Shown: in pieces, positions 1-64,000 of the stretch
Layout: each line of letters begins with the position of its first letter
Position numbering within the stretch: the first letter of the stretch is position 1
DNA from: Mycobacterium sp. ACS1612
GTDB taxonomy: Bacteria; Actinomycetota; Actinomycetes; Mycobacteriales; Mycobacteriaceae
Direction of reading: 5' to 3'
DNA: 64,000 bases
Assembly: GCF_001667505.1 (NCBI RefSeq)
Contig: NZ_LZHZ01000001.1
Coordinates: 62,001 to 126,000, forward strand
Translations under genes and position numbers: made by a program
Notes under the pieces: generated by a model
Told to the model about the DNA's origin: nothing
The model's database searches: none
Seen by the model: only the letters and a program-made list of their open reading frames with translations

Positions 1-408
<408 letters not shown>

Positions 409-450
409 TCACCCGTGATTACGGGGATCTCCGGGGCGGGACACGAGTGC

Positions 451-753
451 CTACTTGTTGACGACAGCCAGTACGTCGCGGGCCGACAGGATCAGGTACT
501 CCTCGCCGTTGTACTTGATCTCGGTGCCGCCGTACTTGCTGTAGATGACGACGTCGCCCTCGGAGACGTCCAGCGGAATCCGCTTCTCGCCGTCCTCATC
601 CCAGCGGCCCGGGCCAACTGCGACGACGGTGCCTTCTTGCGGCTTCTCCTTGGCGGTGTCGGGGATGACCAGACCGGACGCGGTCGTGGTCTCGGCCTCG
701 TTGGCCTGTACGAGGATCTTGTCCTCGAGTGGCTTGATGTTCACGCTCGCCAC
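451..753 (-). CDS. groES: 10 kDa co-chaperonin GroES
   Basis: A complete 100-residue GroES: it opens [14 protein letters not shown] and holds the mobile-loop region around residues 17-35 and the [13 protein letters not shown] segment. It caps the GroEL ring in the cytoplasm. The reading frame is open about 190 bases further upstream, but the GTG at 753 is preceded by a clear GGAGGG ribosome binding site and gives the standard family length, so I place the start there. It is the first gene of the groES-groEL1 unit, downstream of a CIRCE operator. Confidence 0.97.
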
Positions 754-888
754 GATGGAGCCCTCCAGTAGTTCGGGTTGTTGATCCGGAGCCAACCCCC
801 GGATGCCAGCATTACAGGTGTTCGGCATGCGTCCGCGCCCTCGCGCCGTCGTCGCGGGTGCCGGAGCAGGGTTTGGCCGCGTGCCACC

Positions 889-921
889 TAGCACTCTATA
901 CAGGAGAGTGCTAGCACTCAA
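889..921 (-). promoter_or_regulatory. CIRCE operator and heat-shock promoter of groES-groEL1
   Basis: TAGCACTC (889-896), nine bases, GAGTGCTA (906-913) is a perfect CIRCE inverted repeat, the binding site of the HrcA repressor. A third half-site follows immediately, so 906-919 is itself a 14-bp palindrome (GAGTGCTAGCACTC). On the minus strand a TTGAGT -35-like hexamer (916-921) and a TATAGA -10-like hexamer (895-900) overlap the operator, so HrcA binding would block the promoter directly. Confidence 0.9.
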
Positions 922-934
922 GGTCCCCCCGGTA

Positions 935-1390
935 CTAACGGTCAAAGTCGCGGGGGTCGAACATCAGGTGGGCGGAGATGTCGCCGATCATCTCGACGTC
1001 GACCTGGCGCCCGGTGAAGTACCAACCGTCATCGTCGCAGGTGAAGGTGTCGAAATAGCGGCCGACCACGATCGGCTGCAGCGGCACGGTCTCGGTGTTC
1101 TGGACGACGCAGAAGGTCGACCTTGCGGTGGCTGTTCGCTCGTCGCTGATCTCGACAATCGGGTTGAGCACGAGGTGCCGGGTGCGCGGTGTGTTGCCGT
1201 GACTGGGATGGCGACGGGTCGTCGCGCCGAACAGCTTGGCGATGTCCTCGGCGCCCGACGTCGATGCCGACCTGGTGCCTGCGAAAGTTGCCCGGGCCAG
1301 CAACCGGCCCACACCGTCGAAGTCTCCTGCGTCGATCAGCTCGGCGTAACGATAGAGCAATTCGATGATGGCGAGCTTGTCCTCGATCAA
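935..1390 (-). CDS. SnoaL/NTF2-like protein
   Basis: A 151-residue protein of the SnoaL/NTF2-like fold (cone-shaped alpha+beta barrel). The N-terminal helix [27 protein letters not shown] is typical, followed by strands such as [11 protein letters not shown] and a final [11 protein letters not shown] segment. Members are small hydrolases, isomerases or ligand binders; the substrate cannot be told. The TTG at 1390 overlaps the tsaD stop (TTGA) and has GAAAGGA upstream, so translation is probably coupled to tsaD. It is the last gene of the alr-tsa transcription unit, ending just before the CIRCE region. Confidence 0.8.
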
Positions 1391-2412
1391 GCCACTTGTC
1401 CTTTCACCACCGGTAGCCCTGGGTCGCTGGCCGCGTCGAGCGGCGACGGCGACGCCCCCGCCGCGATCAGATGCGCAGCGAACGACGCGATCATCGCACC
1501 GTTGTCGGTGCACAGCCGCGGTCGCGGGATCCGCAGCGTCAACCCGTTGGCTCCGCACCGCTGGTGGGCCAGCTCACGCAGTCGCGAGTTCGCGGCCACC
1601 CCGCCCGCGATCAGCAGCGTCGACACGTTCAGTTCTTTCGCCGCGCGCACCGCCTTGAGCGTCAGCACGTCGGCCACCGCCTCCTGGAAGCCGGCCGCCA
1701 CGTCGGCCTGCGGGGCGTCGGGGTGACTCTCCACATACCTCGCGACAGCGGTCTTCAGCCCCGAGAAACTGAACGCGTACGGGTCGTCGCGTGGCCCGGT
1801 CATGCCACGCGGGAACACGATAGCGTCGCGATCACCCGTGCGCGCCAGGTCGTCGAGCACCTTCCCGCCGGGATAACCAAGCCCGAGCAGCCGGGCGACC
1901 TTGTCGTACGCCTCCCCCGCGGCGTCGTCGACGGTGCTGCCGAGTTCGACGATCGGCTCGCCCAGCGACCGCACGTGCAGCAGGTTGGTGTGCCCGCCGG
2001 ACACCAGCAGACCAACGCTCTCCGGGAGCGGGCCGTGGTCGTAGACGTCGGCGGCGAGGTGACCGCCGAGATGGTTGACGGCGTAGAACGGCACCTGCCA
2101 CGCGGCCGAATAAGCCTTGGCCGCAGCCACTCCCACCAACAACGCGCCCGCCAGCCCAGGGCCGATGGTGGCGGCGACGATGTCCGGTTTGTTGATCTGC
2201 GCGGCCTGCAACGCGCGCCGCATGGTGGGACCGAGCGCCTCGAGGTGGGCGCGCGACGCGATCTCGGGCACGACGCCACCGAACCGGGCGTGTTCGTCGA
2301 CGCTGGACGCCACCTCGTCGGCGAGCAGCGTCACGGCGCCGTCCTCGTCGAGCCGCGCGATGCCGACACCCGTTTCGTCGCAGGAGCTTTCGATGGCCAG
2401 GATGGTCGTCAT
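1387..2412 (-). CDS. tsaD: tRNA N6-adenosine threonylcarbamoyltransferase TsaD
   Basis: A 341-residue Kae1/TsaD protein. It transfers threonylcarbamoyl from threonylcarbamoyl-AMP to A37 of tRNAs that read ANN codons, giving t6A, together with TsaB and TsaE. It opens [17 protein letters not shown]. The metal-binding histidines are in NHLGGH (H114, H118), and the ASKHA nucleotide-binding motifs include [10 protein letters not shown] and a C-terminal DNGAMIA. Its ATG overlaps the rimI stop (ATGA). All t6A partners except TsaC lie in this unit. Confidence 0.97.
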
Positions 2413-2861
2413 TGCGGATCCCGTCTCATGGTGTACGCGTCGGCGCCGCTGGCCCGGTAGTACCCCCGGCGCAGGCCGACGTTGACGAACCCCAGACTTT
2501 CGTACAGTGCGATAGCGGGCACGTTGTCCGTACGAACCTCCAGATAAATCTTTCCGTCCGACGCATAGTCGAGCAGCTCGGTCATCATTCGCCTGCCGAT
2601 GCCCTGGCCCTGATAGGCAGGGTCAACCCCGATGGTGTGAATCTCGTACTCGTAGGGCTTCTTTCGGCCGAGCCGCGAGATGCCGGCGTAACCCACGAGC
2701 TTCTGATCGACTCGCGCGGCCACATAGTGGATGTGCTTGGCGGCCAACTCGGCGAGGAACGCCCGAGCGGGCCATGGATCGTCGCCCTCGAACAGTTGCG
2801 CCTCCAACTCCGCGCACCGAGCCGCGTCGTCGCGAGTCAGCTGGGTGTAGACGACGTTCAC
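2409..2861 (-). CDS. rimI: Ribosomal-protein-alanine N-acetyltransferase RimI
   Basis: A 150-residue GNAT-family acetyltransferase. The acetyl-CoA motif [10 protein letters not shown] sits around residues 86-95 and the [13 protein letters not shown] segment near 115. RimI acetylates protein N-termini, classically ribosomal protein S18. The frame is open far upstream, but GTG at 2861 overlaps the tsaB stop (GTGA) and gives the normal family length. It lies between tsaB and tsaD, a common actinobacterial arrangement. Confidence 0.93.
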
Positions 2862-3439
2862 TTGGTCACCACCGACGGTTTGGCATCGGGGCGGCGCAGG
2901 TACAGCGGCACCAACGGCGCAGGCTCGGCCGCCCAGTCGGCGACCGCGCGCACCAGGCCCGACACGGTCGGATACACCGGCGGGCGGGTCAATTCCTGTT
3001 CCGCGCCGGGCACATCGGCGGGCGCGTTGACGGCAGGGCCCTCGACACGGACACCGTCGTGGAAGCGCGCCCAATAGATCTCCCGGCGACGGGCATCGGT
3101 GACGACGAGCGCGTCCCCCGCGGTGAAAACACCGATCGCGTCGAGACTGCACACACCGTGGACCGGTATACCCAACGCGTGACCGTATGCCGCCGCCGTC
3201 GCCATGCCGACCCGCAGCCCGGTGAAAGGACCTGGGCCGCAACCGACGACCACGGCATCGAGATCGGCTACGGTCAGGCCCGCATCGGCCAGCGCGCCGA
3301 GCACGTTGGGCGTCAACTGCTCGGCGTGCGCCCTGGCGTCGACGGTGACGCGTTCGCCGAGGACATGCACTCCGTCAAGCCGGACCACCCCCGCGGTCAC
3401 CGCGGGCGTGGCCGTGTCGATGGCCAGGATGATGGTCAC
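2858..3439 (-). CDS. tsaB: t6A biosynthesis protein TsaB
   Basis: A 193-residue TsaB, the inactive ASKHA paralogue that scaffolds TsaD and TsaE in t6A synthesis. The N-terminus VTIILAIDTATPAVTAG and the GCGPGPFTGLRVG segment near residue 70 are characteristic. GTG at 3439 has GGAG six bases upstream and overlaps the tsaE stop (GTGA). A TTG four codons earlier (3451) is possible but has no better ribosome site. Confidence 0.95.
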   Translation of the reverse strand: MTIILAIDTATPAVTAGVVRLDGVHVLGERVTVDARAHAEQLTPNVLGALADAGLTVADLDAVVVGCGPGPFTGLRVGMATAAAYGHALGIPVHGVCSLDAIGVFTAGDALVVTDARRREIYWARFHDGVRVEGPAVNAPADVPGAEQELTRPPVYPTVSGLVRAVADWAAEPAPLVPLYLRRPDAKPSVVTK

Positions 3440-3903
3440 TGCCGGCTCCAATGCCAGATCGCGGTCCGCACTTCGGTGTCGGCTCCACGCTCGAGCCGAA
3501 TGTCGAGGTGGCTGTCCGAGAGCCGTTCCGCCAGGCCCTCACCCCACTCGACCACGACTACGGCGTCGTCGAGATCGGTGTCGAGGTCCAGCGAATCGAG
3601 TTCGGCGAGCAGGTCGACGGAGCCGTGGTCGAGCAACCGGTACAGGTCGACGTGAATCATCGCAGGCGCGCCGGCTTTCCGGGCGCGGTGCACCCGCGCG
3701 AGCACGAACGTCGGCGAGATCACCGGTCCTTCGGTGTCCAGCGCCTTGGCGATGCCCTTGGCCAACACCGTTTTTCCCGCCCCCAGCGGGCCGGAGAGCA
3801 CCACGACGTCGCCTGCCCGAAGCTCACTGCCGAGTCGCGCGCCCAGCGCGATGGTGTCGTCGGCGGTGGCGAGTTCAGCGGTGCCAGAGGTGCGCTCAGC
3901 CAT
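3436..3903 (-). CDS. tsaE: t6A biosynthesis ATPase TsaE
   Basis: A 155-residue P-loop ATPase with Walker A GPLGAGKT (residues 38-45), ISPTFVLARVH and the Walker B-like HVDLYRL segment, plus the VVEWGEGL motif, all standard for TsaE. It drives turnover of the TsaB-TsaD complex. Its start overlaps the end of the preceding alpha/beta hydrolase gene by eight bases, and its stop overlaps the tsaB start, so the unit is translationally coupled. Confidence 0.95.
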   Translation of the reverse strand: MAERTSGTAELATADDTIALGARLGSELRAGDVVVLSGPLGAGKTVLAKGIAKALDTEGPVISPTFVLARVHRARKAGAPAMIHVDLYRLLDHGSVDLLAELDSLDLDTDLDDAVVVVEWGEGLAERLSDSHLDIRLERGADTEVRTAIWHWSRQ

Positions 3904-5017
3904 GGTTGCGCACCCGCTCTCGGACGCGGCGGGTGAGCGCGACCAACTTGGACGGGGTGGCCCGCTCGACCAGCCTCACCAGACCGTCGTCGATCGCCTC
4001 CGGCTGCTCGAGCTGCACCAGATGCCCTGCGCCGCCGACGATCACCAGCTCGGACTTGGGCAACGCGGCCGCCATGTGCTGCGAATACTCCATCGGCGTG
4101 AGCAGGTCGCGGTCACCGCAGGCGATCAGTGTGGGCACCTTCACCAGTGTCGCCAGCCCCGCCGTCTCGTCGTGGACTTCCAGCGCATGCAGGAACTCGA
4201 CAAGGGTGGCGATCGGAGTGTCGTGCATCATCTTCTCGGAGAACGCGACGACGCTCGGGCTGATCTTCTCGTCACCGTAGGAGGCGGCCCGCAGGATGGG
4301 GGCGATCACCGACTTGGCGGCACCGCGGGTGCGGTGCACCGTTTTCGGCGCGTAGCGCACGGCGAACCGAGCCGCCTCGAGGGCGGGATTCTTCAGGATT
4401 TCACCGAGCGGTGACCGCGAAACCCCTTCAGCGGCAGAGGCGATGATCGCGGCACCGACCACCCGCGTCGGGTAGCGATGCGGAAACTGCCTGGCGTGCG
4501 ACAGCACGGTCATCCCGCCCATCGAGTGTCCGACCAGCACCACCGGCCCCCGCGGTGCCATCACGGCCAGCACGGTTTCCAGGTCTCGGCCCAGTTGTTC
4601 GACGGTGTAGGACTCGGGTGACGCCTGACCCGAATGGCCGTGGCCGCGCTGGTCGTAGAACACCATGCGGACTTGGCGGCCCCACTGCTCGGCCAGTCGT
4701 GCGCGCTGAAAGTAGAACGCGCCCATCCGCAGACAGAAACCGTGTGCGAAGACGACCGTCACGAACGCGTCCTCCGGGCCGACTTCACGCACCGCGAGGT
4801 CCACGCCGTCGGGAGTGGTGACGATGTGGCTGCGGTCGGCCTCGAGTAGTTCAAAGTCCTCGTTCTCGTAGGGATCGTCGGTGCTCAAGCGCCGGCGCAG
4901 CGACCTGGCGACGGACACGCCCGCCGCGGTGCCGACCGCTGTCAACCCCGCGGTACCCGCCAGCCACGGCGCCGGAGACCGTCGGCGGCGTGGCGGCGTG
5001 ATTTCGTTGTCAGTCAA
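3896..5017 (-). CDS. Alpha/beta hydrolase with N-terminal membrane anchor
   Basis: A 373-residue alpha/beta hydrolase. The nucleophile elbow GHSMGG places Ser at 165. The oxyanion segment [12 protein letters not shown] is near 90-100, the acid is likely the Asp of CGDRDLLTP and the base the His of [11 protein letters not shown]. An Arg-rich start followed by [20 protein letters not shown] suggests a single N-terminal membrane segment. The start is TTG at 5017, overlapping the alr stop (TTGA). The substrate is unknown. It sits between alr and tsaE, which I recall as adjacent in M. tuberculosis, so it may be a lineage-specific presence or a loss there. Confidence 0.85.
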
Positions 5018-6192
5018 CGACTTTGGCCCGCCGCTCCGCGATATGTCCGGGTGACCCTGCCGCGGGGACTGGTGACCACTTCGTAGTTGATGGTGCCGAG
5101 CAGGTCTGCCCAGTCCTGGGCGGTCGGTTCACCATGGGTGCCGGGCCCGAACAGAATCGCGTCGTCCCCCTCGGCGACGTCGACGTCGCCGGGACCGAGA
5201 TCGACCACGAACTGATCCATGCAGATGCGGCCGACGTTGCGCCGCAGTCGACCGTTGATCAACACGTCGATGCGTCCGCTCAACGTCCGAAACACCCCGT
5301 CGGCGTATCCGATCGGCAGTAGCGCCACCGTGGTGTCGCACTCCGCGACCCAGGTGTGGCCGTAGGACACCCCATCGCCGGTGCGCACCGAGCGGACCAG
5401 TGCGACAGGGCATTTCAGCGTCATGGCTGGCAGCAGACCCATATCGCCACGCTCGGGGATTGGCGTCTGGCCGTACACCGCGATGCCGGGCCGGACCATG
5501 TCGAACGCCAGGTCAGGTCGGGTCAGCGCGGCCGGCGAGTTGGACAGGTGCACGAGCTCGTAGCGCACCCCCTGCTCCTTGGCCTGCGCGACCATGCCGG
5601 TGAGCCGTTGCGCCTGTACGTCGTTGAAGGGGTTGTCCGGATCGTCACCGTGGGCGAGGTGCGACATGATGCCCCGCAGCCGGGCCGCGCCGTCGGCCTG
5701 TGCGCGACGAAGTATCGGCAACATCTCGAGATACTCCGCACCGCTGGCGCCGTTGCGACTCAGGCCGGTGTCGACCTTGACGGTGACGGTCGCCGTGTGG
5801 CCGGTTCGCTGTGCGGCGTCGAGAAGGTCTTCGAGTTGGCGCACCGAGGACACGGCGATCTCGACGTCGGCCTGCAGCGCGGGACCGAAGTCGGCGCCCG
5901 GCCTGTGCAGCCACGCCAAGACCGGGCCGGAGATGCCGTCGCGGCGCAGCGCCAACGCCTCCTCGATGGTGGCCACGCCAAGGTGGGTGGCGCCCGCGGC
6001 CAGGGCGGCGCGCGCGACCTGGGTGGCGCCGTGTCCATAGCCGTCGGCCTTGACGACCACCATGACCTGGGCCGATCCCGCGCGTTCCCGCAGCAGACGG
6101 ACGTTGTGAGCGATCGCGCCGAGGTCGACGACGGCCTCGGCGGCCGCAGTCGGACTCGTCGAAAGCTCGGTCGTCTGGGTCATCGTCGCCAT
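5014..6192 (-). CDS. alr: Alanine racemase
   Basis: A 392-residue PLP-dependent fold-III racemase that makes D-alanine for peptidoglycan. The PLP lysine is in [11 protein letters not shown] (K48). The catalytic tyrosine is in [10 protein letters not shown] in the C-terminal half, and [13 protein letters not shown] is typical. The frame is open upstream, but conserved sequence begins near [11 protein letters not shown], so I place the start at ATG 6192; a second ATG at 6183 is nearly as good and neither has a strong ribosome site. It is the first gene of the alr-hydrolase-tsa unit, divergent from the manganese exporter. Confidence 0.95.
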
Positions 6193-6247
6193 TGTCCCAG
6201 ACCCGGGGCTCCGGCCGTCGCGGCCGGGCTGACAACGAAATAAGGGT

Positions 6248-6285
6248 ACCCAAACTTTTCTTCGTCGTAACCCAAACTTATTGGG
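6248..6285. promoter_or_regulatory. Repeated ACCCAAACTT element between alr and the Mn-exporter leader
   Basis: ACCCAAACTT occurs at 6248-6257 and again at 6270-6279, two helical turns apart. The second copy is the left arm of CCCAA-N5-TTGGG (6271-6285). It lies in the divergent promoter region, about 60 bases from the alr start and upstream of the riboswitch. It could be a repressor site for either gene; which protein binds is unknown. Confidence 0.35.
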
Positions 6286-6349
6286 CCAGAACGACTTTCG
6301 AATCGGCCGAGTTGCATCGACCTCCGTGCCATGCGTAGCATGGCGGCAA

Positions 6350-6453
6350 CGAAGGGGAGTAGCCCCGAATCGGGTGATCGACATACTGGCTTGCGGCTTC
6401 GGCTCAGGCCCGGTCACCCGGACCGGCACCACAACCGGTGGGCGAGACCTTCG
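6350..6453 (+). promoter_or_regulatory. yybP-ykoY manganese riboswitch aptamer
   Basis: The three diagnostic conserved blocks of the yybP-ykoY Mn2+ riboswitch are present in order: GGGGAGTAGC (6354-6363), GACATAC (6380-6386) and GCGAGACCTTC (6442-6452). P1 closes perfectly as CGAAGG (6350-6355) with CCTTCG (6448-6453). A short P2 hairpin CCC-GAATC-GGG follows the first block, and a GC-rich arm fills the middle. The family senses Mn2+ and commonly precedes exporters of the MntP, TerC or UPF0016 type, and a UPF0016 gene follows here at 6533. Confidence 0.9.
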
Positions 6454-6456
6454 GCC

Positions 6457-6504
6457 GGATGACCGTTTCGGTTGTCGGCCGGAGGCATCTCCCAATTCCT
6501 CCGG
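6457..6504 (+). promoter_or_regulatory. Expression platform of the Mn riboswitch
   Basis: Two hairpins lie between the aptamer and the exporter start. One is formed around GATGACCG-TTT-CGGTTGTC. The second is a perfect 7-bp stem CCGGAGG (6479-6485) / CCTCCGG (6498-6504). No U-tract follows, so a Rho-independent terminator is unlikely. The CCTCC strand could instead pair with the exporter ribosome site GAGGAG (6521-6526), which would make this a translational switch. The pairing is inferred by eye. Confidence 0.5.
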
Positions 6505-6532
6505 ACGCCAGCCACCGACCGAGGAGTTGTTG

Positions 6533-7237
6533 GTGTTCGCCGCCGTGCTCTTGAGCTTCGCCGTCATCTTCGTCGCGGAGTTGGGCGACAAGTCCCAGCT
6601 GATGGCGATGACGTTCGCGCTGCGTCACCGCTGGTGGGTGGTGCTTGCCGGAATCACCGCCGCCACCACGGCGGTGCACCTGATTTCCGTCGCGGTCGGC
6701 CACTATCTCGGCGCGGCGTTGCCGACGCATCTGCTGGGCCTGCTGGGCGGCGTGGCATTCGTCCTGTTCGGGTTGTGGACACTGCGCGGGGATCGCCTGT
6801 CCGATGACGAGGCCACCCGCGCCCAGCGGTCCACCGCGCCGGCGTTCTTCGCGGTCACGTCGGCGTTCCTGCTCGCCGAGTTGGGCGACAAGACCATGTT
6901 GGCGACCGTGACGCTCGCCGCGGACCACGACTGGGTGGGCGTGTGGATCGGCTCCACCCTCGGCATGGTGGCCGCAGACGCGCTCGCCATCGTGGTCGGC
7001 GCGCTGGCGGGCAAACACCTTCCCGAGCGGGCCATCCAGCTCGCGGCGGCCGGTTTGTTCCTGTTCTTCGGCGCCTACCTGCTTCTCGAGGGCGTGTTCC
7101 AAACGGCCTCAGCACCGGTGATCGGCGGCATTGCCCTCGTCGTCGTCGCGGCGGCGGCGGCCGCGATGTTCGCGTTGCCGCCGCGTTGGCGGCCTGCGGT
7201 GATGCGCCCCCGGCCCGCGGAGACCGTCGAGGTTTAG
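6533..7237 (+). CDS. UPF0016/TMEM165-GDT1 family cation (Mn2+) exporter
   Basis: A 234-residue membrane protein with the two family signature motifs ELGDKS (residues 16-21) and ELGDKT (about 116-121), each in the first helix of a three-helix repeat, giving about six membrane segments. The family exports Mn2+ (MneA-type) or exchanges Ca2+/Mn2+ for protons. GTG at 6533 has GAGGAG six bases upstream; the long open frame before it holds the riboswitch and is not coding. Control by the upstream Mn riboswitch supports a role in manganese detoxification. Its stop overlaps the end of convergent gadB. Confidence 0.93.
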
Positions 7238-8616
7238 TGCGCGAACGGCTGCACCTCGTCGAAGTGGCCACCGGGCTTGAGCTCGTCGAGGTGGTTGAGC
7301 GCGGTGGTCATGTCGTCGTGCAGCGCCCTGGCCAGGTCGGCGGAGAAGCCCTCCCGGACCACGATGCGCAACATCGTGATGTCCTCCGCGCCCGTCGGCA
7401 TGGTGTAGGCGGGCACCTGCCAGCCATAGGCGCGCAGCGTGTGCGAGACGTCGAACTCGGTGTAGCCGAAGTCCCCGGCCAGCCGGAAGCTGACCACCGG
7501 AATCGCCGAACCGTCGGAGACCACCTCGAAGTGCTTACTCGCGCGCAGTTGATCGCCCAGCCAGCGTGCGGTGGTCGACAGGCAGCTCATCACCTGGCTG
7601 TAACCCTCCCGACCGAGCCGGAGGAAGTTGTAGTACTGGCCGACCACCTGGTTGCCCGGCCGGGAGAAGTTCAGCGTGAACGTCGGCATGTCACCGCCGA
7701 GATAGTTGACCCGGAACACCAGGTCCTCTGGCAGATACTCCTTGCTGCGCCACACCACGAAGCCGATGCCCGGGTAGGTCAGCCCGTACTTGTGTCCGCT
7801 GACGTTGATCGAGACCACCCGCGGCAGCCGGAAATCCCACTCCAGATCGGGGTGCACGAACGGCACCACGAAACCGCCGCTGGCCGCGTCGACGTGCACC
7901 GGGATGTCGCTACTGCCGTCGGCTGCGAGTTTGTCCAGCTCAGCGCAGATCTCGGCGATCGGCTCCAGTTCACCGGTGAACGTGGTGCCCAGGATCGCCA
8001 CGACGCCGATGGTGTCCTCGTCGACGTTGTCCAGCACCTGTTCGGGAGTGATCACGTAGCGGTCTTCGGCCATCGGCAGATACCGCGGCTCGACGTCGAA
8101 GTAGCGGCAGAACTTCTCCCACACCACCTGCACGTTGGCGCCCATCACCAGATTCGGTGTGCGGCCCTTCCAGTCCTTGCCGACGCGTTCGCGCCACCGC
8201 CACTTCATCGCCAGGCCCGCGAGCATCACCGCCTCACTGGATCCGATGGTCGACACCCCCACCGCGCTCGACGGGTCGTCGTCACGCAGATCTTCGGCGT
8301 GGAACAGGTCGGCCACCATGCAGACGCAGCGCTGCTCGATGGCGGCGGTGGCCGGGTACTCGTCCTTGTCGATCATGTTCTTGTCGAACGTCTCGGCCAT
8401 CAGCCGCTCGGCTTGAGGGTCCATCCAGGTGGTGACGAACGTCGCGAGGTTGAGCCTGCTGCTGCCGTCGAGCATCAGCTCGTCGTGGATGAAGCGGTAT
8501 GCCGCATCGGGATCCATCGCGTCGTCGGGCAGCCGTAGCGACGGCACCGGCGCCATCGCCAGCCGCCCGGTGTAGGCGGGGGTGATGCTTGGGGCGTGAG
8601 TCAGCTTGCGCGGCAT
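7234..8616 (-). CDS. gadB: Glutamate decarboxylase
   Basis: A 460-residue group II PLP decarboxylase. The PLP lysine is in VSGHKYGL (about residue 275), with HVDAASGGF before it and the GSSEAVMLAGLA segment in the N-terminal half. It converts glutamate to GABA and consumes a proton, usually linked to acid resistance or a GABA shunt. ATG at 8616 has GAAAGGA upstream. It starts 12 bases after nnr stops, so both are probably one transcript. It overlaps the convergent exporter gene by four bases. Confidence 0.95.
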   Translation of the reverse strand: MPRKLTHAPSITPAYTGRLAMAPVPSLRLPDDAMDPDAAYRFIHDELMLDGSSRLNLATFVTTWMDPQAERLMAETFDKNMIDKDEYPATAAIEQRCVCMVADLFHAEDLRDDDPSSAVGVSTIGSSEAVMLAGLAMKWRWRERVGKDWKGRTPNLVMGANVQVVWEKFCRYFDVEPRYLPMAEDRYVITPEQVLDNVDEDTIGVVAILGTTFTGELEPIAEICAELDKLAADGSSDIPVHVDAASGGFVVPFVHPDLEWDFRLPRVVSINVSGHKYGLTYPGIGFVVWRSKEYLPEDLVFRVNYLGGDMPTFTLNFSRPGNQVVGQYYNFLRLGREGYSQVMSCLSTTARWLGDQLRASKHFEVVSDGSAIPVVSFRLAGDFGYTEFDVSHTLRAYGWQVPAYTMPTGAEDITMLRIVVREGFSADLARALHDDMTTALNHLDELKPGGHFDEVQPFAH

Positions 8617-8628
8617 GGCAAGTCCTTT

Positions 8629-10041
8629 CTATAGCGAGGCGATAGCGGCACGAACATGAGCGAGGATGCGCGACGCCGACGTCGGCGCGGGACGCGGTCC
8701 AGGATCTGCGGCGGACAGATTGGCGGCGCGTGCGTGCACGAACGCGGCCGCAGCGGCGGCCTGTCCTGTCGGCAGCCCGGCGGCCAGCAGTGCCCCGATG
8801 ATGCCCGACAGCACGTCACCGGATCCCGCAGTCGCGGCCCAGGATTGGCCGGCCGGGTTGAGGTAGACCGGTCCCCCGGGTTCGGCGACAATCGTCACGT
8901 TGCCCTTCAGCAGCACCGTGGCGCCGAGTCGGTCGGCCAACTTGCGTGTGGCGGCGACACGGTCGTGGCCTGGCGGAGCACCGGCGAGCCGCGCGAATTC
9001 ACCTGCGTGCGGCGTCAATACGGTTGGCGCTGCGCGGCCTTCGACGAGTTCCGGATGCGCGGCCAAGATGGTCAGCGCGTCGGCGTCGACGATGACGGGC
9101 AGATCAGTGGCCAGAGCGAATGACAGCGCGACCGCCCCGGTCTCGTCGGTGCCGAGTCCAGGGCCGACAGCCCATGCCTGCACACGGCCCGATGCCTGTG
9201 GGGTCGGCGCGGCGATGACCTCCGGCCACTGCGAAAGAACCTGCGGGCCCGCGGATCCCGCGTAACGGACCATTCCGGATGTGGCGGCGACGGCGGCTCC
9301 GGTACACAACACCGCTGCGCCGGGATAGGTGGCCGAGCCGGCCAGGATCCCAGTGACGCCCTGGGTGTACTTGTCGTCCTTGGGGCCCGGAACCGGCCAC
9401 AACGCGGCGACGTCGGCGGCGTCGAATCCGAGCATGTCGGTCGACGGCAGATCCAGTCCGATGTCGACCAACTCGACACGGCCGCATTCACCCAAAGCAT
9501 GAACGGGTTTCAGGCCGCCGAAGGTCACGGTCAGGGATGGGTGTACGTGCGGACCGTCTGCGGCGCCGGTCTGCACGTCGATGCCGCTGGGAATGTCGAC
9601 GGCGACGATCGGGCTGCGCACGTCGGCGAAGATTTCGGCCGCACCCGGTCGCAACGGTCCGGAGCCGGAGATGCCGACGACTCCGTCGATGACCAGATCA
9701 GTTGTCGCTGACACGTTTTCCACCAGCCTGCCGCCAGCTCGGGTGAATGCGGCGAGTGCCGACTTGTGTGCACGCTCGGGATTGAGCAGCACAGCGTCGG
9801 CGGAGGCGCCGCGGCGGCGCAGGAAGGTCGCGGCCCACAGCGCGTCGCCGCCGTTGTCACCGGAACCGACCACCGCGCACATCCGGCGGCCCGTGATGCC
9901 GCCGGTCAGCAGGATCAGTTCGCGGGCGATCGCGGTAGCCAACCCGAACGCGGCCCGGCGCATGAGGCCACCCTCCGGCAGGGACGCGAGCAGCGGCGCT
10001 TCGGCTTCGCGGATCTCGTCGGCGGTGTAGTAGTGCCGCAT
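8629..10041 (-). CDS. nnr: Bifunctional NAD(P)H-hydrate repair enzyme Nnr
   Basis: A 470-residue fusion. The N-terminal YjeF_N epimerase domain (about 1-210) carries GSGDNGGDALWAA. The C-terminal ADP-dependent dehydratase domain (about 225-470, ribokinase-like) carries AGSGDVLSGIIGALLA and TPHAGEFARL. It repairs hydrated NAD(P)H. The frame is open about 250 bases upstream, but conserved sequence begins at MRHYYTADEIREAE, so ATG 10041 is the start; the ribosome site is weak. It is followed 12 bases later by gadB. Confidence 0.93.
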   Translation of the reverse strand: MRHYYTADEIREAEAPLLASLPEGGLMRRAAFGLATAIARELILLTGGITGRRMCAVVGSGDNGGDALWAATFLRRRGASADAVLLNPERAHKSALAAFTRAGGRLVENVSATTDLVIDGVVGISGSGPLRPGAAEIFADVRSPIVAVDIPSGIDVQTGAADGPHVHPSLTVTFGGLKPVHALGECGRVELVDIGLDLPSTDMLGFDAADVAALWPVPGPKDDKYTQGVTGILAGSATYPGAAVLCTGAAVAATSGMVRYAGSAGPQVLSQWPEVIAAPTPQASGRVQAWAVGPGLGTDETGAVALSFALATDLPVIVDADALTILAAHPELVEGRAAPTVLTPHAGEFARLAGAPPGHDRVAATRKLADRLGATVLLKGNVTIVAEPGGPVYLNPAGQSWAATAGSGDVLSGIIGALLAAGLPTGQAAAAAAFVHARAANLSAADPGPRPAPTSASRILAHVRAAIASL

Positions 10042-10082
10042 CCCAGCCAGGATTCCATGACTGGGACTTTGACAGCGACGTT

Positions 10083-10553
10083 TCAGCCCCGGCGGGTCCG
10101 GCTGTAGTGGCGACGCGCCTTCATCCGATTGCCGCATCCGCTCATCGAGCACCAGCGTGCGGTGCCGGCGCGGGAGCGGTCGAGGAGGAACAGCCTGCAG
10201 TCGTGGTTGGCGCACGGGCGCAACCGTCCGGGCATCTCCCGCTCCAGTTCGCCCCATGCGAGCACGACGCGTGCCTGCCAATCGGCTTCGAGCGTCCACT
10301 CGACTCCGTCGGGCCCGATGTCGGGCAGCTTGCGCGCATCGGCGAGGTAGCGGCGCAGCACCGATGCGTCGGATTCCATCCGGACGACTCGCTGCAGATC
10401 GTCGCGCACGGTCCGGACGTCGTCGACGTCCTTGGGTCCGCCGTGCGCGCGAAGCCAGCGCCCGTCGAGTTGGTCAACCATCTGACCCTCGATCACCGGT
10501 GTGGTGTTGAGCAGGTCCACCAGCACGATCTGCCAGTCCACCGTCGTACTCAT
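10083..10553 (-). CDS. CGNR zinc-finger regulator (ABATE domain)
   Basis: A 156-residue protein with an N-terminal ABATE-type helical region and a C-terminal CGNR zinc finger: CANHDCRLFLLD, then CSMSGCGNRMKARRHY. CGNR proteins are putative stress-linked transcription regulators. Three in-frame ATGs (10565, 10562, 10553) are possible; I chose MSTTVDWQ. It is divergent from an alpha/beta hydrolase across a promoter with four GGTTAG elements, so it may control itself and that neighbour. A second CGNR gene occurs at 38474. Confidence 0.8.
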   Translation of the reverse strand: MSTTVDWQIVLVDLLNTTPVIEGQMVDQLDGRWLRAHGGPKDVDDVRTVRDDLQRVVRMESDASVLRRYLADARKLPDIGPDGVEWTLEADWQARVVLAWGELEREMPGRLRPCANHDCRLFLLDRSRAGTARWCSMSGCGNRMKARRHYSRTRRG

Positions 10554-10554
10554 G

Positions 10555-10637
10555 CTAACCATCATAAAAGTATTGACAGGTTAGGTTCAAGGGTGTTGAC
10601 TGACACCTAACCGTCATAACAGCTTTAAGGGGTTAGG
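10555..10637. promoter_or_regulatory. Divergent promoter with four GGTTAG/CTAACC elements
   Basis: Between the CGNR gene and the hydrolase, GGTTAGGT (10579-10586) and ACCTAACC (10605-10612) form a perfect inverted repeat 18 bases apart. Two outer copies, CTAACC (10555-10560) and GGTTAGG (10631-10637), abut the two start codons. CTAACC(A/G)TCATAA also repeats directly at 10555-10567 and 10607-10619. This is a strong operator-like array; the likely binder is the CGNR protein. Confidence 0.6.
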
Positions 10638-11507
10638 ATGCTCACTCATCATCGCTTCGCCGTGATCGCCGGGCGCACGATCTTCTACCGCGAGGCCGGA
10701 TCGCCGTCGGCGCCGGCCGTCGTCCTGCTGCACGGCACCCCGAACAGTTCGAGCCAGTACCGCAACCTCATTCCGGCGCTCGCCGACCGCTATCACGTCA
10801 TTGCCCCCGACTACCCCGGCTTCGGGCACTCCGAGGTACCGGATGTCGACGATTTCTCCTATACCTTCGACAACCTCGCCGACCATCTCGACGCGCTTCT
10901 GGATCACCTGGGCCTGCAGCGGTACGCGATCTTCGTCCAGGACTACGGCGCCCCGGTTGGCTGGCGATTGGCGTTGCGCCACCCAGACCGCATCGCGGCC
11001 ATCATCACACAGAACGGCAATGCCTACGTCGAGGGTTTCGTCGGCGACGTGATGGAGCCTCTGTTCACCTACGGGCGGGAGCGGTCCGAGACCAACGCCG
11101 CGCCGTTGCTGGACCTGATCAGCTTGGACGGGGTCAAATGGCAGTTCACGCACGGGGTTTCGGATCCCTTGGTGGTCGACCCCGATGCTTGGGTGAACGC
11201 GCATTGGGCGGTGGCGAGCAGCCCGCAGCGGGTGGCCGCACAGCTCGAACTGTTCGCCGACTACAGCTCCAACGTCGACCTGTATCCGAGCGTGCACGAA
11301 TACTTCCGCACCTCTCAGGTGCCCCTACTGGCGGTGTGGGGGCGCAACGACCAGATCTTCGGGCCCGACGGGGCAGTGGCGTTCGCACGTGATCTGCCCG
11401 CGGCTGAGATCAATCTGCTCGACGGGGGTCACTTCCTGCTGGAAAGCCGACTGGCCGAGGTCACCGCGCTGATCCGGCCGTTTCTCGAGCGGCACTTACC
11501 CGGCTGA
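10638..11507 (+). CDS. Alpha/beta hydrolase of the epoxide hydrolase/haloalkane dehalogenase type
   Basis: A 289-residue alpha/beta hydrolase with an aspartate nucleophile: FVQDYGAP puts Asp at 102. The oxyanion HGTPNSSSQYR is near residue 33, the acid is probably the Asp in WGRNDQIF (about 237) and the base the His in GGHFLLE (about 264). An Asp nucleophile points to epoxide hydrolase, haloalkane dehalogenase or fluoroacetate dehalogenase chemistry rather than an esterase; which one cannot be decided here. It is transcribed from the GGTTAG promoter opposite a CGNR regulator, and its 3' end overlaps the convergent DUF1622 gene by 12 bases. Confidence 0.85.
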   Translation: MLTHHRFAVIAGRTIFYREAGSPSAPAVVLLHGTPNSSSQYRNLIPALADRYHVIAPDYPGFGHSEVPDVDDFSYTFDNLADHLDALLDHLGLQRYAIFVQDYGAPVGWRLALRHPDRIAAIITQNGNAYVEGFVGDVMEPLFTYGRERSETNAAPLLDLISLDGVKWQFTHGVSDPLVVDPDAWVNAHWAVASSPQRVAAQLELFADYSSNVDLYPSVHEYFRTSQVPLLAVWGRNDQIFGPDGAVAFARDLPAAEINLLDGGHFLLESRLAEVTALIRPFLERHLPG

Positions 11508-11873
11508 CTGCCTCTGCGGCTTGTCGGAGGCCGTGGCGGAGCGCTGCTGCCAAGGCCACGACCCGGTCACCTCGAGTTGCAGAGAGAAGCTCAGGAACGT
11601 GCGGATCAACACGATGCCGCCGAGCACCGCGACGCTCTCAGCGCTCGGGGTGACGGCCACGGTGCGGATGATGTCTGCGGCGACCAGGAATTCGAGACCG
11701 AGCAGGATCGCGCGACCGAGGCGCCGCCGGAAGAACTCGTACGCGCCGCCGTCCTCCTGCCTCGCCCGCGCGATGGTCAGGATGACGGCGACTATCGCAC
11801 CACCCGCGATGACGGCGACGCCGATGGCGTCGATCACGCTGCCGGTGCGCTCGATGATCTCGACGAGAGCCAC
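11496..11873 (-). CDS. DUF1622 family membrane protein
   Basis: A 125-residue protein with three hydrophobic segments (VIDAIGVAVIAGGAIVAVILTI, AILLGLEFLVAADIIRTV and SVAVLGGIVLIRTFLSFSL). The LGLEFLVAADIIRTV core and IRTFLSFSLQLE are typical of DUF1622. Function is unknown. The start is GTG at 11873, giving VALVEIIERTG. It lies 54 bases upstream of the glmS stop region, on its own. Confidence 0.75.
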   Translation of the reverse strand: MALVEIIERTGSVIDAIGVAVIAGGAIVAVILTIARARQEDGGAYEFFRRRLGRAILLGLEFLVAADIIRTVAVTPSAESVAVLGGIVLIRTFLSFSLQLEVTGSWPWQQRSATASDKPQRQSAG

Positions 11874-11927
11874 GACGCCATCGTGACACCGCCGCCGCGG
11901 CTATTGTGCTGACACGCCGTCGGTCGT

Positions 11928-13796
11928 CTACTCGACGGTGACGGACTTCGCCAGGTTACGCGGCTTGTCCACATCGTAGCCGCGGGCCTGGGCCACACCG
12001 GCGGCGAAGATCTGCAGCGGGATCGTCGACAGCAGCGGCTGGAAAAGCGTTGACACCGCCGGTATTTCGATCAGGTGATCCGCGTACGGGCGGACGGTGT
12101 CGTCGCCCTCCTCGGCGATGACGAGGGTGATGGCGCCGCGGGCCTGGATCTCCCGGATGTTCGACAACAGCTTAGCGTGCAGGGTCGGGGCGTTCTTCGG
12201 CGACGGCATCACGACGATCACCGGCAGGTCGTCTTCGATCAGCGCGATCGGACCGTGCTTGAGTTCACCGGCGGCAAACCCCTCGGCGTGCATGTACGCC
12301 AGTTCCTTGAGCTTGAGCGCGCCTTCGAGGGCGACGGGATAGCCGACGTGGCGGCCGAGGAACAGCACCGCCGACGACTGCGCGAACCGATGGGCCAGTG
12401 CGGCGACCGGTTCGGCGGTCTCCAGCACCCGCGAAACCAGTTCGGGCATCGCCTCCAGGTCGCGGTATTCGCGCTCCACCTCGTCGGGGTACTTGGTGCC
12501 TCTGGCCTGCGCGAGGGCAAGTCCGACAAGGTAATTCGCCGCGATCTGGGCGAGGAACGTCTTGGTCGACGCGACGCCGATCTCCGGTCCGGCGCGGGTG
12601 TAGAGCACCGCGTCACACTCGCGCGGAATCTGGCTGCCGTTGGTGTTGCAGATGGCGAGGACCTTGGCCTTCTGCTCCTTGGCGTGCCGCACCGCCTCCA
12701 GCGTGTCGGCGGTCTCGCCGGACTGCGAGATGGCGACCACCAGCGTGTGGCTGTCCAGAACCGGGTCGCGGTAACGGAATTCGCTGGCCAGCTCGACCTC
12801 GACAGGCAACCGCGTCCAATGCTCGATGGCGTACTTGGCCAGCAGTCCTGAGTGATACGCGGTGCCGCAGGCAACCACGAAAACCTTGTCGATCTCGCGC
12901 AGTTCCTGGTCGGAGAGCCGCTGCTCGTCGAGCACGATGCGGCCGCCTGCGAAGTGGCCGAGCAGGGTGTCGGCGACCGCGGTGGGCTGTTCGGCGATCT
13001 CCTTGAGCATGAAGTACTCGTAACCGCCCTTCTCGGCGGACGACAGGTCCCAATCGATGTGGAAGGGGCGGGCGTTGGCTTCGTCGGCGTTGCCCTGGAA
13101 GTCGAAGATCTCGTAGCGGTCAGGGGTGATCACGACCGCCTGGTCCTGGCCGAGTTCGACGGCGTCGCGGGTGTGCTCGATGAACGCGGCCACGTCGGAA
13201 CCGATGAACATCTCGCCCTCGCCGACCCCGACGACCAGCGGCGTGGAGCGGCGGGCCGCGACGATCATGCCCGGCACGTCTGCGTTGGCGAAGACCAGCG
13301 TGAAATGGCCTTCGAGCCGGCGCAACACCGCCAGCACGGAGGCGGCGAAGTCACCGGCGGTGTCGCCGTGTTGGTACTGGCGAGAAACCAGGTGCACCGC
13401 GACCTCGGTGTCGGTGTCGCTGGCGAACTCGACGCCCGCGGCCTCCAACTCGGCGCGCAGCGGCGCGTAGTTCTCGATGATCCCGTTGTGGACGACGGCG
13501 ATCTTGCCTGCGGCGTCGCGGTGCGGGTGGGCGTTGCGGTCGGTGGGCCTGCCGTGGGTCGCCCACCGGGTGTGGCCGAGGCCGGTGCTGCCTGCGAGGC
13601 AGACGTCGTCCGTTTCGGCGAGGGCCGCCTCCAGGTTGGCCAGCCGACCCGCCTTTCGGCGCACGGTCATGCCGCCACGTCCGTCGAACAGCGCCACTCC
13701 GGCCGAGTCGTAACCGCGGTACTCCATCCGGCGCAGTGCGTCCACGACGATGTCACAGGCAGGACGCTGCCCGACGTATCCGACGATTCCGCACAT
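11928..13796 (-). CDS. glmS: Glutamine-fructose-6-phosphate aminotransferase
   Basis: A 622-residue GlmS. The mature N-terminal Cys of the glutaminase domain follows the start Met (MCGIVGYVG), so I use ATG 13796 and not the ATG two codons earlier. Two SIS domains (about 290-430 and 460-600) carry ISQSGETADTLEAV and ELKHGPIALIE, and the end DKPRNLAKSVTVE is canonical. It makes glucosamine-6-phosphate, feeding GlmM (18778 in this window) and cell-wall UDP-GlcNAc. Confidence 0.97.
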   Translation of the reverse strand: MCGIVGYVGQRPACDIVVDALRRMEYRGYDSAGVALFDGRGGMTVRRKAGRLANLEAALAETDDVCLAGSTGLGHTRWATHGRPTDRNAHPHRDAAGKIAVVHNGIIENYAPLRAELEAAGVEFASDTDTEVAVHLVSRQYQHGDTAGDFAASVLAVLRRLEGHFTLVFANADVPGMIVAARRSTPLVVGVGEGEMFIGSDVAAFIEHTRDAVELGQDQAVVITPDRYEIFDFQGNADEANARPFHIDWDLSSAEKGGYEYFMLKEIAEQPTAVADTLLGHFAGGRIVLDEQRLSDQELREIDKVFVVACGTAYHSGLLAKYAIEHWTRLPVEVELASEFRYRDPVLDSHTLVVAISQSGETADTLEAVRHAKEQKAKVLAICNTNGSQIPRECDAVLYTRAGPEIGVASTKTFLAQIAANYLVGLALAQARGTKYPDEVEREYRDLEAMPELVSRVLETAEPVAALAHRFAQSSAVLFLGRHVGYPVALEGALKLKELAYMHAEGFAAGELKHGPIALIEDDLPVIVVMPSPKNAPTLHAKLLSNIREIQARGAITLVIAEEGDDTVRPYADHLIEIPAVSTLFQPLLSTIPLQIFAAGVAQARGYDVDKPRNLAKSVTVE

Positions 13797-13848
13797 AGCC
13801 ATTCAGGGTAGTGCAAGAGCTGGGTCACACCTGCTGCGCTACGGTTCG

Positions 13849-14697
13849 ATGGTGGCGCGCACGAAGAAGCTTTTCTCCGCTTTGACCCGCCGCGGACCGC
13901 ACCGCGTTCTGCGTGGTGACCTGGCCTTCGCCGGGATGCCGGGGATCGTCTACACGCCGGAAACCGGGCTCAATCTGCCGGGTGTGGCATTTGCTCATGA
14001 GTGGCTGGCCAGAGCCGATCGCTACGAGGGCACGCTGGAGCACCTGGCGTCGTGGGGCATTGTCGCCGCGGCGCCCGATACCGAGCGCAGCGTCGCCCCG
14101 TCGGTGCTGAATCTGGCCTTCGACCTCGGCACCACGCTGGACATCATCGCCGGTGTGCGACTGGGGCACGGAAAGATCAGCGTCCACCCGGACAAGCTCG
14201 GGGTGGTCGGCCATGGTTTCGGTGGCTCGGCGGCGGTGTTCGCGGCCGCGGGCCTGCCGGTGAAGCCGAAAGCGGTGGCGGCCTTGTTCCCGACCGTGAC
14301 CAAGCCGCCCGCCGAGGAACCCGCCGCGTCCCTGGCGGTGCCCGGGCTAGTGCTGACAGCGCCGGGCGACCCGATGATGTTGCGCTCCAACGCTGTTGAG
14401 CTGACACGGGTGTGGAAGGGCGCGACGCTTCGCACCGTGCACAAGGCGAAGGCAGGCGGCCTGATCGAGGGCAGGCGGTTGGCCCGTGTGGTGGGGCTTC
14501 CCGGTGCCGATCGCAGCACGCAGAAACTGGTGCGGGCGTTGCTGACCGGTTATCTGCTGCACACGCTGACCGGCGACAAGGCCTACGCCGACTTCGCCGA
14601 CCCGGAAGCCGACCTGCCGAAGGCGCCTGCGGTCGACCCGTTCGCCGACGATCCGGTGGACATGGAGAACAAGGTCGTCGCGCTTTTGAAGCCCTGA
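13849..14697 (+). CDS. Rv3438-like alpha/beta hydrolase-fold protein
   Basis: A 282-residue dienelactone hydrolase-like protein. LGVVGHGFGGSAAV is a nucleophile-elbow-like turn, but its central residue is Gly-Phe rather than Ser or Cys, so ordinary catalysis is doubtful. GLVLTAPGDPMMLR resembles the acid-bearing strand. The position next to glmS matches Rv3438. The start is ATG 13849 (MVARTKKLF); an open frame extends upstream into glmS. Function unknown. Confidence 0.75.
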   Translation: MVARTKKLFSALTRRGPHRVLRGDLAFAGMPGIVYTPETGLNLPGVAFAHEWLARADRYEGTLEHLASWGIVAAAPDTERSVAPSVLNLAFDLGTTLDIIAGVRLGHGKISVHPDKLGVVGHGFGGSAAVFAAAGLPVKPKAVAALFPTVTKPPAEEPAASLAVPGLVLTAPGDPMMLRSNAVELTRVWKGATLRTVHKAKAGGLIEGRRLARVVGLPGADRSTQKLVRALLTGYLLHTLTGDKAYADFADPEADLPKAPAVDPFADDPVDMENKVVALLKP

Positions 14698-14702
14698 TGC
14701 GG

Positions 14703-14734
14703 CCCAACCAACCGGTTGGGTATATAACTTCGTA
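14703..14734 (+). promoter_or_regulatory. Palindromic operator and probable leaderless promoter of the F420 oxidoreductase
   Basis: CCAACCGGTTGG (14708-14719) is a perfect 12-bp palindrome inside CCCAACC-AACC-GGTTGGG (14703-14720). A TATAAC or TAACTT -10 element (14723-14730) follows at once and lies six or seven bases before the ATG at 14735. That spacing puts the transcription start at or next to the start codon. A repressor on the palindrome would cover the -35/-10 spacer. Confidence 0.55.
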
Positions 14735-15772
14735 ATGCGGACCGGGATTTTTCTCAACTACGCGGGCGGCTTTCTCGAGGCGGTCGACGAGGTCGTCGAA
14801 CTGGAGAAGATCGGGGTGGACATCGCGCTGGTGGCCGAGGCCTACTCGTACGACGCGATCAGTCAGTTGGGCTTTCTGGCGGCCAAGACGTCCACGATCG
14901 AACTCGGCACCGGTGTCGTGCCCATCTACATCCGCACGCCGTCGCTGCTTGCGATGACTGCGGCGGGCCTCGACTACGTTTCCGACGGCCGCTTCCGGCT
15001 GGGCATCGGCACCTCCGGTCCACAGGTGATGGAGGGCTTCCACGGTGTGCCGTTCGACGCGCCGCTCGGCCGCACGCGGGAGGTGGTCGACATCTGCAGG
15101 CAGGTGTGGCGCCGCGAACGGGTCAACTACGACGGCAAGTACTACCAGGTGCCGCTGCCCGCCGACCGCGGCACGGGGCTGGGCAAGCCGCTGCATTTGA
15201 TCAATCACCCTGTCCGCGACCGCATTCCGATCACGATTGCCGCCCTGGGCCCGAAGAACGTCGAACTCACCGCCGAAATCGCCGAGGGTTGGCAGCCGGT
15301 GTTCTTCGATCCGGAGAAGGCCGACGACGTATGGGGCGAGTCACTGCGCGCTGGCTACGCGAAACGCGACCCGTCGCTGGGGCAACTGGACATCATGGTC
15401 AGTGCGCCGTTGGCGATCGGGGACGACGTCGACGACCGATTGGGTTGGGTAAAGCCGCAATTGGCGCTCTACATCGGGGGTATGGGCGCTCGCGGCCGCA
15501 ACTTCTACCACAACCTGGCGACCCGTTACGGGTTCGGCGAGGTGGCCGACCACATCCAGGACCTCTACCTCGGCGGCAAGAAGGAAGAGGCGATCGCGGC
15601 CGTCCCCGACGAACTGGTGCGCAGTGTCTCGCTGGTCGGGCCGCGCGCCTACGTCCAGGAACGGTTGGCTGCATTCACCGAGGGCGGTGCGACCACGCTT
15701 CTGCTGCAACCACTTTCGGGTGACCGACGTGAATCTGTGCGGTTCGTCGAGGAATTGCAGGGCATGCTCTAG
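14735..15772 (+). CDS. LLM-class F420-dependent oxidoreductase
   Basis: A 345-residue luciferase-like (TIM-barrel) flavin/F420 oxidoreductase. It shows the family blocks LEKIGVDIALVAEAYSYDA, LGTGVVPIYIRTPSLLAMTAAGLD, GRFRLGIGTSGPQV and the C-terminal segment on product release. F420 rather than FMN is inferred because mycobacteria carry many such enzymes. The substrate is unknown. There is no ribosome site in the six bases between the -10 box and ATG, consistent with a leaderless mRNA. Its stop overlaps the convergent SDR remnant by four bases. Confidence 0.85.
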   Translation: MRTGIFLNYAGGFLEAVDEVVELEKIGVDIALVAEAYSYDAISQLGFLAAKTSTIELGTGVVPIYIRTPSLLAMTAAGLDYVSDGRFRLGIGTSGPQVMEGFHGVPFDAPLGRTREVVDICRQVWRRERVNYDGKYYQVPLPADRGTGLGKPLHLINHPVRDRIPITIAALGPKNVELTAEIAEGWQPVFFDPEKADDVWGESLRAGYAKRDPSLGQLDIMVSAPLAIGDDVDDRLGWVKPQLALYIGGMGARGRNFYHNLATRYGFGEVADHIQDLYLGGKKEEAIAAVPDELVRSVSLVGPRAYVQERLAAFTEGGATTLLLQPLSGDRRESVRFVEELQGML

Positions 15773-15972
15773 ACGAGCAGGGCGCCGCCGTCGACGGTCA
15801 GCACGATGCCGGTGCCCCACTGCTGCTCCATGCCGTACAGGTAGGCCAGCGCCGTGTCGGACACCAGGTGTTTGATGTCGCCGACGTCGGCGGCGAGTGC
15901 CTTGAGCGAGCCGGGGCACGGTCGACGCCGGATTGCCGCCGATGACGAGGCCTCTTGCGTCTTCAAGCTCAT
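15769..15972 (-). pseudogene. Remnant of a short-chain dehydrogenase
   Basis: A 67-codon open frame ends LYGMEQQWGTGIVLTVDGGALLV, the C-terminal signature of an SDR (the full family is about 240-250 residues). It keeps a start-like MSLKTQ, but the Rossmann GxxxGxG motif and the YxxxK active site are missing, so most of the gene has been deleted. It lies divergent from the LysR gene at 16043, the position where a LysR-regulated SDR would be expected. Confidence 0.65.
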
Positions 15973-16042
15973 GTCTCCACTGTCGAGATGATTCGTCGCT
16001 AGGTCCAAGACTCTTCTCGCCGCTCGGCGATACCCTTGCGGT

Positions 16043-16915
16043 ATGGCGGCATCCGATCTCGATCTGCGCAAGCTCCGCTACTTCGTGGCGGTGGCCGAGG
16101 AGTTGAACTTCGGTCGCGCCGCCGAGCGGCTTCATATCGCGCAGCCGGTGTTGTCGCGGCAGATTCGTTCGTTCGAAGGCGAACTCGGGGTGCAACTCTT
16201 CGCCCGTGACTCGCGGGGCACCGAGTTGACCATCGCGGGCAAGCAGCTGCTTGAGGATGCCCGTTTTCTGCTTGCTGAGACAAAAGCATTGCGGCAGCGG
16301 TTATCTCGGGTCGCCGACCAGACGGTGACGGTAACGGTAGGTGTGATGCCCGGCCTATTGGCGACAGCGGCCGCGACTGCGTTCGAGGCCGAAGATTCGA
16401 CGCGGCGCGCCGTGGTCTTTCAGGTCGGGTGGGCCGACCAGATCGATGTCATTCGGCGCGGCGAGGCCGACGTGGTCTACGCGCGTGAGCCGATCGATCA
16501 CCGGGGCCTGGGCAGCGCGCCGCTTCTCGAGGAGCCGCGAGTGGTCGCGTTGTCGGCCGGCGATCCGCTCGCCGCGAAGCCCGCTGTCCGGCTGGCCGAC
16601 TTGGCGAGCAGGCGTCTGCTGCAGGATCCGGCCACGGTACCGGAGTGGTATGACATCGCGCTGCCCGAGTTTCGCCGCGGCGGCCAGACAGCGCACACCG
16701 TCGAAGAGAAGCTCGAACATGTCGCTGCGCGCGAGGGTGTCGTGATCCTGCCGCAGTCGACGGCGGCGTACTACCGCAGGCCCGATGTGCGGGTGCTGCC
16801 GATCGGGGACCTCGGCCCGAGCAAGGTCACGCTGATCTGGGATGCGACGACTGACAATCCGGGCCGCGACGCCTTTGTCACCGCGGCATTGGCGTGCCGG
16901 GAGCAGACGGTTTGA
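16043..16915 (+). CDS. LysR-family transcription regulator
   Basis: A 290-residue LysR regulator. The N-terminal winged HTH (about 8-67) reads LRKLRYFVAVAEELNFGRAAERLHIAQPVLSRQIRSFE (in two halves across the helix-turn-helix) and is followed by a periplasmic-binding-protein-like effector domain from about residue 95. Its natural target was probably the divergent SDR gene, now a remnant, so the regulator may have lost its local job. ATG 16043 gives the normal N-terminus. Confidence 0.9.
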   Translation: MAASDLDLRKLRYFVAVAEELNFGRAAERLHIAQPVLSRQIRSFEGELGVQLFARDSRGTELTIAGKQLLEDARFLLAETKALRQRLSRVADQTVTVTVGVMPGLLATAAATAFEAEDSTRRAVVFQVGWADQIDVIRRGEADVVYAREPIDHRGLGSAPLLEEPRVVALSAGDPLAAKPAVRLADLASRRLLQDPATVPEWYDIALPEFRRGGQTAHTVEEKLEHVAAREGVVILPQSTAAYYRRPDVRVLPIGDLGPSKVTLIWDATTDNPGRDAFVTAALACREQTV

Positions 16916-17069
16916 CAGTCGGCTGCCGGTCCTTGGCGGCGATTTCGGCGAGCACGCCGCACACGGCGCCGCGACCGTCACCGAGTACGCAGTACGTGAT
17001 CGCTGCGAGCGTGTAGATCAGCACCGTCACCGGAACGGCTGGGCCGGCGGCTTCGACCTCACCATTCAC
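16878..17069 (-). CDS. Possible small membrane protein coupled to the proline-rich ESX-type gene
   Basis: A 63-codon frame whose ATG overlaps the stop of the upstream gene (ATGA, 17066-17069), the coupling pattern used throughout this chromosome. Third codon positions are mostly G or C, as in real genes here. It holds one hydrophobic segment (AVPVTVLIYTLAAITYCVLG) and a polar tail. I recognise no family. The last 38 bases run antisense to the lysR 3' end. It could be a chance frame; the coupling is the main argument. Confidence 0.4.
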   Translation of the reverse strand: MNGEVEAAGPAVPVTVLIYTLAAITYCVLGDGRGAVCGVLAEIAAKDRQPTVKPSAPGTPMPR

Positions 17070-18424
17070 TCCCCCACTTGCGGTAGTTCGTCAGCCGCGA
17101 TCTCACACGGCGTTTCTCCCGCAACCGGTTCCGGCTCAGGCTCGGGCGGGGGTGGTGGCGACGGCGACGTCGGCGCAGGCTCGGGTGCAGGGACCAGCGG
17201 CTCAACCGGCGGCGGCGGCTCGTCGGGCGGCTCGCTCAACGGCGGCGCGTCTTCGAGTGGGTCGCCGGTCTCACAGCGGTCCACTTCGGGGGCTAGCGGC
17301 TCTTCATCGGAATCAGCCTCTGTTTCTTCATCTTTCGGTTCGGCATTCTCCTCGTCGTCGAGTTCATCAGGCTCGTCGAGTTCGGGCGGGTCGGCCAGCT
17401 CATCGCCGGACGTTCCCAACAGGCCGCCGAACGCATCGGCAAGCTGCTGCCCGATGCCAGACAACCCGCTACCCAGGTCAGGCAGTCCACCCATAGGGGG
17501 CATCCCCGACGATGTGATCGGCGCGGCCGGCGGAGCGTCGGGCAACGCGGCCGGCGCAGGGAGCGGCCCCGGTGGGGGTGGAGGCGGCGTCGCCGCGAAT
17601 CCCCAGGGAGGACCCGACGACGCCCCGCCCCATGCCGGCGGTGCACTGCCAACCGGCGATGGCGGCGGTGACGCCACGAACGATGCCGGCGTCGTCGCAA
17701 CCGCTTCATCGGGCGGCGGCAGCCACCCCGGTCCGAGGTCACCGGGTACCGCGAACGTCGGCGCAGGTTCGACACCGAGCGTGGCCCCCGCGCCCTCGTA
17801 GGCATCAGTCACCGCCGCTGCCGCTGTACGCATTGCGGTCAACCAGTCCTGCCGAATGTCGTTGTCTATGAACGGCTTTATCTCCTGGTCGACCAGTTCA
17901 CTGGCCGCCGCCCGATCACCCGATCCTGTCGTCACCGTCTGAGCAGCCGCCAACCAATCGGCCCGACGGGCCGCACTGCGGTCGGCGATCGCCAGCGCCG
18001 CAGCGACCTTCCCGTCGACGGCATGCCACAGGTCGTCGCGCAACGCGGCCATCGCATCGGCAGCGGTGCGAATCGACGCAGCCACGGCGGTGGCCGCCTC
18101 GCCGTGCCGTCGCAGAAACTCTCGCGACGCTTCAGCGCCGCTACCCTGCCATGCCGCCGACACCGCCGCGAGTTGCTGTTCCTGTTGCGCCCGGGCATCC
18201 TCGATTGCCACCACCACCGCCTCCAGCGCGGCGCAGTCCGCGTCCATCGCTCGGAGATCCAGCCCGTCCTCGCTGCCGTACCAATCGCGCACCTGCTCTG
18301 CATTCAGCGTCAGGTCCGGGTTCTGGTAGCCGAGCGATCGGCACGCCCACACGTAGTTCTGGACGTCGTCCACCGCGGGCCCGCCTTCGGCCAACCGCGC
18401 TGCCACATCGAACTTTTCGGCCAC
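17066..18424 (-). CDS. Large WXG-motif, Pro/acid-rich protein (Rv3439c-like), candidate type VII substrate
   Basis: A 452-residue protein. The N-terminal ~215 residues are helical and carry a W-x-G turn (WQG, residues 92-94) between two long Ala-rich helices, as in WXG100 and EspB-like folds. The remainder is low-complexity: proline/glycine-rich (about 225-320), then strongly acidic and proline-rich to the end. No enzymatic domain is seen. GTG at 18424 lies three bases after the stop of the EspC-like gene. Position beside glmM matches Rv3439c. I infer secretion together with the 18428 protein, possibly by ESX-4 9 kb away. Confidence 0.7.
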   Translation of the reverse strand: MAEKFDVAARLAEGGPAVDDVQNYVWACRSLGYQNPDLTLNAEQVRDWYGSEDGLDLRAMDADCAALEAVVVAIEDARAQQEQQLAAVSAAWQGSGAEASREFLRRHGEAATAVAASIRTAADAMAALRDDLWHAVDGKVAAALAIADRSAARRADWLAAAQTVTTGSGDRAAASELVDQEIKPFIDNDIRQDWLTAMRTAAAAVTDAYEGAGATLGVEPAPTFAVPGDLGPGWLPPPDEAVATTPASFVASPPPSPVGSAPPAWGGASSGPPWGFAATPPPPPPGPLPAPAALPDAPPAAPITSSGMPPMGGLPDLGSGLSGIGQQLADAFGGLLGTSGDELADPPELDEPDELDDEENAEPKDEETEADSDEEPLAPEVDRCETGDPLEDAPPLSEPPDEPPPPVEPLVPAPEPAPTSPSPPPPPEPEPEPVAGETPCEIAADELPQVGE

Positions 18425-18427
18425 GGC

Positions 18428-18733
18428 TCACCCCAAACGGCTTGCCGCGCGCGCGTCGGCGTCGGCGTAGCGGTCGGCTGATGCGCGAAGCGCGGCGGCG
18501 ATCTCCCGAGCGGCCCGCGACCACTGCGGTAACCGGTCGACGACATCGTCGACCGCCGTACGCACCGCATCCCCGCTCGCCACATGGTCGCGCCCCGCGG
18601 TGCCGCCGTCGAAGGCCAATCCGGTCAGATGCGTCCGCACTGCGGCGTCCACGATGTCTGCGGCTGTGTCGTATCCGCGCGCAGCACCGTAGAGCGCCGC
18701 AACGTCGACACGGGCCGCGTTGCGTTCTCCCAT
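18428..18733 (-). CDS. EspC-like (DUF2580-type) small protein, Rv3440c-like
   Basis: A 101-residue two-helix protein. LTGLAFDGGTAGR (about 36-48) forms the turn typical of EspC/DUF2580 proteins, and the C-terminal YADAD (residues 89-93) fits the YxxxD/E type VII secretion signal. It sits 44 bases after glmM and three bases before the larger WXG-motif gene, the usual order of a small signal-bearing partner followed by a larger one. Heterodimer formation is inferred. The ribosome site is weak. Confidence 0.7.
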   Translation of the reverse strand: MGERNAARVDVAALYGAARGYDTAADIVDAAVRTHLTGLAFDGGTAGRDHVASGDAVRTAVDDVVDRLPQWSRAAREIAAALRASADRYADADARAASRLG

Positions 18734-18777
18734 ATTTGATTACGACGCAGGCGAGGCCGCGCCGGTTCCACCGAGTT

Positions 18778-20115
18778 TCAGCGGTGGCGGCTCACCGATT
18801 CGGCGACGCGGACGGCCACCTGCCGGGCGGTGTCCTCGTCGGCGGCCTCGACCATCACGCGGACGACTTGTTCGGTTCCCGAGGGCCGCAACAGAATTCG
18901 ACCCGTGTCGCCGAGCTCTGCCTCGGCTTCGGCCACCGCGGACCGCACCGACGGCGCGTCCGCCACGGTGGCCTTGTCCGCCACCTCGACGTTAATCAAC
19001 ACCTGGGGCAGAGTGTGCATCGGCTCAGCCAACGCCGCCAACGTCGACCGGGTCTGCGCCATCCTGGACATCAGCCGCAAGCCGGTGACCACCCCGTCGC
19101 CGGTGGTCCCGAGCGCGGGCATCACGATGTGGCCTGACTGCTCGCCGCCGAGCGAATACTCGCCTGCGCGAAGCTCTTCGAGCACGTAACGGTCGCCGAC
19201 GCCGGTGGTGCGGACCTCGATGCCCGCGGCGCGCATGGCCAGATGCAGCCCGAGATTGCTCATCACGGTCGCCACCAACGTGTTCGACGCGAGCTCACCG
19301 GCGTCGCGCATCGCGAGGGCGAGGATGACCATGATCGCGTCGCCGTCGATGACGCGGCCGCCGGCGTCCACCGCCAGGCACCGATCGGCATCGCCGTCGT
19401 GCGCCAGACCGAGGTCCGCGCCATGCGACACCACGGCGGCCTGCAGCTGCTCCATGTGTGTCGAGCCGCAGCCGTCGTTGATGTTGAGCCCGTTGGGCTC
19501 GGCGTTGATCGCGATGACGTCGGCGCCCGCCGCCCGGTACGCCCGTGGCGCGGCGGCCGAGGCGGCCCCGTGCGCGCAGTCGACGACGACGGTCAGGCCG
19601 TCGAGTCGGGTAGTGACCGCCTTCGCGGCGTGGCGCAGGTAGCGGTCCAGCGCGTCCTCGGCGTCGACGACCCTGCCGATGCCTGCCCCCGTGGGTCGGC
19701 TGCCCGGCCCCTGATGGACGAGTTCCTCGATGCGGTCCTCGGCGGCGTCGTCGAGCTTGTGGCCCCCGGGACCGAAGATCTTAATGCCGTTGTCGGGCAT
19801 CGGGTTGTGCGACGCCGAGATCATCACGCCGAAGTCGGCGTCGTACGCGTTGGTCAGGTAGGCCACCGCGGGCGTCGGCAGCACGCCCACCCGCAGCGCA
19901 TCGACACCCTCGCTGGTGATCCCTGCGATCACCGCGGCCTCGAGCATCTCGCTACTGGCCCGCGGATCGCGGCCCACCACGGCGATCCGGCGGGCGTGCC
20001 CACCGACGCTGCCGAGGCGGCGCGCCGCCGCGGAACCCAGGCCGAGCGCCAGCTCAGCGGTCAGATCCTGATTGGCGACGCCGCGCACCCCGTCGGTGCC
20101 GAACAGTCGAGCCAT
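18778..20115 (-). CDS. glmM: Phosphoglucosamine mutase
   Basis: A 445-residue alpha-D-phosphohexomutase. The phosphoserine loop [12 protein letters not shown] places the catalytic Ser at 102, the Mg-binding loop is DGDADR, the sugar-binding loop GGEQSGH and the phosphate loop RPSGTE. It converts glucosamine-6-phosphate (from GlmS) to glucosamine-1-phosphate for UDP-GlcNAc. The frame is open upstream; [12 protein letters not shown] at 20115 is the family N-terminus. The ESX-type pair follows on the same strand. Confidence 0.97.
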
Positions 20116-20179
20116 GCCGACAAACTTCTCACAGATGGCGGCCGGAGAGCCAACTGCCAGGCGGATGTGACCGAAAAAG

Positions 20180-20216
20180 CTCACCGCCCGCACTCGGGTG
20201 TGATGCGGGCGGTGAG
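20180..20216 (-). terminator. Rho-independent terminator after the 20228 secreted protein gene
   Basis: CTCACCGCCCGCA (20180-20192) and TGCGGGCGGTGAG (20204-20216) form a perfect 13-bp stem with an 11-base loop. On the minus strand a run of five T follows the stem directly (complement of 20175-20179). It ends the gene at 20228 and insulates glmM. The same 13-bp stem recurs at 21062-21095. Confidence 0.85.
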
Positions 20217-20227
20217 GGTCTTTCCGG

Positions 20228-20785
20228 CTAGCCGAGCAAGCCGAGCAGCTGATTCAGCAGGTTCACGAACTTAACCAGGTCAGTGATGGCACCTGACGGA
20301 TCGAGCAGGCCCGCCACTGCGCACAGCAGGTTGCCGAGCAGGTTCCCCGCCCCTGGCACCGCGGTGATGTTCAGATGCACGGTGTCGAGGTGCACCTCGA
20401 GGCCGAGCAGGTTCAAGTCGAGCGGCCCCAGCACGAGATCGAGGATCTCGCAGCTGGCCTGCGCAACCGCGGCAGGCATGGCAACACCTGGCTGCGATAC
20501 ATCCTGAGCACCGACGCCCTGGCCGGGTCGGATCAGCTTGCCCGTGAGGTCTCCGACCGCCTCCACGGGTGTGGGTGCGCCGGCAGCAGCCTGCCTGAAC
20601 TGCGTCACCGTGAATTGGCCGTTGAATTTCGACCCGTCGTCCGCCGTGCCCCGCACCTGCACAGTCTTCTTACCGACGACCTCAGGAGGGGCCGCGCCTG
20701 CTGTCCCGGCGCCTATACCCCCGAAGAGCCCGAGGGTCGCGACGGCAACCATCAGGGCAAGTAGCCGCATGAACCGTGACGTCAT
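20228..20785 (-). CDS. Secreted protein of unknown function
   Basis: A 185-residue protein with a Sec signal peptide ([19 protein letters not shown], cleavage probably near GTAGAAPPE). The mature part begins with a strand-rich [21 protein letters not shown] region and ends with Leu-rich [19 protein letters not shown] and [14 protein letters not shown] segments with two cysteines, seen in small secreted actinobacterial proteins. The function is unknown. ATG 20785 has GGAG seven bases upstream. Confidence 0.8.
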
Positions 20786-21061
20786 AGAAATACTCCATTT
20801 CCTGTTCGGGGAAGCCAGTAACCCGGTCCCCCGACCAGCTCCGTGACGTCGCACCGGAGATGGGAGCGCTCGCCTGCGCGATTCGCACCCGTGCTTCCGC
20901 AGAGTTCTTTCCTCGATCAAGCAAGGTCCCAAACCGAAATTCGGAAGAAAATTTCTGAAGGCGTCAATAACTCTCACGGGCTAATTAGCTACAGCCAATA
21001 CTTTGCAGTTCAGTTGCCATCGCCGTATTTACCGGCTGGCGAAAACAATCTCCGAAGAAGA
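20786..21061. other. Intergenic region, AT-richer than its surroundings
   Basis: No gene is supported between the two secreted-protein genes (20786-21112 in full; the terminator at 21062 is listed separately). The leader of the downstream gene can form a hairpin TCGGGGAA (20806-20813) / TCCCCCGA (20827-20834). The middle, about 20925-21055, is clearly AT-richer than this genome and contains the palindrome GCTAATTAGC (20980-20989), so the promoter is probably there. I see no known riboswitch. Confidence 0.5.
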
Positions 21062-21095
21062 CTCACCGCCCGCACCAAGAGATGCGGGCGGTGAG
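21062..21095 (-). terminator. Terminator hairpin after the 21113 secreted protein gene
   Basis: CTCACCGCCCGCA (21062-21074) and TGCGGGCGGTGAG (21083-21095), 8-base loop. It is the same perfect 13-bp stem as at 20180-20216. On the minus strand a T-rich TCTTCTTCGG follows. It lies 17 bases after the stop of the secreted-protein gene at 21113. Confidence 0.8.
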
Positions 21096-21112
21096 GTGCG
21101 GTCTAGACCGAG

Positions 21113-21535
21113 CTACCTAGCAGTGGCGGTCGTCGGAGCCACGGTCGTCGGGCTCGACGGTTCCACCTGGTTCTGACCAGGCGCGTTTTCGGACTGTCCC
21201 GGGCTGTTCTGGGTGAACGTAAAGGTGAGACCACCCTCGGCCCCGGCGCAGGTGCCGGGCACCTGCGTTCCGTTGACATCGAGGGCCTGCAGGGCCCCGG
21301 CGGTGATCCCGCCGCTCGGGCAGGCAGAGGCGGCAAGGGCTTCTGCGCTGGCCAGCGACACGTCCTGGAGGGTGCCCACCTGCTGACCGTCTGCGGTCAC
21401 GGTGACGTTGATTTTGCCGTCGTTGACGACGGCCTCGGCCGGCGGAGCGGCGTGCGCGAGTCCAAGGCCGCCGGCTGCCAGGAGGCCTCCACCCAGAACG
21501 GCGCCCGCAGACGCAAGCTTCACACGGTTATGCAT
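21113..21535 (-). CDS. Secreted protein of unknown function
   Basis: A 140-residue exported protein. The signal peptide runs about 1-30 (MHNRVKLASAGAVLGGGLLA, cleavage near AHAAPPAEA). The mature part is strand-rich (KINVTVTADGQQVGTLQDVSL) with two cysteines, and ends in a low-complexity Ser/Thr/Pro tail (about 112-140) as in cell-wall-exposed mycobacterial proteins. No family recognised. It shares its terminator stem with the secreted-protein gene at 20228. Confidence 0.75.
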   Translation of the reverse strand: MHNRVKLASAGAVLGGGLLAAGGLGLAHAAPPAEAVVNDGKINVTVTADGQQVGTLQDVSLASAEALAASACPSGGITAGALQALDVNGTQVPGTCAGAEGGLTFTFTQNSPGQSENAPGQNQVEPSSPTTVAPTTATAR

Positions 21536-21715
21536 CTATCTATCCCTTTCAGTCAGGAAGCAACGGCCGATCCCCCAACGAGCTGGCTGAGTGACCCGTA
21601 TCGACGACAGATCGTCTGTCGAACGCACTATGGCGCCCGTGCTCCCGACGTGTGGGCTCCCCGATCACACCGAGTCTCAAACTCGATGTGACGAATCTTT
21701 CTGGACAAAATGCGA

Positions 21716-21747
21716 AACGCCGGGCGTGCATGTGCACACCCGGCGTT
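21716..21747 (-). terminator. Terminator of the rplM-rpsI operon
   Basis: AACGCCGGG (21716-21724) and CCCGGCGTT (21739-21747) form a 9-bp perfect stem 12 bases after the rpsI stop. On the minus strand TTTCGCATTTTG follows, giving the T-rich tail. Confidence 0.75.
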
Positions 21748-21759
21748 CCGATGAATCGA

Positions 21760-22227
21760 TCAGCGCTTGCTGTACTGAGGCGCTTTACGGGCCTTCTTGA
21801 GGCCGTATTTCTTACGCTCGATGGCACGCGGGTCACGCGTGAGGAAGCCCGCCTTCTTCAATGCAGGCCGGTCCTCGGGCTGTACGAGGATCAGCGCACG
21901 GGCGATGGCCAGCCGCAGCGCGCCGGCCTGGCCGGACGGCCCGCCGCCGTCGAGGTGGGCGTAGATGTCGAAGCTGTCCACCCGGTCAACGGTCACCAGC
22001 GGAGCCTTGATCAGCTGCTGGTGCACCTTGTTCGGGAAGTAGTCCTCGAGGGTGCGGCCGTCCAGGTGGAACTGGCCGGTGCCCGGCACGAGGCGCACCC
22101 GCACCACGGCCTCCTTGCGGCGGCCGACGGTCTGGATCGGGCGGTCGATCACGACCGGCTCCCGCGGAGCGGCCTCGGTCTCGACCACAGCGTCAGTGGT
22201 CTCAGTGTTTTCAACGATCTCGGTCAC
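21760..22227 (-). CDS. rpsI: 30S ribosomal protein S9
   Basis: A 155-residue S9. The first ~30 residues are an acidic actinobacterial extension; the conserved part begins at [18 protein letters not shown] and ends with the basic tail [17 protein letters not shown] that reaches the P-site tRNA. ATG overlaps the rplM stop (ATGA), so the two are coupled. Confidence 0.98.
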
Positions 22228-22667
22228 TGGGCCACCTGCTTGATCTCGTACGGCACCGGCTGCTGAGCAGCGTGCGGATGGTCGGGTCCGGCGTAGACCT
22301 TCAGTTTCTTCTGGATCTGACGGCCGAGCTTGGTGTGCGGAATCATCCCGACGATCGCCTGCTCGACGACCCGGTCGGGGTGCTTCTGCATCAGCTCACC
22401 GATGGTGCGCCTGCGCAGACCGCCGGGATAACCCGAGTGGCGGTAGGCGTACTTGTTCTGGAGTTTGTCGCCGCTGATGGCGACCTTGTCAGCGTTGATG
22501 ACGATGACGAAATCGCCACCGTCGACATTCGGCGTGAACGTGGGCTTGTGCTTGCCACGCAGCAGGTTGGCTGCCGCGACGGCGAGCCGGCCGAGCACCA
22601 CGTCGGTGGCGTCGATGACGTACCACGACCGCGTGGTGTCACCCGCCTTCGGCGTATATGTAGGCAC
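22224..22667 (-). CDS. rplM: 50S ribosomal protein L13
   Basis: A 147-residue L13 of the 50S subunit: [20 protein letters not shown] start, [19 protein letters not shown] and the conserved [11 protein letters not shown] segment. It heads the rplM-rpsI operon; a promoter is proposed at 22795-22824. Confidence 0.98.
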
Positions 22668-22794
22668 AGCGTCTACCTTCTTATCTCGGGTTGGATCCCG
22701 GTGTGACCCGGGTGCCGGTCAGGCGTTTCGGTGGGAATCCCTCGGCGACCGACGTTGACCCGAGGACCCGTGCGTCACCGCACGCCAACGGAGC

Positions 22795-22824
22795 AGCTTA
22801 CCTGTGGGCGTCCTCGCAGGTCAA
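22795..22824 (-). promoter_or_regulatory. Probable sigma-A promoter of rplM-rpsI
   Basis: On the minus strand TTGACC (22824-22819), an 18-base spacer and TAAGCT (22800-22795) make a reasonable housekeeping promoter about 130 bases before rplM. The leader includes a small hairpin GTGCG-TCAC-CGCAC (22770-22783) that might serve autoregulation by a ribosomal protein; I cannot match it to a named leader family. Confidence 0.45.
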
Positions 22825-22839
22825 AACGCGTTCGTCGGG

Positions 22840-23244
22840 CTAGCCGCCGGCGAGGTTCAAGACGAAGTTGGCGTCCGTCTGGCTCGGCACATCTTGGGGT
22901 ACCTGGACGGTCCCCGTGCCGGCTGCGTTGGCGTAGACCCCGGTGCCGCCGAGGATCGTCAGAGGATGAACATCGGGGGACGACAAGTCGCCCTTTCCCT
23001 GAACCGCGAGCTGGCCGCCGGCGAGATTCAACGTGGCAGTGCAGACTGTGTCGTCCGCGCTACGACTGCTCAGCGTGGTGCACGTGCCGCCGACGGTGCC
23101 TTGGAACATGCCGCCAGGACGGTCGAACAGATCGCCGGCGAAACTGAACTGACCGTTCCCCCCGCCCAGGTCCGACTGGTGTTGGAAGGTGTCGCGCTCG
23201 AACAGAGCGAGCGTGGTGTCCGCCGCTGCGGTCGGCGCGGACAG
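22840..23244 (-). pseudogene. Allene-oxide-cyclase-barrel-like protein without start or signal peptide
   Basis: The frame encodes SLSAPTAAADTTLALFERD followed by a complete AOC-like/dirigent-like beta-barrel ending GTVQVPQDVPSQTDANFVLN, a family that is normally secreted. Reading upstream in this frame from 23109 there is no ATG, GTG or TTG back to the adh stop, and no hydrophobic signal peptide is found in any of the three frames. The body is intact, so the 5' part was probably lost by a deletion that joined it to adh. An in-frame ATG at 23109 would give only an 89-residue fragment. Confidence 0.65.
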
Positions 23245-23327
23245 GCTACGCCGCTTGGCGGCTTCGCACCGCGTTTCGACGGCGAACAGGGCCCCGACAT
23301 CAGCCGGGGCCCTGTTGACGTCGGCGA

Positions 23328-24389
23328 CTAGCGGTAGTCGATGACGACGCGGCCGTCGATCTGCCCGCGTTCCATCCGGCCGAACACCTCATTGATGTCG
23401 TCGAGCCGTGCGCTCTCGACCGTCGGATGGATCAGCCCGCGGGCGTAGAAGTCGAGCGCCTCGGCCATGTCCTGGCGAGTGCCGACGATCGACCCGCGGA
23501 TCGTCAAGCCCTTGAGCACGATGTCGAAGATCGGCGCCGGAAAGTCGCCTGGCGGAAGACCGTTGAACACGATCGTGCCGCCGCGCCGCGCCAGCCCGAT
23601 CGCCTGGCCGAACGCCTGCGGGTGCACCGCGGTGACGAGCACCCCGTGCACGCCGCCAGTGGCCTTCTGCACCTCGGCGACGACGTCGCTCGTGCGGGCG
23701 TTCACGGCGACCTCCGCCCCGAGGCGAGTGGCCAGCGCGAGTTTGGCGTCGTCGATGTCGATGGCCACCACCCGCAATCCCATCGCGCGGGCGTATTGCA
23801 CCGCCACGTGGCCGAGTCCGCCGATGCCGGAGATCGCCACCCATTGCCCTGGCCGGGTGTCGGTCACCTTGAGCCCTTTGTAGACGGTGACGCCTGCGCA
23901 CAGGATCGGCGCGACCTCGAGAGGATCGGCCCCATCTGGGATGCGGGCCGCGTAGGCGGCATTCACCAGCATGTAGCTGCCGAAGCTGCCGTTGACGCTG
24001 TAGCCGCCGTTCTTCTGGCTCTCGCACAACGTTTCCCAGCCGGTGCGGCAGTATTCGCACGTCCCGCAGGCCGACCACAGCCACGCGTTGCCGACCTTGT
24101 CACCGACCTCGAGGTCGTCGACACCGTCACCGACCGCGACAACGGTGCCGTAGCCTTCGTGTCCTGGAATGAACGGCGGTTGCGGTTTGACGGGCCAATC
24201 TCCATGTGCGGCATGCAGATCGGTGTGACACACGCCGGAGGTCTCGAGTTTGACGAGCGCCTCGCCGTAGCCAGGTGTCGGTAGGTCGAGTTCCTCGACC
24301 TGCAGCGGGCGGCCGAACTCGGTGACGACGGCGGCGCGCATGATATCGGTGCTCTCGGGCGCTGCGGGCGCGCCTAGGGTCTGGGTCAT
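23328..24389 (-). CDS. Zinc-dependent alcohol dehydrogenase (AdhP/AdhA type)
   Basis: A 353-residue medium-chain dehydrogenase. The catalytic zinc ligands are Cys54-His55 in TSGVCHTDLH with GHEGYG, the structural zinc is held by the four cysteines of CGTCEYCRTGWETLC, and the NAD site is GIGGLGHVAVQYA. It oxidises primary alcohols to aldehydes. It follows an aldehyde dehydrogenase by 52 bases on the same strand, so the pair likely carries alcohol to acid. Confidence 0.92.
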   Translation of the reverse strand: MTQTLGAPAAPESTDIMRAAVVTEFGRPLQVEELDLPTPGYGEALVKLETSGVCHTDLHAAHGDWPVKPQPPFIPGHEGYGTVVAVGDGVDDLEVGDKVGNAWLWSACGTCEYCRTGWETLCESQKNGGYSVNGSFGSYMLVNAAYAARIPDGADPLEVAPILCAGVTVYKGLKVTDTRPGQWVAISGIGGLGHVAVQYARAMGLRVVAIDIDDAKLALATRLGAEVAVNARTSDVVAEVQKATGGVHGVLVTAVHPQAFGQAIGLARRGGTIVFNGLPPGDFPAPIFDIVLKGLTIRGSIVGTRQDMAEALDFYARGLIHPTVESARLDDINEVFGRMERGQIDGRVVIDYR

Positions 24390-24441
24390 TTCGTCATTCC
24401 AATCGTGAAACGGCTTGATCTGAAGGGTCTTTGGTCCCGGC

Positions 24442-25965
<1,524 letters not shown>

Positions 25966-26052
25966 GGCGTTCTCCTTCGCGACGTGAATGTGTCGGACGT
26001 CACTGAAGGTAGGTTCACGACCGTTGCAGCACGGTTGCACGAACTGGGGAGG

Positions 26053-27321
26053 CTAGGCCAGGTCGAGATCCAGTCCGGCGAGATGACCACGAGCCTCTGA
26101 CCGCATGGCGGAGCCCGGCGCGGCGTGGTTGTACAGCACCCGCCAGCAGTCGCGGTCGTCGCGGCCCTGCGGCAGCTCGAGCCAACGACGAAGCAGCGCA
26201 AGGTTTCCCGACGCGAGTACCGCGCCGCGCACGCTCGCGCTGAGCTCGGCACGCAGCCGCGCGACGCCAGGCGACACCGACTGCGGAAGTAGCTCACCGG
26301 TGTAGTGCGCCAGGGCGCGGTCCACATCGCCGGCATGCAGGGCGTCGCATACATCGTGGTAGTCGCTGGCGACCGATTTGAGAAGGCGGTACGGCCGGGA
26401 GTCGGTGTAGTCGGCCCCGATGACGCGACGCAGCCTCGACATTTCGGCGCGAATCGTCACCACGTCGAGATCTTTGTCGTCGAGAAGCACCGCGAGGTGA
26501 TCGGCACTCAGACCTTCGGGATGGCGGCCCAGCAGTACCAGGATGTCGGCGTGCCGACCCGTCAGGGCGCGGCTCTCGGTCTCTGTTCGCCAGCGCGGCC
26601 GATCGGCGCCGAGCACCGTCAGCCGCGCGGTGGCCGGCGCGTCGGCAGTCGGCCGATTGAGCTGTATCAGCGCGAGATGATTCTCGACGGCGACAGCGGT
26701 CGCGCGGACCAAGGCAAGCGTTTGCGGCGAGGCAACCTGGGTTCCTCCGGTGAGGTCGATAGCACCGATGAGCACACCGGTGGCCGGATCGTGCACCGGC
26801 ACCGCGGTGCAACTCCACGGCTGGACGATGCGCGAGAAATGCTCGGTTCCGCGGATCTGCAGTTCGGTATCGAGCGCGAGCGCCGTACCGGGGGCGTTGG
26901 TTCCGGCACCTTGTTCGCTCCAGTCGGCGCCTGGCACGAAATTCATCCGCTCGGCCTTGCGGCAGGCTTTCAGATCACCCTCGACCCAGAGCAGCGTGCC
27001 GTCGGCCGAGGAGACGGCGACCACGACACCGGCATCCGTCGCGTCGTTGACCAGTAGTCGGCGGATGACGGGTAGGGCTGGGGCCAACGGATGCGAGGCG
27101 CGCATGCGGTCGAGGGCAATTTCTGCGGCGGGCCTGGCACCAGCGAGGTCCGGGTCGACGCCGGTCGCCAGGCTGCGTCGCCAGCTCTCCGCGACCACGC
27201 GTCGTACCGGCGTGGAGTCGAGGTCCACCTGACCGGAGACGAAAAGCTCATGGACGGCGCGCAACGACTTCGACGACAGCCCGGCCGATGCCCGGCCGCC
27301 CGATGTCTTCGAGATTTTCAC
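26053..27321 (-). CDS. AcoR-like GAF-domain transcription regulator
   Basis: A 422-residue regulator without the sigma-54 AAA domain of true AcoR. The N-terminal RRVVAESWRRSLATGVDPD and the GAF region (about 80-210) with GTNAPGTALAL and HFSRIVQPWSCTAVPVHDP match AcoR/GAF activators of acetoin and aldehyde genes. A winged-helix-like region with ALTGRHADILVLLGRHPEGLS (about 255-320) could bind DNA. GTG 27321 is the start. It precedes the aldehyde dehydrogenase by 87 bases and probably activates it. Confidence 0.8.
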   Translation of the reverse strand: MKISKTSGGRASAGLSSKSLRAVHELFVSGQVDLDSTPVRRVVAESWRRSLATGVDPDLAGARPAAEIALDRMRASHPLAPALPVIRRLLVNDATDAGVVVAVSSADGTLLWVEGDLKACRKAERMNFVPGADWSEQGAGTNAPGTALALDTELQIRGTEHFSRIVQPWSCTAVPVHDPATGVLIGAIDLTGGTQVASPQTLALVRATAVAVENHLALIQLNRPTADAPATARLTVLGADRPRWRTETESRALTGRHADILVLLGRHPEGLSADHLAVLLDDKDLDVVTIRAEMSRLRRVIGADYTDSRPYRLLKSVASDYHDVCDALHAGDVDRALAHYTGELLPQSVSPGVARLRAELSASVRGAVLASGNLALLRRWLELPQGRDDRDCWRVLYNHAAPGSAMRSEARGHLAGLDLDLA

Positions 27322-27425
27322 CGGCAGTCACGCTCCTCGCACGCGTGGGCGCCACGATAGCCCAACGCCGAGGATCGGGGCAGAGACTTATGGCCCCGCA
27401 TGGACGGCAAACATAGGGAAACACC

Positions 27426-27447
27426 TGATTCCTTGCAGAGGGAATCA
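27426..27447. promoter_or_regulatory. Inverted repeat TGATTCC-N8-GGAATCA
   Basis: A perfect 7-bp inverted repeat (27426-27432 and 27441-27447) in the 200-base divergent gap between the AcoR-like regulator and the excalibur gene. The rest of the gap shows nothing else I can name. It may be the operator for one or both genes. Confidence 0.4.
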
Positions 27448-27522
27448 ACCTAGCTTTCGTTACGACGACTCCGGAGTTTCCTGGACCGTCTCCCCGAAGT
27501 TCAAGATCACTACGGAGTGTCG

Positions 27523-27720
27523 ATGTTTCGTGTCTTCATCGCTGCAGGTTTTGTTTGCTTGGCGGCCGCCGTCGGCGCGGCCCCGGTGGCGACTGCCAGC
27601 GGCCCGTACGCGAATTGCACGCAAGCGCATAAAGACGGCCGCTGGGACATCCCACAGGGCGATCCCGACTACTGGGATGGCGGCGATCGCGATCACGACG
27701 GCATCGCCTGCGAATCCTGA
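27523..27720 (+). CDS. Secreted excalibur calcium-binding protein
   Basis: A 65-residue protein. The first ~28 residues are a Sec signal peptide (MFRVFIAAGFVCLAAAVGAA). The mature part is a single excalibur domain with NCTQAHKDGRWDIPQGDPDYW and the EF-hand-like DRDHDGIACES, which binds Ca2+ outside the cell. ATG 27523 has GGAG five bases upstream; GTG 27517 is too close to it. The role is unknown. Confidence 0.88.
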   Translation: MFRVFIAAGFVCLAAAVGAAPVATASGPYANCTQAHKDGRWDIPQGDPDYWDGGDRDHDGIACES

Positions 27721-27725
27721 CAGAA

Positions 27726-27768
27726 CTGTGCGGTCCCACCCGGCTCCCCTCCAGGTGAGACCGCACAG
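27726..27768. terminator. Convergent terminator between the excalibur gene and esxT
   Basis: CTGTGCGGTCCCACC (27726-27740) pairs with GGTGAGACCGCACAG (27754-27768) through 14 of 15 positions. It starts six bases after the excalibur stop and lies 20 bases before the esxT stop, so it can serve both strands. No T-run follows on either side. Confidence 0.65.
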
Positions 27769-27788
27769 AGCTCTGTGACGGCGGGGCG

Positions 27789-28085
27789 TCAGTAGCCCCA
27801 CGCGTTCGCGGCGCGGCGATCGGTGGCCGCAACCTCATCCGACCCGTCGCGCACGGCGTTACCCAGGTTGACCAGGATCTCGTTGAGCGCCGCGGCGGCC
27901 TGTTCCCAGCGCGTCTGCTCGATGCGGTAGGCCTCGGCCGCCTCCCGCGTCCAGACCTGCTGTAGCGGCGCGATCTGCGCTCGAAGGTCGTCGAGCGCAG
28001 CGTTCAGCCGAGCGGACGTCGCGTGGATGTCCTGGCGCACCGCGTATTCGATTTCGTCGAAGTTGTATGTGAGCACGTGATCCAT
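27789..28085 (-). CDS. esxT: ESX-4 secreted protein EsxT
   Basis: A 98-residue WXG100-family helical hairpin. YNFDEIEYAVRQDIHATSARLNAAL and RWEQAAAALNEILVNLGNAV match EsxT. The turn motif is WTR (W45), not WxG, as also in M. tuberculosis EsxT. It pairs with EsxU, is 10 bases downstream of it, and is the predicted ESX-4 substrate. Confidence 0.93.
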   Translation of the reverse strand: MDHVLTYNFDEIEYAVRQDIHATSARLNAALDDLRAQIAPLQQVWTREAAEAYRIEQTRWEQAAAALNEILVNLGNAVRDGSDEVAATDRRAANAWGY

Positions 28086-28095
28086 GTGTCAGCCC

Positions 28096-28419
28096 CTAGA
28101 GGTTGGTCGCGGCAGAACTGATTTGATGCGAATGGCTTTCGCCGGCTTCCCGCAGCGTGCGCTCGTTGTAGCGAATGGTTTCGGCGATCCGGCCGAGCGC
28201 CGTATGCAGCTTCATCGACTCCGCGTTCCACCGCTCCACGACATCGCGGAACCGCACCGCGGCAACGCCTCCCCACACCGAGGGCGCGACGCTGTTCATC
28301 CGGCCGATGAACGACTGCAACATCGCCCGGATCTCCTCGTTGCGGCCGTCGGTCTTGCCCGCGACGGCCGACATGAGGTCGAAGTCGGTGGCGAGCGGGC
28401 CGCCCCCAGGTGTCGTCAT
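28096..28419 (-). CDS. esxU: ESX-4 secreted protein EsxU
   Basis: A 107-residue WXG100 protein with the W-G-G turn at residues 49-51 ([11 protein letters not shown]) between two amphipathic helices. It is the partner of EsxT. The YxxxD/E secretion signal expected after helix 2 is not obvious in the tail ([18 protein letters not shown]), so the signal may be elsewhere in the heterodimer. A GGGA-type ribosome site precedes ATG 28419. Confidence 0.93.
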
Positions 28420-28506
28420 CTCCCATCCCTTCGTATCGTTCTGCGCGATCTGAAAGGTTGGACGCGCGCCCGCGGGCGCCGGTTCCGTCGAACGGAAAAT
28501 TTCTTT

Positions 28507-29598
28507 TCAGAACACCGCGTGCGCGGATCGAATCGCCTCATCGCAGGCCTCCCGCACGGACGCCTCGCGTCCCGGCGCGCTCTGACACCCGATCGCGATC
28601 CGCAGCGACTCGTCGGTCAGCACGAACCAGTCGATGTGCCGGTCCGCGCGGGTCTCGCGGTACGTCAGCACGGCGCGGCCCGCTCGTTCGCCCGCAGGTT
28701 CGAAGTCGACGAATACGCCGTCGGGCGCCTCGCTAAACGCGCGTCGTAGCGCGTCCTCGACCTGCTGGCCAGACTGCTGCGGCGCGAGCGTTGACTGTGT
28801 GATGTGCAGGGCCACGTCGCGATCCTCGGGTGAAACAAGTTGCAGCCGAGCCGATCCCGGGCCCGGAGTGATGCGCTCGACGGGCCATCGCGCTGGCACC
28901 ATCACGCCGAGGCGCCCCTCGACCAACAGCGTCATCGGAACGGTTGCCGCGGGTGCCTCGGGGCGCGCGACATACACGCCGCACAGCGCGGCCACCGTCA
29001 ACAGGGTTCCTGCCACGACGGCCGTCACGCCGCGCCTGGGTTTCGGTCGATCCTCCTCGAAGCCCGTCGCCAGCGCGTCCTCGACCCAATCAGCTGCGGC
29101 GATCGTGACGTCAACACCATTACGCCGCAACCGATCCGCGATTGCACGCTGCCCATCCGAGACGTCCACCACGACGCGGCTACGCGGTGGAATCGCCGCC
29201 GCCAGCCTCTCCTCGTCTCTGACCACCGCGACCACGCCCGACGGCGCCGAGACGACCACGAACTCGGGTGCGGCCTCGATCAATACGGTCCGGTCATCGG
29301 GCAGCACCTGCGCACGCCGCATCACCATGACGTCGCCCGCGACGCTGTCGGCGGCCGCACGCACCCGCTCGACTCGCGCCGAGGACCACCACGTCGGGAA
29401 CACCAACGTGACCGTGTCGACCGATCCGCCGACGGCATCGCGCAAGATCGTCCGCCACACATCCGCCACGTCGACGGGATGCTCGTCGATCAACACCAGA
29501 TCGTCGTCGATGGCCTCGATGCCCGCCGAAACCCATTGCGCGCGTGCTCGACACGCACCTCGAACGGTTGTCGGGCCAACTTCGACCACGGTGGTCAT
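28507..29598 (-). CDS. ESX-4 associated protein (Rv3446c-like)
   Basis: A 363-residue type VII secretion-associated protein. The N-terminal ~190 residues resemble an actin/Hsp70-like fold remnant (VVEVGPTTVRGACRARAQW, VTLVFPTWWSSARVERVRAAA). One membrane segment lies near 197-215 (GVTAVVAGTLLTVAALCGVYVA), and the C-terminal part is extracytoplasmic. The equivalent gene is always next to eccC4; its role is not established. Its ATG overlaps the eccC4 stop (ATGA). Confidence 0.85.
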   Translation of the reverse strand: MTTVVEVGPTTVRGACRARAQWVSAGIEAIDDDLVLIDEHPVDVADVWRTILRDAVGGSVDTVTLVFPTWWSSARVERVRAAADSVAGDVMVMRRAQVLPDDRTVLIEAAPEFVVVSAPSGVVAVVRDEERLAAAIPPRSRVVVDVSDGQRAIADRLRRNGVDVTIAAADWVEDALATGFEEDRPKPRRGVTAVVAGTLLTVAALCGVYVARPEAPAATVPMTLLVEGRLGVMVPARWPVERITPGPGSARLQLVSPEDRDVALHITQSTLAPQQSGQQVEDALRRAFSEAPDGVFVDFEPAGERAGRAVLTYRETRADRHIDWFVLTDESLRIAIGCQSAPGREASVREACDEAIRSAHAVF

Positions 29599-32500
29599 CG
29601 CGGCGGATCGGTCCAGGCGACCTGAATGAGTTGGTCCGGCTGTCCGCGGGTGATCAGCGTGCCTCGCCCCGGCGGTTGCGCCGACGGACGGACAGCACCC
29701 AACAGCACACCCTCGTCCTGGCCGGCGCTCATCATCAGTCCCATGCAGCCGAGATCGCGCATCCGGGCCAACACCGGGTCGAACATCGCCCGCGCCGCGC
29801 CGCCCGAGCGCCGCGCCACGATGACATGCAGCCCGACGTCCTTGGCGTGTGGCAGGTAGTCGGCAAGCGGCGTCAGCGGGTTCCCGGTGGCGCCGGCCAC
29901 CAGGTCATAGTCGTCCACCACGAGGTATATCTCTGGACCCGACCACCATGAGCGAGTGCGCAGTTGTTGCTGCGTCACACCCTCGTCCGGCATCCGCGCC
30001 TGCAATCGCTCGAGCAGCACAGGGACACGCGCCGCCAACGTCGCGGCCGACATCGAATATCCACTGAGGTGATTGGTCTCGACCTCACCGAGCAGCGTCC
30101 GACGGAAGTCGACGATCTCGATCTGCGCACCGCCGGAATCGTTGACGCGCATGATCTCTCGGCACAGCAGCCGCAGAGTCGCCGTCTTACCGCACTCCGC
30201 CTCACCCAACACGATCAGATGCGGATGCTCGACCAGATCCAGCGCGACCGGCTTCAACTCGGTTTCTCCGATGCCGATGACGATCTCGACCGCAGCATTG
30301 CCGTAGTCGTGCGGCACCTGCAGCGGCAGAAGCTCGACGCGAGGTGCACGCCGCCCTGACCCGTCGTCCGTGACCACGGCCGGCGTGGGCGTCGCGATGG
30401 CCATCTCCTTGCCGTCGCGGGTGATCCCTCGGCCCGGCGGCAGATCACCGAGCTGGCGCGCCCGCCTGCGGTCCATCTCGGAGTCCGCGGGGTCACCGAG
30501 CCGCAGCTCGATGCGGGTGCCGATCTGATCCTTCAGCGACGGTCGCAGCTCTGCCCACCGGGACGCCGTCAGCACGAGGTGGACACCGAACGAAAGTCCC
30601 TGGGTAGCAATGCCGATGACTCGCGGCTCGAGAGCGTCGAACTCCTGCCGAAACGTGGCCCAGCCATCGACGACTAGAAACACGTCGCCAAACGGATCAT
30701 CGTCGTGCCGCATTTTGCGGTAGTCCGTCATCGAGTCGATACCTGCACGCCTGAACCGTGCCTCTCGTGAGCGCAGCACCGCTTCCATCTCCGCGATGAC
30801 GCGTCGGCACAGTTCGGCATCGGACCGGCCCGCGACTGCGCCGATGTGCGGCATTGCGCCAAGCGGAGTCAATGCGCCGCCGCCGAAGTCCAGGCAGTAA
30901 AACTGGACGGCCGACGGGTCATTGGTGGCGGCCAGAGCCGTCAGCAGGGTGCGCAATGCCGTCGACTTGCCCGACTGCGGCGCGCCGACGATGGCCACAT
31001 TGCCTGCGGCGCCTGCCAAATCGACCATCAACGCGTCGTATCGCTGCTCGAATGGGGCGTCGATCAGGCCGATCGGCACCGACAGCGGCGGCTGCTGATC
31101 CGGTGCGCAGGCGAGAAGAGCGTCCAGTGCAGGTGACTGCCGCAGTGGCGGCAGCCAGACCCGATGCGCTGCCGCACCGTGGCCGGCCATCCGATCCAGC
31201 ACAGCGTCCATCAGCGAACGCGCCACCGAGGGGGCTGCGGCAGGTGACCGCTCAGACCGCGCCACCACCGAACCGACCGCCGCCGCGGTGAGCACCTGCG
31301 GTTCGGGCGACACACCATCTCCGGTCGGCCGCGAAACGCGTTGCGGGGCAGATACGTAAGCGGTCTGGAAGCGAATCATTTGTCCGTCGGCCGTCTTCAG
31401 GTAAGCGGCACCCGGCGAGCTGGGCAGGTGATGCGCATCGGGGATGCTAAGCACGGCTCGGGACTCGCTGGCGGAGAACGTCTTCAGACACACCCGGTAT
31501 GACAGGTGGCTCTCCAGCCCGCGCAGCCGGCCTTCGTCGAGACGTTGGCTGGCCAGCAGCAGATGCATGCCAAGCGAGCGGCCGAGCCGGCCGATCGCGA
31601 CGAACAGCTCCGCGAACTCGGGATACTGGGCAAGCAGTTCGGAGAACTCGTCGACGACGACGAACAACGCGGGCAACGGGGGCATCGTGAGCCCCCGGCG
31701 GCGTGCCTGCTCGTAGTCGGCCACGCTGGCGAACCGCCCTGCCGCCCTGAGCATTTCCTGCCTGCGGTTCATCTCACCGGCCAGCGCGTCCCGCATCCGC
31801 GAGACGAGAGGCGCCTCCTCGGCCAGATTCGTGATGACTGCTGACACGTGCCGAACCCGGTCCATGCCCAGAAACGTCGCGCCGCCCTTGAAGTCGACGA
31901 GGACGAGGTTGAGCACGTCCGGCGGATGAGACACCACCATGCCCAGGAGCAGGGTGCGCAGAAACTCCGACTTCCCAGATCCGGTGGCGCCGACACACAA
32001 GCCATGCGGACCCATACCGCCCTGGGCCGCCTCCTTGATGTCGAGCATCACCGGTTTTCCTTGCTCGGACACTCCGATGGGCGCTCGCAGCCGCCGCGGT
32101 TGAGGCCACTGTTCGGCGGCGCCGATGCGGTCGAGTTCGCGCACGCCCATCAGTTCGAGCCAGCCCATGGTCGCGGTGGTGCCGGCGTCGTCCAACCTGT
32201 GCCGGTAGGGCGCCAGCCGGCGGGCACACAGCGCAGCCTGTTGAACCGTCAGCCCGTCCAGTCGAGTGCTGTCGTCCACGTGCAGCCGCGGACCGTCGGT
32301 GAAGGGCTGTTTGATCAGTGGCACCGAGCCGTCGTCCACGACGACCACTACGTGTGGCGCCGTACCCTCGTCGGGCGGTCGACACGCGGTGATGGCCTCC
32401 GCCAGGCTGTGGTACGTCATCCTCGCGGGTCCCAGTTCATCGGCCAGCCGCCAATGCTGATGGTGAGCCAGCCATTTCAACCAATCCCAGTCCCACGCCG

Positions 32501-33281
32501 CTGTCGGAGCCACCACTGCGGCGATCCGGACGTCATCGGGACTGTGCAAGACGGTCAGTTGGCAGACGATCGCGCGTAGCAACGCGCGGGCGACTTCGGG
32601 ATCCGCGTTCACCGTGAGCGCCGACGCCGTCCGTAGCAGCACGACGACCGGCACGTCGGCGACGACCGCCCTGCGGCGAATCAGCCGCCCCAGCGCCGCT
32701 GACGTCACCGGATCCTGCGTCTCGACCGGACCCAGTGAGGGCGCTATGAGTCTCGTGCACAGCGGTTGTTCGCCGACGCCGATGCGGACCTTGCAGTAGT
32801 CGAGATCCTGCCGGCTGCGCTCCCACATTCGTCGGCCACCGACCACCGTCCACAGGGTCGCGGGGTCGGGATGCGTCCAGTGCAGCGAATGATGCTGCGA
32901 GGCAGCGGCTCCGGCGAGCGTCCTGTCGAGACCCTCCAGGTATTCGAGGTAGCTTCGACGGTCGTCGTTCAGTTGCGCGGTGTGGTTGGCGGTCCTGGCG
33001 TTGTAGGCGAGCGAGCCGATGACGGAGACGGCCATCATCGCCGGAAAGAACAGGAACATCGGGCCACGGCCCGCTGACGCGCCGCCCGACGTGAAGTAGA
33101 GCAGCATCATGCCGCCCGCCGCGACGAGCATGGCCACCGGCAGCAGCCGGGCAATGGCGTTGGCTGGCGCGGCTTTCGGAAGCGCGGGCGGCGGGTCCAC
33201 CGTGAGGTCGCCTTCGGCCATCGGTGGAGCGGGCAGTCGGGGCTCGCGGAAGAACTCCATCGTCTGATGGACGCTGCACAT
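29595..33281 (-). CDS. eccC4: ESX-4 motor ATPase EccC4 (FtsK/SpoIIIE type)
   Basis: A protein of about 1228 residues: two N-terminal membrane segments (about 45-95), then three FtsK/SpoIIIE ATPase domains with Walker A GATGSGKSE (about 430), GAPQSGKST (about 765) and GEAECGKT (about 1025). The Walker B motifs are LFVVVDEF, VFLVVDGW and IYLVVDDY; only the first carries the catalytic-type Glu after Asp, as expected for EccC. It powers ESX-4 export at the inner membrane. ATG 33260 (MEFFREPRLP) is an alternative start; neither site has a strong Shine-Dalgarno. It is divergent from eccD4. Confidence 0.95.
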   Translation of the reverse strand: MCSVHQTMEFFREPRLPAPPMAEGDLTVDPPPALPKAAPANAIARLLPVAMLVAAGGMMLLYFTSGGASAGRGPMFLFFPAMMAVSVIGSLAYNARTANHTAQLNDDRRSYLEYLEGLDRTLAGAAASQHHSLHWTHPDPATLWTVVGGRRMWERSRQDLDYCKVRIGVGEQPLCTRLIAPSLGPVETQDPVTSAALGRLIRRRAVVADVPVVVLLRTASALTVNADPEVARALLRAIVCQLTVLHSPDDVRIAAVVAPTAAWDWDWLKWLAHHQHWRLADELGPARMTYHSLAEAITACRPPDEGTAPHVVVVVDDGSVPLIKQPFTDGPRLHVDDSTRLDGLTVQQAALCARRLAPYRHRLDDAGTTATMGWLELMGVRELDRIGAAEQWPQPRRLRAPIGVSEQGKPVMLDIKEAAQGGMGPHGLCVGATGSGKSEFLRTLLLGMVVSHPPDVLNLVLVDFKGGATFLGMDRVRHVSAVITNLAEEAPLVSRMRDALAGEMNRRQEMLRAAGRFASVADYEQARRRGLTMPPLPALFVVVDEFSELLAQYPEFAELFVAIGRLGRSLGMHLLLASQRLDEGRLRGLESHLSYRVCLKTFSASESRAVLSIPDAHHLPSSPGAAYLKTADGQMIRFQTAYVSAPQRVSRPTGDGVSPEPQVLTAAAVGSVVARSERSPAAAPSVARSLMDAVLDRMAGHGAAAHRVWLPPLRQSPALDALLACAPDQQPPLSVPIGLIDAPFEQRYDALMVDLAGAAGNVAIVGAPQSGKSTALRTLLTALAATNDPSAVQFYCLDFGGGALTPLGAMPHIGAVAGRSDAELCRRVIAEMEAVLRSREARFRRAGIDSMTDYRKMRHDDDPFGDVFLVVDGWATFRQEFDALEPRVIGIATQGLSFGVHLVLTASRWAELRPSLKDQIGTRIELRLGDPADSEMDRRRARQLGDLPPGRGITRDGKEMAIATPTPAVVTDDGSGRRAPRVELLPLQVPHDYGNAAVEIVIGIGETELKPVALDLVEHPHLIVLGEAECGKTATLRLLCREIMRVNDSGGAQIEIVDFRRTLLGEVETNHLSGYSMSAATLAARVPVLLERLQARMPDEGVTQQQLRTRSWWSGPEIYLVVDDYDLVAGATGNPLTPLADYLPHAKDVGLHVIVARRSGGAARAMFDPVLARMRDLGCMGLMMSAGQDEGVLLGAVRPSAQPPGRGTLITRGQPDQLIQVAWTDPPR

Positions 33282-33369
33282 GGCGACTCGGTTCCATCCA
33301 CACGTCGTCGAATTGCCGCGTCACCGGGTGACCGACGCGCGTTACCGTCAGATCGCGGGGGGTGATGTG

Positions 33370-34674
33370 ATGCCTGAATCCATGTGCCGATTAGCCGTTC
33401 AACACGACTCACGGTGCGTAGCTCTGGCGCTGCCGGCAAATGCGCCTGTTGGCGTGCTTCTACCTGCCGTGGTCGACCTCGTCGGCGCCTCGGTCGAGGG
33501 TCGCCGGTGGCATCTGTCGCGGGTGGGCCAGCCCCGGTTGGACGAGGCGATGAGTCTGCGCGACAACGCTGTTCACGACGGCGAATTGCTGTTGCTGACC
33601 ACCGACGACATTCCGCCACCCGCGGAACTGCCCGACGGGCCTGCCCAAGCGGTCATCGCGGCGGCCGAGCACCACACCGTTCCCGCCGGTGCCACCACTG
33701 CGGCGGCGTGTCTGTCCGTGGCGCTGCTCGGTGTCACGGCGTCGATGTGGGGCGGCATCACTGGCGATGCGGTCGGCCACGTCGTCGCCACAGGCATCAC
33801 TGCCACCGCGGCAGCGGTCGGCGCGGTGGTGTTGCGGCGCGATCCGCTTCGCGGTGCCGTCCTGGCCGCCATCGCCGTCATGTTCGGCGCCGTCGCAGGT
33901 TTTCTCGCCGTTCCCTCGGGTCCGCCCGCCGCCAGACTGCTGCTCGCATCGGCCGTCGGAGCCACCGTAGCCATCCTGCTTCGGCGCATCGCCGACTGCG
34001 CTGACATCTCGCTGTCGGCAATGGCCACGGCGGGCATCCTGACCAGTGTGGCAACGGTGTGCGGTGTCGGCGGGGTGTTGCCAGTCGCCGCGACAGGCGC
34101 GGTGCTCGCGTCGTCGGCACTGGCCACACTCGGGGTGGCGGCCAGATTATCCATTGCGGCAACGGGTTTGGCGCCCCGCGTGGGCGATCCCGACGCAGGA
34201 GAAGATCACACCGTCGAACCCCGAGCGCGTGCCGCGCAGCGCGCGCTGACCGGGCTGGTCATCGGGTCGGCCGCCGCGACGGCGGTCGGTGCCGGACTCG
34301 TCGTCTGGGACAGCATTCCCGAGCGCCGGTCGAGTGCCGCCGTCTTCGCGCTGGTCGTCGCTTCGGTGTTGACGTTGCGGGCACGCACCCACATCGACAT
34401 CGCCCGCCGCGCCGGGCTCATCGTGTGCGGCGCGGTGTCTTTCGCCGCTGGCTGCGCGATCGTCGTGGCCGCGGCGCCGCATCGCGCGCAGTGGGTCTGC
34501 CTACTGGTCGCGGTGGCGGTGGCCGCCATGCTCTTTCGCCCGTCCGGGGCGGCGAATCCTCTTGTCCGCCGCACCGTCGACGTGCTGGAGTACGCCGTGC
34601 TTGCCGCCGTGGTTCCCACCGCGTGCTGGGTCGGTGGCGCGTATGCGATGCTCCGTGGGCTCAGCCTGTCATGA
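33370..34674 (+). CDS. eccD4: ESX-4 membrane channel component EccD4
   Basis: A 434-residue EccD with an N-terminal ubiquitin-like domain (about 1-85, CRLAVQHDSRCVALALPANAP onward) and about eleven membrane helices. Two EccD copies per protomer line the inner-membrane vestibule of ESX systems. The start at ATG 33370 follows a G-rich site (33356-33363). Its stop overlaps the mycP4 start (ATGA). Confidence 0.93.
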   Translation: MPESMCRLAVQHDSRCVALALPANAPVGVLLPAVVDLVGASVEGRRWHLSRVGQPRLDEAMSLRDNAVHDGELLLLTTDDIPPPAELPDGPAQAVIAAAEHHTVPAGATTAAACLSVALLGVTASMWGGITGDAVGHVVATGITATAAAVGAVVLRRDPLRGAVLAAIAVMFGAVAGFLAVPSGPPAARLLLASAVGATVAILLRRIADCADISLSAMATAGILTSVATVCGVGGVLPVAATGAVLASSALATLGVAARLSIAATGLAPRVGDPDAGEDHTVEPRARAAQRALTGLVIGSAAATAVGAGLVVWDSIPERRSSAAVFALVVASVLTLRARTHIDIARRAGLIVCGAVSFAAGCAIVVAAAPHRAQWVCLLVAVAVAAMLFRPSGAANPLVRRTVDVLEYAVLAAVVPTACWVGGAYAMLRGLSLS

Positions 34675-36044
34675 CGCTCATCGATCGGATGGCAAGGCTG
34701 TGCATCGCCTGCGTGCTCGCGGGCGTACCGGTGGGCACCGCGCCTGCCGCAGTGGCGGTGACGCCGCCTGCAGTCGACGATTCGATGTTGCCCAAGCCCG
34801 GACCGCCGACGCCGCCGCGGCCAACGGAGCAGCGGGAGCGGTGCGCGACCGCGGCTACAACACAAGAGGCCGGTCCGGCGGCCCGACAATTCAAAGGGAT
34901 TGATCTGCGGCAGCTTTGGCGGCTCAGTCGCGGCGCGGGGCAGACCGTGGCGGTCATCGACACCGGCGTGGCTCGCCACCGGTTGCTCCCCCACCTCGTT
35001 CCCGGCGGCGACTACGTTCACACCTCCGACGGCACCGTCGACTGTGATGGGCACGGCACGGTGGTTGCGGGGATCATCGGCGCGGAGCCAGACCCGGACG
35101 GATCGAACTTCAGCGGCGTGGCACCGGACGCCACCATCGTCAGCATCCGTCAGTCCAGCAACAAGTTTCGCGCCACCGACGATCCGACCGGCAGCGGCTT
35201 CGGCGACGTGGACACACTCGCCCGAGCCATCCGTACCGCCGCCGACCTGGGAGCCACTGTGATCAACGTGTCGTCGGTCGCGTGCCTGCCCGCCGACGGC
35301 GGATTGGACGACCGTCCGCTCGGCGCCGCGCTCGCCTACGCCGTCGACGTCAAAAACGCCGTCGTGGTGGCCGCCGCCGGAAACGTCGGCGGCCCAGGCC
35401 AATGCCCCACACAGAATCCGGCCAGCGATCCGGCGAAGCCCGGCCAGGCGGACTGGGATCACGTCAGCGTGGTGGTCAGCCCCGCCTGGTACGACGATTA
35501 CGTGTTGACCGTCGGTTCGGTCGATCCCGACGGGGCGCCCTCATCCTTCAGCCTCGCCGGCCCGTGGGTGGACGTCGCCGCACCCGGCGAAGGTGTCGTC
35601 TCGTTGGACCCGGACGGGGAGGGTCTGCTCAGCAGCATGACCACATCCGGTGACCCGACGCCCATCTCGGGTACCAGTTATGCCGCACCTGTGGTCAGCG
35701 GCATCGTCGCACTCGTGCGGTCACGGTCGCCCGAATTGACCGCGCGAGAGGTCATGCGGCGCATCGAAACGACCGCGCGTCGCCCGGCATCCGGATGGGA
35801 TCCTGTCGTCGGAAACGGCGTCGTCGACGCGGTCGCGGCGCTCAGCACCGGCGCGACGTCCCCGCGCACGCAGAATCTCGAGCGGCCCCTGTCCCAACCA
35901 ACCACAAGGCCTGAAGATGGTCGGGGTTTCGGATTCGCAGTGGGCGGTGCCGCGGTCTGTCTCGCCGTGTCCGCGGCGAGCATTGCCGTGACGGCTTCGA
36001 CCGCGCGGCTACGGCGATCCCGCGACACTGTCCCGCGCGACTGA
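34671..36044 (+). CDS. mycP4: ESX-4 mycosin protease MycP4
   Basis: A 457-residue subtilisin-like serine protease. It has a signal peptide (about 1-28), the catalytic triad Asp97 (VIDTGV), His128 (DGHGTVVAG) and Ser336 (GTSYAAP), and a C-terminal membrane anchor (about 415-440), as in all mycosins. It caps the ESX complex on the periplasmic side. It overlaps eccD4 by four bases and the convergent eccB4 by 36 bases. Confidence 0.95.
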   Translation: MTLIDRMARLCIACVLAGVPVGTAPAAVAVTPPAVDDSMLPKPGPPTPPRPTEQRERCATAATTQEAGPAARQFKGIDLRQLWRLSRGAGQTVAVIDTGVARHRLLPHLVPGGDYVHTSDGTVDCDGHGTVVAGIIGAEPDPDGSNFSGVAPDATIVSIRQSSNKFRATDDPTGSGFGDVDTLARAIRTAADLGATVINVSSVACLPADGGLDDRPLGAALAYAVDVKNAVVVAAAGNVGGPGQCPTQNPASDPAKPGQADWDHVSVVVSPAWYDDYVLTVGSVDPDGAPSSFSLAGPWVDVAAPGEGVVSLDPDGEGLLSSMTTSGDPTPISGTSYAAPVVSGIVALVRSRSPELTAREVMRRIETTARRPASGWDPVVGNGVVDAVAALSTGATSPRTQNLERPLSQPTTRPEDGRGFGFAVGGAAVCLAVSAASIAVTASTARLRRSRDTVPRD

Positions 36045-37367
36045 CGCGGCGCGCTTGCTCAATTCGGGTCCGCGCGGCAGCCACGACAGCACCGGCCACG
36101 GCGCGGGCACGGCCGCCTCGCTGAGACCGATGTGTTTCGCGGTGTCCTCGTCGGCAAGCCCGAAGACAACACCAGAGTCGTTGACGTAGTACAACGCACC
36201 GGCATTCGCCTCATCGCCGCCGATTCCGGCCGCCCAAACGTACGCACTGCGGCCCGGCGTCATCGCGAAGGCGTCCACGGACGGGCCCTCCGCGTCAGCC
36301 TGCGCCAGCGACATCACCGCCATCGGCAGCGAATCAACCGATACCACACTGGATTCGGCTCCTGCCGCGGTGGGCTGCCACCGTGTACACACGATGGCCT
36401 CATCGGACACCCCACTACGCTCGGGGAAGTCTGCGACAGGCAACGTGTCGAGAATCGGCAGGGCCGCGACGGAATCGGGTGACACGGTGGTGATGTCTCG
36501 ATCGTCCTGTGAGTCGGCGAACCGGATGAGGTCCGCGACCACCTCGCTGATGCGTTGCACACCCTCGGCAAGCAGGACGTAATACTCCTCCGCATCGGCA
36601 CGGATCACCCGCACGACCGTTCCGACCGGCATCCCGCGCACCGGACTCGGCGAACCCGCACCGTCGATGCGGGGCGCCCGGAGAACTGGCGCTTCCGGCG
36701 TCGCGTCCAACAGAGCGCGCGAAACAGGGCGCGGGACAACGCCGTCCAGCCGCAGGGCCCGCACGACCGCGCGGTCGCGCAGATCCACCTGGGCGCGCCA
36801 CCCGCCGTAGAGTAGATACGTGGTCGCGGCGCTTTCGGACCGCGGCGTGACCAGGACGCCGGCAGACGCGCTGCCCGGCAATGGTCCGGCGACCACGGTG
36901 GTCCTGGATTTCTCGTCGCAGACGGCCCAGCCTGATTCGTCGCCACGGAGCGGCGCGGAAACTCCGGCGGGTGCGCCCGGGATGCCGAGCAGTGGGCCGC
37001 GCTTGGCATTGTCGACAGCTGTCGCGCTCACCGCCTCGGGATTCGCCGGCGCACCGGCGATCAACCGGGCCGAGGTGAGGTTCGGCACGGGATGCACGAC
37101 GTCGCCCACCCGGACGTAGAGGGCACCCGATTCGCGCACGATCACGATCTGCGCGTCGCCGAGCGTACCCGGCGGCCGAAGCAACGCCAGCACGATGCAG
37201 ACCGCGGCGACGATCACCGCGATCACGCCGCCCGCTGTGAACGAAATCGATTGCGCGCGAATCGGATCATCGGGCATCCGCGTGTCACCGCGCACCAACG
37301 CGTGTTCCAGCCGGCGCAGCAGAAACCGGTACCCGCTGACTTGCAACTTCGTCGAGTGCCCAGCCAT
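36009..37367 (-). CDS. eccB4: ESX-4 core component EccB4
   Basis: A 452-residue EccB with a short cytoplasmic head (STKLQVSGYRFLLRRLEHALVRGD), one membrane helix (about 45-66) and a large periplasmic domain with R1-R4-like repeats, including the conserved cysteine pair in WAVCDEKS and VCTRWQP. EccB forms the periplasmic part of the ESX core. With eccC4, eccD4 and mycP4, all membrane genes of ESX-4 are present and intact. ESX-4 has no EccE. Confidence 0.94.
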   Translation of the reverse strand: MAGHSTKLQVSGYRFLLRRLEHALVRGDTRMPDDPIRAQSISFTAGGVIAVIVAAVCIVLALLRPPGTLGDAQIVIVRESGALYVRVGDVVHPVPNLTSARLIAGAPANPEAVSATAVDNAKRGPLLGIPGAPAGVSAPLRGDESGWAVCDEKSRTTVVAGPLPGSASAGVLVTPRSESAATTYLLYGGWRAQVDLRDRAVVRALRLDGVVPRPVSRALLDATPEAPVLRAPRIDGAGSPSPVRGMPVGTVVRVIRADAEEYYVLLAEGVQRISEVVADLIRFADSQDDRDITTVSPDSVAALPILDTLPVADFPERSGVSDEAIVCTRWQPTAAGAESSVVSVDSLPMAVMSLAQADAEGPSVDAFAMTPGRSAYVWAAGIGGDEANAGALYYVNDSGVVFGLADEDTAKHIGLSEAAVPAPWPVLSWLPRGPELSKRAASVARDSVAGSP

Positions 37368-37460
37368 CAGTCCCCCATCAGCCAGCCTAGCGTCGGCCGT
37401 AGGGACCTCGGGTCACCATTTCCTCGGCGCGCCACTCGACTGCGATGTACGTTTTGCAAC

Positions 37461-38468
37461 ATGTCCAACCACTTCACCGGGCTGAGCCTCGGACCGCCGC
37501 TCGGCGACCAGCGACTGGATCTTTGCGACCTCTACGCGTTCCTGTCGCCGTCCGACCCCACCCGCACGGTGATCATCATGAACGCCAACCCGCTGGCCGA
37601 CGCGCTGCACCCGGACGCGGTCTACCGGGTGGCGATCGACAACGACGGAGACCTGTTGAACGACATCGCTTTCAGCTATGTGTTCTCCGAACCGGTCAAC
37701 GGCAAGCAGACCGTCGACGTCTACCTGGCGGCCAACGATGAAGCCGAGGAACCTGAGGCTGTCGGTGAGGTGATCTTCTCCGGCGTCTCGGTGTCGTTCG
37801 TCGGCGACGAGCCGCACATCGCGACATCCGGTGACTTCACGTTCTTTGCGGGCGCCCGCAGCGACGCGTTCTTCTTCGACTACGACGGCATCAAGAATCT
37901 GTTCGACACCTCAGGAAAGCGAAACTTCACCGATCTGACACTGCCCGGCGAATCACCCTGGACCGGAGTCGATTCCAACCTCGAAGCCAACGTCTTCTCC
38001 ATCGCCATCGAGATGCCGACCAGCTTCCTTGGCGCAGACCCCGACATCAGGATCTGGGGCCGCTGCAGCGTGCGCAGGGACGGCAAGCTGATGCATGTCG
38101 ACCGTGCCGGTCACCCATCGGTCAGCAGCTTCTTCAACACCGATGACACCAAGGAGGAATACAACGCCACCGAACCGGTCAGCGATAGGGAGCGCTGGAT
38201 CGACATGTTCATCCACCAACTCGGTCACACCGGCGGCTACTCGCGGTCCGAAGCCATCAAGGCGATCGACACCGAGGGGACCCTGCCCGACATGTTGACG
38301 TTCAACCCCTCCAAGCCGGCGAAGTACCCGAACGGACGGGTCTTCACCGACGACGTCATCGACTACCGGCTTGCGTTTCTGACCAAGGGCGAATGCCCAC
38401 CCTCTGGCCTGAGCCCGCACACCGACACGCTCACCGAATTCCCGTACCTGGGCCCGCCGCACCAGTAA
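37461..38468 (+). CDS. DUF4331 family protein
   Basis: A 335-residue DUF4331 protein: N-terminal DQRLDLCDLYAFLSP, then RTVIIMNANPLA, FFFDYDGIKNLF and the C-terminal DDVIDYRLAFLT. No signal peptide is seen. The family is common in soil bacteria without a settled function. ATG 37461 is preceded only by a weak site. It ends five bases from the convergent CGNR gene. Confidence 0.85.
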   Translation: MSNHFTGLSLGPPLGDQRLDLCDLYAFLSPSDPTRTVIIMNANPLADALHPDAVYRVAIDNDGDLLNDIAFSYVFSEPVNGKQTVDVYLAANDEAEEPEAVGEVIFSGVSVSFVGDEPHIATSGDFTFFAGARSDAFFFDYDGIKNLFDTSGKRNFTDLTLPGESPWTGVDSNLEANVFSIAIEMPTSFLGADPDIRIWGRCSVRRDGKLMHVDRAGHPSVSSFFNTDDTKEEYNATEPVSDRERWIDMFIHQLGHTGGYSRSEAIKAIDTEGTLPDMLTFNPSKPAKYPNGRVFTDDVIDYRLAFLTKGECPPSGLSPHTDTLTEFPYLGPPHQ

Positions 38469-38473
38469 CGGCG

Positions 38474-39037
38474 CTACCCCTCTTTCGCGCGCCGCTCCCG
38501 ATATGCGGCCACATGCTGACGGTTACCGCAGTTGCCGGTGTCGCAGAATTTGCCGGAGCGGTTGCGCGAAAGGTCGACCAGCACGGCCTCGCAATCCGGC
38601 GCCGCACACACCTTGAGCCGTCGCAACTCCCCGATGCGGATCAAGTCGGCCAGCGCCATCGCGATCTCGGCGCCCATGCGCTGCCACAACGGATCGTGCA
38701 CCGATGCCAGATGTAGATGCCACTCCGGCTGTTCGGTGTGCCGGGTCAGCCACGGCGACGCTTTGGTGTCGCTCAGCAGCGCGTTCACCTGCTCGACGGC
38801 GCGTACCTCCGCGTCAGCGGCGTCCCAGATCTTGCCGAGCCGCTCCCGCAGCCGATGGATCGACGCCAACTCGGCGTCGTCGTGGTCGCGGCGGCCGGTC
38901 CAGCCGTAGCCGTCCAGGAAGTCGTCGAGGGCCGCCAGGTCACCGAGGCGCTCACCGTCCACCCGATCGCTGTTGACCAGCCCACATGCGGCGCGCAGTG
39001 TGAGCTCGGTGTCATGACTGAAAAGCATTTGACCCAT
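38474..39037 (-). CDS. CGNR zinc-finger regulator (ABATE domain)
   Basis: A 187-residue CGNR protein: helical ABATE-like N-terminal part and C-terminal zinc finger CAAPDCEAVLVDLSRN with FCDTGNCGNRQHVAAYRER. It is the second member of this family here (see 10083). The frame is open to TTG 39067, but ATG 39037 has GGGAGAGG upstream. It is divergent from an EamA transporter with an inverted repeat between them, the arrangement of a local regulator and its target. Confidence 0.82.
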   Translation of the reverse strand: MGQMLFSHDTELTLRAACGLVNSDRVDGERLGDLAALDDFLDGYGWTGRRDHDDAELASIHRLRERLGKIWDAADAEVRAVEQVNALLSDTKASPWLTRHTEQPEWHLHLASVHDPLWQRMGAEIAMALADLIRIGELRRLKVCAAPDCEAVLVDLSRNRSGKFCDTGNCGNRQHVAAYRERRAKEG

Positions 39038-39047
39038 GACCTCTCCC

Positions 39048-39060
39048 TGACGTAACGTCA
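39048..39060. promoter_or_regulatory. Inverted repeat TGACGT-A-ACGTCA
   Basis: A perfect 6-bp inverted repeat around a single base in the 66-base gap between the CGNR gene and the EamA gene, 11 bases upstream of the CGNR start. It is the only obvious dyad there and could be the CGNR operator. It differs in sequence from the GGTTAG array at the first CGNR locus. Confidence 0.45.
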
Positions 39061-39103
39061 CGACCAAAGCAAATTTTACTCATGACATACCGGAGGTGCA
39101 GCC

Positions 39104-40102
39104 ATGGCGACCACTCAGTCGACGGTCGACCACTTCCGGTTCGGGTTGTTGCTCGCGGTTGGCTCCGCCTTCGCCTTCGGGTCCTCGGGGCCGTTCGCCA
39201 AGTCGCTGATGGAGTCCGGCTGGAGCCCGACGGCGGCGGTCACGGCCCGGCTCGCGGGCGGCGCGCTGCTGATGGCGATCTTCGCGACGATCGTCAAGCG
39301 CGACTGGGTCAGTGAGGCGCTGCACCACGGCAAGACTGTCGTCGCCTACGGCCTCATCCCGATCGCCGGCGCACAGTTGTGCTACTTCAACGCCGTCGCG
39401 CACCTGTCCGTAGGTGTCGCACTGCTGTTGGAGTACACCGCGCCGATCCTGGTGGTCGGATGGGTGTGGGCCACCACGGGGCGTCGGCCCAGCGGCCTCA
39501 CGCTGACAGGCGTAGCACTGGCCATTGCGGGAATCGTGTTGGTACTTAACGTCTTTGCGGGTGCCCACATCAACCTCATCGGCGTCGGCTGGGCGCTGGC
39601 CGCCGCCGTCTGCGCCGCTTGCTACTTCGTGATGTCCTCTTCGGTGGCCACCGACGGCGACGGCCTCGACCCGATCACCTTGTCGACCGCAGGCCTGATC
39701 GTCGGCGCGGCCGCTGTCGCTGTCCTCGGCGTCACCGGCGTGATGCCGCTGACCTTCACCACCAACACGGCGGTCGTCGCCGGAATGACGACATCTTGGT
39801 TGGTGCCGGTCATCGCATTGGCGCTCATCCCGACCGCGATCGCCTACACCCTGGGCATCATGGGTATCGCCCGGCTGCAGCCGCGGTTCGCGTCGCTGGT
39901 CGGACTGTCCGAGGTGATGTTCGCCGTGCTGGCAGCGTGGGTGTTGCTGGGCGAAGCCATCACACTGAGCCAGGCGCTCGGCGGCATCGTCGTTCTCGTC
40001 GGGCTGGCCCTGGCCCGCCAGGGCGATCGCAGTGAGAAGCTGGCCGAAGCGTCCTGGCCTGACGCCCCCGTCAGCGGATCCGCGTTGGGAGCAAAGGGTT
40101 AG
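39104..40102 (+). CDS. EamA/DMT family exporter (RhtA-like)
   Basis: A 332-residue protein with ten predicted membrane helices in two EamA repeats (FAFGSSGPFAKSLMESG in the first, the second starting LIGVGWALAAAVCAACYFV). ALLLEYTAPILVVGWVW is typical of the RhtA branch that exports amino acids or other small metabolites. GGAGG precedes ATG 39104. The substrate is unknown. Divergent from a CGNR regulator. Confidence 0.88.
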   Translation: MATTQSTVDHFRFGLLLAVGSAFAFGSSGPFAKSLMESGWSPTAAVTARLAGGALLMAIFATIVKRDWVSEALHHGKTVVAYGLIPIAGAQLCYFNAVAHLSVGVALLLEYTAPILVVGWVWATTGRRPSGLTLTGVALAIAGIVLVLNVFAGAHINLIGVGWALAAAVCAACYFVMSSSVATDGDGLDPITLSTAGLIVGAAAVAVLGVTGVMPLTFTTNTAVVAGMTTSWLVPVIALALIPTAIAYTLGIMGIARLQPRFASLVGLSEVMFAVLAAWVLLGEAITLSQALGGIVVLVGLALARQGDRSEKLAEASWPDAPVSGSALGAKG

Positions 40103-40121
40103 CCCCAGTTGATCGAGATAT

Positions 40122-40796
40122 GTGAAGATGACCGGCGTGACTTCGCTCCGCATAACGGCCCGGTTGGCCGCAATCATCTCCACCCTCGTCGGCGCGGCCA
40201 CCACGCTGGCGGTCGCCCCGGTGGCAGCGGCGGATCCCTGCCCGGACATCGAGGTCATCTTCGCCCGCGGCACACATGACGCGCCAGGGCTGGGGAATCC
40301 CGGGCAGGCCTTCGCCGACACCCTCAGAGGGCTCGTCGGCGGCCGCACCCTCAGCACGTACGCGGTGGACTACCCCGCCAGCTACGACTTCCTCGAGGCA
40401 GCGACCGGCGCCACCGACGCCGCGAACCGCATTGCGACGATGGCTTCCTCCTGCCCGTCGACGAAGCTGGTCCTCGGCGGCTACTCGCAGGGCGCGGCCG
40501 TGGTCGACATGCTGGCCGGCGTCCCGCCGCTGGGCAACAAAATCGGTGACATCGGGTCAGCGCCTCCGCTGGCAAGCAATCTGGTGCCCAACGTCGCGGC
40601 GGTGGCGGTGTTCGGTAACCCGGCGACGAAATTCAGCAACCCGATCACCTCCTCGGTCTTCGGCGGTCGCGCCATCGACCTCTGCAAGGACGGCGATCCC
40701 ATCTGCTCGCCCGGCCGGAACCCGTTTGCCCATAGCGATTACGTGAGCGCAGGGCTGACGGACCAGGCCGCGAACTTCGTCGCAGGCATCATTTAG
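40122..40796 (+). CDS. Secreted cutinase-family esterase (1 of 3)
   Basis: A 224-residue cutinase-like alpha/beta hydrolase with a signal peptide (cleavage near PVAAADPCPD). The mature part starts CPDIEVIFARGTHDAPGLG; Ser122 is in GYSQG, with Asp in CKDGDPIC and His in FAHSDYV. Four conserved cysteines are present. Mycobacterial cutinase-like proteins are lipolytic esterases. GTG 40122 or GTG 40137 could be the start. First of three tandem copies, the region of cut3/cut4 in M. tuberculosis. Confidence 0.9.
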   Translation: MKMTGVTSLRITARLAAIISTLVGAATTLAVAPVAAADPCPDIEVIFARGTHDAPGLGNPGQAFADTLRGLVGGRTLSTYAVDYPASYDFLEAATGATDAANRIATMASSCPSTKLVLGGYSQGAAVVDMLAGVPPLGNKIGDIGSAPPLASNLVPNVAAVAVFGNPATKFSNPITSSVFGGRAIDLCKDGDPICSPGRNPFAHSDYVSAGLTDQAANFVAGII

Positions 40797-40820
40797 CCCG
40801 GCTATCGGCTATCATTTGTC

Positions 40821-41495
40821 GTGCCTGTGAACCGAATTCGCCGCCTCGCCGTCGCCGCTCTTGCGGCCTACGCCGGTGTTCTCGCAACAACGGTGTCGCC
40901 CATGCCAATTGGGGTCGCGTCAGCCGACGACTGCCCAGACATCGAAGTGACCTTCGCCCGCGGTACCAATGACGCACCCGGCCTCGGCAACGTCGGCGAC
41001 GCATTCGTCTCCGCGTTGCGCGGAAAGGTCGGCGGCCGGTCGGTGGGCGCCTATGCGGTCAACTACCCCGCCAACTACGACTTCCTCGCGGCAGCCGACG
41101 GCGCCAACGACGCCAGCGCGCACATCCAGTACATGGTGAACAACTGCCCGAACACCCGGTTGGTGCTTGGCGGCTATTCGCAGGGCGCGGCCGTGATCGA
41201 CGTCATCGCCGCGGTGCCGATGCCGGTGCTGGGTTTCAACGACCCGCTTCCGCCGAACGTACCCGACCACGTCGCAGCCATCGCCGCATTCGGCAACCCC
41301 TCGGCCAAACTGGGCCTGCCCCTGACCGTCAGCCCGGTCTACGGCAGCAGGGCGATCGACCTGTGCAATGCGAATGACCCGATCTGCCAGACCGACGGTG
41401 AAAGCGTCGCGGCGCACCGGGCCTACCCGGGGGGACCGACCGATCAGGCGGCTAACTTCGTCGCCGGGCTGCTTCCGCAGCCAATCTCAAATTGA
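40821..41495 (+). CDS. Secreted cutinase-family esterase (2 of 3)
   Basis: A 224-residue paralogue of the preceding gene: signal peptide to about residue 34 (GVASADDCPD), CPDIEVTFARGTNDAPGLG, nucleophile GYSQG, Asp in CNANDPICQ and His in AAHRAYP. GTG 40821 is the start. It is 24 bases after copy 1, so copies 1 and 2 are probably co-transcribed. Confidence 0.9.
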   Translation: MPVNRIRRLAVAALAAYAGVLATTVSPMPIGVASADDCPDIEVTFARGTNDAPGLGNVGDAFVSALRGKVGGRSVGAYAVNYPANYDFLAAADGANDASAHIQYMVNNCPNTRLVLGGYSQGAAVIDVIAAVPMPVLGFNDPLPPNVPDHVAAIAAFGNPSAKLGLPLTVSPVYGSRAIDLCNANDPICQTDGESVAAHRAYPGGPTDQAANFVAGLLPQPISN

Positions 41496-41530
41496 CGCGA
41501 AGGTGCACACTCTCGGTTAGGATCGGCTAA

Positions 41531-42226
41531 GTGGGGACTGATCTTGACCCTCGCCGATGGGTCCGACGAGGTCTAATACTCTTCTGCGCAGCACTTCTCG
41601 CTGCTACCGGTCTAGTGGCGCCGGCGATGGCGCCGACTCGCGATGCCCTCCCGTCGGCGTCTGCGGCCTGCCCAGCGGTGGAGGTGATCTTCGCCCGCGG
41701 GCGGCTGGAGTCGCCGGGCGTTGGGGTGCTCGGCAACGCGTTCGTCAACGCGCTGCGTTCGAAGAGCAACAAGAACATCGGGGTCTATGCGGTGCGCTAT
41801 CCCGCCGACAACCAAATCGATGTCGGGGCCAATGACATGAGCGCCCACGTGCAATCCATGATGAACAGCTGCCCGGATACGCGGTTGGTGCTTGGTGGTT
41901 ATTCGCTCGGCGCTGCGGTCACCGACGTCGTGCTGGCGGTGCCGTTCGAGTTCTTCGGGTTCGACAACCCACTGCCGCCTGGTGCGGATCAGCACATCGC
42001 CGCCGTCGCGCTGTTCGGCAACGGCGTCGCCTGGGTGGGCCCGATCACCAACTTCAATCCGATCTACCGCGACAGGACCATCGAGTTGTGTCACGGCGCC
42101 GACCCGATCTGCAACCCGGCCGACCCCAACACGTGGCAGGACAACTGGCCCGCCCACCTCGCCAACGCTTACATCGGCGCGGGCATGGCGAATCAAGCCG
42201 CGGACTTCGTCTCGGGCCGCGTCTAG
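41531..42226 (+). CDS. Secreted cutinase-family esterase (3 of 3), diverged
   Basis: A 231-residue cutinase-like protein more diverged than the other two: [15 protein letters not shown] replaces FARGTxDAPGLG, the elbow is GYSLG instead of GYSQG, Asp is in CHGADPICN and His in PAHLANAY. Signal peptide with cleavage near residue 45. The triad is intact, so it should be active but may differ in substrate. It overlaps the end of convergent truA by four bases. Confidence 0.88.
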
Positions 42227-43092
42227 TCGATGACGCGCAGGTCTCGTGTGACGGCGGTGCGCGCCCCCAGTTGATCGTCGGGCGGATAATCCACCCCGAT
42301 CAACGTCAGGCCGTGCGCCGGTGCCGCCGCGAAGTCACTGGACCGTTGGGTTGCGGTCAACAACCCTACGCACCAATCTGGTTCGCGTCGATGCTCGCCC
42401 ACCGCCAGCAGCGCGCCGACCAGTGACCTCACCATCGACCAGCAGAACGCGTCGGCGCTGACGTCAGCGATGACCCGGTCACCGTCCCGTCTCCAGTCCA
42501 GCCGCTGCAGGTCGCGAATCGTGGTGGCGCCCTGACGCTGACGGCAGAAGGCGGCGAAGTCGTGCAGCCCTACCAGATGTCGTGAGGCCGCCGCCATCGC
42601 CTCGACGTCCAGCGGCCGAGGCCACGCCGTCACGAAGCGCGCCTCCTGAGGCTCGACGCCGTACGGGGCGGTCGACAATCGGTAGACATAGTGTCTGCGC
42701 AGCGCCGAAAAGCGAGCGTCGAAACCCGCTGCCGCACGGCTGATGTCGAGGATCCGGACATCGGAGGGCAGGAATCTGGCAAGGCGACGCACCAGCGGCA
42801 GGAACTCGCTGTCCCCCTCGCGGGTCGTACGCGGATACGCATTCGGCAGGGCGTCGCCAGGAACGTCCACGTGCGCCACCTGCCCCGTGGCATGCACACC
42901 CGCGTCGGTGCGACCCGCCGCGCGCAGTTGAACGGAAGCGCGGAACACCGTCGACAGTGCGTCGTCGAGAACGCCCGCGACGGTCCGCTGCCCGGCCTGT
43001 AGCGCCCATCCGGCGAATTCGGTTCCGTCGTAGGCGATATCGAGCCGAAGACGAACAAACCCGCCACCGGAATCGATGGCGGGCTCGTTCAT
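42223..43092 (-). CDS. truA: tRNA pseudouridine synthase A
   Basis: A 289-residue TruA that makes pseudouridine 38-40 in the tRNA anticodon arm. The catalytic Asp is in the motif [15 protein letters not shown] (about residue 60). The frame is open upstream through rplQ; ATG 43092 ([10 protein letters not shown]), seven bases after the rplQ stop, is the sensible start. It is the last gene of the infA-truA ribosomal operon. Confidence 0.95.
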
Positions 43093-43099
43093 GGCTTCG

Positions 43100-43678
43100 C
43101 TACTTGTCGTCGTCGGCCTTGTCCTCGGCCTTAGCCTCGGCGACCTCTTCGGCAGCCTCAGCGGTCTGGGCCTCCTCGATCGCCTCGTCCTCGGCCTTGA
43201 CCTCGTCGACGGTCGGGCCTTCGGCGGCTTCCGGTTCGACCGCGGCCTGCGGAGCGGCCGCGGCAGCAACCTTCTTCGCACCCGCGGCGCGACGCGCCCT
43301 GTTGGCCTCGTCGGTGACCGTCTTCTCCCGCACCAGTTCGATGACCGCCATCGGAGCGTTGTCGCCCTTGCGGTTCTCGACCTTGATGATGCGGGTGTAG
43401 CCGCCGTTGCGGTCGGCGTAGAACGGCCCGATCTCGGCGAACAGGGCGTGCACCACGTCCTTGTCGCGGATCTTCTTCATCACCTCACGCCGGTTGTGCA
43501 GCGCACCCTTCTTGGCGTGGGTGATCAGCTTCTCCGCGTAGGGCCGCAACGCCCGAGCCTTGGGCTCGGTCGTCTTGATCCGGCCGTGCTCGAACAGCGA
43601 CGTGGCCAGGTTGGCCAGAATCGCCTTCTGGTGCGAGGACGACCCGCCGAGGCGAGGGCCCTTGGTGGGCTTGGGCAT
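43100..43678 (-). CDS. rplQ: 50S ribosomal protein L17
   Basis: A 192-residue L17. The core (1-120, [20 protein letters not shown] onward) is followed by a mycobacterial Ala/Glu-rich acidic tail of about 70 residues ([20 protein letters not shown]). It lies between rpoA and truA as usual. Confidence 0.97.
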
Positions 43679-43739
43679 TGCGACTTCTCCTATGTGGGGC
43701 CGACCCCCGTATCAGGTAGGGCCGGGACGGACTTCTTGT

Positions 43740-44819
<1,080 letters not shown>

Positions 44820-44868
44820 CTATTTGATGTCGCGTGTCCCGGCCGCCATCCGGACGGCCGAGAAGTCT

Positions 44869-45474
44869 TTACTTCGAGTAGAGCTCGACGATCAGCTGCT
44901 CCTGCAGCGGGATGTCGATCTGCGCGCGCTCTGGCAACTGGTGCACCAGGATCCGCTGACGCTCGCCGACCACCTGCAGCCAGCCAGGGATCGGACGGTC
45001 GCCCGCGGTCTCGCGTGCGACTTCGAACGGCAACGTGTTCAGCGACTTCGGCTTGACGTCGATGATGTCGTACTGGGACACCCGGTAGCTCGGGATGTCC
45101 ACCTTGACGCCGTTGACGGTGAAGTGGCCGTGGCTGACCAGCTGGCGCGCCATACGACGCGTTCGGGCCAGGCCGGCACGGTAGATCACGTTGTCGAGAC
45201 GGCTCTCGAGGATCCGCAGCAGGTTGTCACCGGTCTTGCCGGGCAGCCGGTTGGCCTCTTCGTAGTAGCGGCGGAACTGCTTCTCCATCACGCCGTAGGA
45301 GAAGCGGGCCTTCTGCTTCTCCTGCAGCTGCTGGCGGTACTCGCTCTCCTTGACCCGCGCACGGCCGTGCTGACCGGGCGGGTAGGGGCGCTTCTCGAAC
45401 GACTGATCGCCACCGACCAGGTCGACGCCGAAGCGGCGCGACTTGCGGGTGGCGGGTCCGGTGTAACGAGCCAT
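44869..45474 (-). CDS. rpsD: 30S ribosomal protein S4
   Basis: A 201-residue S4: MARYTGPATRKSRRFGVDL start, the S4 RNA-binding domain with LDNVIYRAGLARTRRMARQLVSHGH. It nucleates 30S assembly and often represses its own operon. No zinc cysteines are present, so this is the C-minus form. Confidence 0.98.
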   Translation of the reverse strand: MARYTGPATRKSRRFGVDLVGGDQSFEKRPYPPGQHGRARVKESEYRQQLQEKQKARFSYGVMEKQFRRYYEEANRLPGKTGDNLLRILESRLDNVIYRAGLARTRRMARQLVSHGHFTVNGVKVDIPSYRVSQYDIIDVKPKSLNTLPFEVARETAGDRPIPGWLQVVGERQRILVHQLPERAQIDIPLQEQLIVELYSK

Positions 45475-45489
45475 AAGTCAGATTCCTCC

Positions 45490-45906
45490 CTAGACCCGGC
45501 GCCGCTTCGGCGGACGGCAACCGTTGTGCGGCTGCGGCGTGACGTCGGAAATGGCGCCGACCTCGAGGCCGGCGGCCTGCAGTGACCGGATGGCGGTCTC
45601 ACGGCCCGAACCCGGGCCCTTCACGAACACGTCGACCTTTTTCACGCCGTGCTCCTGCGCCTTGCGCGCGGCGTTCTCGGCGGCCAACTGTGCGGCGAAC
45701 GGGGTCGACTTACGCGAACCCTTGAAACCGACGTGACCCGACGACGCCCAGGCGATGACGTTGCCCTGCGGATCGGTGATGGACACGATCGTGTTGTTGA
45801 ACGTGCTCTTGATGTGCGCGGCGCCGTGCGGGACGTTCTTCTTTTCCCTGCGGCGGGTCTTCTGGCCCTTCTTCGCCGCGGAGGCACCCTTTTTTGCTGG
45901 TGGCAT
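45490..45906 (-). CDS. rpsK: 30S ribosomal protein S11
   Basis: A 138-residue S11: basic N-terminal tail, then [14 protein letters not shown] [19 protein letters not shown] and the C-terminal [13 protein letters not shown]. It forms the platform of the 30S subunit. It starts four bases after rpsM ends. Confidence 0.98.
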
Positions 45907-45910
45907 CTAC

Positions 45911-46285
45911 TTACCTGGCCTTCTTCTTGCCGGCGATGGTGCGCTTCGGACCCTTGCGGGTGCGCGCATTGGTCTTGGTCCGCTGGCCGCGCACCGGCAG
46001 GCCACGGCGGTGCCGCAGGCCCTGGTAGCAGCCGATCTCGATCTTGCGGCGGATGTCGGCCTGCACCTCGCGGCGCAGGTCGCCCTCGACCTTGAGGTTG
46101 GCTTCGATGTAGTCGCGCAACTGGGTGACCTGATCGTCGGTCAGGTCCTTGGTGCGCAGGTTCCGGTCGATGCCGGTGGCTTCCAGGATCTCCTGGGAGC
46201 GGGTACGGCCGACGCCGTAGATGTAGGTCAGCGCGATCTCCATGCGCTTATCGCGCGGAAGATCGACGCCCACGAGACGTGCCAT
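45911..46285 (-). CDS. rpsM: 30S ribosomal protein S13
   Basis: A 124-residue S13: [20 protein letters not shown] start, [11 protein letters not shown] helix-hairpin motif, [20 protein letters not shown] tail. It is preceded by a 140-base gap after rpmJ, larger than other gaps in this operon and without a recognisable gene. Confidence 0.98.
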
Positions 46286-46425
46286 CAGGCGGTGTTCCTT
46301 CTTCTATGCGGAGGTCTGGTCCCAGTCCGTTCCCTCGTAATGGGGTCCGGCCTCCGTTCCGGACGTAACTGAGCAGCCGATCCACTCAGTGGTACTGGGA
46401 TTTCATCATTCAGTTGTCGGCAAGA

Positions 46426-46539
46426 TCAGCCTTGGCGCTGCTTGTGGCGCGGATCTGAGCAGATCACCATGACCCGCCCATGCCGACGGATCACCCTGCA
46501 CTTGTCGCATATGGGCTTGACGCTCGGGTTCACCTTCAC
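46426..46539 (-). CDS. rpmJ: 50S ribosomal protein L36
   Basis: A 37-residue L36 ([20 protein letters not shown]). It keeps the zinc ligands C-x2-C (11 and 14), Cys27 and His33, so this is the zinc-binding C+ form rather than the zinc-free paralogue used under zinc starvation. GTG 46539 lies 31 bases after infA. Confidence 0.95.
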
Positions 46540-46570
46540 GGCTGTCGTCGATCCTTCTCGTTCTGTCGTC

Positions 46571-46792
46571 TTACTTGTACCGGTAAACAATGCGGCCCCG
46601 GGACAGGTCGTAGGGAGACAACTCCACCACGACGCGGTCCTCGGGCAGGATGCGGATGTAGTGCTGCCGCATCTTGCCGCTGATGTGGGCAAGAACCTTG
46701 TGTCCGTTCTCCAGCTCGATGCGAAACATCGCATTGGGCAGAGGCTCGACCACGCGGCCCTCGACCTCGATGGCACCGTCTTTCTTGGCCAT
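46571..46792 (-). CDS. infA: Translation initiation factor IF-1
   Basis: A 73-residue OB-fold IF-1 ([20 protein letters not shown] ... GRIVYRYK) that blocks the A site during initiation. The frame is open upstream, but ATG 46792 with GGAG upstream is standard. It heads the infA-rpmJ-rpsM-rpsK-rpsD-rpoA-rplQ-truA unit; the promoter must lie in the 257-base divergent gap before 47050, where I find no clear motif. Confidence 0.97.
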
Positions 46793-47049
46793 TGTGTTTC
46801 GGAGATCCTCCGTGTCCCTGTAGATCGTTGGCGCCCGGTCGGCGCAGCTTCGTCCGACTACAAAACGTGGGCCTGTAGCCAGAAATTCCAGCTTGTCGAG
46901 GACAGAGAGCACGCAGGAGCCGGCGCGGGAGCCGCACCGTCGATCTATGATACCCGTTCGGCGGCGTGCCCCAAAATCGCGGAAGGCCCAGGCCAGCGGG
47001 GCCATCTTAGGCCGATAACCGCTGGACAACGGGAGCATACTGATAACCG

Positions 47050-48750
47050 ATGACTGCACCGGTCTCTACGCCCCGCAAACCCGTCTTGCTGACAGTCGAC
47101 GACGACCCCGCGGTCTCCCGCGCGGTCGCGCGCGACCTGCGCCGCCACTACGGCGACCGTTACCGCATCGTGCGCGCCGAAACGGGCCTGGAAGCCCTGG
47201 AAACCCTCAACGAACTGAAGCTGCGCGGCGACACCGTCGCCGTGTTCGTGGCCGACTACCGGATGCCGCAGATGAGCGGCATCGAGTTCCTCGAAGAGGC
47301 GATGGACATCTACCCGCTCGCCCGCCGCGTGCTGCTGACCGCGTACGCCGACACCCACGCCGCCATCGACGCGATCAACGTCGTCGACCTGGACCACTAC
47401 CTGCTCAAGCCGTGGGACCCGCCGGAGGAGAAGCTGTACCCGGTGATCGACGGCCTGCTCGAGGCGTGGCACGCCACCGGCGACCGCGCGATCCCGCACA
47501 CCAAGGTGATCGGCCACCGCTGGAACGAGCGGTCCTGGGAGGTGCGCCAGTTCCTGGCCCGTAACCAGCACTCGTTCCGCTCGTTCAATGCCGACGAACC
47601 CAAGGGCAAACAGCTGCTGGACGCGGCGGGCCTGGACGGCTTCCAGCTTCCCGTCGTGATCACCGAGCAGGGCGAGACACTCGTCGAACCCACCGACGCC
47701 GAACTGGCAGGGATGCTGGGCCTGTCGACCACCCCGTCGCTGGAGATGTACGAACTGGCGGTCATCGGCGGCGGCCCCGCAGGTTTGGCGGCCGCGGTGT
47801 ACGGCGCCTCGGAAGGCCTCAAGACCGTGCTCATCGAGGAGACCACCACCGGCGGGCAGGCCGGCCGCAGCTCCAGGATCGAGAACTACCTCGGTTTCGA
47901 GATGGGTATCTCGGGTGCGGAGTTGACGACGTCGGCGCGCCGGCAGGCCGAGCGGTTCGGCGCCGAGGTCATCACCACCCGCAAGGCCGTCGCGCTGCAC
48001 GCCGGGGACAGCGGCACCGCACGCACCATCGAGTTCGCGGACGGCAGCACCATCGCAGCGCAGGCGGTCATCCTCGCTACCGGCGTCTCCTACCGTCAAC
48101 TGCAGAACGTTCCCGGCTGTTGGGACGACCCCGACGACAACGCCTGCAACTACATCGGCCGGGGTGTGTACTACGGCGCCTCGGTGTCCGATTCCAGCGA
48201 GTGCGCGGGCGAGGACGTCTACATCGTCGGCGGCGCTAATTCGGCAGGCCAAGCGGCGATGTTCATGTCCCACTCCGCCAAACACGTGACGCTGCTGGTG
48301 CGTGGCCCGTCGCTGGAGGCGTCGATGTCCTACTACCTGATCCAGCAGATCGAGAAGAACGACAAGATCTCCGTCCGGGTGTGCACCGAGGTCGTCGACA
48401 CCATCGGCGAGGACGACCACCTGACCGGTCTGGTGCTGCACAACAAGCAGAGCGGCGAGAACGAAACGGTCAACTGTGACCGGCTGTGCTGCTTCATCGG
48501 CGCCGAGCCGCGCACGGACTGGCTCGACGTGGTGGCCAAGGACGACCACGGGTTCATCCTGTCCGGCCCAGACCTCAAGGACGTTTCCGGGTGGACGCTG
48601 GATCGCCCGCCGCACCACTTGGAAACAAGCGTGCCGGGTGTGTTTGTTGCAGGTGATGTGCGAGCCGAATCCGCCAAGCGGGTGGCAGCAGCCGTCGGCG
48701 AAGGGTCGATGGCGGTGATGTTGGTGCACCGCTACCTAGCGGAAACTTAG
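47050..48750 (+). CDS. Response regulator fused to glutaredoxin-like and thioredoxin-reductase-like domains, both without active-site cysteines
   Basis: A 566-residue protein. Residues 10-135 are a receiver domain with phospho-acceptor Asp69 (FVADYRMPQ), acidic pair in TVDDDP and Lys120. Residues about 150-225 look like a glutaredoxin fold ([22 protein letters not shown]), but the CxxC site is WNERSW. Residues 235-566 are a TrxR-like flavoprotein with FAD motif GGGPAGLA (240-247), pyridine-nucleotide motif VGGANSAGQ and the C-terminal [15 protein letters not shown]; the CATC disulfide position reads YGASVS. So it cannot reduce thioredoxin by the usual route. It is cognate to the kinase 13 bases downstream. 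RefSeq names relatives fused response regulator/thioredoxin-disulfide reductase. Confidence 0.88.
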
Positions 48751-48763
48751 GAAAGAAGTCGAC

Positions 48764-50254
48764 ATGGGCGAGACTGGAAGCAAATGCCTGCCTGACGAAC
48801 TGCGGACGCTGTTCCTGTTCGAGGCCCTGACCGACGAGCAGCTGCAGATGCTATGCGAAAACGGTCATATCGAGTCTTTCGAACCCGGCCCGATCGTCGT
48901 CGAAGGGGAACCGGCGACCTGCTTCTACGTCCTGCTCGATGGTGAGCTGATCATGTCCAAACGGTCGGCAGGCATGGACATCGTGACCGGACGCACCTCG
49001 CAGCGAGGCGTCTACTGCGGTGCGTGGTCGGCGTATGTGCCCGCCGAGGAACACCTATATGAAGCCTCGGTGCGGGTGACCAAGCCGTCGCGGTTCTTCG
49101 TACTCGACGCCGAAGCGTTCGCCACCTTCATGCGCAGCCAGTTCCCGATGGCGGTACATCTGCTCGAGGGACATATGGTCGGTGGCCTGCGCCAGCGTCA
49201 GATCATCGGACAGCGGGAGAAGCTGCTTGCGCTGGGCACCATCACCGCGGGTCTGACCCATCAGCTCAACAACCCGGCCGCCGCAATCTCCCGCGACGTG
49301 TCGAACCTGCGCGAGAACGTCGGCAAGATGCGTCACAAGCTGTCGATGCTCGCCGACGGTAAGTTCACGCCCGAGGCGCTGCGCGTGTTGGTGTCCATCC
49401 AGGACGAGGTGGCCGAGCAGGTAGCCAAGGCCAAGACCCACGAACTCAGTCCGCTGGAGACCTCTGACCGCGAGGACGAGATTGGCGACTGGCTGGAGGA
49501 CCACGGGATCGCCAGCGGCTGGGATTACGCGCCGACGTTCGTCGAGGCTGGACTCGACATCGACTGGCTGGAACGTGTTGTGGCGTCGATCGACGACGTC
49601 GACTGCTCAGCCACGTTGCAAAGCGCGATCGGCTGGCTGAAATACACCATCGACACGGAACTCTCTGTGAATCGGATTGCCGAAGCCAGTAAGCGCATTT
49701 CGGCACTGCTCGCAGGCACCAAGCAGTACTCGCAGATGGACCGGGCGCCGTATCAGTCCGCGGACATCCACGAGCTGTTGTGGAGCACGGTGATGATGTT
49801 CGGCGAGAAGGTCGGCAAGGAGGCGCCGATCAAGATCGTCAAGGACCTCGACAAGTCGATACCTGAATTGCTCTGCTACCCAGGCGATCTCAACCAGGTC
49901 TGGACGAACATCATCGACAACGCGATTCAGGCCATGGATGGCCACGGCACGCTGACGCTGCGCACCCGCCGGGAATCCGACGAGATGATCAGGGTCGAGA
50001 TCTGCGACGACGGCCCCGGTATCCCCGACGACATCATCGACCGCATCTTCACTCCGTTCTTCACCACCAAGCCGTTCGGCGAAGGCACCGGCCTTGGCCT
50101 CGACCTGGCCTGGCGCATCGTGGTGGAAAAGCATCGTGGCAATCTGCGCGTGGAGTCGCAGCCCGGCGAGACCAAGTTCATCGTGACGCTGCCACTGCAG
50201 GCGCCCGCACCGGAACTACCGACGCCGACGGAGCTTCCTGCCGGAGTGGAATAG
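48764..50254 (+). CDS. Sensor histidine kinase with cyclic-nucleotide-binding-like domain
   Basis: A 496-residue soluble kinase with no membrane segment. Residues 15-135 form a cNMP-binding/Crp-like sensor (LFLFEALTDEQLQMLCENGH, EGEPATCFYVLLDGEL). The phosphoacceptor His166 is in GLTHQLNNPAAA, a NtrB-like H-box. The catalytic domain has N-box NIIDNAIQAM and G-boxes DDGPGIPDD and GTGLGLDLAW. ATG 48764 follows AGGAAAG. It is 13 bases after the fused regulator, so they form a two-component pair sensing an intracellular ligand. Confidence 0.9.
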   Translation: MGETGSKCLPDELRTLFLFEALTDEQLQMLCENGHIESFEPGPIVVEGEPATCFYVLLDGELIMSKRSAGMDIVTGRTSQRGVYCGAWSAYVPAEEHLYEASVRVTKPSRFFVLDAEAFATFMRSQFPMAVHLLEGHMVGGLRQRQIIGQREKLLALGTITAGLTHQLNNPAAAISRDVSNLRENVGKMRHKLSMLADGKFTPEALRVLVSIQDEVAEQVAKAKTHELSPLETSDREDEIGDWLEDHGIASGWDYAPTFVEAGLDIDWLERVVASIDDVDCSATLQSAIGWLKYTIDTELSVNRIAEASKRISALLAGTKQYSQMDRAPYQSADIHELLWSTVMMFGEKVGKEAPIKIVKDLDKSIPELLCYPGDLNQVWTNIIDNAIQAMDGHGTLTLRTRRESDEMIRVEICDDGPGIPDDIIDRIFTPFFTTKPFGEGTGLGLDLAWRIVVEKHRGNLRVESQPGETKFIVTLPLQAPAPELPTPTELPAGVE

Positions 50255-50282
50255 TGGCGACTCGGTCGAAGTTAACCCGACC

Positions 50283-51128
50283 ATGACGAAGCCCAATCTC
50301 GGCGCCTACGGCGTATTCGGCCACCACCAGCTTTGGCAACAACTCAGTCCGGCGCAACTCAAAGACATCGAAGCGCTCGGATACGGCGCGATCTGGGCGG
50401 GCGGGTCACCGGCGGCCGAGTTGGCTTGGGTGGAGCCACTTCTGGAGCCGACCACCACGCTGCAGGTCGCCACGGGCATTGTCAACATCTGGACGGCCGA
50501 CCCAGGACCGGTCGCCGAGTCCTACCACCGCATCGACACCGCCTACCCTGGTCGCTTCCTGTTGGGTATCGGCGTCGGCCACCCGGAGGCGGGCCACGAG
50601 TATCGCAAGCCCTACGACGCGCTGGTGGAGTACCTGGACAAGCTCGACGAGCACGGCGTGCCGAAGGACCGTCGGGTGGTCGCGGCGTTGGGACCCCAGG
50701 TCCTCAAGCTGTCCGCGCGCCGCGCCGCAGGCCCGCACCCGTATCTGACGACGCCCGAGCACACCGCGCAGGCCCGCGAACTGCTCGGCCCTGACGCGTT
50801 CATCGCACCAGAACACAAGGTCGTGTTGACCACCGACGCCGAGAAGGCGCGCGCCGTCGGCCGCAAGGCGCTCGAGATCTACCTCAACCTGACGAACTAC
50901 CTCAACAGCTGGAAACGTCTCGGGTTCAGTGATGAAGAGGTCGCGAAACCGGGTAGTGACCGTCTGGTGGACGCGGTCGTTGCCTACGGCACCGTCGACG
51001 CGATCGCGGCGCGACTGAAGGAGCACCTGGACGCGGGCGCTGACCATGTGCCGGTGCAGGTGTTGACGTCGCCGGACAAGCTGGTGCCTGCGCTCGCCGA
51101 ACTGGCCGGACCACTCGGACTGAAGTAA
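50283..51128 (+). CDS. LLM-class F420-dependent oxidoreductase (Rv3463-like)
   Basis: A 281-residue luciferase-like F420 enzyme: LGYGAIWAGGSPAAELAWVE, VATGIVNIWTADPGPVAESY, GIGVGHPEAGHEYRKPYDAL and the C-terminal GADHVPVQVL. Position after infA matches Rv3463. It is 28 bases after the kinase gene and may belong to the same transcript. The substrate is unknown. Confidence 0.88.
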   Translation: MTKPNLGAYGVFGHHQLWQQLSPAQLKDIEALGYGAIWAGGSPAAELAWVEPLLEPTTTLQVATGIVNIWTADPGPVAESYHRIDTAYPGRFLLGIGVGHPEAGHEYRKPYDALVEYLDKLDEHGVPKDRRVVAALGPQVLKLSARRAAGPHPYLTTPEHTAQARELLGPDAFIAPEHKVVLTTDAEKARAVGRKALEIYLNLTNYLNSWKRLGFSDEEVAKPGSDRLVDAVVAYGTVDAIAARLKEHLDAGADHVPVQVLTSPDKLVPALAELAGPLGLK

Positions 51129-51140
51129 GGGGAAATGGAC

Positions 51141-51983
51141 ATGACCGAACTCAAACCGGACCTGGGCCGCTACGGCGTCTGGACCTTCGGATCGCCGGGG
51201 CCGGAACAGGCCGCCGAGATCGAAAAACTCGGCTACGGCGCGCTGTGGGTCGGCGGTTCACCCAAGGGGGATCTGGCGTTCGTCGAGCCGATCCTGGATC
51301 AGACACAGACGCTGCAAGTGGCAACCGGCATCGTCAACATCTGGACAGCGGACGCCGGCGAGGTCGCCGAGTCGTATCACCGCATCGAGAAGGCGTTTCC
51401 GGGTCGCTTCCTGCTGGGTGTCGGGGTCGGCCACCCCGAACACACCCAGGAGTACCGCAAGCCCTACGACGCGCTGGTGGAGTATCTCGACGTGCTGGAC
51501 GCGAACAAGGTGCCGACCAGCCGCCGGGTGATCGCGGCGCTCGGCAAGAAGGTGCACGAGTTGGCCGCGAAGCGCAGCGCGGGCGCGCATCCCTACCTGA
51601 CGACGCCGGAACACACCGCGCTGGCACGCGAATGGATTGGGCCGACAGTGTATTTGGCGCCCGAGCACAAGGTGGTGCTGACCACGGACGCGGAGCAAGC
51701 CCGGGCGATCGGACGCGAGACCGTCGACTTTTATCTGAATCTGAGCAACTACCTGAACAATTGGAAGCGGCTCGGCTTCACCGACGAGGACATCGCAAAG
51801 CCGGGTAGCGACAAGCTGATCGACGCGGTGGTCGCGCACGGCAGCGCCGACGACATCGCCAAGCGGCTGAACGAACATTTGGAGGCCGGCGCGGATTCGG
51901 TGCTGATCCAGGTGCTCGGTGGACCGGACAAGCTGCTGCCGACACTGACGGAACTGGCGGGACCGCTCGGGCTGAAGGGCTGA
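51141..51983 (+). CDS. LLM-class F420-dependent oxidoreductase, tandem paralogue
   Basis: A 280-residue paralogue of the preceding gene, alike over its whole length (LGYGALWVGGSPKGDLAFVE, VATGIVNIWTADAGEVAESY, GVGVGHPEHTQEYRKPYDAL). GGGGAA lies six bases before ATG 51141, so I prefer it to ATG 51135, which would be too close. A tandem duplication; differences cluster in the segment before the first shared block and around residues 150-165, which may shape the substrate pocket. Confidence 0.88.
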   Translation: MTELKPDLGRYGVWTFGSPGPEQAAEIEKLGYGALWVGGSPKGDLAFVEPILDQTQTLQVATGIVNIWTADAGEVAESYHRIEKAFPGRFLLGVGVGHPEHTQEYRKPYDALVEYLDVLDANKVPTSRRVIAALGKKVHELAAKRSAGAHPYLTTPEHTALAREWIGPTVYLAPEHKVVLTTDAEQARAIGRETVDFYLNLSNYLNNWKRLGFTDEDIAKPGSDKLIDAVVAHGSADDIAKRLNEHLEAGADSVLIQVLGGPDKLLPTLTELAGPLGLKG

Positions 51984-52006
51984 GCGTCGGCGGCGCTCTT
52001 CAGCCG

Positions 52007-52354
52007 CTAGGACTGTTCGGCTTGCAGCGAGGCGACTCGCGCCTCGAGTCTGGCGTTGACGGCCTCCAAGGCCGCGTTGCGTGCTTCCAAGTCGAGGATG
52101 CGCGCAACAGCGGCCAGGTTGACCCCGTCGTCGGTGAGTTCGGTGATCCGCTGCAGGGTGGCGAGGTCGTGATCGCTGTAGCGGCGCGTGCCGCCCTCGG
52201 TCCGTTGGGGGCTGAGGAGGCCGTGGCGCTCGTAGAGGCGAAGGGTCTGGGGGCCAAGACCGGACAATTCCGCGGTGACCGAGATGCCGTACACCGCCCG
52301 CAGCGATCCGCTATCCGGCCTCTCACGTCCGGTGCTCGCCGCGGTTTCAGCCAT
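52007..52354 (-). CDS. HspR-like MerR-family regulator
   Basis: A 115-residue MerR protein with the HspR pattern: a DNA-binding N-terminal domain YGISVTAELSGLGPQTLRLYERHGLLSP and RRYSDHDLATLQRITELTDDGVNLAAVARIL, then a Leu/Ala coiled coil (LEARNAALEAVNARLEARVA). HspR represses heat-shock genes. Here it is divergent from an hsp20 gene and is a paralogue of the dnaK-linked HspR. ATG 52354 has GGGAGA upstream; a TTG at 52375 is less likely. Confidence 0.85.
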   Translation of the reverse strand: MAETAASTGRERPDSGSLRAVYGISVTAELSGLGPQTLRLYERHGLLSPQRTEGGTRRYSDHDLATLQRITELTDDGVNLAAVARILDLEARNAALEAVNARLEARVASLQAEQS

Positions 52355-52388
52355 GTGCGGTTTCTCCCTTGCCAAAATGCCTCTCCAG

Positions 52389-52421
52389 TGCTATCACAAA
52401 TCTATAGCAGAAGACATAGAT
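52389..52421. promoter_or_regulatory. Overlapping dyads between the HspR-like gene and hsp20
   Basis: TGCTAT (52389-52394) / ATAGCA (52404-52409) and ATCTAT (52400-52405) / ATAGAT (52416-52421) overlap in a locally AT-rich promoter. No classical HAIR element (CTTGAGT-N7-ACTCAAG) is present, so this regulator would have its own site. It is 34 bases before the hsp20 start. Confidence 0.5.
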
Positions 52422-52454
52422 CTGGCGCATCCGAGTTAGTGGGAGGTGGACAGA

Positions 52455-52874
52455 ATGTTGATGCGCACGGACCCATTCCGCGAATTCGACCGTTGGACAC
52501 GGCAAGTGCTGGGCACGGCAGCGCAACCGGCGGTGATGCCGATGGACGCCTGGCGCGAAGATGACCACTTCGTCGTCGAGTTCGACCTTCCAGGTGTTGA
52601 GCCCGACTCTCTCGACCTCGACGTGGAGCGTCACGTCCTGACAGTGCGTGCGCAGCGGTCGCCGCTCAATCCAGACAGGGAAATGGCCGCCGCCGAACGG
52701 CCGCGCGGCGTGTTCAGTCGCCAGTTGTTCCTCGCCGAGAACCTCGACACCGATCGGATCGAGGCGAGCTATCACGATGGCGTGCTGCGGTTGAGCATTC
52801 CGGTTGCCGACCACGCCAAGCCACGGCGCATTGAAGTCAACCGCAGTGACGAAAAGCGGCCGATCAGCGCATAG
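52455..52874 (+). CDS. Hsp20/alpha-crystallin small heat shock protein
   Basis: A 139-residue sHSP. The alpha-crystallin domain (about 30-122) begins [19 protein letters not shown] and ends [20 protein letters not shown], with the A-x-x-x-n-G-v-L-type motif. ATG 52455 has GGGAGG eight bases upstream. It holds unfolding proteins without ATP. Divergent from an HspR-like repressor and followed by a J-domain gene. Confidence 0.93.
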
Positions 52875-53114
52875 TCGGCCGGCAGGACAGCGATGCGACG
52901 CATAGGAGGTGATGCACTGAGGAGCACCACAGATTCGCACAAAACCTTTGTGCTAGAAGACTTCCGAGCATAGCGAGGTCGTCGTCATCTGAAGAGACGG
53001 ACGCGACCCAGCGATAGTGGCGCGGACCTTCTGGCACCTTGTTTGTCTGTCGGCGGACCCCGGCCTGTTTCACGATTCGCCGGGGCCCGCCCCACAGCGC
53101 AGAAGAGTGAAAGC

Positions 53115-54987
<1,873 letters not shown>

Positions 54988-55048
54988 CCGCCGCCGCCGG
55001 ACGAAAACCTGCCCTACACCGAGGGGCCTTGCACACAGCGAGATGCCG

Positions 55049-55068
55049 ATACTAGGATATCCTAGTAT
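55049..55068. promoter_or_regulatory. Perfect 20-bp palindrome upstream of mmsA
   Basis: ATACTAGGATATCCTAGTAT is a perfect palindrome, 28 bases before the mmsA ATG, in an otherwise GC-rich sequence. The size and place suit an operator of a dimeric repressor (GntR or TetR size) controlling the mmsA-acd-mmsB operon. No regulator gene is adjacent, so the binding protein is encoded elsewhere. Confidence 0.65.
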
Positions 55069-55096
55069 TCAGCCATTCGGGGCGAGGGACAAACTC

Positions 55097-56614
55097 ATGA
55101 CCACACAGATTTCGCACTTCATCAATGGCAAGCGCACGGCGGGCCAGTCCACGCGCACCGCCGATGTGATGAACCCCAGCACCGGTGCGGTGCAGGCCAA
55201 GGTGCCGATGGCCTCGGCAGCCGATGTGGACGCCGCCGTCGCAGGCGCGGCCGAGGCGCAGAAGGAGTGGGCGGCGTGGAATCCGCAGCGCCGGGCCCGC
55301 GTACTGATGCGCTTCATCGACCTGGTCAACCAGAACGTCGACGAGTTGGCCGAAACGCTGTCGCTCGAGCACGGCAAGACGGTCGCCGACTCCAAGGGCG
55401 ATATCCAGCGCGGCATCGAGGTCATCGAGTTCGCGACCGGCATCCCACACCTGAGCAAGGGTGAGTACACCGAGGGCGCGGGCCCCGGCATCGATGTGTA
55501 CTCGATGCGTCAGCCGCTCGGTGTGGTCGCGGGCATCACGCCGTTCAACTTCCCGGCGATGATCCCGCTGTGGAAGGCGGGGCCTGCGCTGGCGTGCGGC
55601 AACGCATTTATCCTCAAGCCCAGCGAGCGTGACCCGTCGGTGCCGGTGCGGTTGGCGGAGTTGTTCCTCGAGGCAGGCCTCCCGCCGGGGGTCTTCCAGG
55701 TGGTGCACGGCGACAAGGAGGCCGTCGATGCGATCCTCGAGCATCCGGTGATCCAGGCCGTCGGCTTCGTCGGCAGCTCCGATATCGCGCAGTACATCTA
55801 CTCCGGCGCGGCCGCCAACGGCAAGCGGGCGCAGTGCTTCGGCGGTGCGAAGAACCACATGATCGTGATGCCCGACGCCGACATGGACAACGCGGTCGAC
55901 GCGTTGATCGGCGCGGGCTATGGCAGCGCCGGCGAGCGTTGCATGGCGATCAGCGTTGCCGTTCCGGTGGGTGAGCAGACCGCAGACCGGTTGCGCGCCA
56001 GGCTGATCGAGCGGGTGAACGGACTGCGTGTCGGCCACAGCCTCGATCCGAAGGCCGACTACGGTCCACTGGTCACCGAGGCCGCGCTGGCCCGAGTGAA
56101 GGACTACATCGCCCAGGGCATCGAGGCGGGCGCCGAGGCCGTCGTCGACGGGCGCGAACGCGCCAGCGACGACCTGCAATTCGGCGACGACAGCCTCGAG
56201 GGCGGCTACTTCATCGGCCCGACCCTGTTCGACCACGTCACCCCCGACATGTCGATCTACACCGACGAGATCTTCGGGCCGGTGCTGTGCATCGTGCGGG
56301 CCAACGACTACGAAGAGGCGCTGCGCCTGCCCACCGAGCACGAATACGGCAACGGTGTCGCAATTTTCACTCGCGACGGTGACACCGCGCGTGACTTCGT
56401 ATCCCGGGTCCAGGTCGGCATGGTCGGCGTGAACGTGCCCATTCCGGTGCCGGTGGCTTACCACACCTTCGGCGGTTGGAAGCGGTCCGGATTCGGCGAC
56501 CTCAACCAGCATGGGCCGTCGTCGATCATGTTCTACACCAAGACCAAGACGGTGACGCAGCGCTGGCCGGCGGGCAGCCACGGCGCGGAGTTCGTCATCC
56601 CGACCATGAAGTAA
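55097..56614 (+). CDS. mmsA: Methylmalonate-semialdehyde dehydrogenase (CoA-acylating)
   Basis: A 505-residue ALDH of the MmsA class. Catalytic Cys282 is in AGERCMAIS, the cofactor site includes TPFNFPAMIPLWKAGPALA and FVGSSDIAQYIY, and the conserved Glu of classical ALDHs is replaced in CFGGAKNHMIVMPD, as is normal for MmsA. It converts methylmalonate semialdehyde to propionyl-CoA in valine degradation. ATG 55097 has GAGGGA upstream. It heads a three-gene operon. Confidence 0.95.
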   Translation: MTTQISHFINGKRTAGQSTRTADVMNPSTGAVQAKVPMASAADVDAAVAGAAEAQKEWAAWNPQRRARVLMRFIDLVNQNVDELAETLSLEHGKTVADSKGDIQRGIEVIEFATGIPHLSKGEYTEGAGPGIDVYSMRQPLGVVAGITPFNFPAMIPLWKAGPALACGNAFILKPSERDPSVPVRLAELFLEAGLPPGVFQVVHGDKEAVDAILEHPVIQAVGFVGSSDIAQYIYSGAAANGKRAQCFGGAKNHMIVMPDADMDNAVDALIGAGYGSAGERCMAISVAVPVGEQTADRLRARLIERVNGLRVGHSLDPKADYGPLVTEAALARVKDYIAQGIEAGAEAVVDGRERASDDLQFGDDSLEGGYFIGPTLFDHVTPDMSIYTDEIFGPVLCIVRANDYEEALRLPTEHEYGNGVAIFTRDGDTARDFVSRVQVGMVGVNVPIPVPVAYHTFGGWKRSGFGDLNQHGPSSIMFYTKTKTVTQRWPAGSHGAEFVIPTMK

Positions 56615-57781
56615 ATGGACTACTTCGGGCTGGACGACGACGAACGCGTGATCGCCGAGACGGCGGCCGCGTTCGCCGAGAAGCGCCTCGCGCCATACGC
56701 ATTGGAGTGGGACGAGAAACATCACTTCCCCACCGACGTATTGCGTGAGGCCGCCGAACTCGGCATGGCGGCCATCTACTGCCGCGACGACGTCGGCGGC
56801 AGCGAGTTGCGCCGACTCGACGCGGTGCGCATCTTCGAGGAACTCGCGAAGGCCGATCCGACCATCGCGGCGTTCCTGTCGATTCACAACATGTGCGCCT
56901 GGATGGTCGACACGTTCGGCACCGATGCCCAGCGTAAATCCTGGGTGCCGCGGATGGCTTCGATGGAGGCGATCGCCTCCTACTGCCTGACCGAACCAGG
57001 CGCGGGCTCCGATGCCAGCGCGTTGCGCACCAAGGCGGTCCGCGAAGGCGGGGACTACGTCATCGACGGCGTCAAGCAGTTCATCTCCGGCGCAGGGACA
57101 TCCGACGTCTACGTGGTGATGGCCCGCACCGGCGCTGATGGTCCGCGCGGCATCTCGGCGTTCGTCGTCGAAAAGGGCACGCCTGGGCTGAGTTTCGGCG
57201 CCGACGAGCAGAAGATGGGTTGGAACGCGCAGCCGACGGCGCAGGTCGTCTTCGAAGGTGTGCGGGTACCTGCGGACGCAATGCTCGGTGGCGCCGAGGG
57301 CGAGGGCACCGGGTTCGGCATCGCGATGAACGGGCTCAACGGCGGGCGGATCAACATCGCCGCCTGTTCGCTCGGCGGTGCCCAGGCCGCGTATGACAAG
57401 GCGTCGAGCTATCTGGCGGACCGCCAGGCCTTCGGTGGCTCGCTGCTCGACGAACCCACCATCAGGTTCACCCTGGCCGACATGGCCACCGCGTTGCAGG
57501 CGTCGCGCACCTTGTTGTGGCGCGCGGCGACCGCATTGGACAACAACCACCCGGAGAAGGTCGAGTTGTGCGCGATGGCCAAGCGCTACGTCACCGACTC
57601 CTGCTTCGACGTGGCCGACCAGGCGCTGCAGTTGCACGGCGGCTACGGCTATCTGCGTGAGTACGGATTGGAGAAGATCGTCCGCGATCTTCGTGTGCAC
57701 CGAATCCTCGAGGGAACCAACGAAATCATGCGTGTGGTCATCGGTCGGGCCGCGGCGGCCCGGGCCCGCGCGTCCGCGTAA
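56615..57781 (+). CDS. Acyl-CoA dehydrogenase (isobutyryl-CoA dehydrogenase-like)
   Basis: A 388-residue acyl-CoA dehydrogenase: FAD-contact CLTEPGAGSDASAL, the C-terminal LHGGYGYLREYGLEKIVRDLRVHRILEG segment (split over the signature) with the catalytic Glu in ILEGTNEI (about 365). Its ATG follows the mmsA stop without a gap. Between mmsA and mmsB it most likely oxidises isobutyryl-CoA in the valine pathway. Confidence 0.93.
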   Translation: MDYFGLDDDERVIAETAAAFAEKRLAPYALEWDEKHHFPTDVLREAAELGMAAIYCRDDVGGSELRRLDAVRIFEELAKADPTIAAFLSIHNMCAWMVDTFGTDAQRKSWVPRMASMEAIASYCLTEPGAGSDASALRTKAVREGGDYVIDGVKQFISGAGTSDVYVVMARTGADGPRGISAFVVEKGTPGLSFGADEQKMGWNAQPTAQVVFEGVRVPADAMLGGAEGEGTGFGIAMNGLNGGRINIAACSLGGAQAAYDKASSYLADRQAFGGSLLDEPTIRFTLADMATALQASRTLLWRAATALDNNHPEKVELCAMAKRYVTDSCFDVADQALQLHGGYGYLREYGLEKIVRDLRVHRILEGTNEIMRVVIGRAAAARARASA

Positions 57782-57789
57782 GGAGAAGC

Positions 57790-58662
57790 ATGAACATCGC
57801 GTTCTTGGGGTTGGGCCACATGGGCGGCCCGATGGCGGCGAACCTCGTCGCGGCCGGGCACACCGTGCGTGCCTTCGATCCGGTGGCCGCGCTCAAGGAT
57901 GCCGCCGCCGAGGCGGGCGCGCAGGTCTTCGACAGCGGCGCCGAGGCGGTAGCGGAGGCCGACGTGGTGATCACGTCGTTGCCCAATGGCGCCATCGTGA
58001 AGTCGGTGTACGCCGAGGTACTGTCTGCCGCCCGTGCGGGCGCGCTGTTCATCGACACCTCGACCATCTCCGTTGACGACGCCCGTGACATTCACAAGCA
58101 GGCGACCGACCGCGGCCTGGCCCAACTCGACGCCCCGGTCTCCGGCGGCGTGAAGGGGGCGACGGCGGGAACGCTGGCGTTCATGGTCGGCGGTGAGGAC
58201 GAGGCCGTGGAGCGCGCACGGCCCGTGCTGGAGCCGTTGGCGGGCAAGATCATTCACTGTGGGGCCTCGGGCACCGGCCAGGCCGCCAAGCTGTGCAACA
58301 ACATGGTGTTAGCTGTGCAGCAGATCGTGGCGGGCGAGGCGTTCGTGCTGGCCGAGAAGTTGGGGCTGTCCGCGCAGTCGCTGTTCGACGTGATCACCGG
58401 CGCAACGGGCAACTGCTGGGCCATCCACACGAATTGCCCTGTGCCGGGGCCGGTTCCGACGTCGCCGGCGAACAACGACTTCAAGCCCGGCTTCGCGACC
58501 GCGTTGATGAACAAGGACATCGGGTTGGCCATGGACGCGGTGAAGTCGACCGGTTCGTCGGCGCCGCTGGGCAGCCACGCCGCCGAGATCTACGCCAAGT
58601 TCGCCGCCGACCACGCAGACAAGGACTTCAGCGCCGTCATCGAAATGATCCGCGGAGGCTAG
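57790..58662 (+). CDS. mmsB: 3-hydroxyisobutyrate dehydrogenase
   Basis: A 290-residue beta-hydroxyacid dehydrogenase. The NAD motif is FLGLGHMGGPMAANL, the substrate motif DAPVSGGVKGATAGTL, and the catalytic Lys lies in GTGQAAKLCNNM (about 169). It oxidises 3-hydroxyisobutyrate to methylmalonate semialdehyde, the MmsA substrate. Its stop overlaps the convergent HNH gene by four bases. Confidence 0.95.
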   Translation: MNIAFLGLGHMGGPMAANLVAAGHTVRAFDPVAALKDAAAEAGAQVFDSGAEAVAEADVVITSLPNGAIVKSVYAEVLSAARAGALFIDTSTISVDDARDIHKQATDRGLAQLDAPVSGGVKGATAGTLAFMVGGEDEAVERARPVLEPLAGKIIHCGASGTGQAAKLCNNMVLAVQQIVAGEAFVLAEKLGLSAQSLFDVITGATGNCWAIHTNCPVPGPVPTSPANNDFKPGFATALMNKDIGLAMDAVKSTGSSAPLGSHAAEIYAKFAADHADKDFSAVIEMIRGG

Positions 58663-60098
58663 AACGGCGCGGACGCTTGGTTGCGCGCGCGTTCGGCCTT
58701 GACCCATGCGGCGTATTCGGCGGCTCGGGTGCGACGCCGTCTGGGCATCATCAGGCCGCGGTCACCGGTGTTCGGTACCACGATCGACGGTGGAGGCAGG
58801 TCGGCGGTCGTGATATCCCAAGTCTCGAAGAACAATCGGCTGCCCGGTTTGGTGATGTACTTCCTGCCGCTGGGCGAAATCCATATCACCGTGCCGTCAG
58901 GCAACTGAATGTCACGCCATCCGCCGAATGTCTTCATCAGATGGTTGGTTCGACACAGGCATTTGAGGTTCGACGCGTGGGTCGGCCCAATCGGATGAGG
59001 GATGGTGTGATCGATGTCGCAGCGATCCGCCGGTACGTCGCAGCCGGGTGCGCGGCAGTACAGATCTCGCATCCGGACGAATTCGGCCAACTCCGCCGAC
59101 GGTCGATAGTGCGGTTCCGGTTCCTCGCTGGGCAAAAAGATCGGCCGGACCTTGGCGCCGTCGCGGATCAGCTGCGCCAGCACCGATGTGGGCACGACGC
59201 CCTCCCCGACGATCAGCGCCGGGGCCGACGCAGCTGTGCTTTCCTGCTTTTCGCCCTCGGCCACCGTTACGTCGTTAGCCGACGCGGTCGCCGCCTCCAC
59301 CGTTGACTGTTCCGCCAAGACCCGGATCACGACGTTGGAGGAACTCGGTACGTCACGTGCCGGGCATGTCGGCGAACCGCATTGGCACGCCAGACGTGAA
59401 TTGCCGGTGACGATGGCGCCCGCTGCGTCCGAGCGGCGTTCTCCCATGGAGCGAGGATCGTTTTCACAGACTCCCTGAATCATCTGCGCGACACGGCGTT
59501 TGAGCACCGCCGCGTGCGGGGTCAACAGCCGGCCCCACACCGAGGTGGTTTCGGCCGGATCGTCGAGATCTCCGACCACGAAGTCCCTGGTGCGCGTGGA
59601 TGATTCCGAGCGGCGCACGGCGGCAGGATCGAATCGGAAGATCCACGCGTCGATTGCCTGATCGAGTCGTTCCTCCGAGAGCGGACCCCATTTGGTCGCT
59701 CCCTCCGCAACGGCGGCGTCGATGAGGGCCAACGCATCGGGGTCTTCCACCAGTTGGGTGCGCCACGTGATCGCCGAAACCACCCGTGAGCTGACCGCGC
59801 CCTGCACATACAGCGCCGCGACACGGGGAAGACGGTCACGCAGCGCGACCGCGATGCGCATCTGCGCCGACGCGCGGCGATGCCCGACCGTCATCGCCGC
59901 CGCCACCTCGGCGGCCGCTGACGCCCAGCCGTCGAACACCCATTTAGCACGCTCGTCGTCGTCATCGACTCGGCGACGGGCGAGCTCGGCGATGGCGGCC
60001 AGCCGACGAGCCCCGGCGGCAGCTTCCGCACGCGCACCCTCCTCGATGGCGGCGACGACCGTCGCGTCATCCGCCGTCGAGAATTCCGAGTCGAACAT
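58659..60098 (-). CDS. 13E12-type DUF222/HNH endonuclease-domain protein
   Basis: A 479-residue protein of the REP13E12 family. The N-terminal DUF222 helical region (about 1-250) is followed by a C-terminal HNH nuclease domain with CRAPGCDVPADRCDIDHTIPHPIGPT and LCRTNHLMKT (zinc cysteines, DH and final H). The family is found in many copies in mycobacteria; function is unproven. MFDSEFST at ATG 60098 is the usual start; ATG 60116 is possible. Two copies of a TCCACA element lie just upstream. Confidence 0.9.
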   Translation of the reverse strand: MFDSEFSTADDATVVAAIEEGARAEAAAGARRLAAIAELARRRVDDDDERAKWVFDGWASAAAEVAAAMTVGHRRASAQMRIAVALRDRLPRVAALYVQGAVSSRVVSAITWRTQLVEDPDALALIDAAVAEGATKWGPLSEERLDQAIDAWIFRFDPAAVRRSESSTRTRDFVVGDLDDPAETTSVWGRLLTPHAAVLKRRVAQMIQGVCENDPRSMGERRSDAAGAIVTGNSRLACQCGSPTCPARDVPSSSNVVIRVLAEQSTVEAATASANDVTVAEGEKQESTAASAPALIVGEGVVPTSVLAQLIRDGAKVRPIFLPSEEPEPHYRPSAELAEFVRMRDLYCRAPGCDVPADRCDIDHTIPHPIGPTHASNLKCLCRTNHLMKTFGGWRDIQLPDGTVIWISPSGRKYITKPGSRLFFETWDITTADLPPPSIVVPNTGDRGLMMPRRRRTRAAEYAAWVKAERARNQASAPF

Positions 60099-60137
60099 AC
60101 TTTTGATTATGCCCATCGCGACCGACGGGCGAGAAAG

Positions 60138-60164
60138 TTATCCACAGGCGCGGATTCATCCACA
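60138..60164. repeat. Paired (T)TATCCACA / TCATCCACA elements upstream of the 13E12 gene
   Basis: TTATCCACA (60138-60146), identical to the classical DnaA box, and TCATCCACA (60156-60164) are 18 bases apart, about 40 bases upstream of the HNH gene start. The 60117-60285 gap has no other supported feature. They may be regulatory or recognition sites of the HNH protein; an origin is unlikely with only two boxes. Confidence 0.4.
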
Positions 60165-60285
60165 GATTCGGTCCCGCAACACATTTGGACTTGACACGCC
60201 GACCGCTCTGGCGTCCTGGGGCGAGATCACCACACGCGCCGAACTCGGCGTGCGCTTGGGTCCGGACCCGCGCTGAGACGACAGT

Positions 60286-61512
60286 TCAGCGCTGCGGCCG
60301 TACCCCGAGCACGTCGCGAAACAGTGCCTGACGCAGGTCGAGTTCACGCGGATCACTGAACGGATACACGTTCATCCGGTTCATCAGGTAGGCGAACCCG
60401 ACTCCGGTGTCCGGGTCGGCGAACGCGAAAGACCCTCCCGCGCCGGGTGTTCCGAACGCGGTGCTCGACGACCCGAACGCCCACTCCGCGGTCGGCTTGT
60501 TGAAACCCAGCACATACGACGTGTCGGCCCCGCCCACGAAGTCACGGGCCCCGCCGGTAGGCATGACTGCGCGCCGCTTCAACGCGTCCACCACGCGGGG
60601 CGTCAGCCCCAACTCCGCACCACCGGTGGCAGCGGCACCGTACAGCTTGGCGAGCGACCGCGCGGTACCGGTGCCGTTGCCTGCCGGTATCTCGAGCGCA
60701 CGTATCTCGTCGCTGTTGATGTCGACGTCCTCGTAGCCCTCGGCGAGCGCGATGGCCCGCTTACCCAAACCGAACGGGTTCACCAAAGAGAACATTTGAC
60801 GCGGCGACAGCTTCACCAGTTGCCGCAGCGCCGCGATTTTTCTCGGCGTAACCATGTCGGCCACCCGGTCGCGGCCGATGTCGGACGGCAACCCGATGTA
60901 GAAGTCCAACTCGTGAGGTTGCGCGATCTCCTGGTCGAAGAACTGCGCGATGGTGCGGCCCTGCGCATCGGTCTGGCGGATCAGTTCCGACGCATACCAC
61001 CCGAATGTCAGCGCGTGGTAGCCGTGCCGCGTGCCGGGCGTCCACAGCGGGGCCTGTGCCGCGAGTTTCGCCGACATCGCCGCCGGGTTCGTGAGGTCGG
61101 CGAAGGTCAGCGGTGGATCGATGACGACGAGGCCGGCCTGATGAGATAGCAACTGCCGCACGGTGATTGCGCCCTTGCCCGCCTGGGCGAAGTCGGGCCA
61201 GTAGTCGGCGACCCTGGCGTCGTAGTCGATCAACCCACGCGATGCCGCCAACGCGACGGTCAGCGCGGAGACACCCTTGGTGGCCGAGAACACCGTGACC
61301 AGGGTGTCGCGCTCCCACGGCGCCCTCGTGGTCGCGACGCGGTAGCCGCCCCACAGGTCGACGACCTTGCGACCATCGCGGTACACCGCGACCGCGGCAC
61401 CGAACTCGCGACCGCTCTGCAGGTTGCGGCGGAACGCGTCGGCGACTTTCCCGTAGCCCTCGTCCGTGTCACCACCGATGAGTCCGGGTGAGATCTTGAT
61501 TTTGGCAGCCAT
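60286..61512 (-). CDS. Beta-lactamase-fold serine hydrolase (class C-like esterase)
   Basis: A 408-residue penicillin-binding-protein/beta-lactamase-fold hydrolase. SxxK is S76-K79 (FSATKG), the YxN-type position is Tyr165-His166 in HGYHALTFGWY, and the KTG motif is replaced near GTPGAGGSFAF. No signal peptide, so it acts in the cytoplasm, as LipE/LipL-type mycobacterial esterases do. The substrate is unknown. Confidence 0.88.
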   Translation of the reverse strand: MAAKIKISPGLIGGDTDEGYGKVADAFRRNLQSGREFGAAVAVYRDGRKVVDLWGGYRVATTRAPWERDTLVTVFSATKGVSALTVALAASRGLIDYDARVADYWPDFAQAGKGAITVRQLLSHQAGLVVIDPPLTFADLTNPAAMSAKLAAQAPLWTPGTRHGYHALTFGWYASELIRQTDAQGRTIAQFFDQEIAQPHELDFYIGLPSDIGRDRVADMVTPRKIAALRQLVKLSPRQMFSLVNPFGLGKRAIALAEGYEDVDINSDEIRALEIPAGNGTGTARSLAKLYGAAATGGAELGLTPRVVDALKRRAVMPTGGARDFVGGADTSYVLGFNKPTAEWAFGSSSTAFGTPGAGGSFAFADPDTGVGFAYLMNRMNVYPFSDPRELDLRQALFRDVLGVRPQR

Positions 61513-61560
61513 ATGAGCGCGAATAGTAATCGCGCCGGCTGTGCGCGCCCGTTTGCGAGG

Positions 61561-62361
61561 CTAGGCAGCGGACTTCTTGTGAGCGGCCCACCAGCTGCTG
61601 TGCAGGCGTTGGCATTCCGCGACGGACAGCGGCGAGTCGCCGGTGTAGTCGCTGCGGACCGCGACCGCCGCAGGGATGTCCGGGGTGCCGTCGCCGGTGA
61701 TGACCACGCTGGCCAGACCAGCGCATGTCGCCGAACGCAGACCCGACGCCGACCCGGTGACGGCCAACGCGTTCTCGGCGGATATCCCGAGCTCCCACAG
61801 CGCACTCTGGAATGCCTCGCGGTCCGGTACCGGTTTCTTCACGTCGTCGGCGGTCACTACCGTCTCCACCAGCCCGTCGCCGACGAGTTGCCGGATCAGC
61901 GGCTCCGCCCAGCTGCGCGCGCCGTTGGCGATGACGCCCACCCAGACACCCGCTGCGAATGCGTCCATCACGAGGTCGACGAGGCCCGGTCGGGGCGCCA
62001 GGTCGGCGTCGTGGATCAACTCGTCGAACATGATCGTCTTGGTCGCGTAGATCTCGTCGGCGAGCAACTCGGTCAACACGTCGGATTCGGTCGCGATGCC
62101 GCGCTTGCGAAGCTCCGCCGACACGCGCTGCCGCTCGTCAGGAAGGGCCAGCAGCTGCCGGTAGCGGCCCACCGACCACTCGACGTCAAGGCCGTGCGCC
62201 GCGAATGCGGCGTTGAACGCCACGCGGTGACCGTCGCATTCAATGTCGGTCAGGGCGTCGAGGTCAAAGATCACGGCGCGCAGCGGATACACCGCACTTC
62301 GCGCGGGCGCGCTGGCATCCCACCAGAAGCGACCCGCGCGCCATGATTTCTCCTGGGTCAT
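61561..62361 (-). CDS. HAD-superfamily phosphatase (CbbY-like)
   Basis: A HAD hydrolase of about 266 residues: motif I AVIFDLDALTDIE (about residue 30), cap domain, motif II VIANGARSW, motif III Lys in DDVKKPVPDREAF and motif IV in ALAVTGSASGLRSA. Motif IV reads TGSASG where active HADs usually have two acidic residues (GDSxxD/E), so Mg2+ binding and activity are uncertain. Start at ATG 62361 or 62367; neither has a clear ribosome site. Confidence 0.82.
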   Translation of the reverse strand: MTQEKSWRAGRFWWDASAPARSAVYPLRAVIFDLDALTDIECDGHRVAFNAAFAAHGLDVEWSVGRYRQLLALPDERQRVSAELRKRGIATESDVLTELLADEIYATKTIMFDELIHDADLAPRPGLVDLVMDAFAAGVWVGVIANGARSWAEPLIRQLVGDGLVETVVTADDVKKPVPDREAFQSALWELGISAENALAVTGSASGLRSATCAGLASVVITGDGTPDIPAAVAVRSDYTGDSPLSVAECQRLHSSWWAAHKKSAA

Positions 62362-62402
62362 AGGCATGCGGATAGGGTGGCCCACATCACAGGCATCAGT
62401 CG

Positions 62403-62418
62403 TCCCCCAATTGGGGGA
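62403..62418. promoter_or_regulatory. 16-bp palindrome TCCCCCAATTGGGGGA upstream of the NarL-type regulator
   Basis: A perfect 16-bp palindrome, 56 bases before the response regulator ATG, in the divergent gap with the HAD gene. NarL/LuxR regulators bind such dyads, so autoregulation is plausible. Confidence 0.55.
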
Positions 62419-62473
62419 TCGGGCAGGCCAAGATGTTCTACCTCAGGAAAAATCCCAGCTCTAAGGTGGTGCC

Positions 62474-63139
62474 ATGGCTTCCAACGGGGCTCCCGTCCGG
62501 CTTGTGCTGGTCGATGACCACGAAATGGTCATCGAGGGTCTCAAGGCGATGCTCGCGGCGTTCTCCGACCGGGTCGAGGTGGTCGGCCAGGCCGTCGGCG
62601 CTGAGCGGGCGCTCAGCGTCATCCAGGAACTCGACCCCGATATCGTGCTGTGCGACGTGCGCATGCAGGGGGCCAGCGGTCTGGATCTGTGCCTGGAACT
62701 CCGCGAGAGTGACCCGAAGCGCAAGGTCGTGATGCTGTCGGTGTACGACGACGAGCAGTACCTGTTCCAGGCGTTGCGCGTCGGCGCGTCGGGCTATCTG
62801 CTCAAGAGCATCAGCAGCGACGAACTCGTCCGCCAGCTGGAATTCGTGCACAGCGGTGAGACGGCGATCGATCCGGGGATGGCGGCGCGGGCCGTCGACA
62901 CCGCGGCGAGGTTGCAGCGCGACGAGTTCTGGCCCGGCGCGCGGCAGGGCCTGACCCAGCGCGAGAGCGAGATCCTCTCGTTCGTCGTCAACGGGCTGTC
63001 CAACCGGGCCATCGCCACCAAGTTGGTGATCGGCGACGAGACCGTGAAGTCGCATCTGCGGTCGATCTACCGCAAGCTCGGCGTCAGCGACCGCACCGGC
63101 GCCGTCGCGACCGCACTGCGCGAGGGGATCTACCAGTGA
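62474..63139 (+). CDS. NarL/FixJ-family response regulator
   Basis: A 221-residue regulator. Receiver domain with Asp61 (IVLCDVRMQG), acidic pair VDDHEMV and Lys in YLLKSIS (about 115). The C-terminal LuxR-type HTH (about 155-215) reads LTQRESEILSFVVNGLSNRA and VKSHLRSIYRKLGV. It is coupled to the kinase gene by a GTGA overlap. Confidence 0.93.
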   Translation: MASNGAPVRLVLVDDHEMVIEGLKAMLAAFSDRVEVVGQAVGAERALSVIQELDPDIVLCDVRMQGASGLDLCLELRESDPKRKVVMLSVYDDEQYLFQALRVGASGYLLKSISSDELVRQLEFVHSGETAIDPGMAARAVDTAARLQRDEFWPGARQGLTQRESEILSFVVNGLSNRAIATKLVIGDETVKSHLRSIYRKLGVSDRTGAVATALREGIYQ

Positions 63140-64000
63140 AACCTCGGCCGCCCAACGCCGTTCGCGATCTCGTCGATGCCGACCGCGAACTCGCTCTGCT
63201 GCGCGAACTGATCCAGGCCGCGTCGAAGGGACCCGGTGTCGAGCCGCTGGCCGCCGCTGCGGCCAGGATGATCACCGCCGCCACCGCAAGCGACGTTTGC
63301 TTCGTGCACGTGCTCGACGACAGCGACCGGTCGCTGACGCTCGCCGGGGCGACGCCGCCCTTCGACGCGGCGGTCGGCCAGGTGCGGCTGCCGCTTGGGC
63401 AGGGCATTTCGGGGTGGGTGGCCAGTCACCGTGAGCCCGTGGTGATCAGTCACGACAAGGAAGCCGACCCGCGGTACATGCCGTTCGAGTCGTTGCGCGG
63501 CAAGGACTTCACATCGATGGTGTCGGTGCCGATGGAGACCGATCCGGGCGGGCTGGTCGGCGTGCTCAACGTGCACACCGTCGAACGGCGTGAGTTCACC
63601 GAACGCGACGTCGAACTCCTGCTGGTGATCGGCCGCCTGATCGCGGGCGCGCTGCATCAGGCGCGGCTGCACCGGCAGCTGGTGGCCCGCGAGCGCGCGC
63701 ACGAGAACTTCGTCGAGCAGGTCATCGAGGCGCAGGAGATCGAGCGGCGCAGGCTCGCGGGCGACATCCACGACGGCATCTCGCAGCGTCTGGTCACACT
63801 GTCCTACCGACTGGACGCGGCCACTCGAGCCGTCGACGACCTCGAGATGATGACCGAACAGTTGAGCAAGGCCCGCGAATTGGTCGACCTGACACTGCAG
63901 GAAGCACGTGCCGCGATCAGCGGCCTGCGGCCGCCGGTGCTCGACGACCTCGGGTTGTCCGGCGGGCTGGCCAGCCTGGCCGGCTCGATCCCGCAGATCG
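63136..64000 (+). CDS. GAF-domain sensor histidine kinase (cut by window end)
   Basis: The first 288 residues of a HisKA_3-type kinase. A GAF domain (about 30-180) with LPLGQGISGWVASHREPVV is followed by the dimerisation/phosphoacceptor segment EIERRRLAGDIHDGISQRL, His212. The ATP-binding domain begins at the window end (ISGLRPPVLDDLGL). No membrane segment is seen, so it senses a cytoplasmic signal. GTG 63136 overlaps the regulator stop; this is its cognate kinase. Confidence 0.9.
   Translation, partial: MKPRPPNAVRDLVDADRELALLRELIQAASKGPGVEPLAAAAARMITAATASDVCFVHVLDDSDRSLTLAGATPPFDAAVGQVRLPLGQGISGWVASHREPVVISHDKEADPRYMPFESLRGKDFTSMVSVPMETDPGGLVGVLNVHTVERREFTERDVELLLVIGRLIAGALHQARLHRQLVARERAHENFVEQVIEAQEIERRRLAGDIHDGISQRLVTLSYRLDAATRAVDDLEMMTEQLSKARELVDLTLQEARAAISGLRPPVLDDLGLSGGLASLAGSIPQI

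Follow-up and report, generated by a model that had tools for sequence, protein, structure and literature searches.

Response regulators commonly act via DNA binding. The 64,000-nucleotide stretch of Mycobacterium sp. ACS1612 DNA analyzed here (the window) encodes a regulator and a histidine kinase, 13 bp apart on the + strand, and a Pfam search of both proteins finds no DNA-binding domain in either. In place of such a domain the regulator carries two segments that resemble redox folds, and each of them lacks the catalytic cysteine pair. What, then, could phosphorylation of this protein control? The features on which our answer rests are collected in Table 1.

Table 1. Features of the kinase-regulator locus and the genes that follow it, in window coordinates
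Feature	Position	Strand	Basis
Response regulator: receiver, mycoredoxin-like domain, thioredoxin-reductase-like flavoprotein	47050..48750	+	566 aa
Receiver domain, residues ~10-140 (Pfam match 14-125)	47077..47469	+	Pfam Response_reg, pocket columns
Asp69, predicted phosphorylation site	47254..47256	+	pocket columns
Mycoredoxin/glutaredoxin-like domain, residues ~150-226	47497..47727	+	profile match to 2lqo; TIGR02200 in relatives
NERS (residues 159-162) where CxxC would stand	47524..47535	+	alignment; family consensus SPxS
Pro201, taken as thioredoxin-fold cis-proline	47650..47652	+	Pro in 111/112 relatives
Thioredoxin-reductase-like flavoprotein domain, residues 232-566	47743..48747	+	Pfam Pyr_redox_2, 112 bits
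FAD-binding GGGPAG, residues 240-245	47767..47784	+	G240, G242 in 112/112, G245 in 111/112
GASVS at the thioredoxin reductase CxxC place, residues 376-380	48175..48189	+	alignment to solved thioredoxin reductase
Asp381, opposite the Asp that follows the thioredoxin reductase CxxC	48190..48192	+	alignment to solved thioredoxin reductase
Pyridine-nucleotide motif GGANSA, residues 394-399	48229..48246	+	G394, N397, S398, A399 in 112/112
Histidine kinase without a membrane stretch	48764..50254	+	496 aa; Pfam, hydropathy
Kinase Cys8, likely counterpart of oxidant-sensitive MSMEG_1515 Cys5	48785..48787	+	PMC5430705
Cyclic-nucleotide-binding-like domain, kinase residues 44-125	48893..49138	+	Pfam cNMP_binding, 30.2 bits, cut-off 27.5
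Kinase His166, predicted phosphoacceptor in LTHQLNNP	49259..49261	+	His in 78/81 kinases
HATPase_c domain, kinase residues 375-479	49886..50200	+	Pfam PF02518, 87.5 bits, cut-off 26.4
Two F420-dependent LLM oxidoreductase genes, judged outside the system	50283..51983 (50283-51128, 51135-51983)	+	TIGR03620 above cut-off

Both open reading frames lie where the preliminary description had put them. Pfam matches residues 14-125 of the regulator to Response_reg (PF00072, 49 bits against a cut-off of 30.2) and residues 235-552 to Pyr_redox_2. The receiver pocket is complete in the alignment columns (Asp17, Asp18, Asp69, Thr97 and Lys120), so that the preliminary description was right in calling the receiver intact on the strength of Asp69 and Lys120, as it was in finding no DNA-binding domain. 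The segment between these two matches, which it had called glutaredoxin-like, is borne out as mycoredoxin-like by sequence profile: a profile of fragments from 10 relatives, the window copy included, matches the structure of mycoredoxin Rv3198A (2lqo) with an E value of 1.1e-8 over 68 profile positions, and 9 of the 10 fragments match the NCBIfam mycoredoxin model TIGR02200 singly (E≤0.001, best 1.1e-11). The window copy is the exception, and its middle segment gives no glutaredoxin match when searched alone. The likeness to mycoredoxin consists of the profile match and of the retained proline, Pro201, which we take to be the cis-proline of the thioredoxin fold. Mycoredoxin is free-standing, whereas this domain is fused, and its CxxC place reads SPxS in most members of the regulator family and NERS in the window copy (neither CxxC nor CxxS). 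A single Cys somewhere in the eight-residue stretch at this place occurs in 8 of 112 relatives.

The flavoprotein half resembles low-molecular-weight thioredoxin reductase (TrxB) in the folds and motifs that bind FAD and NAD(P), in the IENY/F-GF and GDVR stretches, and in the acid that follows the CxxC place. It differs in lacking the CxxC itself, which is present in 0 of 122 relatives, and in scoring 199.7 bits with the thioredoxin reductase model TIGR01292, below the cut-off of 343.45. The sequences WNERSW and YGASVS had been proposed to stand where the middle domain and the reductase should carry CxxC and CATC; alignment confirms both replacements, and also that the FAD and pyridine-nucleotide motifs are kept, nearly invariant among 112 relatives. 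Position 381 is acidic (Asp or Glu) in 108 of the 112, and in 10 of 10 further relatives. Three arginines bind NADPH in thioredoxin reductase; because the alignment to the solved enzyme retains one of them, Arg418 (110/112), either NADH or NADPH may be the preferred nucleotide. Conserved alternative thiols were also sought: Cys385 is present in only 68 of the 112 relatives, and none of the other six cysteines of the window copy reaches 20 % of 33 alignment rows. The source genome encodes a separate thioredoxin reductase with CATC elsewhere. Proteins of the regulator type are often filed as thioredoxin reductases, and they are unlikely to be such enzymes.

Were the cysteines lost locally, or were they never there? 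The preliminary description spoke of cysteines removed and proposed to ask whether every homologue lacks them. Neither CxxC is present in any of the 122 relatives (112 at first, then 10 more) from at least 10 phyla. The absence is therefore real, but "removed" is misleading, since it extends to the whole family: a recent or local loss is rejected, and the missing CxxC is an old family trait. Because the output half lacks both catalytic cysteine pairs, in all 122 relatives as in the window copy, phosphorylation likely acts straight on a flavin enzyme rather than on a gene, and the non-transcriptional output suggested earlier is supported as the likeliest reading. The near invariance of the FAD and NAD(P) motifs, with the frequencies of the acid at 381 and of Pro201, is the kind of conservation that a functional cofactor site would show.

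The joint absence of two catalytic motifs throughout a family would also suit a pseudo-enzyme scaffold, in which both redox halves are structural and the receiver controls dimerization or localization; the degenerate receivers of most kinase-less Actinomycetota relatives point the same way. Many cofactor-motif positions are nevertheless invariant in 112 of 112 relatives spanning at least 10 phyla, and we regard a scaffold as decidedly unlikely. Low-molecular-weight disulfides offer another comparison, since the bacillithiol reductase YpdA works without a resident CxxC. The YpdA model does match the regulator (9.2e-18), and EgtB/EgtD-like genes lie close to the system at 4 of 112 loci; these neighbors, named by eye, we take to be EgtB and EgtD of ergothioneine synthesis. 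The YpdA match, however, amounts to 64 bits, far under the cut-off of 339.9, the Egt linkage is limited to one phylum (all four loci are from Bacteroidota), and where the FAD motif of YpdA has the Cys with which that enzyme works, the regulator has Ala (GGGPAG). A YpdA-like reductase of small molecules or thiols, perhaps acting on a low-molecular-weight disulfide, is accordingly a highly unlikely identity for this protein.

We give about even chances to a reading, drawn from sequence, in which kinase-driven phosphorylation of Asp69 gates electron transfer from NAD(P)H to FAD, and onward to a non-disulfide acceptor, in the CxxC-less flavoprotein. The adjacent kinase would phosphorylate Asp69 of the receiver; the flavoprotein half would bind FAD and oxidize NAD(P)H; and phosphorylation would alter the rate of this NAD(P)H-FAD reductase, with electrons passing to the non-disulfide acceptor. 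The middle domain, which has Ser or Asn where mycoredoxin has Cys yet keeps the proline of the fold, would then connect the receiver to the flavoprotein, as a linker or a docking module.

The genomic linkage of kinase and regulator is consistent with gating by phosphorylation. At 80 of 112 loci the regulator has a kinase gene no more than 2.5 kb away, in 68 of these on the same strand and within 200 bp. It follows the regulator on the same strand at 48 of the 80, precedes it at 28, and is on the opposite strand at 4; by this comparison of loci, gene order varies and the linkage persists across phyla. All 80 of these loci keep the receiver pocket, as does every kinase-linked locus in which the pocket is complete, although part of the 112 consists of the best 80 loci found with patterns that cover the receiver around Thr97, so that conservation there is overstated. 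In a set of Actinomycetota chosen independently of the receiver pattern, all 17 kinase-linked loci whose pocket is complete have it intact, versus 0 of 16 kinase-less loci of the receiver type. This contrast is largely one evolutionary event, because the first 11 kinase-less relatives form one clade, in an unrooted tree that includes one very distant row and places the canonical enzymes weakly, on a long branch. Within the kinase-less clade, three members (L057, L066 and L067) keep Asp69 and the Lys and differ only at Thr97. Among the 32 loci without a nearby kinase, 14 still have an intact pocket; several of these lie near contig ends and others do not. One further locus (L189) is a contig-end fragment in which the visible pocket residues are kept and the kinase is absent from the available stretch.

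What might the kinase sense? It had been described as soluble with a cNMP-type sensor. Solubility agrees with our search, which found no membrane-like stretch in the kinase (best 19-residue hydropathy mean, 0.9). Its HisKA match is below threshold (PF00512, 13.6 bits against 26.9), and its assignment as a histidine kinase rests on HATPase_c and the kept His; the three of 81 kinases without this His lack the whole stretch, their frames beginning at a contig end. The sensor claim holds for the fold, which Pfam scores above its cut-off, but not for the ligand site: the cNMP ligand cassette has the motif GE...R-x-A, and the window kinase reads CGAWSAYVPAEEHLYEASV there by eye. To the same inspection the cassette looks degenerate in mycobacterial kinases generally; it is seen in some relatives (e.g. 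L073, L083 and L122), and some kinases outside mycobacteria have PAS-like or receiver-like front ends instead. All 18 genus kinases examined, out of 73 genomes with the kinase, have a Cys at the place of Cys8. Its likely M. smegmatis counterpart, Cys5 of MSMEG_1515, goes from 13.1 to 48.5 % oxidized under NaOCl (PMC5430705). The N-terminal Cys may be the sensor in mycobacteria, where the kinase would respond to oxidation of this thiol and/or to a ligand of its cNMP-like domain.

The genes around the pair were considered as possible partners. The two F420-dependent enzymes that follow it had been suggested to act with the regulator, an idea that comparison within the genus does not support. Of 118 genus genomes, 74 have the regulator; the kinase is found in 73 of these and in no other, and in the remaining one the contig ends ~125 bp past the regulator. 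An F420 gene of this kind occurs in 74 of 74 genomes with the regulator and also in 34 of 44 without it, and among 32 loci compared the F420 genes adjoin the pair only in three, all of the same genus. In 11 of 12 loci checked in genomes without the pair, the order infA - F420 gene(s) - rmlB is retained with the pair missing; because the infA locus keeps them in this way, a partnership with the F420 enzymes is improbable. Clustering of neighboring frames in search of other recurrent genes gave mostly antisense frames, and short-chain dehydrogenase-like (11 loci) and LtrA-like (5 loci) neighbors, named by eye, looked incidental.

By similarity to four zf-UBP queries, 27 of 112 loci have a zf-UBP-like gene no more than 3.5 kb away, and among those of the 27 that were compared with Pfam, 9 pass (L043, L046, L050, L051, L053, L061, L062, L116 and L145). 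In L051 the domain is fused to the C-terminus of the kinase, and in L042 it is split between frames and falls below the Pfam cut-off. This association, together with the absence of CxxC in the relatives, could mean that the flavoprotein is itself a sensor: FAD and NAD(P)H would report reducing power, and the output would be a protein contact (with zf-UBP, for example) under joint control by phosphorylation and flavin state. A contact of the probable M. smegmatis counterpart is on record, in that gp145 of phage Wildcat co-precipitates Msmeg_1516 (PMC7474061). A pure sensor has less need, however, of the NAD(P) site and of the acid next to the missing CxxC, both of which are conserved. Moreover, no zf-UBP gene adjoins the pair in the source genome, whose two copies stand next to transporter-like genes on contigs other than the pair's, and the surroundings of the 10 further loci yielded none. 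We consider the sensor reading unlikely, though not strongly so. The literature listings searched contained no paper on a bacterial zf-UBP protein.

Returning to a phosphorylation-gated flavoenzyme, we can tentatively extend it, well short of even odds, to a widespread, transcription-free redox switch: a phosphorelay would feed a flavoprotein that never had CxxC, a zf-UBP protein would be a recurrent third component, and in mycobacteria the N-terminal thiol of the kinase, rather than one in the flavoprotein, would sense oxidant or loss of mycothiol, altering phosphorylation and with it NAD(P)H use. The source genome itself offers a comparison, in two paralogues (contig G000:C60; L002/L059 and L003/L060) that have the same mycoredoxin-like and flavoprotein halves, likewise without CxxC, and a Pfam cNMP domain where the regulator has its receiver. 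No kinase of the pair's type was found in the 14 kb around either. Because both put a cNMP domain before the same two halves, the flavoprotein looks like the common output, and the domain that precedes it like an input that can be exchanged.

The domain architecture is already on record. The part of PMC5847659 that concerns receiver-thioredoxin reductase response regulators calls them a "Mycobacterium-like combination", found also in two Heimdallarchaeota organisms. The window regulator has this same combination, a receiver followed by a thioredoxin-reductase-like domain; that part of the paper does not say that cysteines are absent, and it mentions neither a mycoredoxin-like domain nor a kinase partner nor zf-UBP. 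A search of open-licence literature found no functional account or test of the family. In M. smegmatis, MSMEG_1516 and MSMEG_1515 are named thioredoxin reductase (a ~60 kDa band) and sensor kinase, and their numbering fits synteny with rpsM (1521) and rpoA (1524). From locus numbers, size and Cys position, MSMEG_1516 appears to be the counterpart of the window regulator. It is called a thioredoxin (disulfide) reductase in passages of studies on phage interactions, the proteome and ClpC1 (PMC7474061, PMC10745673, PMC10433963).

These results question that annotation: reduction of thioredoxin by MSMEG_1516 is unlikely, and the label carries into experiments. The zf-UBP linkage offers a clue to a family of bacterial zinc-finger proteins. 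If our reading of the regulator is true, the direct link from phosphorelay to flavoenzyme, present in at least 10 phyla, would let a sensed signal reach redox metabolism quickly.

The regulator and its kinase are encoded by two genes separated by 13 bp. A Pfam search assigned a receiver and Pyr_redox_2 to the regulator, whose middle segment drew no match, and a cNMP-like domain with HATPase_c to the kinase; it detected no DNA-binding domain in either protein, as the preliminary description had claimed. That description also took the kinase to be soluble, in agreement with the absence of a membrane-like stretch from both proteins (best 19-residue hydropathy mean 1.35 for the regulator, 0.91 for the kinase). 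Among the best 120 of 8000 database relatives of the regulator, identity runs from 98 % downward, those named by organism are all Mycobacterium, and the proteins are annotated either as thioredoxin reductase (NADPH) or as FAD-dependent oxidoreductase.

Coordinates of the genes discussed
Gene	Position	Strand	State
Regulator	47050-48750		intact
Kinase	48764-50254		intact
zf-UBP gene of the window genome, first	L153:6695-7045
zf-UBP gene of the window genome, second	L154:6200-6526
Thioredoxin-reductase-like protein L005	G000:C26:14148-14906	-

We compared the regulator with 112 relatives, comprising 32 loci from Actinomycetota genomes and the best 80 from a wider contig search. CxxC occurs at neither the glutaredoxin nor the thioredoxin-reductase place in any of them, and 10 additional actinobacterial copies that had initially been omitted lack it as well (0/122 in total). 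The observation of a CxxC-free regulator is sound and broader than the window sequence alone could reveal; the cysteines were described as removed, but there was no local loss, since no member examined has them. The tree labels span ten phyla (Actinomycetota, Chloroflexota, Cyanobacteriota, Acidobacteriota, Bacteroidota, Deinococcota, Gemmatimonadota, Ignavibacteriota, Balneolota and Thermomicrobiota), and proteobacterial MAGs plus a single archaeal one appear in addition in the record titles of the best 80. In a Nitrososphaeraceae MAG contig (L141), the regulator is followed by a kinase and its mycoredoxin-like domain contains a long insertion; its archaeal assignment could be a binning error. 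Three regulator genes look interrupted: L102 (two pieces), the copy in G141 (2 TGA) and the copy in G220 (1 TAA).

The glutaredoxin reading of the middle segment is right by sequence profile: a profile of 10 fragments (the window copy and 9 relatives) has the mycoredoxin structure 2lqo as its best match (E 1.1e-8), with other glutaredoxins next and weaker; all 9 relatives' fragments match NCBIfam mycoredoxin (each E 0.001 or better), and Pfam Glutaredoxin is matched by 4 of the 10 fragments at E 0.01 or better and by 6 at E up to 5. Alone, the window segment matches neither model. The CxxC place reads SPxS in most relatives (Ser159 in 101/112, Pro160 in 69/112, Ser or Thr162 in 94/112) and NERS in the window copy, and residue 201 is Pro in 111/112.

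Residues 234 to 563 align with solved thioredoxin reductases, the TIGR01292 score being 199.7 bits, under the cut-off of 343.45. The FAD and NAD(P) motifs, reported earlier as kept, are invariant or nearly so among the 112 relatives. In E. coli thioredoxin reductase, the Asp following CxxC is the acid-base catalyst. In the best alignment, the two cysteines fall opposite Gly376 and Ser380 and this Asp opposite Asp381, a position that is Asp or Glu in 108/112 relatives and in all 10 further copies. The thioredoxin reductase of the window genome (L004) is a separate enzyme and, unlike the regulator, has CATC. This genome encodes another thioredoxin-reductase-like protein, L005, that also lacks CxxC, with GVSVSAKRDGDQF at the CATC place; it clusters in the tree with the canonical enzyme, not with the regulator's family. 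Other thioredoxin-reductase relatives are treated in PMC9025218, the available text of which gives DDOR and FFTR a CxxC. The combination of REC and thioredoxin reductase has already been named 'Mycobacterium-like combination' (PMC5847659, excerpt).

A kinase gene lies within 2.5 kb of the regulator in 80/112 loci (same strand: 48 downstream of the regulator, 28 upstream; opposite strand: 4). The phospho-pocket (Asp17, Asp18, Asp69, Thr97, Lys120) is intact in all 80 kinase-linked loci and in 14 of the 32 others, Thr97 conservation in the contig-search loci being partly by construction because the search patterns include LLTAYADT. The Actinomycetota set, not selected by receiver pattern, has intact pockets in 16/16 kinase-linked versus 0/11 kinase-less receiver-type loci; in the remaining 5, the alignment shows no receiver. 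Three of these 11 (L057, L066, L067) keep the pocket except Thr97. The contrast is largely one event, because the 11 form one clade (support 100/98), and the Fisher value calculated for it is accordingly too strong. Among the 10 later copies, L186 is kinase-linked with an intact pocket, L185 is kinase-linked and cut at a contig end with its visible pocket intact, five kinase-less copies (L187, L188, L190-L192) have degenerate receivers, and two have no receiver; kinase-less L189, also cut at a contig end, runs counter to the rule with its visible pocket intact. Across 118 genomes of the genus, the regulator is present in 74 and the kinase in 73, the sole mismatch being a contig end. In seven genomes of the genus (G160, G164, G172, G182, G187, G197, G243) and at two other Actinomycetota loci (L048, L112), a single regulator is accompanied by two or three kinases of this type in tandem.

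The cNMP-like front is common to many kinases (Pfam-checked in the window's, L048, L050, L051, L085, L115 and L122); by eye, others have PAS-like (L078, L098, L100) or receiver-like (L079, L104) fronts. By eye, the cAMP cassette can be seen in some kinases and not in mycobacterial ones, where it looks degenerate; the proposed cNMP-type sensor holds up as a fold. A Cys directly precedes the DEL..LFLFE stretch in 18/18 genus kinases (18 of 73 kinase-bearing genomes sampled), in the window kinase and in L039-L043; in nine cyanobacterial kinases it is one residue off (MLC or ALC). It is not a general trait of these kinases, since only 21/81 frames have a Cys in this stretch, a few upstream of the likely start Met. 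Nearby locus numbers (rpsM 1521, rpoA 1524), a 60 kDa band and the Cys position lead us to infer that M. smegmatis MSMEG_1515 and MSMEG_1516 are orthologues of kinase and regulator. Oxidation of MSMEG_1515 Cys5 is given as rising from 13.1 to 48.5 % with NaOCl, and as 39.2 % in an unstressed mshC mutant (PMC5430705). Msmeg_1516, termed thioredoxin disulfide reductase, co-precipitates with phage Wildcat gp145 (PMC7474061), and is entered as thioredoxin reductase in PMC10433963 and PMC10745673; MSMEG_1513, a neighbour by number, changed in two compound-resistant isolates (PMC6386362; excerpts in each case).

A zf-UBP-like zinc-finger gene lies within 3.5 kb in 27/112 loci (within 200 bp in 14; 9 of the 27 confirmed by Pfam) and is fused to the kinase in L051; the surroundings of the 10 later copies showed no such gene. 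Among 149 Actinomycetota genomes (flavoprotein family called at E 1e-60), zf-UBP occurs in 21/29 with the family versus 10/120 without, as raw counts that ignore kinship. In the window genome, zf-UBP does not adjoin the pair; its two zf-UBP genes adjoin cation-efflux-like and antiporter-like genes (named by eye). At four Bacteroidota loci (L115, L116, L134, L140), genes that by eye resemble EgtB and EgtD of ergothioneine synthesis lie by the kinase-regulator cluster, 1.4-2.7 kb from the regulator.

The two F420 genes start 28 bp 3' of the kinase, a gap that makes co-transcription possible. An F420-type gene occurs in all 74 regulator-bearing genomes of the genus and in 34 of the 44 that lack the regulator. 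In 11 of 12 loci examined from the latter kind of genome, the pair is missing and infA is followed directly by one or two F420 genes and then rmlB (in the twelfth, infA is absent from the stretch examined), which argues against the earlier idea that the F420 enzymes act with the regulator. The pair behaves as a separable unit.

Because the cofactor residues and the phospho-pocket are both conserved, the mechanism that best fits, each catalytic step of which we infer from sequence, is one in which receiver phosphorylation would gate electron transfer from NAD(P)H to FAD, and the FAD electrons would pass to a non-disulfide acceptor.
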